Below, one piece after another: positions 1 to 45,137 of a stretch of DNA of 45,137 nt (the first letter of the stretch is position 1; every line of letters begins with the position of its first letter). Below the pieces are notes generated by a model that made no database searches, was not told the origin of the DNA, and worked only from the letters and a program-made list of their open reading frames with translations. The DNA is taken from the NCBI GenBank assembly GCA_903838125.1, contig CAILXF010000050.1, forward strand, positions 1 through 45,137, written 5' to 3'. The position numbers and the translations under genes were made by a program. This DNA comes from an uncultured Pseudomonadota bacterium. Lineage in GTDB: Bacteria; Pseudomonadota; Gammaproteobacteria; Burkholderiales; Methylophilaceae.

Positions 1-1
1 C

Positions 2-136
2 GAAGCGCAACGCATGATAACGGCTGGAATAGTCGTTACTGCTAATGGAGGCGCTGTCAGTCGCAGTGCTGGACGTAAGTCTAGCATTTCGCTCGCGCCG
101 TTGAAGTTAGAAGCTCCGTCCTTTAGGGCGGGGTAG
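2..136 (+). CDS. tnpB: TnpB (IS200/IS605 family) C-terminus, partial
   Basis: Only the last 44 codons are in the window, and the 5' part lies outside. The reading frame is open from base 2 to a TAG at 134-136 and ends in ...LEAPSFRAG. This tail is typical of IS605-type TnpB/OrfB proteins because the last codons are read through the right-end hairpin of the element. TnpB is an RNA-guided RuvC-fold nuclease that uses an omega RNA derived from this same 3' end; the catalytic domain is not visible here. The assignment rests on the tail plus the right-end structure that overlaps it, so it is probable rather than certain. Confidence 0.72.
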   Translation, partial: EAQRMITAGIVVTANGGAVSRSAGRKSSISLAPLKLEAPSFRAG

Positions 137-141
137 TTCAC
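114..141 (+). mobile_element. Right end (RE) hairpin of IS200/IS605-type element
   Basis: A hairpin with stem 116-121 (CCGTCC) and 126-131 (GGGCGG, one G:U pair) and a TTTA loop is followed by GGTAGTTCAC. This matches the usual right end of IS605-group elements, where the subterminal hairpin is recognised by the single-strand transposase and cleavage lies a few bases 3' of it. It should also form the 3' end of the TnpB guide RNA. The element appears to stop about 3 bases before the ATG of the next gene. Confidence 0.7.
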
Positions 142-144
142 AGT

Positions 145-918
145 ATGCGTTTTTCCTCACTAGGGAGTGGTAGTGCTGGCAACTCCCTGGTGGTCGAAGT
201 TAAAAACACTAAAGTCATGCTCGATTGTGGCTTTAGTATTAAAGAAACAGTGGCGCGCCTTTCTCGCCTTAAGTTAGCCCCTGGTGACTTGGCTGGAATC
301 GTGATCACTCATGAGCATGATGACCATGCAGGCGGGGCTTTCAAACTGGCTGCTAAGTACAATATTCCAGTGTGGATGACTTATGGCACACTAAAAATGG
401 TTACGCGCTACATGCCAAGTCAGCATGATCTTCAGTTAAATGTGATTGATAGCCATCAAATATTCTCGATTGATGACATTCAAGTGCAGCCATATCCAGT
501 TCCCCATGATGCGCGCGAACCCATACAATGTGTTTTTTCTGACGGGAATCATCGGTTGGGTGTGTTGACTGATGTTGGCCGTAGCACCCCGCATATTGAA
601 GAACGCTTAAGTGGCTGTCATGCACTAGTGCTAGAGTGCAATCATGATGCAACAATGCTGCAATCGGGGCCTTATAGTTGGACACTTAAGCAACGCGTAG
701 GTGGCGATTTGGGGCATTTGGATAATGAGGATTCTGCAAATTTATTATCCAAGCTAGATAATAGTCAGTTACAGCATCTTGTGGCTGCGCATTTAAGCGC
801 TAAAAATAATACCGTGTCTTTAGCTCGGGCGGCTTTGGCTAAAGTATTAAGTTGTGAGCCTGAGTGGATTGGAGTGGCTGACCAATTGCTGGGTTTTGAT
901 TGGCGCACAATTAGTTAA
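145..918 (+). CDS. MBL-fold metallohydrolase (WalJ/YycJ-like)
   Basis: This 257-residue cytoplasmic protein has the metallo-beta-lactamase fold. The N-terminal SSLGSGSAGNS strand-loop is typical of the YycJ/WalJ group. The zinc-binding HxHxDH motif is visible as H56, H58, D60 and H61 (THEHDDH), with later metal ligands likely at the VPHDA and LTDVG segments. The family includes putative nucleases or phosphodiesterases; the substrate cannot be told from sequence. The N-terminus is intact, so the neighbouring IS-type element did not cut the gene. It does supply everything upstream of base 142, including the G-rich stretch at 126-133 that would have to act as ribosome binding site. A terminator follows at 973-1001. 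Confidence 0.88.
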   Translation: MRFSSLGSGSAGNSLVVEVKNTKVMLDCGFSIKETVARLSRLKLAPGDLAGIVITHEHDDHAGGAFKLAAKYNIPVWMTYGTLKMVTRYMPSQHDLQLNVIDSHQIFSIDDIQVQPYPVPHDAREPIQCVFSDGNHRLGVLTDVGRSTPHIEERLSGCHALVLECNHDATMLQSGPYSWTLKQRVGGDLGHLDNEDSANLLSKLDNSQLQHLVAAHLSAKNNTVSLARAALAKVLSCEPEWIGVADQLLGFDWRTIS

Positions 919-972
919 ACGCGGTGCATCTATTTAGCCGAAAAAAAACATCAAAGCTAGGATTTGTACATT

Positions 973-1001
973 AAAAAAGCCGACTAAAAGTCGGCTTTTT
1001 T
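973..1001. terminator. Bidirectional intrinsic terminator
   Basis: Stem GCCGAC (979-984) and GTCGGC (990-995) with a TAAAA loop is flanked by six A on the left and a T-run on the right. It can therefore end both the plus-strand MBL gene and the minus-strand lipoprotein gene that converge here. Confidence 0.88.
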
Positions 1002-1023
1002 AATACTTATGGCTAAATACTAA

Positions 1024-1212
1024 TTATTTAGCAGCTTCTGGAGCAGCAGCAGGTGCAGCAGCGTCAGCAGCAGGAGCAGCTTCTGGAGCAGCAGCAGGTG
1101 CAGCAGCTTCAGCAGCTGGAGCAGCTTCAACAGCAGGAGCAGCTTCTTCTTTTTTACCACAAGCAGTTAAAGCAAGAGCTAACAATGCAGCTAATAGGAT
1201 TGAACGTGTCAT
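1024..1212 (-). CDS. Small Ala/Pro/Glu-rich lipoprotein
   Basis: A 62-residue protein with a signal peptide and lipobox LTAC, so Cys18 should be the lipidated first residue after signal peptidase II. A charged KKEE stretch follows. The rest is low-complexity Ala-Pro-Glu sequence containing a 15-residue (45-bp) tandem duplication of the AAAPAAAPEAA type. An AAGGA ribosome binding site lies about 6 bases before the ATG on the minus strand. Small lipoproteins of this kind occur in many betaproteobacteria and are usually annotated as hypothetical; a structural or periplasm-spanning role is only a guess. The ORF in the opposite direction is a repeat-driven shadow. Confidence 0.8.
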   Translation of the reverse strand: MTRSILLAALLALALTACGKKEEAAPAVEAAPAAEAAAPAAAPEAAPAADAAAPAAAPEAAK

Positions 1213-1442
1213 TTTATTTCCTTAAGGGTTTGGTACTAGTTAAAAAGTTTTTTCGATAACAACTATTTAGATTGAACTAAAAACTATATCGAGTGGTGCA
1301 AATTTTACCAGTTATTAGGAAAAAAACCAGTATATTTGAATGGTTATACCATTAAAAATACAAAAAAATCCTTTTTTTGCTTAAAACAAACGTCGCATCC
1401 ACGGTTTTTCGTTCATTGTGACGCTGTCATTACAGTTGATAC

Positions 1443-2663
1443 TTAAAAATTAAAGTTTTTTGGTGTGCCAAGTTGTAAATAACCAGCTAAATACCAAGTA
1501 TGCAGTTGTTGTAGAAATAGCTCATTATTCATAATGGTTGCGGAAAATTCGCTAGCGGCTAGCTGTCGATTATCTGCCAGCATTTTAAGTACACTGGCCA
1601 CATCCCCAGAAAACTCTGCAATCTCACCGTTGATAAAAAATTGGCACAATTCGTTTTCACCAGAAAAGAGCATCTGGCTTTTAAGATCTAAGGTGATGCC
1701 TACTTTTTCTAACTTTTCAGAAAATGTGCGCATTGAGATTTTTTTATTAGCATCAAATACGACATCGGCTTTCGGGTCAGATAGGTAAGTGCCAAGAAAT
1801 TCCGTCACCATGGATCCTGTCCATTGAATTTTATTTAGATTGGCGCTGACTTTAGATACCATGTTATTGGAAATTTCCGCAGGGTGTAATTGCAAGTGCA
1901 AATCAGCGTCTTGGTAGATACCCTCCAGGACCATTTGGTCTTGATTTAGTTTGTCCTGCAGAAAACCTAAGAATTCGGTAGCTAGTTCTTGGTTTTTAGG
2001 GGCACGAAAACCAATTGAGTAAGTCATGCAATCAATGGCGCCTTCAGAAACAGCGATACCCCAATGGGCAAGGTGTGGCGGCAAGTAGAGCATATCACCC
2101 GCCTCTAAAAGCCATTCTTGTGCAGTATCAAAGTTCTTTAAAATGCGTAATGGTGCGCCTTCAACTAAGCTTAAGTCGGTTTGCTCGCTTATTCGCCATA
2201 GTCGCTTGCCCTGACCTTGTAAAAGAAATACATCGTAGCTGTCAAAGTGAGGTCCAACACCACCTCCGTTGGGCGCATAACTCACCATGAGGTCATCTAG
2301 TCTTGCGTGCGGAATAAAGTTAAATTGTTGCAATAGCTGGTTTGCTTCCGGCATATAGTGGTTCACACTTTGCACAAGCAAGGTCCAGTTATTGTCAGTC
2401 GTTGGTGTTTCTGGAAGATTGGCAAAATCATCCTCAGCAAAAGGGCCGTGACTGGCCAACCATTTCCCCTTGATGTACTGCACAATCCGCGACTGCACAT
2501 CTTCCTCGCAAGCTAATCCTGCGAGTTCATCCGGACTTAATAATCCTTTAAATCCTGGAATGGCTTGCTTAATTAATAAAGGTTTTTTTTGCCAGAATTC
2601 AGCTAAAAATTGCGTAGGCGTAATGCCACCAAGTATTTGTAGGGTTTGATGATGTTTTGTCAT
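1443..2663 (-). CDS. roxA: Ribosomal protein uL16 arginine hydroxylase (JmjC/cupin)
   Basis: A 406-residue Fe(II)/2-oxoglutarate dioxygenase of the YcfD/RoxA group, which hydroxylates an arginine of ribosomal protein uL16 in E. coli. The iron-binding facial triad is visible: H139 and D141 in PHFDSYD and the distal His (H200) in LPPHLAHWG. The N-terminal LGGITPTQFLAEFWQKKPLLIKQA is typical of the family. The winged-helix C-terminal domain after about residue 270 is less conserved. Length is close to that of E. coli YcfD with a modest extension. It stands alone on the minus strand, divergent from pyrD. Confidence 0.9.
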   Translation of the reverse strand: MTKHHQTLQILGGITPTQFLAEFWQKKPLLIKQAIPGFKGLLSPDELAGLACEEDVQSRIVQYIKGKWLASHGPFAEDDFANLPETPTTDNNWTLLVQSVNHYMPEANQLLQQFNFIPHARLDDLMVSYAPNGGGVGPHFDSYDVFLLQGQGKRLWRISEQTDLSLVEGAPLRILKNFDTAQEWLLEAGDMLYLPPHLAHWGIAVSEGAIDCMTYSIGFRAPKNQELATEFLGFLQDKLNQDQMVLEGIYQDADLHLQLHPAEISNNMVSKVSANLNKIQWTGSMVTEFLGTYLSDPKADVVFDANKKISMRTFSEKLEKVGITLDLKSQMLFSGENELCQFFINGEIAEFSGDVASVLKMLADNRQLAASEFSATIMNNELFLQQLHTWYLAGYLQLGTPKNFNF

Positions 2664-2800
2664 GATTTTGTTAGCAATAAATGCACTTAATGATTATGCC
2701 ATTGCTTGCTATCGCGATGGTAAATAAGCCACATTTATATTGCTTACGATCATGTTTGATTGCAACGACGGCCACATGCTTTTTGCAGTAAAATCTCAGT

Positions 2801-3817
2801 ATGGATATTTACACACTCGCAAAACCTTTGTTATTTCAGCTTGATGCTGAAGTTGCCCATGATTTGACTTTGAAAAGCTTGAAGTTTGCGCAGACGGCGG
2901 GTCTGCTCCACTTGTATCCATCGCCGATTATTTGCGAGTCTAGAACTGTGATGGGCATTACCTTTCCCAATGCAGTAGGTTTGGCTGCAGGACTAGATAA
3001 AAATGGTGTTGTTATTGATGCTATGGCTTCGTTAGGCTTTGGTTTTATTGAAATAGGTACTATTACGCCAAGACCGCAACCTGGTAACCCTAAGCCTCGT
3101 TTATTTCGAGTGAAGCAGGCGCAAGGGATCATTAACCGCTTTGGGTTTAATAATTTAGGGGTGGATTACTTAATTGCGAACGTAAAGGCTGCCCAATATA
3201 AGGGCGTGCTCGGTATTAATATCGGAAAAAACTTTGATACCCCTATGGAAAATGCAGTTGATGATTACTTGATTTGCATGAAAAAGGTCTATGCCCACGC
3301 GACCTATATCACGGTAAATATCTCGTCCCCTAACACTAAGAATTTACGTGCTTTACAAGAAAAAGCAGCATTATCACAACTACTACAGAAGTTAAAAGCC
3401 GAGCAGACTAAATTGGCTGACCAGCATGGTCGCTATGTGCCCATTACTTTGAAAATAGCACCCGACTTGGCGCTTGAGCAAGTCAATGAAATCGCAGATT
3501 TATTGCTGGAACATCGAATAGATGGTGTTATTGCCACCAATACAACTTTGTCGCGTGAACTGGTTGAGGGTATGGAACATGCAGAGGAGATCGGTGGGTT
3601 ATCTGGTGCACCTGTAAGAGAAAAGTCAACGCTAGTCATTTCCCAGTTATCACAACGCTTACAGGGTGCTTTACCTATTATCGGCGTTGGTGGTATTTTA
3701 ACTGGCGCGGATGCCGTTGAAAAAATCGCTGCGGGCGCCTCCTTGGTGCAGGTTTATAGTGGATTGATTTATAAAGGCCCGCAGTTAGTCCGCGATATTT
3801 GTAAATCATTAGGGTAG
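2801..3817 (+). CDS. pyrD: Dihydroorotate dehydrogenase (quinone), class 2
   Basis: Membrane-associated flavoprotein (338 residues) that oxidises dihydroorotate to orotate with ubiquinone, in pyrimidine synthesis. Visible family signatures are the N-terminal amphipathic helix ([17 protein letters not shown]), the [10 protein letters not shown] motif, the [11 protein letters not shown] segment with the class 2 catalytic serine, TNTT, and the FMN phosphate-binding VGGILTG loop. No Shine-Dalgarno sequence is seen. A TAAAAT hexamer at 2789-2794 lies only 6 bases before the ATG, so the message may be leaderless. The GST-like gene starts 2 bases after the stop. Confidence 0.95.
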
Positions 3818-3819
3818 TT

Positions 3820-4431
3820 GTGCGACCCGTACTCTATTCCTACCGGCGTTGCCCTTATGCGATGCGTGCACGCATGGCGCTAAAATATGCGGGTATCGCC
3901 GTTGACATGCATGAAATTACACTAAGCGCAAAATCTAGCGAGTTGCTTGCTGTATCGCCTAAAGGCACCGTGCCAGTATTGGTGCTTCAGGATCAGACTA
4001 CTTCTAAACAGCAAGTGCTAGAGCAAAGTTTGGATATCATGCATTGGGCTTTGCAACAGCGGGATGTAGATGGCTGGCTGATAGGAGATAAACAATTGGC
4101 ACAACAGTTGATTGCTGAAAACGACACCAGCTTTAAGCAAGCGTTGGATAAGTATAAGTATGCAATTCGCTTTCCTGAACAGTCTTCATCGACTTATAGA
4201 GCGCAGGCAGAAGTATTTTTACACAAGCTAGAGTGTCAGTTATCGCAGTCGACATTTTTGCTATCAGACCAACTCAGTGTGGCCGATATTGCAATATTTC
4301 CGTTTGTGCGTCAGTTTTCAGGGGTAGATAGTCATTGGTTTGAAAATGCGACTTACCCAAAAGTAAGGGCTTGGCTAAATACTTTAGTTGCGTCAGCTTT
4401 GTTTGTCAGCGTCATGCAAAAAATACCATAA
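3820..4431 (+). CDS. Glutathione S-transferase-like protein
   Basis: 203 residues. The N-terminal thioredoxin-fold domain starts SYRRCPYAMRARMAL, with a single active-site cysteine (CPYA rather than CPYC), as in glutaredoxin-2/stringent-starvation-like GSTs. The KGTVPVL segment supplies the cis-proline (VP). The all-helical C-terminal domain covers about residues 90-203 and includes the LSVADIAIFPFVRQF motif. The start is GTG, only 2 bases after the pyrD stop, so the gene is probably translated from the pyrD message. Substrate unknown. Confidence 0.85.
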   Translation: MRPVLYSYRRCPYAMRARMALKYAGIAVDMHEITLSAKSSELLAVSPKGTVPVLVLQDQTTSKQQVLEQSLDIMHWALQQRDVDGWLIGDKQLAQQLIAENDTSFKQALDKYKYAIRFPEQSSSTYRAQAEVFLHKLECQLSQSTFLLSDQLSVADIAIFPFVRQFSGVDSHWFENATYPKVRAWLNTLVASALFVSVMQKIP

Positions 4432-4432
4432 T

Positions 4433-4454
4433 AAAAGGCGCAAAAGCGCCTTTT
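4433..4454. terminator. Bidirectional terminator between GST-like gene and clpA
   Basis: Stem GGCGC (4437-4441) and GCGCC (4446-4450) with an AAAA loop is extended by four A on the left and four T on the right. The two converging genes both end within a few bases of it. Confidence 0.85.
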
Positions 4455-4455
4455 A

Positions 4456-6729
4456 TTATGCTGTGGCTAGCGCAGTTTCTGCCGACTGTTGATCCTGAAC
4501 GAAAATAAGTTTGACCTCATTGTTATCGTCAATATCAACATGTACAGTTCCTCCATTAGCCAGTTTTCCAAACAACAGTTCATCCGCCAATGCTTTGCGG
4601 ATAGTGTCTTGAATCAATCTAGCCATTGGTCGCGCACCCATGAGTGGGTCAAAGCCTTTTTTGCCTAGATAGGCTTTTAAGTCATCACTAAAAGTTACTT
4701 CCACTTTTTTATCATGTAACTGATCTTCAAGTTGAATCAGGAATTTATCAACCACGCGCAGGATAATGTCTTGTGATAGCGATGCGAATGACACCGTTGC
4801 ATCTAGGCGATTGCGGAACTCAGGTGAGAACAAACGCTTAATGTCGGCCTGCTCATCGCCAGCTTGCTTGGCATTGGTAAAGCCCATGTTTGACTTAGAT
4901 AGACTCTCCGCACCAGCATTGGTCGTCATAATAATGGTCACGTTTCTAAAGTCGGCTTTGCGTCCGTTATTATCAGTCAATGTGCCATGATCCATTACTT
5001 GCAGCAGAATGTTAAAAATATCTGGATGTGCTTTTTCAATCTCATCTAGCAGTAGTACGCAATATGGATGCTTGGTAATCGCCTCGGTCATCATGCCACC
5101 TTGCTCAAAACCGACATAGCCAGGAGGTGCACCGATTAAGCGCGATACCGCATGACGTTCCATATATTCACTCATATCAAAGCGGATTAACTCAATGCCC
5201 ATGATATAAGCTAGTTGCTTAGCTACTTCAGTTTTACCCACACCAGTAGGACCACTAAATAAGAAGCTACCGATAGGCTTGTTACCTTGGCCTAAACCAC
5301 TACGTGCCATTTTCACCGCAGAGGCTAATGTTTCAATCGCTTTATCCTGACCGAAAACTACAGCTTTTAAATCACGTTCCAGTGTTCTAAGGGTGCTACG
5401 GTCATCGCTGGAAATATTCTTGGGCGGAATGCGTGCAATTTTGGCGATGATATCTTCAATCTCTTTATTCCCAATCACCTTTTTCTGTTTCGATTTTGGC
5501 AAGATGCGTTGGGCTGCACCCGCTTCGTCAATCACATCAATCGCTTTGTCTGGCAAATGTCTGTCATTGATATATTTAGCTGATAATTCAGCCGCAGTGG
5601 TCAAAGCGCTCGCAGTATATTTGACGTTATGGTGAGATTCAAAGCGTGATTTCAAGCCTTTTAAAATTTCAATCGTTTCAGCCACGCTAGGTTCAGCCAC
5701 ATCAATTTTTTGAAAACGACGTGATAGGGCGTGATCTTTTTCAAATATGCCACGGTACTCTTGGTAAGTCGTCGCACCAATGCATTTAAGAGAGCCATTG
5801 GATAATGCGGGCTTGAGTAAATTGCTGGCATCTAAAGTGCCTCCACTGGCCGAGCCTGCTCCGATTAAGGTGTGAATTTCATCAATAAATAAAATTGCAT
5901 TTGGATTGTCAGCCAATTGTTTCATCACTGCTTTTAGGCGTTGCTCAAAATCACCGCGATACTTAGTGCCGGCTAGTAAAGCTCCCATATCTAGTGAATA
6001 AATCACGGCGTTAGCCAATACTTCAGGAATTTCTTTATCAACGATACGGCGCGCTAACCCTTCTGCAATGGCAGTTTTACCGACACCAGCTTCACCCACT
6101 AATAATGGATTATTTTTGCGACGGCGGCATAAGGTTTGCACCACACGCTCTAATTCTGGACCACGTCCAATCAGTGGATCAATCTTCCCTGCTAGTACCT
6201 GAGTATTCAGATTGAGGGTGTAGTTTTCTAATGCACCATTTGGCGGTGCGTCAACTTCAGCTTCCGGGTCGGCACCTTCTGGTTTAGCGGTTTCAGCCAA
6301 CTTAGAAACACCATGCGAAATGAAATTGACTACATCTAGGCGTGTAACGCCTTGTTGACCCAAGAAAAATACAGCGTGAGAATCTTTCTCGCCAAAGATA
6401 GCAACCAATACGTTAGCACCAGTCACTTCTTTTTTTCCGGAGGACTGCACATGCAGCATGGCGCGCTGAATTACACGTTGAAAGCCCAACGTAGGTTGCG
6501 TATCTACATCCTCTAGGCCAGTAACGGTTGGTGTGTGTTCTTCAATATATTGGTTAAGTTCGGTGCGTAATACGTCGAGCTTAGCGCCGCAAGCGCGGAG
6601 CACTTCAGCTGCAGTTGGGTTGTCAATCATGGCTAGCAGTAAATGTTCAACCGTAATGAGCTCATGGCGCTTTTGTCGGGCATCCATAAAGGCCATATGT
6701 AAACTTACTTCGAGTTCTTGAGCTATCAT
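4456..6729 (-). CDS. clpA: ATP-dependent Clp protease ATP-binding subunit ClpA
   Basis: AAA+ unfoldase that feeds substrates to ClpP. In order: the N-domain (about 1-145, the ClpS docking site), D1 with Walker A GEAGVGKT near 212-219 and Walker B ILFIDEIH, and D2 with Walker A GPTGVGKT, LLLDEIEKAHPD and the pore loop GAPPGYVG. The ClpP-binding loop reads (I/M)GF in SNMGFTNAKQ, followed by the invariant FSPEFRNRLD. Length (757) equals the usual ClpA length. clpS lies just upstream on the same strand (53-bp gap), the standard clpSA arrangement. clpP is not in the window. Confidence 0.96.
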   Translation of the reverse strand: MIAQELEVSLHMAFMDARQKRHELITVEHLLLAMIDNPTAAEVLRACGAKLDVLRTELNQYIEEHTPTVTGLEDVDTQPTLGFQRVIQRAMLHVQSSGKKEVTGANVLVAIFGEKDSHAVFFLGQQGVTRLDVVNFISHGVSKLAETAKPEGADPEAEVDAPPNGALENYTLNLNTQVLAGKIDPLIGRGPELERVVQTLCRRRKNNPLLVGEAGVGKTAIAEGLARRIVDKEIPEVLANAVIYSLDMGALLAGTKYRGDFEQRLKAVMKQLADNPNAILFIDEIHTLIGAGSASGGTLDASNLLKPALSNGSLKCIGATTYQEYRGIFEKDHALSRRFQKIDVAEPSVAETIEILKGLKSRFESHHNVKYTASALTTAAELSAKYINDRHLPDKAIDVIDEAGAAQRILPKSKQKKVIGNKEIEDIIAKIARIPPKNISSDDRSTLRTLERDLKAVVFGQDKAIETLASAVKMARSGLGQGNKPIGSFLFSGPTGVGKTEVAKQLAYIMGIELIRFDMSEYMERHAVSRLIGAPPGYVGFEQGGMMTEAITKHPYCVLLLDEIEKAHPDIFNILLQVMDHGTLTDNNGRKADFRNVTIIMTTNAGAESLSKSNMGFTNAKQAGDEQADIKRLFSPEFRNRLDATVSFASLSQDIILRVVDKFLIQLEDQLHDKKVEVTFSDDLKAYLGKKGFDPLMGARPMARLIQDTIRKALADELLFGKLANGGTVHVDIDDNNEVKLIFVQDQQSAETALATA

Positions 6730-6782
6730 TTTATTACCTTATATTCTATCAATCATCATGCTAGCGTTACGGTCAGTTTTGG

Positions 6783-7094
6783 TTATGCCAACTCAACTAC
6801 GCACTGCAAAGGATGCTGCGCTTCTTGCGCATGCTTCAACACCTGATTCATCTTTGTTTCTGCAATATCTTGTGGGTAAATCCCACATACGCCCATACCC
6901 TCTGTATGTACTTGGAGCATGATTTGCGTCGCTTGTTCACGGCTTTTGTTAAAAAAGTTTTCAATGCATGCCACTACAAATTCCATCGGCGTGTAATCGT
7001 CATTGAGCAGTAACACCTTAAACATGGGGGGCAATTTAGGTTTTGCAACTTCAGGTTTAAGTGCGGTACCGTGATCAGAAGGAGAGTGAGCCAT
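6783..7094 (-). CDS. clpS: ClpS adaptor
   Basis: This 103-residue adaptor binds the ClpA N-domain and delivers N-end-rule substrates. The family core [13 protein letters not shown] (N-degron pocket) and the [19 protein letters not shown] segment are intact. It is upstream of clpA on the same strand and probably co-transcribed. Confidence 0.95.
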
Positions 7095-7255
7095 ATTGGT
7101 ACCTATTTTGAGCCAAACTATAAAAAATTCAAGCCCATTATGAGTAATGTCTTAACAAATAGTTGCATTTAATGATTACGGTCATGCCAATGGCAATTTC
7201 AGTATGCGTATTGCAATACTGGTAGTGATCCGCGGTGTGTGGAATTTACATGAAG

Positions 7256-8527
7256 TTAAGGGAAAATTTTGACGCTTTTTACGATTCTGTCTTGGGTTTG
7301 GACTATTTCGAGGGTATGAGACCCTATTTTAAAGCTGGTGTTGGCATCTGGAATGTCGCCGAAATGTTCTAAAATTAAACCATTAAGCGTCCGTGGGCCA
7401 TCAAGTGGTAGGTGTAGGTTTAATTTCTTATTAAGATCGCGCAGTGTACTGCTTCCATCTACTAACCAGCTCCCGTCGGCCTCTTTGCGATAGCTACCAA
7501 GGCGTGATGGCGACTGCGTAGTAAAGTCGCCAATAACCTCTTCCAATATATCTTCTAAAGTGACTAGGCCCTTAAACTCGCCATACTCATCCACAACCAA
7601 ACCCACGCGCTGCTGATTTTCTTGAAACTGCTGTATTTGCGTGAATAGAGGCGTGCCAGATGGGATGAAGTACGGCTCAGCCATCACTTCGCGTAACGCT
7701 TCTTTATCTAAATCATTGTTGTAATGATGAGAACGCAACTGGGTAATCACTTTTCGTATGTGTAGAATGCCGATGATTTCATCATGTTCGCCTTGGCGCA
7801 CTGGAATGCGCGTATGCTGACTGCTGGATATATGCTGCAATATGTCTTCCAACGGTGCATCAAAATCAATGGTTTCCACCAAGGTATGCGCAGTCATAAT
7901 GTCGTCGACGGTAATTTTTCCCAAGTCCAATAAATTAAGCAGAATCGTACGTTTTTTCTGCGGCATATAATGCCCAGCCTCGCTGACGATAGTGCGCAGC
8001 TCTTCAGTACTGACTGCATGCAGGGACTCTTCAAAGTTAACTCGGATGCCTAATATGCGCACAAAGCCTTTAACGAAGAGATTAACGAAGGAAACTACTG
8101 GGTTAAATAACCACAGCAATGGATAGAGTAGATAGCTACAGGCAAAGCCGATGGTTTCCGGATAGGCAGCAGCAATGACTTTCGGTGAAATTTCACTAAA
8201 GACCAAAATGGCAAAGGTGATACTAAGCGTCCCAATCATCAAGACAAACTCACCATCACCAAATAAATTCACACTGATGACTGCGACCAAGGTTGATGAT
8301 GCTGAGATACACAGCGTATTACCTAATAAAATAACGCCTAATAGTTTATCGGTGCGAGCTAAGAGGATGCTGGCAAGTTTGGCTCCACGATGACCTTGTT
8401 TGGCAAGGTGCTTCATCCGGTAGCGGTTGAGCGACATTAAGCTGGTCTCGGCGATTGAGAAGAAGGCCGAAAATAGCAACAATAGGGCGAGTATGCCTAG
8501 TTGCCAAGAGATGGGAATATTATCCAA
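7256..8527 (-). CDS. CNNM/CorC (HlyC)-family membrane protein
   Basis: 423 residues. The N-terminal DUF21 (CNNM) transmembrane domain spans about 1-190, with three to four hydrophobic segments and the LGNTLCISASSTL and SEISPKVIAA motifs. Two CBS repeats follow (about 205-330, including TRIPVRQ and VVDEYGEFKGLVTLEDILEE). A C-terminal CorC_HlyC domain with GSYRKEADGSWLVDGS ends the protein. Family members have been linked to Mg2+/Co2+ efflux or regulation; the old name hemolysin C is misleading. It stands alone, with about 160 bp of unassigned DNA before clpS. Confidence 0.88.
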   Translation of the reverse strand: MDNIPISWQLGILALLLLFSAFFSIAETSLMSLNRYRMKHLAKQGHRGAKLASILLARTDKLLGVILLGNTLCISASSTLVAVISVNLFGDGEFVLMIGTLSITFAILVFSEISPKVIAAAYPETIGFACSYLLYPLLWLFNPVVSFVNLFVKGFVRILGIRVNFEESLHAVSTEELRTIVSEAGHYMPQKKRTILLNLLDLGKITVDDIMTAHTLVETIDFDAPLEDILQHISSSQHTRIPVRQGEHDEIIGILHIRKVITQLRSHHYNNDLDKEALREVMAEPYFIPSGTPLFTQIQQFQENQQRVGLVVDEYGEFKGLVTLEDILEEVIGDFTTQSPSRLGSYRKEADGSWLVDGSSTLRDLNKKLNLHLPLDGPRTLNGLILEHFGDIPDANTSFKIGSHTLEIVQTQDRIVKSVKIFP

Positions 8528-8593
8528 TGGGATTTGCCACTAATTAAAGTGTCCAGTGTATACGGGAGTTGTATTACTAATCAAGGATACTTA

Positions 8594-8623
8594 ACATTAA
8601 GGGCACGTAAGTGCCCTTAATGT
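8594..8623 (-). terminator. Strong inverted repeat after secF, possible terminator
   Basis: A perfect 13-bp stem, 8594-8606 with 8611-8623, has a 4-base loop. It lies 43 bp downstream of the secF stop. There is no clear T-run, so it may act as an mRNA 3' end stabiliser rather than a classic terminator. Confidence 0.55.
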
Positions 8624-8665
8624 AGGTTGCTAGATGTGACTATACAATTTTTTAACGCGAAAGCA

Positions 8666-9616
8666 TTAGGAAATGACTTCTACAACCTCTTTTTTATCAG
8701 CTTCTTTTTTCTCAATATCGCCAATTAAATTGGCGCGATTTACGCCTAGCCACATAGCTATTGGGCAGGCCACTAATACAGACGAATAAATGCCGAATAA
8801 GATGCCGATGGTAAGGGCGAGCGCGAAGTTGTGTAACACTTCACCACCAAATAACAACATAGAGCCTACCATTGTTTGCGTCATGGTATGGGTGATGATT
8901 GTTCGTGACATGGTGCGTGTGATGGCATTATCAATGACCTGGACTACACTCGCTTTACGCATCTTACGGAAGTTTTCACGTACTCGATCAAACACTACTA
9001 CTGATTCATTCACCGAGTAGCCTAGAACCGCTAAAATCGCCGCCAGTACTGTGAGGTTAAATTCCCATTGAAAAAAGGCGAAGAAGCCCAGAATAATCAC
9101 CACATCATGCATATTGGCGATAATTGCTGCTACTGCAAAACGCCACTCAAAACGCAACCATAGATAGAGCACAATGCCCACGCAGACAAAGAACAGGGCT
9201 AAGCCACCATTCTCATAAAGTTCATCACCCACTTGTGCGCCTACGGATTCAACACGTCGCACTTCAGCGGTGCTGTCCGCTTGCACCAATGCCGCTTTTA
9301 CTTGCTCTGAAAGCTGTGATACAGAAGCGCCTGGTTTTACAGGCAAGCGGATAAGCACGTCATGGCTAGATCCAAAGTTTTGTACCGTGGCCTCTTTAAG
9401 ACCGATACTATCTACTGCTTTACGGATTGTTTCTAGGTTAGCCGTTTGTGGGTAGTTGACTTCCATGACTGTGCCGCCAGTAAAGTCCACGCCAAAATTT
9501 AAGCCACGGGTAGCTAAAAACACGATGGCTAATAGAAATGTCACCAATGAGATTGAGGTCGTTAAACGACCGTAACTCATAAAGGGAATGTCATTTTTGA
9601 TTCTAAATAATTCCAT
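8666..9616 (-). CDS. secF: Protein translocase subunit SecF
   Basis: 316-residue inner-membrane protein that with SecD uses the proton gradient to pull exported proteins through SecYEG. The first membrane helix is followed by GVDFTGGTVMEV, then the periplasmic domain. The conserved VLGYSVNESVVVFDRVREN motif in the membrane bundle is at about 205-225 (other families usually have YSINDT(V)VVFDR). It follows secD with a 48-bp gap on the same strand. Confidence 0.96.
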   Translation of the reverse strand: MELFRIKNDIPFMSYGRLTTSISLVTFLLAIVFLATRGLNFGVDFTGGTVMEVNYPQTANLETIRKAVDSIGLKEATVQNFGSSHDVLIRLPVKPGASVSQLSEQVKAALVQADSTAEVRRVESVGAQVGDELYENGGLALFFVCVGIVLYLWLRFEWRFAVAAIIANMHDVVIILGFFAFFQWEFNLTVLAAILAVLGYSVNESVVVFDRVRENFRKMRKASVVQVIDNAITRTMSRTIITHTMTQTMVGSMLLFGGEVLHNFALALTIGILFGIYSSVLVACPIAMWLGVNRANLIGDIEKKEADKKEVVEVIS

Positions 9617-9664
9617 AATATGTACTCTAAATATTCTTAAATAGGGTTTGGGTAAGCGTTGTAT

Positions 9665-11509
9665 TTACGCTTTAAAAATTTGGCCGATTGATAGTTTGTT
9701 GACTTTACGACGATAGCCGTACATCAAGTTTACAAAGGCGCGTGACACCAGAACCGCGCTGAACATTGACGTCAAAATACCCAATACATGCACCACGGCA
9801 AAGCCTTTAATTGGCCCAGTACCAAACATAAATAGGGCTAAACCAGCAATGAGCGTGGTGACATTCGAGTCTAAAATCGTATCAAAAGCGCGTTCGTAAC
9901 CAGCATGAATACTGGCTTGAGGCGTATTACCATTACGCAACTCCTCACGCACACGCTCATTAATCAGCACGTTAGCATCAATGGCCATCCCTAGCGCTAG
10001 AGCAATCGCCGCCAGTCCTGGCAAGGTCAAGGTCGCTTGCAACATCGATAAGATTGCCACGAGCAGCAATAGGTTGATTGCGAGGGCCGCGACAGAAACC
10101 ACACCAAATGCCATGTAGTAAACCATCATCATCACTGCGATAGCCGCAAATCCCCATAGCGTTGAGTGCACGCCGCGGGTAATGTTGTCTTGACCCATAC
10201 TAGGCCCAACGGTACGTTCTTCAATAATATCCATCGGAGCTGCTAGCGCGCCGGCACGCAGTAATAAGGAAATGTCGGTGGCTTCTTGCGTGTTGGCCAT
10301 GCCTGAAATCTGTACGCGACCGCCGCCTATTTCTTCGTTAATCACGGGTGCGGTAATGACTTCGGTGCTGCCCTTTTCTATGAGTAAAATCGCCATACGC
10401 TTACCGACATTTTCACGCGTCACTTGTTGAAACACACGCGCGCCACGACCATCCAAAGTCACGTTTACGACGGATTGACCAGATTGACTGTTCACGCCAG
10501 GACCCGCATCTGTAATGTAATCGCCGGTCAGTACCACATTCTTTTTCACTAGGATCGTACGGCCATCACGCGTTTTATACGCTTCATCACCAAGCGGTGC
10601 TTGGCCTTTTTCAGCTTTTTCTAGGGTCGCGACATCAGTTTTTTCTTCATCTACTAATCTGATTTCTAACGTGGCGGTACGACCTAAAATTTCTTTGGCT
10701 TTAGCTGTATCTTGGACACCTGGAAGTTGTACAACCACGCGATCAGAGCCTTGCTGCTGAATAATGGGTTCGGCAACACCGAGTTCGTTAATACGGTTAT
10801 GCAGAGTCTGGATGTTTTGTTTTAAGGCAAAATCTTGAATACGTTTTTGCTCTAGCACATTAAGTGAGGCAGTCAATACTTGGTCAGTGCCTTCAGTAGT
10901 TTCTTTTAGCGTTAAATTAGGAAAGTCTTTACTAATGACAGTTCTCGCTTTTAGCAACTCACCTGCAGTGCTAAAACGAATTTGCACCGATTGACCTTCA
11001 CGCGTTACGCCGAGATATGAGATACGCTCTTTACGTAAGGCAATTCTAAAGTCACCCACAAAGCGTTCAGCGGCTTTATCTAGTGCTGCTTTCATGTCTA
11101 CTTGCAGCATGAAATGGACGCCGCCACGTAAATCTAAACCTAGATACATCGGCTTAGCACCAAGGTTGTGCAACCATTCTGGTGAACGAGATAATAGGTT
11201 TAGGGCGACGGTATAATCTTTTCCAAGATTCGCTTGTAATACATCTTTGGCTTTAATCTGCGTATCAGTGTTGGCAAACCTGGCTTTCACACCACGTAGA
11301 TCTAGATAAATGCCATCGTAGGCTATTTTTTCTTGCTTAAATATCGCCTCCACTTGACCAAGCAGTGCTGGATCTAGCTTGGTGGAGCTTTTGGAAGGCG
11401 TGACTTGTACCGCTGGCGATTCACCAAAAAAATTGGGAATGGTATAGATTAGCCCAATCAAAATCATGATGGCAACGAAGATGTTCTTCCACATTGGATA
11501 GCGGTTCAT
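9665..11509 (-). CDS. secD: Protein translocase subunit SecD
   Basis: 614 residues. The N-terminal helix is followed by the LGLDLRGGVHFMLQVD motif, the large periplasmic P1 domain, a head/base region (about 140-420) and a C-terminal six-helix bundle with ALALGMAIDANVLINERVREE. Length fits the family. It sits between yajC and secF in the usual yajC-secD-secF order. Confidence 0.96.
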   Translation of the reverse strand: MNRYPMWKNIFVAIMILIGLIYTIPNFFGESPAVQVTPSKSSTKLDPALLGQVEAIFKQEKIAYDGIYLDLRGVKARFANTDTQIKAKDVLQANLGKDYTVALNLLSRSPEWLHNLGAKPMYLGLDLRGGVHFMLQVDMKAALDKAAERFVGDFRIALRKERISYLGVTREGQSVQIRFSTAGELLKARTVISKDFPNLTLKETTEGTDQVLTASLNVLEQKRIQDFALKQNIQTLHNRINELGVAEPIIQQQGSDRVVVQLPGVQDTAKAKEILGRTATLEIRLVDEEKTDVATLEKAEKGQAPLGDEAYKTRDGRTILVKKNVVLTGDYITDAGPGVNSQSGQSVVNVTLDGRGARVFQQVTRENVGKRMAILLIEKGSTEVITAPVINEEIGGGRVQISGMANTQEATDISLLLRAGALAAPMDIIEERTVGPSMGQDNITRGVHSTLWGFAAIAVMMMVYYMAFGVVSVAALAINLLLLVAILSMLQATLTLPGLAAIALALGMAIDANVLINERVREELRNGNTPQASIHAGYERAFDTILDSNVTTLIAGLALFMFGTGPIKGFAVVHVLGILTSMFSAVLVSRAFVNLMYGYRRKVNKLSIGQIFKA

Positions 11510-11601
11510 ATTCAGACTCTAGTCAATAACGGTGTGTGGTTTAAGGAGTGTGTGAGCTAAACATCAGTTAAGCGCGAAGAACACGCTTAACTGAGCAAAC
11601 A

Positions 11602-11919
11602 CTAAATGCTTTTGATTGTACCTTTTGGTAGTGCGCTTTGTATGGCTTGTCGTTGCACAGTAATTTCAACATTGGCTGCAATTTCAACACTAACAAAAGC
11701 TTCGCTTACTTTGCTGATTTTGCCAACAATGCCACCACTGGTCACAACTTCATCGCCTTTTTGTAAGGCTGCAATCATGTTACGTTGCTCTTTCGCTTGC
11801 TTCATTTGTGGGCGAATAATCATAAAGAAGAACAAAACAAAAATAACAATAAGCGGTAAGAAGCTCATTAAATCATTGCTGGCAAAACCAGTTGCTGCGT
11901 ATGCATTTGAAATAAACAT
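11602..11919 (-). CDS. yajC: Sec translocon accessory subunit YajC
   Basis: 105 residues with one membrane helix (about 17-36, SFLPLIVIFVLFFFMIIRPQ) followed by the cytoplasmic KEQRNMIAALQKGDEVVTSGGIVGKI domain diagnostic of YajC. It lies between tgt and secD on the same strand and is likely part of one transcript with them. Confidence 0.95.
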   Translation of the reverse strand: MFISNAYAATGFASNDLMSFLPLIVIFVLFFFMIIRPQMKQAKEQRNMIAALQKGDEVVTSGGIVGKISKVSEAFVSVEIAANVEITVQRQAIQSALPKGTIKSI

Positions 11920-12005
11920 GATATGACCTTTTTTAAGTTGTCTTGCTGGTTAAAAATTAGCTCTGAATTCTAGCACACACTATAAGTTATTGCCGACTAG
12001 CCGGA

Positions 12006-13172
<1,167 letters not shown>

Positions 13173-13313
13173 CTAAGCCGCGATATTAACACACAGCTTA
13201 TGATTGCTTTAATGCTATGCACGTATTGCTGATGGAGGATGCTACTTTTTAACGAGCCCTAATAAGCTTAGCTTTGTTATACTAATACCAAGTAAATTAA
13301 TTGAATTGAAATT

Positions 13314-14096
13314 ATGGCTGAAAAACCTGTACGCACTCGCACTAAAAATCCGTTATTAGACGGTGGGTTAAAAGGACGCGGCATTTACCTGCTGCCTAAT
13401 TTATTTACCTCTGCCGCCTTGTTCGCAGGATTTTACGCGATTGTTCAGGCCATGAACGGGCGTTTCGAGCTGTCTGCCATCGCTATTTTTATTGCAATGG
13501 TGATGGACGGGCTAGATGGTCGTGTGGCCCGCATGACCAATACGCAAAGCGCGTTTGGTGCTGAGTATGACAGCTTGTCTGATATGGTCTCATTTGGCGT
13601 TGCTCCGGCGCTCATTCTTTATGTGTGGGCATTAAAGCCACTAGGAAAATTAGGCTGGTTAGCAGCCTTTGTTTACTGTGCATGTGCTGCATTGCGTCTA
13701 GCGAGATTTAATACAAAATTAGACGATGCACAACAGGATAAGCGCTATTTCCAAGGGTTGCCTAGCCCAGCGGCGGCAGCCTTGCTGGCAGGTTTTGTCT
13801 GGGTCTCATATGAATATGGCGTCAGTGGGCGTGATATATTTTTCGGTGTGCTACAAATGAAATGGATGGCATGGGGCATTACCGTATTTGCCGGCGTTTC
13901 TATGGTCAGCGATTTGCGTTATTACAGTGGAAAAGATATTAATTTGAAAAGTAGCGTGCCGTTTATTGTCATTTTAGGCATTCTATTAGCTATCGTGCTG
14001 GTGTCATACAGCCCACCAGAAGTGCTGTTTTTTGTAATGACAGTGTATGCGTTTTCTGGTTATATCCTGTGGGTGCGTGAACGCTTCAATCGATAA
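13314..14096 (+). CDS. pssA: CDP-diacylglycerol-serine O-phosphatidyltransferase
   Basis: 260-residue membrane enzyme making phosphatidylserine from CDP-diacylglycerol and serine. The CDP-alcohol phosphotransferase motif D-G-x2-A-R-x8-G-x3-D-x3-D is complete in MDGLDGRVARM...GAEYDSLSDM. Several membrane helices follow the motif. No good Shine-Dalgarno is seen before the ATG; a TATACT at 13278-13283 could be a -10 box. In related genomes pssA precedes leuA, as here. Confidence 0.93.
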   Translation: MAEKPVRTRTKNPLLDGGLKGRGIYLLPNLFTSAALFAGFYAIVQAMNGRFELSAIAIFIAMVMDGLDGRVARMTNTQSAFGAEYDSLSDMVSFGVAPALILYVWALKPLGKLGWLAAFVYCACAALRLARFNTKLDDAQQDKRYFQGLPSPAAAALLAGFVWVSYEYGVSGRDIFFGVLQMKWMAWGITVFAGVSMVSDLRYYSGKDINLKSSVPFIVILGILLAIVLVSYSPPEVLFFVMTVYAFSGYILWVRERFNR

Positions 14097-14203
14097 GGAT
14101 TTGCAAAGACCGCTACTCATTGCTTTTGCTTATCAGGACTATAAGAAATTCAAACGGCTAAATGCTTGCAGAATGTTTTAAAAAACACTATATTTCTATC
14201 ACC

Positions 14204-14362
14204 ATGTCTAATATCACTATATTGAATATTATTTTTGCGTTGAGCTTCATTGCTAGCGCATTATTTGTGCGAAAAATTCTGGCACTGCGCTTTGCAGCGT
14301 TGCCTAGTCATAAGCTGCGTACCTCACGATTATTAGCGCTGCGCGCTCGCACTCTGCGCTAG
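14204..14362 (+). CDS. Possible Leu/Ile-rich leader peptide of leuA
   Basis: A 52-codon ORF from the ATG at 14204 (an in-frame ATG also exists at 14162) runs to a TAG at 14360-14362, about 145 bp before leuA. The product has 11 Leu and several Ile, a hydrophobic first half, and ends RTSRLLALRARTLR. No ribosome binding site is obvious. It could be a leader peptide whose Leu codons sense charged tRNA-Leu, a small membrane protein, or not translated at all. The case for a leader rests on the competing stems that start inside its last codons. Confidence 0.3.
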   Translation: MSNITILNIIFALSFIASALFVRKILALRFAALPSHKLRTSRLLALRARTLR

Positions 14363-14409
14363 CGCGCCTACACCCCAAAACTTGAATAAATGGAGTGCGG
14401 AAACGCACT
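14348..14409 (+). promoter_or_regulatory. Mutually exclusive stems before leuA (attenuator-like)
   Basis: CGCACTC at 14348-14354 is complementary to GAGTGCG at 14393-14399. The latter is also half of a perfect hairpin AGTGCG-GAAA-CGCACT (14394-14409). Pairing 1:2 and 2:3 cannot coexist, and segment 1 lies in the last codons of the Leu-rich ORF. No T-run follows the second hairpin, so a classic terminator is not shown; a Rho-dependent or translational version would be needed. Confidence 0.35.
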
Positions 14410-14508
14410 GCACTGCTCACTTAGTAATAAGTTTGAGCCAATAGTAGATCTAAATTCTTTGAAAGAATTTAATCCCATATTTATGTAATAAAAAATTAGG
14501 TAATAACC

Positions 14509-16047
14509 ATGAAACCAAACCAAATTATTATTTTTGATACCACCTTGCGCGATGGCGAACAAAGCCCAGGCGCGGCTATGACCAAAGAGGAAAAAATTCG
14601 CATCGCGCGTCAACTTGAGCGCTTGGGTGTGGATGTGATTGAAGCTGGTTTTGCCGCCGCCAGTCAGGGTGACTTTGAAGCCATACAAGAAATTGCAAAA
14701 ATCATCAAAACTGCCACCGTGTGCTCCCTTGCTCGTGCGAGTGAGAATGATGTTCGACGAGCCGGTGAAGCCATTAAGCCAGCCTTGCATGGTCGCATTC
14801 ACACTTTTATTGCAACCAGCAAAATCCATATGGAAAATAAGCTACGCATGACCGAGGACCAAGTGGTTGAGCGTGCGGTGCAGGCGGTTAAATGGGCGTT
14901 GGAATATACAACGGATGTAGAATTTTCTGCTGAAGATGCGGTGCGCTCCGATATGGATTTCTTGATTCGCGTATTTGATGCAGTGATTCAGGCCGGCGCG
15001 ACTACCATCAACGTGCCAGACACCGTAGGCTATTCAATTCCAGCTCCTTGGGGAGAGCGTATGCGTGAACTAATTTCGCGCGTGCCCAATAGCGATAAAG
15101 TAGTTTGGTCTACACATTGCCATAATGACTTGGGTATGGCTGTGGCCAACTCTTTGGCAGCGGTAATGGGTGGTGCACGTCAAGTAGAATGTACCATTAA
15201 CGGCTTGGGTGAGCGTGCGGGTAATGCCAGCCTAGAAGAGGTTGTAATGGCCATTAAGACGCGTGCTGATGTCTTTAATTTGACGACACGCATTGATACT
15301 ACGCAAATTGTGCCAACCAGCAAATTGGTGTCCACCATTACCGGGTATCCAGTTCAGCCAAATAAGGCGATTGTCGGTGCTAATGCTTTTGCGCACGAGT
15401 CTGGCATTCATCAGGATGGTGTGTTGAAGCACCGTGAAACCTATGAAATTATGCGGGCTGAAGATGTAGGTTGGGGCGCCAATAAATTGACGCTAGGTAA
15501 ATTGTCTGGGCGCAACGCATTCAGAACACGCCTGAAAGAATTGGGTATAGAGCTGGAAACTGAAGATTTGTTGAATGCTACATTTACTCGATTTAAAACT
15601 CTGGCCGATAAAAAATCTGAAATTTTTGATGAAGATTTGCATGCCTTGGTGAGTGATGAATTTGTTTCTGAAACAGCAGAGCGCTTTAAATTGGTGTATT
15701 TGCAGGTAGCCTCTGTCACAGGTGAAGTGCCCCATGCAGTAATCACGCTGTCAGAAAATGGCGTAGAAAATCGCGCTGAGTCCGACGGGGGTGGTCCAGT
15801 GGATGCCGCTTTTAAAGCGATTGAGACGATGGTGCAAAGCGGCGCAGAATTGCAGCTTTATTCGGTCAATAACATTACCAGCGGTACCGATGCGCAAGGC
15901 GAGGTGACGGTGCGTTTGTCTAAAGGCGGACGTATTGTGAATGGCCAGGGTGCAGATACCGATATTGTAGTGGCCTCAGTCAAAGCCTATTTGAATGCGC
16001 TTAATAAGATCCAATCAAAATCAGAGCGCGCACATCCACAACTGTAA
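14509..16047 (+). CDS. leuA: 2-isopropylmalate synthase
   Basis: 512 residues. Condenses acetyl-CoA with 2-oxoisovalerate in the first committed step of leucine synthesis. The catalytic TIM barrel starts [13 protein letters not shown] and contains the metal-binding [16 protein letters not shown]. The linker carries [15 protein letters not shown]. The C-terminal LeuA dimer domain (about 390-505), which binds leucine for feedback inhibition, is present, so the enzyme is probably leucine-sensitive. A TTAGG ribosome binding site precedes the ATG. No leuB, leuC or leuD is nearby. Confidence 0.96.
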
Positions 16048-16055
16048 TTAAAAAC

Positions 16056-16088
16056 GAGGCAGTCCGCGCTTCGGCGATAGACTGCCTC
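16056..16088 (+). terminator. Inverted repeat after leuA, possible terminator
   Basis: A 9-bp stem, GAGGCAGTC (16056-16064) with GACTGCCTC (16080-16088), lies just after the leuA stop. The T-run is missing, so termination is not certain. Confidence 0.5.
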
Positions 16089-16141
16089 AATCATTAAATT
16101 CCTGGAAGTCACCTATTTTACTGAATTCATACTTACAAAAG

Positions 16142-17029
16142 TTGGGTGTCGGTCGCCAGCAAGTATTGGTTATATTGGCGCTGTTTTGTACCTACTTTAT
16201 TTGGGGCTCTACTTATTTGGCCATTCGCTTCGGCATGGAAAGCTTCCCACCATTTTTGATGGCAGGGATACGTTTTAGCGTTGCTGGTTCAATTTTATAT
16301 ATGGTGATGCGTAGCTTAGGTGCCCCTAACCCAACGCTAAAGCAATGGTTAGGGGCCAGCATTGTCGGCTTATTGTTGCCAGCCTTGGGGAATGGCACTG
16401 TTTGCTATGTGCAACAAACGGTTTCTTCCAGCGTGGCTGCACTTTCTATTGCTACCGCCCCGATTTGGATGGCGATTTTTTCTTCCATCGGCGGGCGTAA
16501 AATCAGCCATCAAGAGTGGCTAGGGATTGCGTTTGGTTTGGTTGGAATCGCCATCTTAAACCTAGGTGGCAGTCTGCATGGCGATGTGGTGAGTGCACTA
16601 TTGTTGATACTGGCCGCCGCTAGTTGGTCATTTGGCTCAGTTTGGGGTAGGCGCTTAGCGATGCCTCAGGGGCTAATGGCGAGTGCTGCACAAATGTTGG
16701 CGGGTGGCGTGGTGCTTATGCTAGCGAGCGCGGTGCATGGAGAAGTTTGGCCACAAACTGTTAGTGTAAAGTCTTGGTTGGCGCTGTTATTTTTAATCGT
16801 ACTCGGTTCTCTAGTGGCCTATAGCGCCTATTTATATTTACTGAAAACGGTGCGTCCTTTGGTTGCTAGCAGCAATACCTTTATTAACCCTATCGTAGCT
16901 TTTATTGTAGGCATCTGGTTAGCAAACGAACATGTTGCAAACGTAGAGTGGTTAGCGCTGGCCGTTATTTTACTGGGTGTGTTCTTAGTACTTTCCGCTA
17001 AAAATGCTTTAAATGACAAGAAAATTTAA
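16142..17029 (+). CDS. EamA (DMT) family transporter, YedA-like
   Basis: About 295 residues with ten predicted membrane helices in two EamA repeats. The first starts VLVILALFCTYFIWGSTYLAIRFGMESFPPFLMAGIRF, typical of the YedA branch of drug/metabolite exporters. The substrate is unknown. The start is uncertain: the reading frame is open back to about 16097, no ATG lies before the first helix, and a TTG at 16142 is the most plausible start. The gene's 3' end overlaps the first in-frame ATG of the next ORF. Confidence 0.82.
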   Translation: MGVGRQQVLVILALFCTYFIWGSTYLAIRFGMESFPPFLMAGIRFSVAGSILYMVMRSLGAPNPTLKQWLGASIVGLLLPALGNGTVCYVQQTVSSSVAALSIATAPIWMAIFSSIGGRKISHQEWLGIAFGLVGIAILNLGGSLHGDVVSALLLILAAASWSFGSVWGRRLAMPQGLMASAAQMLAGGVVLMLASAVHGEVWPQTVSVKSWLALLFLIVLGSLVAYSAYLYLLKTVRPLVASSNTFINPIVAFIVGIWLANEHVANVEWLALAVILLGVFLVLSAKNALNDKKI

Positions 17030-17030
17030 T

Positions 17031-17702
17031 ATGAAAAAACAAAATTTAGCCCTGTTCGATTTAGATAACACTCTGCTTGCAGGCGATAGCGACTACAGTT
17101 GGAGCTTATTTCTAATTAACGAAGGTTTGCTTGACGCTAAAACCCATCACGAGCGTAATGAGCAGTTTTATTTAGATTATAAAAATGGGAATTTAGATAT
17201 TCTTCAATTTTTGGAGTTCCAATTAAGACCTTTATCGCAGCACCCCAAGACATTCTTAGATCAGCTTCATGTCAAGTTTATGCAGCAAGTGATACGTCCA
17301 ATGATGATGCAAAAAGCGCAGGATTTGGTGGATCGACATAAAGCCCAGGGTGATTTGTGCTTAGTGATTACGGCCACGAATAGTTTTGTGACTAAACCGA
17401 TTGCCGAGGCTTATGGTATTGAGCATTTAATTGGCACTGAACCTGAAATGGTCAATGGTGAATACACGGGTGGTGTCACTGGCGTGCCTAGCTTTCAGCA
17501 GGGAAAAGTCACGCGCATCAACGAGTGGTTGGAAGCGCACGGTCAGCAATTGTCGGATTTTGATGTGAGTTATTTCTATAGTGATTCACACAACGATTTG
17601 CCGTTGATGAAGTTAGTCACTCATCCAGTTGCGGTCGACCCAGATCCAACCTTGGCAGCATATGCAACGCAGCAAGCTTGGCCGCAGATAAGTTTGCGCT
17701 AA
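17031..17702 (+). CDS. HAD-IB family phosphatase (SerB/CicA-like)
   Basis: About 223 residues from the ATG at 17031. An ATG at 17013 is in frame, but it overlaps the preceding gene and adds MTRKFN, unusual for the family. HAD motifs are visible: I in LFDLDNTLLAGDSD (DxDxT nucleophile), II around LVITATNSF, and IV in YFYSDSHNDLPL. The helical cap of the IB subclass covers about 30-100. Substrate may be phosphoserine or another small phosphomonoester; not decided by sequence. Confidence 0.85.
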   Translation: MKKQNLALFDLDNTLLAGDSDYSWSLFLINEGLLDAKTHHERNEQFYLDYKNGNLDILQFLEFQLRPLSQHPKTFLDQLHVKFMQQVIRPMMMQKAQDLVDRHKAQGDLCLVITATNSFVTKPIAEAYGIEHLIGTEPEMVNGEYTGGVTGVPSFQQGKVTRINEWLEAHGQQLSDFDVSYFYSDSHNDLPLMKLVTHPVAVDPDPTLAAYATQQAWPQISLR

Positions 17703-17705
17703 ACT

Positions 17706-17725
17706 TTAGTGCTGTATAGCACTAA
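17706..17725. terminator. Hairpin between converging HAD and ypjD genes
   Basis: Stem TTAGTGCT (17706-17713) and AGCACTAA (17718-17725) with a GTAT loop lies just after one stop codon and over the other. It has no long T-run and is probably a weak bidirectional terminator. Confidence 0.5.
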
Positions 17726-18528
17726 CGCCCAAGCACAATTTGCAATACAAATTGACTGCCTATGTAGGCTAACAACAGGAGTAGGAATCCAGCTAGCGTC
17801 CAGCGAATGGCTTTAATACCACGCCAACCATAGCGATAGCGGCCAAACAGCAGGCTAGCGTAAATAAACCAACTGGCTATAGAGAAGATGATCTTGTGAC
17901 TAAACTGCATCGGCTTATTAAAAATCTGCTCGGAAAATACCATGCCACTCACCAGTGTAATAGTCAGCAAAATAAAGCCCATGATAATAATTCTGAACAG
18001 CAAGGTTTCCATCACCATCAGTGGAGGAAAGCTAGGTAATTTAATTAAGGTGGGTTTGTTATGCAGGCTACGTTCCGCAATGGTCATGAGTAGCGCATGC
18101 AAGGTGGCAAAGGTAAATAAGCTATAGGCCAGTAAGGCAATGCTGATGTGCGCTAAGAATAAGCTAGACTCAGCTGCAGGTAGCACGCGATCAGTGACAT
18201 TGGATGCAGGCAAGAGAGCAAAAATGGCTGCGGGTGGCAATACAAAAGCTTGTAGGTTAGTCAGTTCGTGCTTGAGATCTGCAATCCAATAAATCAGTAC
18301 GGTCAGCCAAGAGATTGCTGATAAGACATTAAAGAGCCCCAAATTATAACCATGGTCAAAAATGACTTGGTATAACAGCCAACCATGAATAATCAACGCA
18401 AGCGCAATCATGCTGGTATGAAGCTTTAGGTAACGCACGCTGGCAGGGGTTTTAGCGCAACGCCAAAAGTCCGTGGCAACAGCCAAATAGATAAAGACAA
18501 CCGCTAAGTAAGAGATTAATTTTTGCAT
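17722..18528 (-). CDS. ypjD: CcsA/YpjD-family inner membrane protein
   Basis: About 268 residues with eight hydrophobic segments, member of the cytochrome c assembly (CcsA/CcmC-like) family. The ATG at 18528 (MQKLISYLAVV) is chosen; the longer form from 18594 adds 22 residues ahead of the first membrane helix and runs close to the ffh start. The segments HTSMIALALIIHGWLLYQ and FATLHALLM contain candidate haem-ligand histidines. As in E. coli, it is divergent from ffh. Function in haem handling is inferred from the family only. Confidence 0.85.
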   Translation of the reverse strand: MQKLISYLAVVFIYLAVATDFWRCAKTPASVRYLKLHTSMIALALIIHGWLLYQVIFDHGYNLGLFNVLSAISWLTVLIYWIADLKHELTNLQAFVLPPAAIFALLPASNVTDRVLPAAESSLFLAHISIALLAYSLFTFATLHALLMTIAERSLHNKPTLIKLPSFPPLMVMETLLFRIIIMGFILLTITLVSGMVFSEQIFNKPMQFSHKIIFSIASWFIYASLLFGRYRYGWRGIKAIRWTLAGFLLLLLAYIGSQFVLQIVLGR

Positions 18529-18609
18529 AACGCAATTATGGCTTAAATATGCTTCAAACATAATAGCTTGATGTAAAATTGGGCATCTAATCAATAGTAA
18601 GAGTGCGTC

Positions 18610-19974
18610 ATGCTAGAAAACTTAACCGACCGCCTACAGGGCGTGATTAAAAATTTACGTGGCCAAGCGCGGCTCTCAGAAGAAAACATCGCAGATGCCA
18701 TGCGCGAAGTGCGTATGGCGCTATTGGAGGCCGACGTTGCCTTGCCTGTAGTAAAAGACTTTATCGCTCAGGTTAAATTGCGCGCTCAGGGTCAAGAGGT
18801 CCTGCAAAGCCTAACGCCAGGACAGGCAGTCATTCAAGTGGTGCATGATGAGCTTGCTGTGTTAATGGGCAAAGCTAATGTGGGACTTAATTTAGCAGTA
18901 GTCGCGCCTGCCATCATCTTAATGGCTGGCCTGCAGGGCTCTGGTAAAACTACCACTTCAGCCAAGCTGGCTAAACTTCTAAAAGAACAAAAAAAGAAAG
19001 TGCTGTTAGCCAGTGCTGATATTTATCGTCCAGCAGCCATTGAGCAATTGAAAACGCTCGCGAAGCAACTGGAAATAGACTGCTTTGATAGCCATGCTAA
19101 TCAAAAGCCTGCCGACATCGCAAGTGCGACCTTAGATTTTGCTAAGCGTGGCTACTACGATGTGGTGATTTTTGATACCGCAGGTCGTTTGGGCATTGAT
19201 GAAGCTATGATGGCCGAAATCAAAGCATTGCATACACAGCTTAATCCCATTGAAACCTTGTTTGTGGTTGATGCTATGCAGGGGCAAGATGCGGTAAATA
19301 CTGCCAAGGCCTTTGGTGACGCGCTACCCCTAACTGGCATTATTCTAACCAAGCTAGATGGAGACTCGCGCGGTGGGGCTGCATTATCTGTGCGCCATAT
19401 TACTGGCAAGCCGATTAAGTTTATCGGCGTGAGTGAGAAGGTGGATGGTTTGGAACCATTCCACCCAGAGCGAATGGCCTCACGCATACTCGGTATGGGC
19501 GATGTGCTCAGCCTGATTGAGCAAGCGCACAAAAATGTTGATATGGCCGCAGCGCAAAAACTTGCGGACAAAGTGAAATCCGGCAAAAACTTTGATTTAG
19601 ATGACTTTAAAGCACAAATGTCTCAAATGCGTCAAATGGGTGGCATGGGAGCCCTGATGGATAAATTGCCAGCGCAAATGTCGGGCATGGCCTCCAAAAT
19701 GAATCCTGCAGATGCCGATAAGGCCGTGCGCCGTATTGAAGGCATTATCAATAGCATGACGCCGTTAGAGCGACGTAAGCCGGAGTTAATTAAAGCGACG
19801 CGTAAAAAACGTATTGCCGACGGATCTGGGGTACAGGTGCAAGAGGTTAATCGACTTCTTAAGCAGTTTGAAGAAACGCAGAAAATGATGAAAATGTTTG
19901 CCAAAGGAGGCATGGCAAAAATGATGCGTGGCATGGGTAATATGATGGGCGGCAAGATGCCGGGCATGCGTTAA
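18610..19974 (+). CDS. ffh: Signal recognition particle protein Ffh
   Basis: 454 residues. GTPase that with 4.5S RNA targets nascent membrane proteins. The N domain (1-90) precedes the G domain with G1 GLQGSGKTTTSAKLA, G3 DTAGRLGIDE and G4 TKLDGDSRGGA. The methionine-rich M domain (about 325-454) ends GNMMGGKMPGMR. The rpsP-rimM-trmD genes that often follow ffh are not here; tRNA-Lys lies about 200 bp downstream. Confidence 0.97.
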   Translation: MLENLTDRLQGVIKNLRGQARLSEENIADAMREVRMALLEADVALPVVKDFIAQVKLRAQGQEVLQSLTPGQAVIQVVHDELAVLMGKANVGLNLAVVAPAIILMAGLQGSGKTTTSAKLAKLLKEQKKKVLLASADIYRPAAIEQLKTLAKQLEIDCFDSHANQKPADIASATLDFAKRGYYDVVIFDTAGRLGIDEAMMAEIKALHTQLNPIETLFVVDAMQGQDAVNTAKAFGDALPLTGIILTKLDGDSRGGAALSVRHITGKPIKFIGVSEKVDGLEPFHPERMASRILGMGDVLSLIEQAHKNVDMAAAQKLADKVKSGKNFDLDDFKAQMSQMRQMGGMGALMDKLPAQMSGMASKMNPADADKAVRRIEGIINSMTPLERRKPELIKATRKKRIADGSGVQVQEVNRLLKQFEETQKMMKMFAKGGMAKMMRGMGNMMGGKMPGMR

Positions 19975-20179
19975 ATCACCCTATTAATCTGTTTCCACAA
20001 AAGTTTCACCGTTAGCTCTAGATTGGGAATGTAAATAGTTTATATATTTCCAAGTTATACATTGACCAAGTGCAATGTTTCTAGCATAATTGCGCCCTTT
20101 CGTAGGTGATGCTTTCGAGCAGCAGTTCAGTCACTACAGAAAATTTCACCAGAAATATAGTATTACCCATTAGTACAAT

Positions 20180-20255
20180 GGGGCGTTAGCTCAGCTGGTA
20201 GAGCAGCGGACTTTTAATCCGTTTGTCGTGGGTTCGATCCCCGCACGCCCTACCA
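20180..20255 (+). tRNA. tRNA-Lys (UUU)
   Basis: A 76-base cloverleaf with encoded CCA; anticodon TTT at 20213-20215. U8, A14, the GGTTCGATCC T-arm and the acceptor pairing GGGGCGT with ACGCCCT are all in place; the first acceptor pair is G1:U72, a wobble. Bases from position 28 onward (20207) are repeated at the far end of the integrated element, so this is the attachment site and the intact copy was restored by the insertion. A hairpin terminator follows. Confidence 0.97.
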
Positions 20256-20290
20256 ATACCTAAAAGGCTTCCAGAGATGGGAGCCTTTTT
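20207..20290. repeat. attL: 84-bp direct repeat (left)
   Basis: 84 bases identical to 38783-38866. It begins in the 5' anticodon stem of tRNA-Lys (tRNA base 28), takes in the anticodon loop, T-arm, acceptor and CCA, and extends through the terminator hairpin. The start at the anticodon stem fits tyrosine integrases that recombine at the anticodon loop. Confidence 0.95.
20262..20290 (+). terminator. tRNA-Lys terminator (within attL)
   Basis: Stem 20262-20272 (AAAAGGCTTCC) pairs with 20279-20289 (GGGAGCCTTTT, one wobble) around a 6-base loop and ends in a T-run. An identical copy lies in attR. Confidence 0.85.
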
Positions 20291-20365
20291 CACATCCAGT
20301 CTAAATCTGCTCGTGTAGGCTTCATGTAGTCTTTTCAGGTCAACACGAATCATTATAATTTAGAC

Positions 20366-20389
20366 AGCCAAGACCTACTGGCCTTGGCT
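20366..20389 (-). terminator. Possible terminator after yqaJ
   Basis: Stem AGCCAAG (20366-20372) and CTTGGCT (20383-20389) lies just downstream of the YqaJ-like gene on the minus strand. The following sequence is AT-rich but has no long T-run. Confidence 0.5.
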
Positions 20390-20398
20390 GATACTACC

Positions 20399-21262
20399 TT
20401 ATACAGCTACAGTTACTCTTACTTCCTCACGCATCTTGCCACGATATAATTCCAAGTCCACACCCGCTAGCGCTGGTACTTTCTTGTAATCGACATTACC
20501 CTGTTTCCAGAACTTAGTCACGGAGACACCGAACCCAGACTCTCTGCTATGTGCAGTAAGCGCGACGAGCTTAGCCTTAGATTCGTCGGCCTTAGCCTGC
20601 ACCTCGTCGCACGCAGCCTTACAGCTTAGATACTCAACTGCGGCTTGCTGCCATATCACATCACTACGTGTTAGCGTATCTTGGTCCGCCATCGGTGGTG
20701 GTGTGTCGTTATCTAGGTATGGCTGGAAAGCCTCCCACGCAGTTTTAATCTGCGCGAAGGCTACAACGTCAGGCTCGACGGTAAGCCCTATGCCTTGCTG
20801 CCCGTCATACACCCACAGATAAGCATGCTTGGCTTTACTCACCATGAGCTGATGTTGCACCTGCAGCATATAGTGTGCAGGCACACTGCCAGTATGCACC
20901 GTCTGCCACAGCTCACTCGTTTGTCCACGATATGGGCATTTGATCTCAACGATGGTATCGCATGCTAGCGTGATGCCATCTAAGCTCGCCGAGTACTCAC
21001 CGTCGACTATCACTAGCGGCTGCATGATTAAGCCTGATTCTTGCTCAAACGCCGCTCGCGCGGCGGGTTCTGTCGCTGTGCCGTGGCGCATGGCTTCTGT
21101 TTCCACAGTCACCTTGCGCCCAGTCTTCACTAACCATAGCTCATAAGGTGTTTGCCACGGTGATACGCCCATAACTGCGGCAGTCTCACTAGCGTTGCGA
21201 TATTGAGCGCGATGCGCGTGCCACTCAGGCGTTCCCTGTACTAATTGATATAGCGCGTTCAT
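20399..21262 (-). CDS. YqaJ-family viral recombinase (exonuclease)
   Basis: About 287 residues from the ATG at 21262, which has a good AGGAGG site; the longer frame from 21292 overlaps the upstream gene. YqaJ/lambda-exonuclease-like nucleases resect double-strand ends 5' to 3' to feed a single-strand annealing protein. The N-terminal GTPEWHAHRAQYRNASETAAVMG and YELWLVKTGR segments and the PD-(D/E)XK core (SASLDGI... then VEIKCPY) are present, followed by HYMLQVQHQLMV. The stop codon of the annealing-protein gene lies within the spacer to this start, so the two are probably translated as a pair. Confidence 0.88.
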   Translation of the reverse strand: MNALYQLVQGTPEWHAHRAQYRNASETAAVMGVSPWQTPYELWLVKTGRKVTVETEAMRHGTATEPAARAAFEQESGLIMQPLVIVDGEYSASLDGITLACDTIVEIKCPYRGQTSELWQTVHTGSVPAHYMLQVQHQLMVSKAKHAYLWVYDGQQGIGLTVEPDVVAFAQIKTAWEAFQPYLDNDTPPPMADQDTLTRSDVIWQQAAVEYLSCKAACDEVQAKADESKAKLVALTAHSRESGFGVSVTKFWKQGNVDYKKVPALAGVDLELYRGKMREEVRVTVAV

Positions 21263-21263
21263 T

Positions 21264-21965
21264 TTAAGCTGCCTCCTGTTTATTGGTTTCAAGTGTGCGT
21301 ATTACGCGGTTAACTTCTGACTTCGGTATGCTTTCTAAATCGAAGAAGCCTAAGAAGCTGAGTAACTGCTCCTCGTTGGTATGCGTCTCAGCAATCAGCT
21401 TCTTGATATAGCGCAGCTGGTTTGCTGTAAGCGGCTCAGTATTAGATGCTTGGCTACGCTGCTGCTCCAACGCCTGACGTACTTTGCCAAATGGTGCAGG
21501 TACAAGACCTGCCGTTTGGCTAGACGACACTTGGTGCAATGTGTGTTGTGACGGTGGAATACCACCATTATCTGGCTGTGGTAAATCTTCGCCTGCATAC
21601 ACGCTAAGACCTAGACCATGCAGTGCGATGGCTTTAACCAAGCATCGTTGAATGCTGGTGTTGATATCAAATGCACTGGGTACTGGAATTGGTTTGTTAC
21701 GACTATCCAGTACTGGGTGTATTTGACTGAGCGTAATGCCTCTGACCGTCACAGCCACTTCTACGAAGGTGCCTGTCTCAGTACTGAGATACGGTAAACC
21801 GTTAAAGCGTTGGATGACCCATGTTGCTGTGTCATCGAAGCTACGCAGTTGTGAGACGGCATACGGCCAACTCAAATAGTTGAACTGGCCTTTCTTTTCG
21901 ACGTGCTCGGTGACGTTGATTGCAGCGAGTTCGCTGAAGTAGTTTGGTTGTGTAGTATTTGTCAT
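21264..21965 (-). CDS. DUF1071 (Sak/Rad52-like) single-strand annealing protein
   Basis: About 233 residues from the ATG at 21965 (AAGGAA site 7 bases upstream); the frame extends to 22010 without a better start. Family signatures: NYLSWPYAVSQL, GTFVEVAVTVRG, and INTSIQRCLVKAIALHGLGLSVYAGEDLP, which is close to the DUF1071 consensus. Such proteins anneal complementary strands during phage recombination and usually sit beside an exonuclease, as here. The C-terminal third is variable and ends in a helical TANQLRYIKKLIAETHTNEEQLLSFLG segment. Confidence 0.85.
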   Translation of the reverse strand: MTNTTQPNYFSELAAINVTEHVEKKGQFNYLSWPYAVSQLRSFDDTATWVIQRFNGLPYLSTETGTFVEVAVTVRGITLSQIHPVLDSRNKPIPVPSAFDINTSIQRCLVKAIALHGLGLSVYAGEDLPQPDNGGIPPSQHTLHQVSSSQTAGLVPAPFGKVRQALEQQRSQASNTEPLTANQLRYIKKLIAETHTNEEQLLSFLGFFDLESIPKSEVNRVIRTLETNKQEAA

Positions 21966-22088
21966 GATATTTCCTTTATTTGATAAATGTTGATGCGTTA
22001 GAAACGACAACGCCCCGACGGGCTAAGCCAGTCGAGGCGTGTCTGTTTGGTTTTACTGCTACCGGTATTGACTGCCACTTACAGTTAA

Positions 22089-23033
22089 TTAGGCTGCAAG
22101 TGTTAATGCCTCGTCGAGTGCCTTTTGTTTGATGCTGGCACCCATGCCGAACCACGCTGAGTCCAGACGATTGTCTGAGCTCCTCGCGCGACGCTCGTGG
22201 TCTACGTACTGCGTCACTGCGTTCACTAGCCCCCAAGCAGTCTCACTTGCTGAAGCCATGTTTGCCCCCATACCGTCACCGATATAGAGATTGAATACAT
22301 GATTCAGTACCTTGAGATTGGGCTGCTGGTGGTAGCTAAGTGATGGATCACCTAGAACTTCGACCAAGTAGCGACGTGCTTCGAACGTATGCACTGGCCT
22401 GTCGGCTAAGCTACGTATGTTGCTGATGAAGTTCTGCCAGTGGCCTACGCCAATGCCAAGTTGTTGCTTCACTCGACTTGCGTCGAACTTCGTACTATGT
22501 GGCACCTTAATGGCCCCTGTGCTATCGCCAGTGGCCATTTGCAACGTGTTGTTACACACCACACGCACCGACGTAAACTGTGCGGTAGTAGCTAAGCTTC
22601 CATCGCACGCAGTGGCGAGCAACAAGTAGCCTTTGACTAGGTCGCCGCCACGCAGTACTGTCTCCTCGCCTGTACGGGCTAGCGCCCACAGTTTCTTGCC
22701 ACCTTTAAGTACACCTGCGGTTTCAAGCTCAAATCCGCCTAGATCTACCAGATCTCGGTAGAATTCCAGCACTTCACGTGGCTGGACTTCCTGATAGCGG
22801 TTAGAGACGACTGAGAGTGCGTCGCCTGTATCTGACCTGTACAGTACCTTTGCGTCTGCGTAAACTTGAGCGCTGTTTTGTGTGAGGTAATGCACGGGGC
22901 TGGATTGTATAGCCCAGTCCATCCCTGCTTCACGTAGCCAGATTTCAAGCGGCTGCTTGTCGCTGAGTGGATTACCTAAGCCATGCCACGGCGTCTCGCC
23001 CCTGTATGCCATTGTTTCGATTAAATGTGCCAT
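22089..23033 (-). CDS. DUF932 phage/plasmid-like protein
   Basis: About 314 residues from the ATG at 23033, which has an AGGAG site; the frame open to 23063 is longer by ten residues. The N-terminal AYRGETPWHGLGNPL and the core LLATACDGSLATTAQFTSVRVVCNNTLQMA match the DUF932 (phage/plasmid TIGR03299-type) family, common in plasmids and integrated elements and of unknown biochemical function. It lies upstream of the annealing-protein/exonuclease pair on the same strand, so it probably acts with recombination or replication of the element. Confidence 0.85.
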   Translation of the reverse strand: MAHLIETMAYRGETPWHGLGNPLSDKQPLEIWLREAGMDWAIQSSPVHYLTQNSAQVYADAKVLYRSDTGDALSVVSNRYQEVQPREVLEFYRDLVDLGGFELETAGVLKGGKKLWALARTGEETVLRGGDLVKGYLLLATACDGSLATTAQFTSVRVVCNNTLQMATGDSTGAIKVPHSTKFDASRVKQQLGIGVGHWQNFISNIRSLADRPVHTFEARRYLVEVLGDPSLSYHQQPNLKVLNHVFNLYIGDGMGANMASASETAWGLVNAVTQYVDHERRARSSDNRLDSAWFGMGASIKQKALDEALTLAA

Positions 23034-23130
23034 TTGTATTTCTCCTAGATTTAGATGTGACAAAGCCCCGCTTGCGGTGCAAGACGAGGCTGTTTGTTGT
23101 GTTGCTGTTTATGTAGCTGGGTAGCTAGCG

Positions 23131-23220
23131 CTACCTGAGCTTCTTCATGTATATCTGCAGCAGGATGCGGACGATAGATCGTCCAGCCTCTGCTGATGCT
23201 GCGAGTAGTGCGACCTGCAC
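23131..23220 (-). CDS. Possible 29-codon ORF
   Basis: Open from GTG at 23220 to TAG at 23131; product begins VQVALLAASAEAGRSIVRILLQ and could form one amphipathic helix. The ribosome binding site is weak and spaced too far. It sits between two genes of the same strand in a cluster of small ORFs, which is the only reason for listing it. Confidence 0.2.
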   Translation of the reverse strand: MQVALLAASAEAGRSIVRILLQIYMKKLR

Positions 23221-23237
23221 TAGCGGTTTCTGCCTTT

Positions 23238-23513
23238 TTAGACTTCTAGGCAGATGCGGCCGGGGTAATATGTGTCCCCGTCGCTGTGTCCCACTAGCTT
23301 CTTCATGCTTGATGTCATCATGCTGGTCATTAGACCCGCGATGGACGCTGCCATGACGCCTGAGAAGGTTCCCCAGTGTATGGCTAGCACCAACACTGTA
23401 ACGGCGACGTCGACTGCGGCGTCGTGATGTAGCGCACGAAGCATCGTGCGCCGCGGTAGTTTCGCCAGCAATGCTGCCGTACCGAGAAAGACCATGAATC
23501 CTGTCATGAACAT
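23238..23513 (-). CDS. Small hydrophobic protein, unknown
   Basis: 91 residues with two or three hydrophobic segments (about 2-17, 34-45, 50-65) and a charged tail. A GAGGAG site lies 6-8 bases before the ATG, which supports translation. No family is recognised. A holin-like or other membrane role is possible but unproven. It lies in the same minus-strand series as the DUF932 gene. Confidence 0.5.
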   Translation of the reverse strand: MFMTGFMVFLGTAALLAKLPRRTMLRALHHDAAVDVAVTVLVLAIHWGTFSGVMAASIAGLMTSMMTSSMKKLVGHSDGDTYYPGRICLEV

Positions 23514-23525
23514 GATGTTTCTCCT

Positions 23526-23720
23526 CTATGGCTTTGGGCTGGGGTTAGACTCAGCCCAAGCCTCTACGATGTCGCTACTGGCTTGCTGAAGCAAGCCCGG
23601 CAGCTTGGATGCCTGCGTGCTAGATGCACGCAGAAACCTGAACGTAGCGAGTGCTACTGATTTAACAGCGCTGCCAGAACTGGCAGTTTTAGCTGAGTTA
23701 AGTGGTATGCCTTGTTTCAT
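23526..23720 (-). CDS. Small protein, unknown
   Basis: 64 residues from the ATG at 23720, preceded by AAGGAG at good spacing; the frame is open to 23759 but that start is unsupported. Lys/Ala/Ser-rich, with KSVALATFRFLRASSTQASKLPGLLQQAS forming possible helices. No family recognised. It is the first gene of the minus-strand left-arm series. Confidence 0.5.
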   Translation of the reverse strand: MKQGIPLNSAKTASSGSAVKSVALATFRFLRASSTQASKLPGLLQQASSDIVEAWAESNPSPKP

Positions 23721-23740
23721 GATAATGCTCCTTAAAGTAC

Positions 23741-23769
23741 AAACGAAAACAGCACCCAAAATGGGTGCT
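23741..23769 (-). terminator. Terminator-like hairpin in the 5' leader of the left-arm operon
   Basis: Stem AGCACCC (23751-23757) and GGGTGCT (23763-23769) with a 5-base loop. Read on the minus strand it is followed by GTTTTCGTTT (23750-23741). It lies about 20-50 bases before the ATG at 23720, where an attenuator or antitermination target would be. Upstream is a further palindrome, TAAGCT-AAA-AGCTTA (23786-23800). Confidence 0.45.
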
Positions 23770-23800
23770 GCGTGATACTGGTCTATAAGCTAAAAGCTTA

Positions 23801-24282
23801 CAGCCCAGACTGGAAACGACGCGCTACGCGCGACGTGTATTTAGTTTAGTTGTGGAATGCTTGGGTCCCCCTGACGGCTTTGGTAAACCGAATCCGAAGT
23901 GGGGTGGTGCTTCTGCGAATCGGGGGAGGGGGAACGGCGTGACTTCGTTTAAGGGGTTTTGAAAATAAAAATTATAAAATTTGTAGCAGATTTTTTGCTG
24001 AGGTAGAACTCAGAGAAGGGGGTTATGATCGGCGTAGGCAGCGTCGTAACGTTCGGACTACCAGAGAAATACCTCTGGAACACAGCACAAAAGGGGCTGC
24101 GAAATCGGCGATAATTCTACGTATCATGTATTGTCTAGAAGTAATGCACATATGAGTATAGTAGCATGTCAGCGAGCGTGAGCGCGCTAAATAACACCAG
24201 CATAACTGTGCGCTATGCGCACGAAATGAATAAACAGTTCGGTTAACTATAAAAAGCAAGACGACACTAGGGCGACAACAAA
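23801..24282. other. Noncoding stretch with hairpins
   Basis: About 480 bases with no convincing gene. It holds a 6-bp hairpin CCAGAG/CTCTGG (24061-24078), a perfect GTGCGC-TAT-GCGCAC hairpin (24208-24222), and a G-rich run near 23920-23935. It probably contains the promoter of the minus-strand left-arm genes. The 78-codon minus-strand frame across 24023-24259 has unusual composition and no family. Confidence 0.4.
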
Positions 24283-24688
24283 ATGTTAATAATAGATAAA
24301 TCTGTAAACAGTATTTTAAAAATAGGTATTGTTTTTTCGATATTTTTCTTTACGAATACGTGCCACGCTGCTCTTTAATAACTGCGGAAAAACAAGTAGT
24401 GGCCAAAATATCTGGAGCTCTACTCCTTGCAATGATACTGAAGAAGTAAATACACAAGTTAACTCCTCTGTGTCACCGACAGATCGAGCAAAACCTAATC
24501 CGCCATCAAGTACAACTCAAAAAGATACGGAGTGTAAACAGGTTAAGGACACCTACTACAGAAAAAAGGAGCATGTATTAAGTATAAATGTGTCGTCAGA
24601 TTTTAGTCAGCGCCTGATAGACCTGAATTACAACGCTGCTATACATAAGCTACAGCATCTCGGGTGCGGCACATATCTGCTCCACTGA
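24283..24688 (+). pseudogene. Frameshifted small secreted protein (DUF4124-like)
   Basis: The ATG at 24283 encodes a 31-residue signal-peptide-like segment (KIGIVFSIFFFTNTCHAAL) and then hits TAA at 24376-24378. In the next frame, from the same spot, a hydrophilic domain runs to 24688: NNCGKTSSGQNIWSSTPCNDTEEVN and onward. Removing one T from the CTTTAA at 24373-24378 joins both parts into one protein with the signal peptide directly ahead of a CxxxxG...PC motif, as in DUF4124-type periplasmic proteins. So either a disrupted gene, a sequencing error in a short T-run, or programmed slippage. It is on the plus strand, against its neighbours. Confidence 0.45.
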
Positions 24689-24776
24689 CACACTGCCAGT
24701 TCACTTTTCATGAAGTTATTCATGCGTGGCGTGAGCTAATTACACTGGTTGGAAGCGTATTAAATCCATAATTAAT

Positions 24777-25448
24777 TCAGTTATGGATAGTCACGTGCCC
24801 CTGTGAATCTTTTTCCCGCACAACCCCACCTCTAGTGCGAGCCCTGTAATCCCTATATGCTTGACGACTATTTAATAGTGCATCATATTCACTCATTCCT
24901 GATTTTTGCAGTTCAGTCCATGTAGCAATCACTGTATCGGTGGCATGTTGGTTATATTGCTGAGATTTTGAATTAAGCTCCGGAAATTCTTGTTCCATTT
25001 CAGTCATTACTACATCTAGCCTAGGGTCTGGTTTTTTTTGAGGCTCTGTTGCAGCAACGGTTGGCACGATATTCTCATTAAGGTTAGGTTCTAATTGAAC
25101 TGGAGGCGCCGTAATAAAGGGGCGAGCATTTTGAGAAATCTGCTGCTGATTATCTGAATTCTTGAAATGGTCAACCGCCCATATAACGCCAATTATGCCT
25201 ACAATAACGATGCCCCATGCGTTTGAACTATTGTCTTTGTAATTCGGCGACTCAACAATAACACTCCCCCATACAAATCCAGCAAATACAGTCACGAACT
25301 GAAGAATCATCAGCCATGACGTAAAAATCATGACTAAAGTCCAAATAGCTGCTGCCGCAGAAGCTAAGACCCAACCATTCTTTCCAAACAATACTGATGC
25401 GAGACCTATGCCTAGGATAATTCCTATTTGCCACGCGAAGACTTCCAT
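24777..25448 (-). CDS. Membrane protein downstream of hsdR, unknown
   Basis: 223 residues. Four hydrophobic segments (about 6-22, 26-41, 43-65, 78-92) are followed by a long hydrophilic region with Gln/Pro-rich linker (about 98-140) and a charged helical C-terminus containing EYDALLNSRQAYRDYRARTRGG. No family is recognised. It is the last gene of the hsdM-hsdS-fic-hsdR run on the same strand, 40 bp after hsdR, so it may be part of the defence cargo. Confidence 0.65.
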   Translation of the reverse strand: MEVFAWQIGIILGIGLASVLFGKNGWVLASAAAAIWTLVMIFTSWLMILQFVTVFAGFVWGSVIVESPNYKDNSSNAWGIVIVGIIGVIWAVDHFKNSDNQQQISQNARPFITAPPVQLEPNLNENIVPTVAATEPQKKPDPRLDVVMTEMEQEFPELNSKSQQYNQHATDTVIATWTELQKSGMSEYDALLNSRQAYRDYRARTRGGVVREKDSQGHVTIHN

Positions 25449-25488
25449 CTAGAATCCCTATTATATGCCTTGCTTAATGAAAGTGGAC

Positions 25489-28400
25489 TTACCCCCAAGC
25501 CTCACCCAAAGCCTGCGCTTGTTGCAACACTAACTCCACAGCATCATTCTGCTGATCTGGTGGGTACTTGTACTTTCGCAGAATACGTTTAACCAATAAA
25601 CGTAGACTAGCGCGTACGCTTTCTCGAACAGCCCAATCAACACTAATGTTCTTACGTAGACTTTCAACCAGTTCATGCGCTATTTTCTTCAGCGTTTCGT
25701 CGCCTAATTCACGTACAGAATCTTCGTTATTGGCGAGGGCGTCATAGAAAGCTAATTCGTCTGCATTCAGACCAAGGTCAGTGCCTCTATCTGCAGCCTC
25801 TTTAAACTTCTTCGCCATTTCTATCAGCTCTTCCATTACTTGCGCAGTTTCAATCGAGCGGTTCGTGTAGCGCTTCACGACGTTAGCCAGCAGGTCGGAA
25901 AACTTAGTTTGCTGCACGATGTTAGTAGCAAAGCGGGTTTTTATCTCGCCTTCCAGTAGCCGCTCCAGCATTTCTATAGCTAGATTGCGCTCCGGCAAGT
26001 TACGTACTTCATTCAAGAAGTCTTCATCCAATATGCCAATATTCGGCTTCTCTAGGCCAGCAGCATCGAAGATATCGACGACTTCTTCCGACACTACTGC
26101 GGAGCCGATAATTTGACGTATGGCCAACTCGCGCTCTTCGTTAGTTTTCTTTTTGCTGCTCACTTCTTTTTTAGTTAGTAGCACTTTAACAGCCTGAAAG
26201 AATGCCACTTCTTCACGCACGGCCTTGGCCTCATCGAGCGTGCAACACAACGTAAATGCTTTTGACATGGCCAGCGCAGTATCGCCGAAGCGTTTTTTGC
26301 CATCCTTAATACCAAGCACGTAGTTCGCCGTTTTAGCCAACATACTGTGGCCGCTAGTCAGAAATGCGCTGTAATCGAAGCCATGTAGCATTGCGCGAAG
26401 TACGTCGAGCTTTTCTTCCAGTACAGCGTATGCCTCATACGCATCCACCGTAGGGCGACCACGCCCGTTACTGGCGGTGTATTCTTTGAGTGCTAGTTTT
26501 AAATCATTTGCGATACCGATGTAGTCGACTACCAGCCCGCCCTGTTTGTCGCGGAACACACGATTCACCCGTGCAATGGCTTGCATGAGATTGTGGCCCT
26601 TCATCGGCTTGTCCACATACATAGTATGCACGCACGGCGCATCAAAACCAGTGAGCCACATATCACGCACAATCACCAACTTCATCGGGTCTTCGGGGTC
26701 TTTAAAGCGCTTCTCTAGGCGTTTCTTTACTTGCTTAGAATAGATATGCGGACGTAATAAAGCCTTGTCACTGGCAGAGCCAGTCATCACTACTTTAATT
26801 ACGCCTTTTTCGGGGTCTTCGTCATGCCAGTCAGGGCGCAGTGCAATAATCGCGTTATACAGATGCACGCAGACTTCGCGGCTCATAGCGACGATCATCG
26901 CTTTGCCGTTCTGCGCTTTGCTACGTTCTTCAAAGTGGTCAACTAAGTCGGCAGCTACTTGTTGTATACGCGGTGCAGCACCTACGATGCTTTCTAGTGC
27001 AGCCCACTTACTCTTTAGGCGCGCTTGCTGGTCATCTTCTTCGTCTTCGGCCAGTTCGTCGACTTCTGCGTCGATGTCTACTAGCATCTCTTGCCTCAGC
27101 CCCAACTTGGCGAGGCGTGATTCAAAGTAAATGGCCACCGTTGCGCCATCCTCACGCGATTGCTGCATATCGTAAACGTGGATGTAGTCGCCAAACACTG
27201 CACGGGTATCTCGGTCTTCGCTGGAAACTGGTGTGCCGGTAAATGCCACGAAGGTGGCGTTAGGTAATGCATCGCGTAAATGTTGCGCATAACCTACTTG
27301 GTAACCCTTAGCATCACCTTTAAATTTCGCCTCAAATCCGTACTGAGTTCGATGCGCTTCGTCTGCAATCACTACAATATTGCTACGGTCAGACAGGACG
27401 GGGTAAGTGTCTTCGTCTTCACCCGGCATAAATTTTTGTATGGTGGCGAACACGATGCCGCCTGATGGACGATTTGCTAGCTTGGCGCGCAAATCCTGAC
27501 GCGTTAAACCTTGAACTGGTTCTTCGCGCAATAAATCTTGCGAGAGCGAGAATACACCGAATAATTGGCCGTCTAAATCGTTGCGATCAGTAATCACCAC
27601 AATGGTCGGGTTCTCCATAGCAGCATCAGTCATCACGCGTGCAGCAAAGCACGTCATGGTGATGCTTTTACCTGAACCCTGCGTGTGCCAAACTACGCCA
27701 CCTTTATGCGTACCGCCGGGGCGAGATGCAGTGATTACTTGGTTTATGGCTGCACGTACTGCATGAAACTGGTGATAACCAGCAATCTTCTTCACCAACG
27801 TACCGTCATCTTCAAATAACACAAAGAAGCGTATGAAATCCAGCAGGTAGGCGGGCGCCAGCACGCCTCGTATCAGTGTCTCTAACTCGTTAAATTGGCC
27901 TAGGGGATCAAGTACCACACCGTCTATCGTTCGCCACGCCATGAAACGTTCTGCATTGCTAGATAGCGAACCCATCATGGCTTCAGTGCCATCGGTAATG
28001 ACCAGCACTTCGTTGTACTGGAATGCATCTGGGATTTGCTCTTTGTAGGTTTCTATCTGGTCAAATGCTTTCCAAATATCGGCGTTAATATCGGCGGGGT
28101 TCTTAAGTTCTAGCAGCACCAATGGTAAGCCGTTTACAAATAAGATAATGTCAGGGCGACGAGTATATTTCGGCCCTTTAATAGAATACTGGTTGATAGC
28201 CAGCCATTCATTAGCGGCCACATCAACAAAGTCAATCAGGCGCACAAAGTCACCTCTAGTTTCACCATCTTTCTGATACTGGACTTTTACCCCCGTAATT
28301 AGCAGTCGATGAAACTGGCGATTAGCCGCTAATAGCACTGGTGTTTCTAGGTTCAGCACTTGTTGTAATGCATCCTCACGCGCCACTAGCGGAACTTGTG

Positions 28401-28569
28401 GGTTTAGACGGGCAATGGCGCTACGTAAGCGTTCGACCAACACCACCTGTGTGTAATTACTACGCTCTGGTGCATTGCCATCCACAGCAATCTCTGGACC
28501 GTAAACGTGGCTGTAACCGACATCTGCCAGCCAACTTAGGGTTTCTTGTTCCAGTTGATCTTCAGTCAT
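25489..28569 (-). CDS. hsdR: Type I restriction enzyme R subunit (HsdR)
   Basis: 1026 residues. ATP-dependent translocase and nuclease of the type I enzyme. The N-terminal PD-(D/E)XK nuclease has D140 and E154-x-K156 (RRPDIILF... LLELKNP). Helicase motifs follow: Walker A TQGSGKS near 296-302, DEAH box at 403-406 (IADEAHRTQYG), motif III VAFTGTP, motif VI QAIARVNRVFRDK. The C-terminal helical region binds the methylase core. All key residues are present, so the enzyme looks active. It starts 4 bases after fic, in the same transcript. Confidence 0.95.
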   Translation of the reverse strand: MTEDQLEQETLSWLADVGYSHVYGPEIAVDGNAPERSNYTQVVLVERLRSAIARLNPQVPLVAREDALQQVLNLETPVLLAANRQFHRLLITGVKVQYQKDGETRGDFVRLIDFVDVAANEWLAINQYSIKGPKYTRRPDIILFVNGLPLVLLELKNPADINADIWKAFDQIETYKEQIPDAFQYNEVLVITDGTEAMMGSLSSNAERFMAWRTIDGVVLDPLGQFNELETLIRGVLAPAYLLDFIRFFVLFEDDGTLVKKIAGYHQFHAVRAAINQVITASRPGGTHKGGVVWHTQGSGKSITMTCFAARVMTDAAMENPTIVVITDRNDLDGQLFGVFSLSQDLLREEPVQGLTRQDLRAKLANRPSGGIVFATIQKFMPGEDEDTYPVLSDRSNIVVIADEAHRTQYGFEAKFKGDAKGYQVGYAQHLRDALPNATFVAFTGTPVSSEDRDTRAVFGDYIHVYDMQQSREDGATVAIYFESRLAKLGLRQEMLVDIDAEVDELAEDEEDDQQARLKSKWAALESIVGAAPRIQQVAADLVDHFEERSKAQNGKAMIVAMSREVCVHLYNAIIALRPDWHDEDPEKGVIKVVMTGSASDKALLRPHIYSKQVKKRLEKRFKDPEDPMKLVIVRDMWLTGFDAPCVHTMYVDKPMKGHNLMQAIARVNRVFRDKQGGLVVDYIGIANDLKLALKEYTASNGRGRPTVDAYEAYAVLEEKLDVLRAMLHGFDYSAFLTSGHSMLAKTANYVLGIKDGKKRFGDTALAMSKAFTLCCTLDEAKAVREEVAFFQAVKVLLTKKEVSSKKKTNEERELAIRQIIGSAVVSEEVVDIFDAAGLEKPNIGILDEDFLNEVRNLPERNLAIEMLERLLEGEIKTRFATNIVQQTKFSDLLANVVKRYTNRSIETAQVMEELIEMAKKFKEAADRGTDLGLNADELAFYDALANNEDSVRELGDETLKKIAHELVESLRKNISVDWAVRESVRASLRLLVKRILRKYKYPPDQQNDAVELVLQQAQALGEAWG

Positions 28570-28573
28570 GACT

Positions 28574-29647
28574 TTACCCCGTATTACCCATTAGAATGTC
28601 ATTCAGCGCAATGTTCACATAATAGTTACCACGCCCCATTTTTTGTTTTTGCACAAAGCCACCCTCGGCTAATGCATCCAAATACTTGGTTGCGGTAATG
28701 CGCGAAACCTGTAAATCACGCTGTACAAAATCAATTTTTGTATAGGGGTGTGTAAATAGATTGTTGATTAAGTCTTGGCTATAAAACTTATATTCAGCAC
28801 GAATGCGGTGCTTGTAATCCAGCAGCGCTGTTTTAATCGCTTGAATAGTCGCAATGGTCTGCACTGCTGTTTGCTCTACGGCTTCTAGCATATACAGCAC
28901 CCACTCCTCCCAACTATCCTCTACTCGCACGGTTTGCAGTAAGTGGTAATAATCTGTTTTGGTGCGTACAATGTGACTACTTAGGTATAGCACAGGAATA
29001 TCCAACAAGCTTTCTTTCACCAAATACAGCACATTCAAAATACGGCCTGTACGGCCATTGCCATCATAAAACGGATGTATGCTTTCAAACTGATGATGAA
29101 TGAGCGCCATCTTAATTAATGGGTCTATGTCAGATAGTCCGGCATCATTGATAAAGCGCTCTAAATCGCGCATTAGCGCCACAATTTCTGCGGGATCTTG
29201 CGGTGGTGTATACACGATGTTGCCACCACCATCTTTCAACGAAGTCCCCGGCAGTTTTCGGAAGCCTGCATTGTTGCGTTCTAGTTCGGCCTGTATTTCG
29301 ATGATATGGTTAGCGGTAATTAGCCCGCTTTGTTTAACTTGCTCAAAGCCTATACGTAGTGCTTGGCGATAGCGCAGCACTTCTTTAGCAGCGGGGTTGG
29401 CAAAGGCTTCTGGTAGTACATCATCTTTAAACAGCTCATCATGCGTGGTGATGATGTTTTCAATTTCAGAGCTGTCTTTCGCTTCTTGCAAGCCCAGCGT
29501 ATTGATTAAAATACCCTGATTAGGAATTGACCCTGCAATACCTTTTAGCTCTGCCAAGCGGCGGCTGCTGATGGCGAGTTTTTTTAATATCGCAGGCGTT
29601 TCAAAACGCGCTGCGTCTAATTGCTCAAGTGGCTTGATTGAATGCAT
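28574..29647 (-). CDS. Fic-family protein with C-terminal winged helix
   Basis: 357 residues from the ATG at 29647 (GGGGA site); an in-frame ATG at 29665 adds six residues but lies 4 bases from an operator box. Numbering below uses the longer form. The N-terminal inhibitory motif (S/T)xxxE(G/N) is present as SSEIEN (65-70), so it is an autoinhibited class II type. The active site HPFYDGNGRTGR (197-208) is complete, which supports AMP transfer. The C-terminal 290-345 region (KIDFVQRDLQVSRITATKYLDALAEGGFVQKQKMGRG) has the layout of a winged helix. The gene lies between hsdS and hsdR, co-transcribed with hsdR; target and role in restriction are unknown. Confidence 0.9.
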   Translation of the reverse strand: MHSIKPLEQLDAARFETPAILKKLAISSRRLAELKGIAGSIPNQGILINTLGLQEAKDSSEIENIITTHDELFKDDVLPEAFANPAAKEVLRYRQALRIGFEQVKQSGLITANHIIEIQAELERNNAGFRKLPGTSLKDGGGNIVYTPPQDPAEIVALMRDLERFINDAGLSDIDPLIKMALIHHQFESIHPFYDGNGRTGRILNVLYLVKESLLDIPVLYLSSHIVRTKTDYYHLLQTVRVEDSWEEWVLYMLEAVEQTAVQTIATIQAIKTALLDYKHRIRAEYKFYSQDLINNLFTHPYTKIDFVQRDLQVSRITATKYLDALAEGGFVQKQKMGRGNYYVNIALNDILMGNTG

Positions 29648-29669
29648 TACGCGCTTCCCCAACATAACA

Positions 29670-29776
29670 TGTATAGAAACTGTTAATTTTTATACATACT
29701 AACTCAAACGTGTATAGAAAATGCATTTTTTTATACATGTGCAGATTGATGTGTATAGAAAACTGGCTTTTATACC
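29670..29776 (-). promoter_or_regulatory. Three palindromic operator-like boxes before fic-hsdR
   Basis: Three copies of TGTATAGAAA-N7-TTTTTATACA-type imperfect palindromes at 29670-29696, 29711-29737 and 29752-29776. Their starts are exactly 41 bp apart (29670, 29711, 29752), close to four DNA turns. They fill the intergenic gap between hsdS and fic. The palindromic form and equal phasing suggest cooperative binding by a dimeric regulator; the Fic winged helix or the element's AlpA-like protein are the candidates. Confidence 0.7.
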
Positions 29777-29813
29777 ACTATCAATGCCACGAATGCCGAT
29801 TTAGCGCATTGCA

Positions 29814-31136
29814 TCATACTGTGGCTTCTTTAAGTATCGTTGCAGCTTCTGGCAGGCGCAATTGACCGGAGATTAAGCGAGGGAGTAACGTGTCGCGGAG
29901 GGTGGCGAGCGTTTGTGCTTGCTTTAAATTATCAGAGAATCGTTGGCGAAGAGGCAAGCTTACATTATCAAATTTCTTCAGAACTTGTTCTGATGGCACG
30001 GCTATTTTAATGCTTGCTAGTTTACTTCTACTCAATTCGGTTTGACCTGTTGTTCCCTCACCAAAGCTTTCAATTTCCCCCTGCTTATGCATTAGAACAA
30101 GGCCGAGATAATTCCAGCTAAGGTTTGATGATGCACGAACAACGGTGACGTGTGAATCGACAATTGTTGTTTCATCTAACGAAAGTACCTGCGCAATGCG
30201 CCCAAGGGTTCCTACACCTGTTGAATTTACAAGTACATCACCGATTTTCAGTTCTCTGCCATCAATTTTCTTTTGCATATTATCGTGCCGGCGTGCCTTG
30301 GTAACGTCAAGAGTAAAGTCGCGTATGCACTTTTGATTTATAACCAACACGCCACGTGATTCAGTGTACTTGGGTGATATGCCTCGATTCAAATAACTTG
30401 TATTTTCACCAATCGTTGTAACCTTCCACCCCGTTGGCACCAACCCCAGCTCTAATTCCTCAAAGCTGTCAGGAAAGAGTGCGGCGGTAGCTTCGTCCAT
30501 GCCTTCAGGTGCACGGCCTTGTTGTTTGGCATGAACAGGGTCGAAATCTACAAACCACGATTTGAATATCGCCTTCGCAATGGCTTCGAGCGTGGCGTTG
30601 GTTTCGCGTAGCAGGTTAATGCGGTCGTCTAGAGAGTTCAGTATGTCGCCAGCATCTATTTGATAGTTTAGTGACGGAACAAACACCTCGAAATTTTCAA
30701 TTTGACTTTTGCTAATATGAGGGATTGATGTGCCTGTGTGAATAGACTGAACGTATTCGGTAAACTGCGTATTGCAGATTACGTACCGCATAAATTTTTG
30801 ATTCATTGCAGGCTTTGCACGAATTCTGGCTACGCGTTGAGCAAGAAGGCATATGCCATCAACCTTGGAAACAGAGGCGAAGTTTTTCCCGACTTTGGAG
30901 CCATCCATTCCGACAACAATATCACCTTCCCGCAGCAAAAATGGCTCGAGATTCTTCGTAACGATTGGCCAGCACTTTTCTTTTTCAGCCCATCTTAAGG
31001 AATGCTCTGTAACATTATCTCCTCGAACAACACGAATGCCAGCACCTTTAGGAAGGTATTCTGCTCCTCTAAACGCGAATCCTGTAAATATGTCGGCCAC
31101 TTCGCCTAAGCGCACTTTCCCCAACTCAGAACTCAT
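29814..31136 (-). CDS. hsdS: Type I restriction enzyme specificity subunit (HsdS)
   Basis: 440 residues. DNA recognition subunit with two target recognition domains (about 1-150 and 225-390). Between them is the central helical spacer [39 protein letters not shown], the diagnostic conserved region; the C-terminal helix carries [21 protein letters not shown]. It overlaps the hsdM 3' end by 11 bases (ATG inside ...TATGAGTTCTGA). The target sequence cannot be read from it. Confidence 0.94.
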
Positions 31137-32700
31137 ACCCTAGTCCTCCCAGCTTCTGACGTATTAACTGGTCTAGTTCTGCGCCTTTCGCCATCTGCTC
31201 ACCGAGCTTTTCAGTCAGCATCTGCATCTTGTCGGCGAAGGCTTCATCATCATCTTCCACTTCTTCCGCGCCAACGTAGCGGCCGGGGGTAAGCACATGA
31301 CCATGTTCGGCAATTTCAGCCAGCTTTACGCTTCGGCAGTAGCCAGCGGTGTCTTGGTATTCACCTGCATCAGCCTCACCACGCCATGCGGCAACCGTGG
31401 CGGCAATTCTGGCAATCACTTCATCGGTCAATTCTGTCTGCACGCGGCTAATCATGGTGCCGAGCTTACGTGCATCAATAAACAGCACTTCGCCTTGTCT
31501 CACACGTTTTTCTTTAACTAAAAACCACAAGCAAGCGGGAATCTGCGTGTTAAAGAACAACTGGCCGGGTAGCGCAATCATCACTTCTACTTTGTCAGCC
31601 TCGACCATCGCACGACGAATTTCACCTTCTGAGTTTTGGCTGGATGACATAGAGCCGTTAGCCAACACAATACCAGCACGGCCTGTCGGTTTAAGGTGGT
31701 GCAGCATATGTTGAAGCCATGCGTAGTTGGCATTACCAGTCGGTGGTGTACCATAAACCCAGCGTGGGTCGCCTTCTAAACTACCATGCCACCAATCAGA
31801 GATATTAAACGGTGGATTTGCCAGCACAAAATCAGCACGTAAATCTATGTGTTGGTCACGCACAAAGGTATCGGCAGGCTCTTTACCTAAATTGAAGTCA
31901 ATGCCACGAATCGCAAGGTTCATCGCTGCTAAGCGCCATGTAGTGGGGTTAGCTTCTTGGCCGTAAATCGAAACATCGCCTATCTTGCCGCCATGCGCTT
32001 CGATAAACTTTTCAGATTGCACAAACATACCACCAGAGCCACAGCAGGGGTCATACACTTGACCATGATGCGGAGCTAGCACTGCAACTAGGGTTTTAAC
32101 GATAGAAGCTGGCGTGTAGAACTGACCACCGCGCTTACCTTCTGCACTGGCGAACTGACCTAGAAAGTATTCATATACTTGGCCGAGTAAATCACGTGCG
32201 TGATTCTTCGCACGGTCTTCTGCCTTGCCAGACTCACCAAAGCCAATTTGAGAAACCAAATCAACTAGCTCGCCCAGCTTGCCATCAGGCAGCTGCACCC
32301 GAGCATAGCGTTTATCGAGGATGCCTTTAAGCTTAGGATTCTCAGTTTCAATCAGCGACAGCGCATCATCAATACGCTTACCGATGTCGGCCTGCTTAGC
32401 CTGCGCGCGCAAACTTTCCCAGCGCGCGGCTTCCGGCACCCAAAACACGTTGACTTCTTTGTAGTAGTCGCGGTCTTCAAGCTCTTCATTAATGAGCGCT
32501 TGGTCAGCATCAGGTAGGTAGTAGCCATCATTAACATCTGCAAACTTATATATCAGCTCTGATCTGCGAGTCTGGAAAGTATCGGAGATGTATTTAACAA
32601 AAATAAGGCCAAGCACGATGTGCTTGTATTCGGCAGCATCCATGTTGGCACGTAATTTATCAGCGGTTGCCCAGAGGGTCTTTTTGATGTCTTCTATCAT
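31126..32700 (-). CDS. hsdM: Type I restriction enzyme methyltransferase subunit (HsdM)
   Basis: 524 residues. N6-adenine methyltransferase. Contains the N-terminal helical HsdM domain (about 1-150), the SAM-binding motif [10 protein letters not shown] (217-226), and the catalytic NPPF at 295-298 ([13 protein letters not shown]). First gene of the minus-strand R-M operon; it starts about 165 bp from the oppositely oriented terminase gene, so the gap must carry both promoters. Confidence 0.95.
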
Positions 32701-32866
32701 GCGTACTTTTCTTATTGGTAATAGTTAGTGATTATGCACGATGGGCAGGGTAGGTGGGAATTTATCGTTTATAGCGTAGCGCTTAGCGCTAAGTACTTCG
32801 TACTAGATTAATTGACCCAGCAGGGTAGAATCAAGTATCTAAACTACGCAGCAAAAGGCGTAAACC
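32701..32866. promoter_or_regulatory. Divergent promoter region hsdM / terS
   Basis: 166 bp between two divergent genes. It holds a repeated AGCGCTTAGCGCT sequence (near 32778-32791) and an AGTAC-TTC-GTACT hairpin (32792-32804). A related CTTCGTACTA block lies after the terS stop (33338-33347). TTGACC at about 32813 is a possible -35 box for terS, but no good -10 is placed. Confidence 0.35.
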
Positions 32867-33334
32867 ATGAACACACTCGATATTAAATTAACCCCTAGAC
32901 AGAAGGCTTTTGTGACCGAATTTGTCGTTTGTCGCAATGGCGCTGAGGCGGCTCGTCGCGCGAAGTACGCCGTACCAAGCGCTAGGATTACGGCATCTAA
33001 GCTACTATCAAAAAGTAACATTCAGGCCGAAATCTCAGCGATGGAAGCCAAGATGTCCGAGAAGCTTGATATAGACCGTAACACTGTTATCGGAGGCGTG
33101 TTTAGCGGCATAGCACAAGCACGCGAATCTAACGATGCTGGCGGCATTCTAAGAGGCTGGCTTGCCATAGGCAAGATAACTGGCTTAGACAAGCCTGAAG
33201 CGACTACAGACCTCGTACTGAGCGCTTCGAACTCAGCCTTAGAAGCTAGGTTCGAAGCGATGTCAGATGCAGAACTTTTAGCTATTGCTGAAGGGTCTGG
33301 TGGCACTTGCCTAGAAGCGTGCCTTATAACGTAG
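32867..33334 (+). CDS. Terminase small subunit-like protein
   Basis: 155 residues. The N-terminal LTPRQKAFVTEFVVCRNGAEAARRAKYAVPSARITASKLLSKSNIQAEI follows the Terminase_2 small-subunit pattern: DNA-binding helices, conserved Ala-Arg turn, then an I...I helix. The C-terminal part (GWLAIGKITGLDKPE) is also typical. An AAGG site precedes the ATG. There is no large subunit or portal gene. A lone terS is a marker of satellites that redirect the helper phage's packaging. It is the only strong plus-strand gene inside the element. Confidence 0.82.
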   Translation: MNTLDIKLTPRQKAFVTEFVVCRNGAEAARRAKYAVPSARITASKLLSKSNIQAEISAMEAKMSEKLDIDRNTVIGGVFSGIAQARESNDAGGILRGWLAIGKITGLDKPEATTDLVLSASNSALEARFEAMSDAELLAIAEGSGGTCLEACLIT

Positions 33335-33429
33335 TGCTTCGTACTAAGTGCTAAGTTCGAGTCAATGATTTCTGGCAATAGTGATTATTGCAGAATAGTA
33401 TGTACAACCCGCTGAGGTGTCCTGCCAGA

Positions 33430-33698
33430 GACTAAAAATATATAAAATATTGATGCCGTTTTCTATCGATCTTTGTATGTCTAGGCTTATGCGTCCAAAC
33501 GCAGTAATGTCTGCAAGACATGGTAAAGTTGTGGGCGTCGTAACTCAAGCACTGACGCGGTTGCCATGACGTCCAAGAACCTTCAATATTTGGACGTATA
33601 ACACTGGACGCCATAACTCAAGCGCCGGCACGGTTGCCGTGACGTCCAGAAGTGTTGTTGACGGCCGCCTGGAGGTAAAGTTTTGGACGTCATAACTG
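33430..33698. other. Candidate replication origin: AT-rich stretch plus iterons
   Basis: An AT-only-like stretch (33431-33453) is followed by a series of TGGACGTCATAAC-like units. Direct copies begin at 33532, 33591, 33605 and 33684, and reverse copies (TGACGTCCA) lie at 33567-33575 and 33640-33648. The region directly follows the 3' end of the helicase gene. In staphylococcal satellites the origin lies just 3' of rep with iterons around an AT-rich core, which this layout matches. Function is inferred. Confidence 0.6.
33532..33648. repeat. Two 44-bp imperfect direct repeats
   Basis: Copies at 33532-33575 and 33605-33648 (73-bp period) match at 36 of 44 positions, and all eight differences are transitions. 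Each copy is bounded by TGG(A/G)CG at one end and its inverse CGTCCA at the other, so each can form a long hairpin or cruciform. Confidence 0.8.
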
Positions 33699-33704
33699 TA
33701 TAAA

Positions 33705-35204
33705 TTATGATTTTAAATGTAGCGTCTCTTTTGTTGCATGGTGTAAGCCCCACAGCTTTCTAACTTCAAGGGTTGGTTGTTTTATTACAACTTCACCCTT
33801 AGCAATTAGCTCATCAAGCGCACGCTCGATCGAACGCTTCGGCGCTTTCATAGTACTGTCTTTACCCGTGTACGCATCTATAAATCCACGCTTAGAGTAC
33901 TTGCCCGTGTGCTGAGAAATTGTATTAACGATGCGTTTTTGCAGCAGTTCGCTGCCTGCTAGTGGCGCAACTGGTATAGTCAAACTAACATGCTCTAATA
34001 CGCCTACTGAATGTGACTCGACAGTAATACGCTTTAACCAGAAGTGATTGCCAGTAGGGCCATAGTTGTTCTTAACTACAGATAGCGACGCATAGTTTTT
34101 TCTCATATCAGGGTTAATACCAAATGTCTTGCCTTCAGCATCGTCCATCGTGCGTAGAACGAAAACAGCTCGTGCAAGATCAACCCAAGCGGCCGAGCCT
34201 GCTACATCGTTCGAGTCTGCCTTTTCTTTACCTATGGCAGTTTTTGGTGAGTGCGCTAAAACCATTACCGCTGCTTCGCTTGTCTGTGCAATAAGGTTAA
34301 CTTGCCGCATCGTCTGCACAACGTCTTCACGGCTATTAAACTCACCGCCGTGTATTAAGCCAGCATGGTCTAAAATTACTAAACGAACCGGAACTTCAGC
34401 CTCAACGGCCAATGCTTTAGCTGCAGCAATCACTTCAGCAGTAAACTCGGTAGCCTCTAGCGAGCCAACTTGTTTTTTGGTTAACCTCGAGTCTAAGCCG
34501 TTCATTGGGAAAGCGCGTATCCTCATTTTAACGAGTGCAATCTGCTCATTACTCAGATTCATTACTTTTACAATCGCGTTAAAACGGCGTGCAATCTCTT
34601 CAGCATCCTCTTCACCAAGTATCAGCATTACAGCACCTTCTAAAGTAGCCTTACCCATGTATTGCAGTCCTAATGCCACGCATACAGCTAGCTGCATCGA
34701 CAGCATAGTTTTTGAAACCCCGCCTAAACCAGCTAAGACACATACCTTTACTGCAACGATCAAGTCTGTCAGAGCATAAACACGTGGACTTGGGTCTATG
34801 GGCGAAAATTCAATTAAACCGTCTGCGGAATCAAGCCTTGGTGAGGCTGCGCTGTATCCGATTGCATTTGCATTACTACCAGCTGCGTAACTCATAATAC
34901 TTGCAGCAATTTGTTTGACCTCTATATCGAGCAAAGGTGGGCTGACATGCGTTGCATTGGTTGCCATAAGCGTCGCCTCGATAGCCTCCGCTCCAAGTCC
35001 CAACCTACGCATGGATCCAGCTATGCGGGTTAGCTCGTTGTTTCGATTTTTCTCTATTATCAGGTCGCCACCAGCAAGTGACGCGACTGCATGGGACTTC
35101 GCATTTAATTGGTAGGTTGTAATAGGCGGCCATGTAATACCTAGCTTATTGAACAGGTCGTTGGTACTGTATTGTTCAGCAGTATCTGCTAAAATAACGT
35201 TCAT
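33705..35204 (-). CDS. RepA-like replicative helicase with PriCT domain
   Basis: 499 residues. A PriCT (primase C-terminal) segment (about 58-106, RIAGSMRRLGLGAEAIEATLM...PPL) precedes a RecA-fold AAA_25/RepA-like ATPase. The Walker A region is AGLGGVSKT at 158-166, with Ser in place of the second Gly of GKT. Walker B is RLVILDHAG around 274-282. The segment VMVLAHSPKTA is followed by DSNDVAGSAAWVDLARAVFVLR, typical of the family. A C-terminal winged helix (about 430-485) may bind the iterons that start right after the stop. With the primase gene upstream it looks like a split Pri-Rep unit. Confidence 0.82.
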   Translation of the reverse strand: MNVILADTAEQYSTNDLFNKLGITWPPITTYQLNAKSHAVASLAGGDLIIEKNRNNELTRIAGSMRRLGLGAEAIEATLMATNATHVSPPLLDIEVKQIAASIMSYAAGSNANAIGYSAASPRLDSADGLIEFSPIDPSPRVYALTDLIVAVKVCVLAGLGGVSKTMLSMQLAVCVALGLQYMGKATLEGAVMLILGEEDAEEIARRFNAIVKVMNLSNEQIALVKMRIRAFPMNGLDSRLTKKQVGSLEATEFTAEVIAAAKALAVEAEVPVRLVILDHAGLIHGGEFNSREDVVQTMRQVNLIAQTSEAAVMVLAHSPKTAIGKEKADSNDVAGSAAWVDLARAVFVLRTMDDAEGKTFGINPDMRKNYASLSVVKNNYGPTGNHFWLKRITVESHSVGVLEHVSLTIPVAPLAGSELLQKRIVNTISQHTGKYSKRGFIDAYTGKDSTMKAPKRSIERALDELIAKGEVVIKQPTLEVRKLWGLHHATKETLHLKS

Positions 35205-35239
35205 AGATTATTGACTTTCTGCGCGCAAACGCAAGTGAG

Positions 35240-35277
35240 ACCAGCAAACCGTTACTAGCGGAATGCTGGTTTTTTTT
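35240..35277 (+). terminator. Plus-strand intrinsic terminator between primase and helicase genes
   Basis: Stem ACCAGCA (35240-35246) and TGCTGGT (35264-35270), with an inner CCG/CGG pair (35249-35251, 35259-35261), is followed by eight T (35270-35277). The T-run works only for plus-strand transcription, yet all genes for 1.9 kb on each side are on the minus strand. So it should end an antisense transcript. Confidence 0.75.
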
Positions 35278-35282
35278 GATGG

Positions 35283-35837
35283 TTAGATTGAGACTAAGCG
35301 CGTCATGAATGGCTCATGTTTCTGATGATAAAACCCCGGAACGCGCAGCACTCTTGCAAGGTCGTTGACTGAAGGGTCCGTGTCCAAGGCGTTGGCGATT
35401 GCCTGTTGCCTAGGCTTAAACTCTTCGAGCTTGGTGTCGTTAGTTAGCCAGTAGATATGCCACTTATCAGGACTGCTCTCCACAAGAATGTGTGGCGGTG
35501 GGCACTTTTCAAGTATCGGTCCGATTGGCGTACCGTCAGCATCCGCGAACAAAGCACGTACGGTGATAACGTTTTCGTTAGTGCGACATGTCTTTTTACC
35601 TTCGTGAATGACACCATTACCACGATTTACCATGACAAAAATACCCGCTCCGCAGTTATTAAGGCGAATCAATTCGTCGGCATGTTGGTCAAGTGTGCCG
35701 TGTAAGACTTTAGCCTTAGCCGTGGACTTGCGCGGACTGTCGTCAAAGCTTTGGAAGGTAAGTTCAGTGGCTGTTGGGTCAAGTCTACTAAAAAAATCTT
35801 CAGCCATTTGGATGTCTACATTTAAACTTTTGTCCAT
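35283..35837 (-). CDS. RepB-family primase domain protein
   Basis: 184 residues. Matches the RepB/AEP-type primase layout: FVMVNRGNG... then VRALFADADGTP (metal-binding acidic residues), PPHILVESSPDKWHIYWL (the H and W of the active site), and DPSVNDLARVLRVPGFYHQK. An aGGGGGcgcgt site precedes the ATG at 35837. It overlaps the previous gene by 16 bases. The protein stops where fused primase-helicases usually continue into PriCT, so the two halves are separate genes here, 78 bp apart. Confidence 0.8.
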   Translation of the reverse strand: MDKSLNVDIQMAEDFFSRLDPTATELTFQSFDDSPRKSTAKAKVLHGTLDQHADELIRLNNCGAGIFVMVNRGNGVIHEGKKTCRTNENVITVRALFADADGTPIGPILEKCPPPHILVESSPDKWHIYWLTNDTKLEEFKPRQQAIANALDTDPSVNDLARVLRVPGFYHQKHEPFMTRLVSI

Positions 35838-36127
35838 ACGCGCCCCCTTAAGTTTGGATTTTTGCTTGAAGCAGCATGAAACGCTCTGTGTGCTTTTATT
35901 AGCATGGTCGCTGACGCTACATTTTGATTAGGCTTTAAAGGTATGTAAGCCATAGCGCCATCGTGCCAATATACTATTGCGACGTTATATCCTGCCGCGA
36001 GAATGCCTTTAACAGTATCGATTCTAGACTTGGACTGATTTGAGGCTAAAAATTTTTCAGTTGGAATAAGCTTAGCAGAACTGATTATTTCTTCATCGGT
36101 CAGGTACGTGGTGTCTGTGCAGTTCAT
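35822..36127 (-). CDS. Small element protein, unknown
   Basis: 101 residues from the ATG at 36127, which overlaps the previous stop as ATGA and has GGGGG at good spacing; the frame remains open to 36217, which would overlap the regulator gene. The product has the segment YLTDEEIISSAKLIP and a basic C-terminus, no recognised family. Its position between the AlpA-like gene and primase, with overlaps on both sides, implies co-translation with the replication genes. Confidence 0.6.
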   Translation of the reverse strand: MNCTDTTYLTDEEIISSAKLIPTEKFLASNQSKSRIDTVKGILAAGYNVAIVYWHDGAMAYIPLKPNQNVASATMLIKAHRAFHAASSKNPNLRGRVWTKV

Positions 36128-36354
36128 TGACATACCCCCTTTTGGAGTAGCATCGCAACTTGAGCGACTGGCCAAAGCAATCGGTTGCCGAATTTCACTG
36201 GGCGTATACCGAAGCATTCACCAGTTAGGCAGTAGTTTTTGCGGATAGTCTGGTTAGCTCGATCTGTAGCATGAGCAAATTCACCAGTATTGATATGATC
36301 GCGACCAGCAGCAATTGCTGCTAGCGCAGGTTGTTTTTCAACTTCTAACGTCAT
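36124..36354 (-). CDS. AlpA/excisionase-like DNA-binding protein
   Basis: 76 residues. The segment INTGEFAHATDRANQTIRKNYCLTGECFGIRPVKFGNRLLWPVAQVAMLL has the MerR/AlpA-type helix-turn-helix layout common in integrated elements: helix, recognition helix (TIRKNY), wing (RPVKFGNRLLWP). An AAGGAG site precedes the ATG. Such proteins in P4-like elements act as excisionase or activator of int. It sits upstream of the replication genes. Confidence 0.7.
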   Translation of the reverse strand: MTLEVEKQPALAAIAAGRDHINTGEFAHATDRANQTIRKNYCLTGECFGIRPVKFGNRLLWPVAQVAMLLQKGVCQ

Positions 36355-36416
36355 CGTAATTCTCCTTGATGGAGGCCCGTGCCACTGAAATTTATTCGCA
36401 GTGCAGTACAGGACAT
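36351..36416 (-). CDS. Possible 21-codon leader ORF coupled to AlpA-like gene
   Basis: Open from ATG at 36416 (MSCTALRINFSGTGLHQGELR) to TGA at 36351, whose bases overlap the ATG of the regulator gene (ATGA). The overlap would allow translational coupling. Start site signal is weak. A plus-strand frame of 60 codons (36366-36548, ...AVGDDLRRVAVCGVKRRYSAVFSVF) crosses the same DNA, and one of the two may be the real one. Confidence 0.25.
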   Translation of the reverse strand: MSCTALRINFSGTGLHQGELR

Positions 36417-36492
36417 ACGATGCTTTTTACACACTTATTTCGAGTAAAGTATGCCGTTGGCGACGACCTTCGACGAGTGGCTGTATGTGGCG

Positions 36493-37227
36493 TTAAACGG
36501 CGTTATTCCGCCGTATTTTCAGTCTTTTCCCTAGGGCATCTTTGCTGAAGTTGTCGTTGACGTTATTGTCGTTTGTGTAGTTCAATGTTCTGCTTCCGAC
36601 ACCACCAGTAAACGGTGAGTGACTATTTAATGCCATCTCCTTTAGCTTCAAAAAAACATCGGCAAGTTCCATATTTCCAGCTCGCTTTATGGCCTCGTCT
36701 ATGGCTGGGTCTAAGGTATTTCTGTTCAGTTTGTGGCTTTTAGGTTTTGGTGCGACCGATGGGGCGCAAGTCGTGGCTACTGGTGACGTAGTTATGGGCG
36801 CTATAATTGCAGCAGAGGTTGTCGCGGGTAGCTTGCACGATGGAATGCTGCCTGTGGAGGTGTTTGGGTTGCTCTGTTGCGAAAATAAGTTACTCAGAGC
36901 AGTGAACCCATTTTGTTGGCACCACCTAATCCAGTCTGATTTTAAAATATAAGTCGCGGCTATCTCTAGAGGATTAATGTGCGTAAATTCGTTAGTGGTT
37001 TTGATATAACCAGATCGTACTGCACTTATAAGCACCTTGCTTTTTTCATATACAGCATCCTCCCCATGTGGATTGTCAGAATAATTTGACGCAAATTCTG
37101 GGTCGCATTCACACCTATAGGTGTGTTGCTCTGGGTCGGTTTCGTGAATCATCCAAAATATAGCATCGTAAATAGTTAAGTCGGACATCTCGTGCCAGTG
37201 TTTGCTTAATGATAGTGGGAGTGCCAT
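36493..37227 (-). CDS. Integrase-adjacent protein, unknown
   Basis: 244 residues. The N-terminal part (1-115: SDLTIYDAIFWMIHETDP... YEKSKVLISAVRSGYIKTTNEFTHINPLEIAATYILKSDWIRWCQQNGF) is acidic-aromatic and looks like a folded domain. A Pro/Thr/Ala-rich linker (about 125-165) leads to a basic tail. Similar proteins are common next to integrases in proteobacterial elements; function unknown. It starts 5 bp after the integrase stop on the same strand. Confidence 0.65.
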   Translation of the reverse strand: MALPLSLSKHWHEMSDLTIYDAIFWMIHETDPEQHTYRCECDPEFASNYSDNPHGEDAVYEKSKVLISAVRSGYIKTTNEFTHINPLEIAATYILKSDWIRWCQQNGFTALSNLFSQQSNPNTSTGSIPSCKLPATTSAAIIAPITTSPVATTCAPSVAPKPKSHKLNRNTLDPAIDEAIKRAGNMELADVFLKLKEMALNSHSPFTGGVGSRTLNYTNDNNVNDNFSKDALGKRLKIRRNNAV

Positions 37228-37232
37228 GTGAT

Positions 37233-38618
37233 CTAACCTATTTTAGTTTTAGCATCAGAGGGTGATCGTAATGCTTTACTTGGTGTAGAGCTATTAAAAT
37301 CAACGCTTGCCTGTTTAAGTATCCACGCTTCAATCTTCTCATGCCACATGCGTAACAAATCAAGTGGCCGTTGTCTGTAGTGCTTTTCCGCAATAGCGCT
37401 AGGTTTATGCCCCATAATTTGTGCTGATATGCCTGCTGGCATTTCAACCCACTCGCACAAAGTGCCGAAGGATCTGCGCAAACCATGGATGGACAAGTGT
37501 GGCAGGCCAGCAGCAGCTAAGGCCTTCACGTGTGCAGCACGAGGTTCTGCGAGTCTGCCGTCTTCGGCGGTTAGACTGAAGAAAGCCCAAGGCGATGGCG
37601 ACCAAACCTCGCCAGCATCAGCTAACTTTTTTAAGTATCGTTTAGATGGCGGTACTGCACTGCGTTGCTTTAGGTCTTGTAGTAATAATGCTACATATGG
37701 TGTTAGCGGGATGATGCGTTGCCCATCTACTTTGTCACGCAAAGTTAAGCTTTTCCACTTAAAGTCTATGTGTTCCCACCTAAGCCCCGTTAGCTCTTCA
37801 CGACGTGCGCCGGTAATGAGTAGGCATTGTAAGTAAGCACTAATAACGGGGTTGGATAGCTTACGCACTTCAGCAAACCATATTGGTAGCTGTTCGCGCT
37901 GTAAGCAGTCTGCTTTCGCTACTCCTTTATGTATCGCTTTTCTGACATTGCTAGCAGTGTAGGCTTCTGGTTCAATCATGCCTTTGTAGGTCTTGTTACT
38001 GTTGGCCCACCGAATAAACGCCCGCACTAGCCTAAAGCTCAATGCTGCCCGCGTGGCACGTGTAGCTGATTCTGCCTCCAGCCAACCAGCCATACGCTCG
38101 TTTGTTATTTCAGATAGCCGTAATGGAAATAGCGCAGCTATAGGCCCTGGAATTGTTATGCCACCACCACGATCAATTTTAGCGCCACCGACAGTAGCAA
38201 GATTAACGTGGTCAGCATAATGGCGGTCACCCCAAGACGCTTTATTCTCTTCTAGGTACACAGGCCACAATTCGCCGAAGGTGGTAAGTTGGCGCTGCTG
38301 TTCAGAGCGAGCGCTATCTGCAGCCGTCTTGATGGCTTGTTTTTGCTCACGCGGGTCTATGCCTTTGTTGGTTAGTGTTTTGTACTCAGTCGCTACATCT
38401 TGCGCCTTACTGATTGAATACGTACTAATGTCGCCGATGGTAATGCGCATCGTTTTACCGTGCAGCTTAGTCTCAAAGATGTACGACTTAGCGCCAGCGG
38501 CAGTGACACGGAGGCCGAGACCTCGCGCTTTGGCGTCCCAATAGATTGTTTGCTTGCTATCGGGGTTGCACTTAAAGCTTGCAATGCGATCTGCTGTGAA
38601 GTTGTTGCGGTTTGCCAT
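37233..38618 (-). CDS. int: P4-type tyrosine integrase
   Basis: 461 residues. N-terminal DUF4102-type arm-binding domain (about 1-90: WDAKARGLGLRVTAAGAKSYIFETKLHGKTMRITIGD), a SAM-like core-binding domain (about 105-215), and the catalytic domain with R272 (TGARREEL), H378-x-x-R381 (HGLRRSF), H404 (GHKPS) and nucleophile Y414 (KHYRQRP). All catalytic residues are intact. Its start is 165 bp from attR, typical spacing; the gap includes CTGTGTAG twice (38635-38642, 38645-38652) and TGCGTG-TAAA-CACGCA (38751-38766), which may be arm sites. Confidence 0.93.
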   Translation of the reverse strand: MANRNNFTADRIASFKCNPDSKQTIYWDAKARGLGLRVTAAGAKSYIFETKLHGKTMRITIGDISTYSISKAQDVATEYKTLTNKGIDPREQKQAIKTAADSARSEQQRQLTTFGELWPVYLEENKASWGDRHYADHVNLATVGGAKIDRGGGITIPGPIAALFPLRLSEITNERMAGWLEAESATRATRAALSFRLVRAFIRWANSNKTYKGMIEPEAYTASNVRKAIHKGVAKADCLQREQLPIWFAEVRKLSNPVISAYLQCLLITGARREELTGLRWEHIDFKWKSLTLRDKVDGQRIIPLTPYVALLLQDLKQRSAVPPSKRYLKKLADAGEVWSPSPWAFFSLTAEDGRLAEPRAAHVKALAAAGLPHLSIHGLRRSFGTLCEWVEMPAGISAQIMGHKPSAIAEKHYRQRPLDLLRMWHEKIEAWILKQASVDFNSSTPSKALRSPSDAKTKIG

Positions 38619-38782
38619 TTGTGTTCCTACGTATCTGTGTAGCCTCTGTGTAGGAAAATTGTATCAACAAATAGGAATAGATGTAAACACTGGCTTGTAG
38701 ATATTTTTAATATATCATTGATTTTATGTGATATTTTGTGTTTTAATCATTGCGTGTAAACACGCATCAACATAGTTTTGTT

Positions 38783-38831
38783 CGGACTTTTAATCCGTTT
38801 GTCGTGGGTTCGATCCCCGCACGCCCTACCA
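38783..38831 (+). pseudogene. tRNA-Lys 3' fragment in attR
   Basis: The last 49 bases of tRNA-Lys (from base 28 to the CCA), followed by a copy of the terminator hairpin (38838-38866). It lacks the D-arm and 5' acceptor strand, so it cannot fold as a tRNA. Confidence 0.93.
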
Positions 38832-38866
38832 ATACCTAAAAGGCTTCCAGAGATGGGAGCCTTTTT
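38783..38866. repeat. attR: 84-bp direct repeat (right)
   Basis: Identical to 20207-20290; the T-run that follows is one base longer here. It marks the right end of the element. Confidence 0.95.
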
Positions 38867-38867
38867 T

Positions 38868-39304
38868 CATTTGTGGGCTGGCTAGCACGGGGCTAGCACT
38901 AACAGTTAACCTCAAGGTATAAAACATAGCCCTTCGCTTCAAATTACGCGCGCGCGAAGGTGCTTGTGAGCATGACTCAATAGAATAGAGCGACCCCGGC
39001 TAAGCGCTACCCAGAATAAGTAGGTAAGAACTTACGCGCACGCGAGGCTGCATGACATGTATGCCCCTCTAAAACTGGTCTCCACATACCTTGGCACCCA
39101 CTTTAATAGGCTAAAGTCTGCTTTAAGGCATGCTAATTTTATGGTCGTTAGGCAGCAGTGGGCCAGAAGCAGACATTCCCCTTGCAGTCATTAAGTAAAT
39201 TATTTTACTGATAAATTGAGAACTTTCGTATCAAATTTACCAAAATACTTATTATTCATGATGATGGAGAAATTCCTCTGGAGCACTTTAAGAATTATCC
39301 TAGT
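38868..39304. other. Noncoding gap between attR and the beta-barrel gene
   Basis: About 440 bases without a gene. Visible: GGCTAGCAC twice (38880-38888 and 38892-38900 approx.), CG-alternating blocks (near 38949-38958 and 39035-39045), and a GTAAG-AA-CTTAC palindrome (39024-39035). No promoter or RNA gene is recognised. Confidence 0.4.
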
Positions 39305-40069
39305 TTAATAAAGTATCTGAAGGGCTAGGTAAACTAAACATTTATTAGTGGCTTCAATGTTCGCGAGCCCTCTGCCTGCAGAAAATAGTAAGTTATAGTC
39401 TTTTAATAGTTGATATCTTCCACCCAGATTGAAGCCAGTCACGCTTTGATTCAGGGGCTTGTCCGGGGTCTCATGAAATACCTCACTCCCCAATTGAAGT
39501 GATGGGGTGAACTGGTATAGGACCGCAGTTCCAAAGTACCATGAGTTTTGGTTATCTACTCCTGGATTGATTCGATATCCTATGCCGCCATAACCGGTCC
39601 ATTTATCTTTGTTAAATTGAACCCATGTAGGAATAAAGGTCTTGATTTTGCCCATATTGGGGCGTAATGACGAGTCACCTGTGGGAATCTCAATCATGGG
39701 ATAAGTACCTACCATGACTGAGGAGTTTCCGTAATCAATATTAATAAATCGATACTTCATCCCAATTTCAGTATTGTCAAAGCCAGTCGATTTTTTGCTC
39801 AGAGTTTTTTCATAGGAATAGCGAGGTTGTGCATGAATTTGCAAGTCTGGGGTGAGGCCATAATTGATATCAATGCTTGGCATTGCAACGGATGATTCCT
39901 GATGACGCCAAGATTTAGTAGCAGCGTAGTTGACCTCCCAGTGCTGATATTCTACTGGCTCTGGATCATCGGTTACAAAGGGTGGCCCAGCTAAAGCCAA
40001 GGGTGAGTATTGCAACAAAAGCAACATTGTTACTTTTAGTGCGATTGAAAGTTGGGGATGGTATTGCAT
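39305..40069 (-). CDS. Outer-membrane beta-barrel protein, transporter-like
   Basis: 254 residues. Signal peptide with cleavage near LALA-GPPF, then FVTDDPEPVEYQHWEVNYA, as in the transporter/MetA-pathway-like OMP family. Alternating short strands fill the chain (IDINYGLTPDLQIHAQPRYSYE, YGGIGYRINPGV), and it ends in an aromatic residue (QILY), typical of outer-membrane insertion. Substrate unknown. Last gene of a three-gene minus-strand set, 26 bp after its neighbour. Confidence 0.72.
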   Translation of the reverse strand: MQYHPQLSIALKVTMLLLLQYSPLALAGPPFVTDDPEPVEYQHWEVNYAATKSWRHQESSVAMPSIDINYGLTPDLQIHAQPRYSYEKTLSKKSTGFDNTEIGMKYRFINIDYGNSSVMVGTYPMIEIPTGDSSLRPNMGKIKTFIPTWVQFNKDKWTGYGGIGYRINPGVDNQNSWYFGTAVLYQFTPSLQLGSEVFHETPDKPLNQSVTGFNLGGRYQLLKDYNLLFSAGRGLANIEATNKCLVYLALQILY

Positions 40070-40095
40070 TATTAAATCAATGAGGCTTTTCTCAA

Positions 40096-40857
40096 CTAAT
40101 GGCCTGAACCTTTAGCTGCGCGTTGTGGATAAATAAGAAGACCTATAGTAATTAGGATTAGTAATGCCAAAGAAGCAGAGTAGCGACTGAGCGCGAGACC
40201 CCCATGGTCAATTGGCTTGTCTAGGAAGTCTCCTACAACAGCGCCAAAAGGTCTGGTGAGAATGAAAGCCATCCAAAAAAGTATCACTTTAGGAATCTTG
40301 GACCATAAATGAGCAGCTAAAATTATTAAAAGTAATCCGCCAAAAATATACACTCCTCCAGTGTAGCCCAACCCAGCAGTGTCAGCAGTCCAGTCTCCTA
40401 ATGCTGTTCCCAGTGTTTGGGAAAACATAATGGTGACCCAGTAAAAAATTTCTGTTTTTTGGTCGCCTACCTTATTCATAGACACCGAACCAAGTGTTTT
40501 ATGCCAGATAACAAAAGAAAGGATTAGGAAACTAAATAATAGCAATGTTCCGCCGGCATACCCAATGGCCAAAGAGCGGTCTGCAAAGTCTGCCAGTGTG
40601 GTCCCCACCGTAGTCGTGGCAATAATGGTGGTCCAATAAACGAATGGATGAAATTTTTTTGCACGTATTTGAGCAAACACTGCGACTAGAAAAACGACCG
40701 CAAAGATTACGGTTCCGACAAGGTAGCCGAGGCCAAGTGACATGGAAACTGCATCACCCCCTGTTTCGCCTAAGGTGGTTGCAAAAATCTTAACTATCCA
40801 GAATGAAAGGGTAATTTCTGGCACTTTACTTAGTGTGGATTGAATCGTTTTATTCAT
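40096..40857 (-). CDS. COG4705-like membrane protein with four internal repeats
   Basis: 253 residues with about eight hydrophobic segments. A motif recurs four times: ATTLGETGGD (~26-35), TTTVGTTLADFAD (~81-93), SQTLGTALGDWTAD (~146-159) and TRPFGAVVGDFLD (~203-215), each with a conserved Gly and acidic residue in or beside a membrane helix. The pattern suggests a fourfold pore or binding site for a cation; that is inference. Similar proteins are annotated as COG4705 hypothetical membrane proteins. It starts 9 bp after the metallophosphoesterase. Confidence 0.72.
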   Translation of the reverse strand: MNKTIQSTLSKVPEITLSFWIVKIFATTLGETGGDAVSMSLGLGYLVGTVIFAVVFLVAVFAQIRAKKFHPFVYWTTIIATTTVGTTLADFADRSLAIGYAGGTLLLFSFLILSFVIWHKTLGSVSMNKVGDQKTEIFYWVTIMFSQTLGTALGDWTADTAGLGYTGGVYIFGGLLLIILAAHLWSKIPKVILFWMAFILTRPFGAVVGDFLDKPIDHGGLALSRYSASLALLILITIGLLIYPQRAAKGSGH

Positions 40858-40866
40858 TTCTATAAT

Positions 40867-42231
40867 TTACTCGTTGTTCGGTTTACAACTAAACTTCTCA
40901 GGTGAGCTATTGAGTTCTAAATGGCAAGTTAAATGGGTTTTGCCATTCATATCTTTCTGCTTTAACTCCCAGCCATTTTCGATCTTTTCTAGCGTTGTGT
41001 ACCCATAATTTTGAGAAGATAAACTCTCTACTGTGCTTATGCCCTTTGCCATTTCAAAATTAATCGGCAGTGACTCTGTAAAAGGAGGTTCAAGAAGCGA
41101 GCCCCCAAATCCTGTAATTAAAGATATTGGAACATTTTTCTCAAAGCTATTTAATTCAAAGGTATGAATATGTCCTTGAAGGGCCAGTTGAATGTTTTTA
41201 GGTACAAAATTTTCATATTTTCCGGCTTCCAAGGATTTAATCAACGTGACGTTACCTCCTTCAAATCCTGCATTTGGTAAGTAGCCGTAGCCTAGCAAAG
41301 GATGGTGCACCACTAACCAGTTCTTTGGTTTTTTTTCTGCGAGCTTAGCTACTTCTTTAAACTGATCCTGATAGCTCCTAATTAAATGATCAGAGTCTTT
41401 CGTAAGTTTTTCTGATGCATTTGAGGAATCAAAAATAATGAGTTGCTGGTCGGGACCAAGAGAAACTGCATACGGGCTGGAAAATTCAGAGGCTACCGAA
41501 TTTTTTGTAAAACAAGCACGTTCAATATCAAATGGATCTGGATCTAAATATCTAAACCAACCCTGACCAGCCCGTTGACATGATTCATGATTGCCTCTGG
41601 TAAAAACCCACGGTGCTGCTTCAAGTAGCGGTTGCATGGGCTCAAAAAAGTCTGCGTTCCATGTATCAAAACCGTACCCATAAGGACTCTTCTTACAGCC
41701 AGGGGTGCTACATTCACTTTCCCGATAGTGATAGTCGCCTACATGGATTACCAAGTCTGGTTTTTCAGCTGCAGCACTCACTGCAACTTTGGCTAAGGGC
41801 CATAGCAAAGCATTTTCGCATGATTGAAATTCATCAGGGGCTTTCATTCGACAGCCTGTGTCACCAAGCAACACAATTTTTTTGGGTTCTGAAATCACCT
41901 TGGGTAATACTTTGTTTTCAAGAGAGACCTGTTGAATGGATGCAGGCAAGGTTAATTCACAGACTAATTCTGGAAATACGGCTGGCTTATTTTTCGCAAG
42001 CGTTCCGTCGTAGGCGTTGACCCGAACATTCATGGCTTGTTTTTGATTGTCTACCCGCAATGAAGGGCATGTTGTTGCATGGGTAATCACTCTAACAATC
42101 GTGAGTCCATTCCTATTGATGCTAGTAATAGTGCCAATCTTCTGATCTTGCTGCGCATTTAATATATTGATGTTTAGCAATAATATGCATAACAATCCCT
42201 TAAGTAGCAAATGACTTGTATTGATCCACAT
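40867..42231 (-). CDS. Secreted calcineurin-like metallophosphoesterase
   Basis: 454 residues with a signal peptide (about 1-26, ending ILNAQ). The catalytic domain carries the five metallophosphoesterase motifs: GDTGCR, GDYHYRE, RGNHESC, VVHHPLLGYG and GHIHTFE. Seven or more cysteines in the extracytoplasmic region suggest disulfides. It is probably periplasmic and may release phosphate from an organic ester; the substrate is not determined. First gene of the operon, divergent from tonB. Confidence 0.85.
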   Translation of the reverse strand: MWINTSHLLLKGLLCILLLNINILNAQQDQKIGTITSINRNGLTIVRVITHATTCPSLRVDNQKQAMNVRVNAYDGTLAKNKPAVFPELVCELTLPASIQQVSLENKVLPKVISEPKKIVLLGDTGCRMKAPDEFQSCENALLWPLAKVAVSAAAEKPDLVIHVGDYHYRESECSTPGCKKSPYGYGFDTWNADFFEPMQPLLEAAPWVFTRGNHESCQRAGQGWFRYLDPDPFDIERACFTKNSVASEFSSPYAVSLGPDQQLIIFDSSNASEKLTKDSDHLIRSYQDQFKEVAKLAEKKPKNWLVVHHPLLGYGYLPNAGFEGGNVTLIKSLEAGKYENFVPKNIQLALQGHIHTFELNSFEKNVPISLITGFGGSLLEPPFTESLPINFEMAKGISTVESLSSQNYGYTTLEKIENGWELKQKDMNGKTHLTCHLELNSSPEKFSCKPNNE

Positions 42232-42556
42232 AATTACAATGATCTCTATTGAGGTTAGGCTTAAAGTTTATTGATTCTGTTTTAAATAAAGAGGATTTAT
42301 ATGCTTAATTTGTACAGACTCTAATCATTATTCTATAAGTTTATTGCATATGGATGACAGTAGAGGAATAAAGGCTTTTTCTCATTAATCATTGATAGAG
42401 TTAAGCGTTATTTGGTATATAAAATTCTTTTTGTCATACGCATGCAACAAACTCTGGCGAATATCTCATCCTTAATAAAAAACTTCACATACCTATTTTT
42501 AAGTTGTACTTATGTGTAGTTTTTTCAAAAGTTTGAGAGAGTTTTAAAATAGAAAA
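42232..42556. promoter_or_regulatory. Divergent promoter region metallophosphoesterase / tonB
   Basis: 325 AT-rich bases between divergent operons. It contains a TTGTCAT near 42431 that resembles one half of a PHO box, but no second half at 11-bp spacing. No ribosomal or regulatory RNA is seen. Confidence 0.35.
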
Positions 42557-43216
42557 ATGAGTTTTGTAAATCCAGCGAAAAATAAATTTGGTCGCCTAAC
42601 TGTGATCGTTGCTGTCATCTGTTTGCAGCTTCTCTTGGTCATATTGTTCGAGCATAGCCTATCAATTAAGCTGTCAGCCGTTGCAAAGACATCGATTGCT
42701 GCAAGACTCATTGAGGAATTTAAGGAGCCGCTCCCACCGCCACCACCGCCACCTAAGACGCAAAAAATAAAAAAAATTGAGCCAAAGCCTTTTGTGCCAA
42801 AACCAGAAGTCTCGCTACCAGTGGAGATTAAACCAGAGATACAAGCTACAGCAACAATACCAGTTGAAGCGCCTGTTACACATATTCAGGTTTCTGTGCC
42901 TGTCGTGTCCCATACACCACCCAAACCAGACCCTGTTGTTATTACAGGTAAGCTGGATGCCTCTGCTGGTTGTGATAAACCTGAATATCCTCAAGCCTCT
43001 CTGAATGCGCAAGAGGAAGGGGTGGTTGCATTAAGTTTCTTAGTGGATGCGAACAATTCAGTTAAGGAAAGCCGTGTAGATAAAACGAGTGGGTATAAGA
43101 GATTAGATAACGCGGCACGTGACGCGTTAAGTTTATGTAAATTCAAGGCAGGTACCGAAAATGGTAAGCCTGTCGCCTCTTGGGTAAAGATTAAATACGC
43201 TTGGCAATTAAATTAA
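42557..43216 (+). CDS. tonB: Energy transducer TonB
   Basis: 219 residues. One N-terminal membrane helix (about 12-32), a Pro-rich periplasmic linker (PLPPPPPPPKTQKIKKIEPKPFVPKP), and a C-terminal TonB domain (about 135-219: CDKPEYPQASLNAQEEGVVALSFLVDANNSVKESRVDKTSGYKRLDNAARDAL...). It couples the proton gradient to outer-membrane receptors. No Shine-Dalgarno at standard spacing. exbB follows at 14 bp. Confidence 0.9.
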   Translation: MSFVNPAKNKFGRLTVIVAVICLQLLLVILFEHSLSIKLSAVAKTSIAARLIEEFKEPLPPPPPPPKTQKIKKIEPKPFVPKPEVSLPVEIKPEIQATATIPVEAPVTHIQVSVPVVSHTPPKPDPVVITGKLDASAGCDKPEYPQASLNAQEEGVVALSFLVDANNSVKESRVDKTSGYKRLDNAARDALSLCKFKAGTENGKPVASWVKIKYAWQLN

Positions 43217-43230
43217 CAATGGAGAACACA

Positions 43231-43986
43231 ATGAAATTTAACACATTAGATTTTTTAAAAAAGTTTGGGCAGATTCTTGCCTTGTGGTCAGTTGCTACTT
43301 TTGCTTTTGCAGAAGAGTCAGAAAAATTCAACCCTTATGGCTTAGAAGCGCTTTGGGGTCAAGGTGACTGGGTAGCTAAAGGCACACTGGTGATCTTGCT
43401 GATTATGTCGGTTGGCAGTTGGTATACGTTGTTTGCAAAATTTAGAGAGCAAAGTAAATTATTTGCAAATGCCAAGGATGTGAATACCGCATTTTGGCAA
43501 AATGATTCACTAGAAAAAAGTATTGATCAGCTAGATCAAGATGGTGCTTTTAGGTACGTTGCTGAAAATGTGGTCTCTGCAAAGCAAGATTATGCGGGTG
43601 ATTTAGCAAAGCAAATCCCGATGAATACCTGGATTGAAATGGCATTCAATCGATCCTTTGAAGAAATTCATGCACGTCTTTCCATTGGCCTGGCTTTTTT
43701 AGCAACCGTGGGTTCTACAGCGCCTTTTATTGGCTTGTTTGGTACTGTTTGGGGTATTTATCATGCCTTAACTGCGATTGGCATTGCAGGTCAAGCATCG
43801 ATAGACAAAGTTGCAGGTCCAGTCGGGGAGTCGCTTATTATGACTGCACTAGGCTTAGCTGTTGCGGTTCCTGCCGTATTAAGTTACAACTGGTTGGTAC
43901 GTCGTAACAAAGCGGCTATGGCTAAAGTTCATTCATTCTCAGCTGATTTAGAACGTGTGCTTTTAGGTGGCTCTAAGCCTAAGTAA
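43231..43986 (+). CDS. exbB: ExbB proton-channel subunit (MotA/TolQ/ExbB)
   Basis: 251 residues from the ATG at 43231 with a GGAG site; the in-frame ATG at 43219 and the frame to 43201 overlap tonB. After an N-terminal signal-like helix with a long periplasmic segment (about 15-48), it has helix 1 (GTLVILLIMSVGSWYTLFAK), a cytoplasmic loop, and two C-terminal helices with the family signature ATVGSTAPFIGLFGTVWGIYHAL and ALGLAVAVPAVLSYN. Confidence 0.93.
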   Translation: MKFNTLDFLKKFGQILALWSVATFAFAEESEKFNPYGLEALWGQGDWVAKGTLVILLIMSVGSWYTLFAKFREQSKLFANAKDVNTAFWQNDSLEKSIDQLDQDGAFRYVAENVVSAKQDYAGDLAKQIPMNTWIEMAFNRSFEEIHARLSIGLAFLATVGSTAPFIGLFGTVWGIYHALTAIGIAGQASIDKVAGPVGESLIMTALGLAVAVPAVLSYNWLVRRNKAAMAKVHSFSADLERVLLGGSKPK

Positions 43987-44015
43987 CCATAATTTTATTG
44001 AGTGAAGAGTAAATC

Positions 44016-44438
44016 ATGGCAATGAACTTAAATAGCGGGGATGAGGATGAAGTCATGTCCTCGATTAACACCACGCCCTTAGTGGATGTAATGCTGGTTT
44101 TATTAATTATTTTTTTAATCACGATTCCCATTGCTTTGCAAACGCATCCTGTTAGCTTGCCTAAGGAATCAAGTCAGCCGAGTAATGATAAGTTGAGTGA
44201 TATTAATATTTCATTGGATGCTTCTGGAAATGCTTATTGGAATAAACTGTTAATTAAAAATAGAGAAGGTCTGCTCAATCATCTTAAATTGATTTCAAAT
44301 GCTAATCCTCAGCCTGAAGTGCATATTTATGGTGATGAAAACGTGGCGTATGAACATATGGCAAGAGTCTTGTTAGATTGCCAAAGGGCTGGCGTTTCTA
44401 AAGTGAATTTTTTGACGCAGCCACCACCAAAGGGATAA
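44016..44438 (+). CDS. exbD: ExbD (first copy)
   Basis: 140 residues; TolR/ExbD family. One membrane helix with the proton-relay Asp in NTTPLVDVMLVLLIIFLITIP. The periplasmic domain ends PQPEVHIYGDENVAYEHMARVLLDCQRAGVSKVNFLTQPP. Starts 29 bp after exbB. Confidence 0.93.
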   Translation: MAMNLNSGDEDEVMSSINTTPLVDVMLVLLIIFLITIPIALQTHPVSLPKESSQPSNDKLSDINISLDASGNAYWNKLLIKNREGLLNHLKLISNANPQPEVHIYGDENVAYEHMARVLLDCQRAGVSKVNFLTQPPPKG

Positions 44439-44443
44439 ATACC

Positions 44444-44863
44444 ATGGCAATGAATATGAATAGAGGTGATGAAGAAATTTTCATGGAAATGAATACCACA
44501 CCACTAATTGATGTGATGTTGGTGCTCTTGGTGATGATAATTATCACAATCCCACCTCAGTTGCATGCCTTAGGATTAAATATGCCTATTCCTACCAGTG
44601 AGGTTAATCCAACGCCGCCTCAGGTTGTGCATATCGATATTGATGATGCAGGCAAGATTTATGTTGAGGGTGAAATGTTGGCTGGTAAGAACGCGCTTGA
44701 GTCTCGAATGAGTGCGCTTGCGAAAAAAAGTGATCAGGTGGAGTTATATCTAAAACCTAGCAAAAGAACCCCATATAGGTATTTGATCTCGGTCATGACG
44801 GCTGCACAGAAATTTGATTTAAATAAAATTGCCATTGTTGGTAATGAGCGTTTTGTTAATTAA
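44444..44863 (+). CDS. exbD: ExbD (second copy)
   Basis: 139 residues; paralogue of the gene 5 bp upstream, with NTTPLIDVMLVLLVMIIITIP (Asp conserved) and a periplasmic domain with a different C-terminus (VELYLKPSKRTPYRYLISVMTAAQKFDLNKIAIVGNERF). The two may form a hetero-dimer in one ExbBD complex, as in the tonB-exbB-exbD1-exbD2 operon of Xanthomonas. Confidence 0.93.
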   Translation: MAMNMNRGDEEIFMEMNTTPLIDVMLVLLVMIIITIPPQLHALGLNMPIPTSEVNPTPPQVVHIDIDDAGKIYVEGEMLAGKNALESRMSALAKKSDQVELYLKPSKRTPYRYLISVMTAAQKFDLNKIAIVGNERFVN

Positions 44864-44979
44864 GTGATATTAATGATTCCTCATAAATCTTTCATTTAAG
44901 TGAAATAAATTCTTATTTAAAGCGTAATAATTCTTATTCATACTTAATCCATTAAATTTTATAATTTTTGGAGTTATCT

Positions 44980-45137
44980 GTGAACTGTCATTTCAAGCGA
45001 ACCCTACTCGCGACCCTTGTTGCTCAATTATTTACTGTGAATGCTTTTGCGGATGAAACACCGCAAGCTGAAAATGCAGCAACCGCGGATACGCAAACGA
45101 TTGTGATTGATGCTAAACGGATTGTTGGTTCCGTTTC
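44980..45137 (+). CDS. Probable TonB-dependent receptor, N-terminus only
   Basis: Starts at GTG 44980 with GGAG 8 bases upstream and runs off the window. The first 52 codons encode a signal peptide (MNCHFKRTLLATLVAQLFTVNAFA) and then DETPQAENAATADTQTIVIDAKRIVGSV, in the position of a TonB box before a plug domain. Only its place after tonB-exbB-exbD-exbD and this start support the call. Confidence 0.55.
   Translation, partial: MNCHFKRTLLATLVAQLFTVNAFADETPQAENAATADTQTIVIDAKRIVGSV

Follow-up and report, generated by a model that had tools for sequence, protein, structure and literature searches.

A phased palindromic array as the predicted operator of a SoFic-type fic gene in a type I restriction-modification locus of an uncultured Methylophilaceae bacterium

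Organization of the locus

The window is the whole stretch of DNA that was analysed, 45,137 nucleotides from an uncultured member of the Methylophilaceae. It holds a type I restriction-modification locus with hsdM (31126..32700), hsdS (29814..31136) and hsdR (25489..28569), identified from open reading frames and domain searches, and a gene for a SoFic-type adenylyltransferase, fic (28574..29665), assigned by domain, model and relative searches. The order is hsdM, hsdS, fic, hsdR and all four genes are read leftward, on the minus strand, as are all features described below. A 148-bp gap separates hsdS, which ends upstream of it, from fic, and it is in this gap that the palindromic boxes lie. 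Only 4 bp separate the fic stop codon from the start of hsdR, so that hsdR is probably carried on the fic transcript and shares the fic promoter. Genes for a terminase small subunit (32867-33334), a PriCT-type primase/AAA protein (33705-35204) and a DUF932 protein (22089-23063) flank the restriction genes; such phage- and primase-type neighbours suggest an integrated mobile element. Behind hsdR, a 223-aa open reading frame (24777-25448) matches nothing in Pfam, NCBIfam or PADLOC at E 0.001.

The Fic protein

Counted from its first ATG, Fic has 363 aa. Translation more likely begins at the second ATG (29647): GGGGA precedes it, and many relatives align from residue 7. The protein carries the Pfam domains PF13784 (Fic_N), PF02661 (Fic) and PF21248 (SoFic-like C-terminal), and no other Pfam domain at E 0.001. 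It matches the PADLOC SoFic defence model PDLC03963 at 2.6e-115 over residues 15-358, and the NCBIfam SoFic model NF046030 at 361 bits, under the cut-off of 550. By reading of the translation, the sequence HPFYDGNGRTGR at residues 197-208 (29042..29077), which we take to be the catalytic Fic motif, is intact, and SSEIEN at residues 65-70 (29456..29473) is presumably the N-terminal inhibitory motif of a class II Fic protein.

The C-terminal winged-helix domain (residues 286-354; 28604..28810) is assigned from the PF21248 match (2.3e-18) and a structure model. The model, built from 47 sequences, has helices there at 311-318 and 322-334 and strands at 338-343 and 346-351; the helix at 322-334 (28664..28702) is taken as the recognition helix from the structure model and from the covariation scan given below. 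The first structure model had a mean pLDDT of 47 and the second reached 61 overall, with a good C-terminal domain in which block means are 75-93 over residues 301-350 and the elements follow the winged-helix order; no claim made here draws on the catalytic part. When the model was used in a structure search, the best whole-chain matches were Shewanella SoFic structures. Far weaker matches, at E 0.03-0.3, included the winged-helix repressors CzrA, SqrR, MftR, PerR and TubR, mixed with unrelated folds. The original prediction had read a winged-helix-like domain at the C-terminus of Fic, and the Pfam match and the predicted model agree on it.

The box array in the window

The sequence TGTATAGAAA occurs at 29670, 29711 and 29752, with left arms exactly 41 bp apart. 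The first two boxes are full 27-bp palindromes with 0 mismatches to TGTATARAAA-N7-TTTYTATACA, of which 0.01 would be expected by chance in the window according to shuffles. The proximal candidate operator box (29670..29696) adjoins fic and the second (29711..29737) lies 41 bp further upstream; both were identified from the sequence, the pattern and a family weight matrix, and they are the only two boxes in the window above 8 bits. The third box (29752..29778), found by reading of the sequence, is degenerate and falls below 8 bits: its left arm is intact, and its right arm, TTTTATACC, lies 2 bp closer, ends in C and has one mismatch. The exact 41-bp phase is therefore limited to the left arms, and of the three boxes exactly 41 bp apart first described between hsdS and fic, the phase of the left arms and two full palindromes stand and the regularity of the third does not.

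Single arms occur in the window about as often as chance predicts (5 matches with at most 1 mismatch, against 3.8 expected); the unusual features of the array are the pairing of the arms and the period. When the full pattern was scanned with at most 3 mismatches against the bacterium's own genome (1.61 Mb of sequence, 86% complete), boxes 1 and 2 were recovered together with one other site with 3 mismatches. The pattern scan of the window found no full-box match upstream of hsdM.

Conservation beside related fic genes

Upstream regions were compared for the best 80 of 442 relatives from a scan of genome contigs, with Fic proteins 75-90% identical to that of the window. With the weight matrix, a box above 8 bits is present in 75 of the 81 upstream regions (80 relatives and the window) and 61 of 70 box spacings equal 41 bp; the best score over 221,814 positions of downstream coding sequence is 3.6 bits. 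The original prediction had staked itself on the conservation of the boxes beside fic genes elsewhere, and this is what the 75 regions document. Since the matrix was trained on those same upstream regions, matrix-free tests were added. In these, 114 of 140 regions, a set that includes rows with Fic identity below 40%, exceed the 99% quantile of 840 mononucleotide shuffles, and 26 have no significant array (L119 and L125 among them). Of 34 spacings compared, 41 bp comes out best, in 40 regions sampled from the 81 close ones as well as in 49 far regions; among the far regions, a box width of 27 is equalled or slightly exceeded in score by widths of 26, 28, 30 and 32. No other box above 10 bits was found in 775,624 bases of the 80 loci, scanned on one strand. 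Scanned independently of fic, 369 genomes yielded a box (at most 1 mismatch) in three, two of them at fic (the window and G110).

Some upstream regions are identical to one another (L133 and L068; L135 and L102; the two E. coli loci described below). Locus L048, with a frame broken at the start of the match, was left out of the protein tests and of the gene-context count. In a locus of the same genus, L005, fic is 89% identical to that of the window and contains internal stop codons; boxes are still present upstream of it.

Gene context of the boxes

An HsdR relative lies directly behind fic in 30 of the 79 loci analysed. Among the 57 loci with flanks of at least 3 kb on both sides, hsdR is found directly behind fic in 24 and further on in one; in the other 32, a search at E 1e-3 gave no relative of the hsd proteins encoded in the window. 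With the canonical matrix, all 30 loci in which hsdR directly follows fic have boxes, and so do 42 of the 48 loci without hsd relatives; 16 of these 48 have short flanks. The boxes are thus kept where hsd relatives were not found, so they go with fic and not with restriction. By reading, the next gene behind fic varies among the 32 loci without hsd relatives.

Of 12 plasmid loci, three have fic among type I genes (two from Azotobacter, one from Croceicoccus) and one, from Acetobacter, has it beside a DNA methyltransferase; the other eight have no annotated restriction genes. The two Azotobacter plasmids (L223, L224) carry two Fic genes in one type I locus, in the order methyltransferase, fic, S, second fic, R, and in L224 a gene for a PD-(D/E)XK nuclease is placed between the second fic and R. 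Two loci, L115 and L121, have no boxes; by reading, the end of an hsdM-like gene overlaps fic in both, so that fic probably lacks a promoter of its own there, and residue 323 of the helix is K or N in these proteins, not I, L, M or Q.

Covariation of box letters with the recognition helix

A distance-corrected column scan of 132 loci, leaving out the rows with Fic identity below 40%, ranked residue 323 first (r 0.27) and residue 326 second (0.23) of 274 variable columns. The scan corrects both sides for distance in residues 1-280 and counts every TGNNNN hexamer with two or more occurrences in 200 bp, whether or not it belongs to a box arm. None of 500 row permutations, which do not keep the tree, reached the value of residue 323. 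Residues 343, 337 and 342 of the winged-helix domain rank fourth, fifth and seventh, and columns 271 and 90, outside the domain, rank third and sixth. By plain, uncorrected mutual information residue 323 is only sixth and the helix is not singled out; columns of the catalytic domain stand higher, because the box classes are noisy and divergent lineages dominate.

The association by class was tabulated for 146 rows, which include plasmid loci and duplicates and are not corrected for relatedness, with both strands counted. Where residue 323 is I, L or V and residue 326 is T, at least two copies of TGTATA occur in 200 bp in 80 of 93 rows (9 of 53 outside the class). M323 goes with TGCTCA (8 of 13 rows; 1 of 133 others), Q323 with TGTTAA (7 of 11; 2 of 135), P323 with TGTAAA (2 of 5; 3 of 141), and Q after K, N or G with TGTCGA (3 of 7; 3 of 139). 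Where I, L or V323 occurs without T326, TGTTCA is found in 5 of 11 rows (3 of 135 others) and TGTATA in 6 of those 11. Helices of the form KRQ(T/A)AS go with TGTCGA in L011, L013 and L154. The exceptions are M323 with TGTATA boxes in L102, and L012 and L153, which have a KRQ- or GRQ-type helix and no TGTCGA. In a tree-based test of independent pairs, four well-supported pairs differ in the helix, and the box changes in the same direction in 1.4 and in the opposite direction in 0.0 on average, too few events to reach significance; in the raw table of that test (112 rows) helix and box are both canonical in 70, neither in 26, box only in 9 and helix only in 7.

Thirteen further loci were read after the rule had been seen, 12 from the 25 plasmid rows listed and one from the 15 phage-labelled rows listed. 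With at least one class hexamer in 200 bp asked for, 11 of 13 fit (5.6 expected, p 0.004 by permutation) when TGCATA is counted for I/L, a letter change allowed after the Azotobacter loci had been seen; with TGTATA only, 10 of 13 fit (4.8 expected, p 0.005). When two copies are asked for, 8 of 13 fit with TGCATA allowed (p 0.002) and 5 of 13 with TGTATA only (p 0.02). The plasmid locus L226 has no recognisable box.

The same rule was applied to six loci of the SoFic clade, obtained with L013 as query (2 of 10 and 4 of 25 rows listed): two from E. coli, with identical upstream regions, and one each from Methylosinus, whose helix had been missed by the search pattern, Cedecea, Mesorhizobium and Agrobacterium. 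The predicted TGTCGA was found in 6 of 6, in 4-6 copies each with both strands counted. The five distinct SoFic-clade loci, like L011, L013 and L154, have boxes of 27 bp and 17 bp, and the distances between their left arms are mostly 40 and 30 bp. In E. coli and the other SoFic-clade loci the two box lengths thus differ by about one helical turn, and the boxes of the window are equal at 27 bp. The analysis predicts that the TGTCGA array is the operator of the E. coli sofic gene. Conservation and covariation together make Fic itself the likely binder of the boxes; the earlier proposal of Fic as their DNA-binding regulator is strengthened in both respects, with physical binding as the presumed cause.

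Promoter geometry and proposed autorepression

A -10-like hexamer, TAGTAT (29696..29701, position read from the window sequence), overlaps the proximal box by its last base. When 64 of the 81 upstream regions are aligned, TAnnAT proves conserved in this position, its last base coinciding with the first of the proximal box (T 83%, A 80%, A 83%, T 100%). At the same place before the upstream box the values are 34, 19, 47 and 72%, so that there is no TAnnAT there. The fic transcription start would accordingly be expected near 29689, with the second box covering the -35 region; one box over -35 and one over the start suggest the layout of a repressor.

We consider it probable, from the sequence comparisons, that the boxes are an operator array by which a SoFic-type Fic protein represses its own promoter, with hsdR carried along. 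Each box would be bound by a Fic dimer, whose C-terminal winged-helix domains would place their recognition helices on the inverted arms. Neighbouring boxes are about four helical turns apart, and therefore dimers on them would share one face of the DNA. By occupying both the box in the -35 region and the proximal one, which begins on the final base of the -10 hexamer, Fic would close its own promoter, and a potentially self-toxic AMP-transferase would be kept scarce until the operators are vacated. With hsdR only 4 bp behind fic, the restriction subunit R would come under the same loop, separately from hsdM-hsdS.

A design of this kind is known from CccR of Yersinia pseudotuberculosis, which represses itself through palindromes in its own promoter (PMC9755527). 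CccR has, like the Fic protein of the window, a Fic domain with a C-terminal HTH and a class II inhibitory helix; it differs in that it has no phased array but a single inverted repeat (10 bp - N26 - 10 bp), is a T6SS effector, and is 29% identical to SoFic at 45% coverage (PMC9755527). Restriction genes are not mentioned with CccR in the available part of that paper.

Alternative explanations

The boxes could mainly be a docking site at which DNA binding alters AMP-transfer, with transcription control secondary. This is compatible with autorepression and, as the main role, unlikely. Binding to DNA raised AMPylation by CbFic2 over 22-fold (PMC10628234), and the toxicity of EcSofic requires its C-terminal domain (PMC12249575). 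CbFic2 was, however, assayed on random DNA (PMC10628234), and the boxes of the present family lie at the fic promoter and nowhere else above 10 bits on the scanned strand of the 80 loci, as is expected of an operator.

An extension of the autorepression model makes SoFic a one-piece sensor, repressor and toxin, which would stay on its operator arrays in healthy cells until infection frees them and turns on fic and, in the window, hsdR together; we regard it as unlikely. In this reading, a few helix residues would set the letters of the operator across the family, and the operators of many SoFic genes could be deduced from the protein. The release might be triggered by host DNA damage or by phage copies of the array that titrate the repressor. 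Boxes were found in eight records of viral contigs, none of which has a fic match over the whole record, and the records may be fragments. IMG/VR pieces, including L162, L163, L176, L185, L189 and L193, carry arrays with the same letters and the 41-bp phase, and neither a fic gene nor a SoFic C-terminal domain was found in the available array-bearing pieces. This leaves room for viral arrays as decoys or triggers. The viral box junction is N14 in 31 records, N13 in 16 and N15 in 5; grouped by similarity around the site, the 31 N14 records form 10 groups, two of which hold 18 and 4 records, and the N14 excess is therefore not a clean test. In L162, by reading, the array lies just before a thyX-like gene.

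Type II C proteins are small stand-alone HTH activator-repressors that delay R, encoded just before the R gene and acting through palindromic boxes. If Fic worked in this way, it would activate fic and hsdR at low level and repress them at high level, so that restriction would be delayed. Several unequal boxes around one promoter, as in C-boxes, and the position of hsdR directly behind fic agree with this, and no convincing -35 hexamer was seen in the 64 aligned regions, which could mean dependence on an activator. Against it, boxes over the -35 and start regions fit the exclusion of polymerase, the boxes are kept where hsd relatives were not found, and CccR, the nearest characterised relative in design, is a plain autorepressor (PMC9755527). 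Autorepression would give an early burst in a naive host, which speaks against a restriction delay unless Fic also activates. We hold this mode of action to be quite unlikely. A C-protein-like delay as the main role was rejected on the box conservation outside hsd loci and on the geometry. The original claim that Fic controls R expression with such a delay is thereby divided: R is probably under the fic promoter, and the delay is unsupported. Under autorepression by Fic, the regulation of R is more plausibly a side effect of the position of hsdR behind a self-regulated defence gene.

Binding of the boxes by an unlinked host regulator, with Fic only a target gene, is very unlikely. It would account for the box-like arrays in phage contigs in which fic was not found and for the bacterial genome G258, which has a single box and no fic in the 3 kb examined. 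It is at odds with the tracking of box letters by the recognition-helix residues of Fic, and the gene behind fic differs among the 32 loci without hsd relatives. Chance AT-rich palindromes, whose arms alone are not rare in the window, have a negligible probability given the 0.01 full boxes expected there and the conservation of spacing and letters over many genomes.

Relation to known systems

RptR is likewise an autorepressor with three operator copies at a promoter serving type I restriction genes (PMC12255303). It is a 9-kDa protein of another fold that uses TAGCTA at the head of its island (PMC12255303), whereas the regulator proposed here is a Fic enzyme encoded inside the island before hsdR. 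By reading of the window sequence, TAGCTA is absent from 29660-29780. The Fic protein of the window also differs from C proteins, being a 363-aa Fic protein with a winged helix that most probably acts as a repressor only. CbFic2 of Coxiella burnetii is a Fic protein with a C-terminal winged helix, like that of the window, and binds DNA; random DNA was used and no operator was defined in the available part of the report (PMC10628234). That paper, of 2023, stated that DNA binding by SoFic had not been demonstrated to date (PMC10628234).

SoFic is a one-gene phage-defence toxin, and the predicted operators, including that of E. coli, make its control testable in a laboratory strain. The 2025 EcSofic paper called the restraint of SoFic and its activation by infection elusive (PMC12249575). 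In that system the antitoxin AS1 is encoded behind the gene and control was ascribed to the C-terminal domain, not to DNA binding (PMC12249575). Only 4 bp lie behind the fic gene of the window, which therefore has no AS1 gene there. None of the terms palindrom, transcription, wHTH and upstream occurs in the main text of PMC12249575. Through the fic-hsdR arrangement, hsdR of a type I system could come under transcriptional control, a subject on which a 2025 restriction review, in its available part, found surprisingly little information. SoFic has 0 occurrences in the accessible text of a 2026 AMPylation review. No report of a SoFic operator or of control of hsdR by Fic was found by title and start of abstract in a literature mostly outside subscription journals, bioRxiv preprints excluded.

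SoFic and EcSofic (PDB 3eqx, PMC12249575) have the same domain make-up as the Fic protein of the window, and newer PDB entries exist for SoFic (9tb0, 9tc4, 9tch, 9tcl) and a relative (9vjc). The E. coli sofic gene resembles fic of the window in having an upstream array, but one of TGTCGA arms. A partial DNA match to the E. coli sofic gene is present in 233 of 5426 E. coli genomes.
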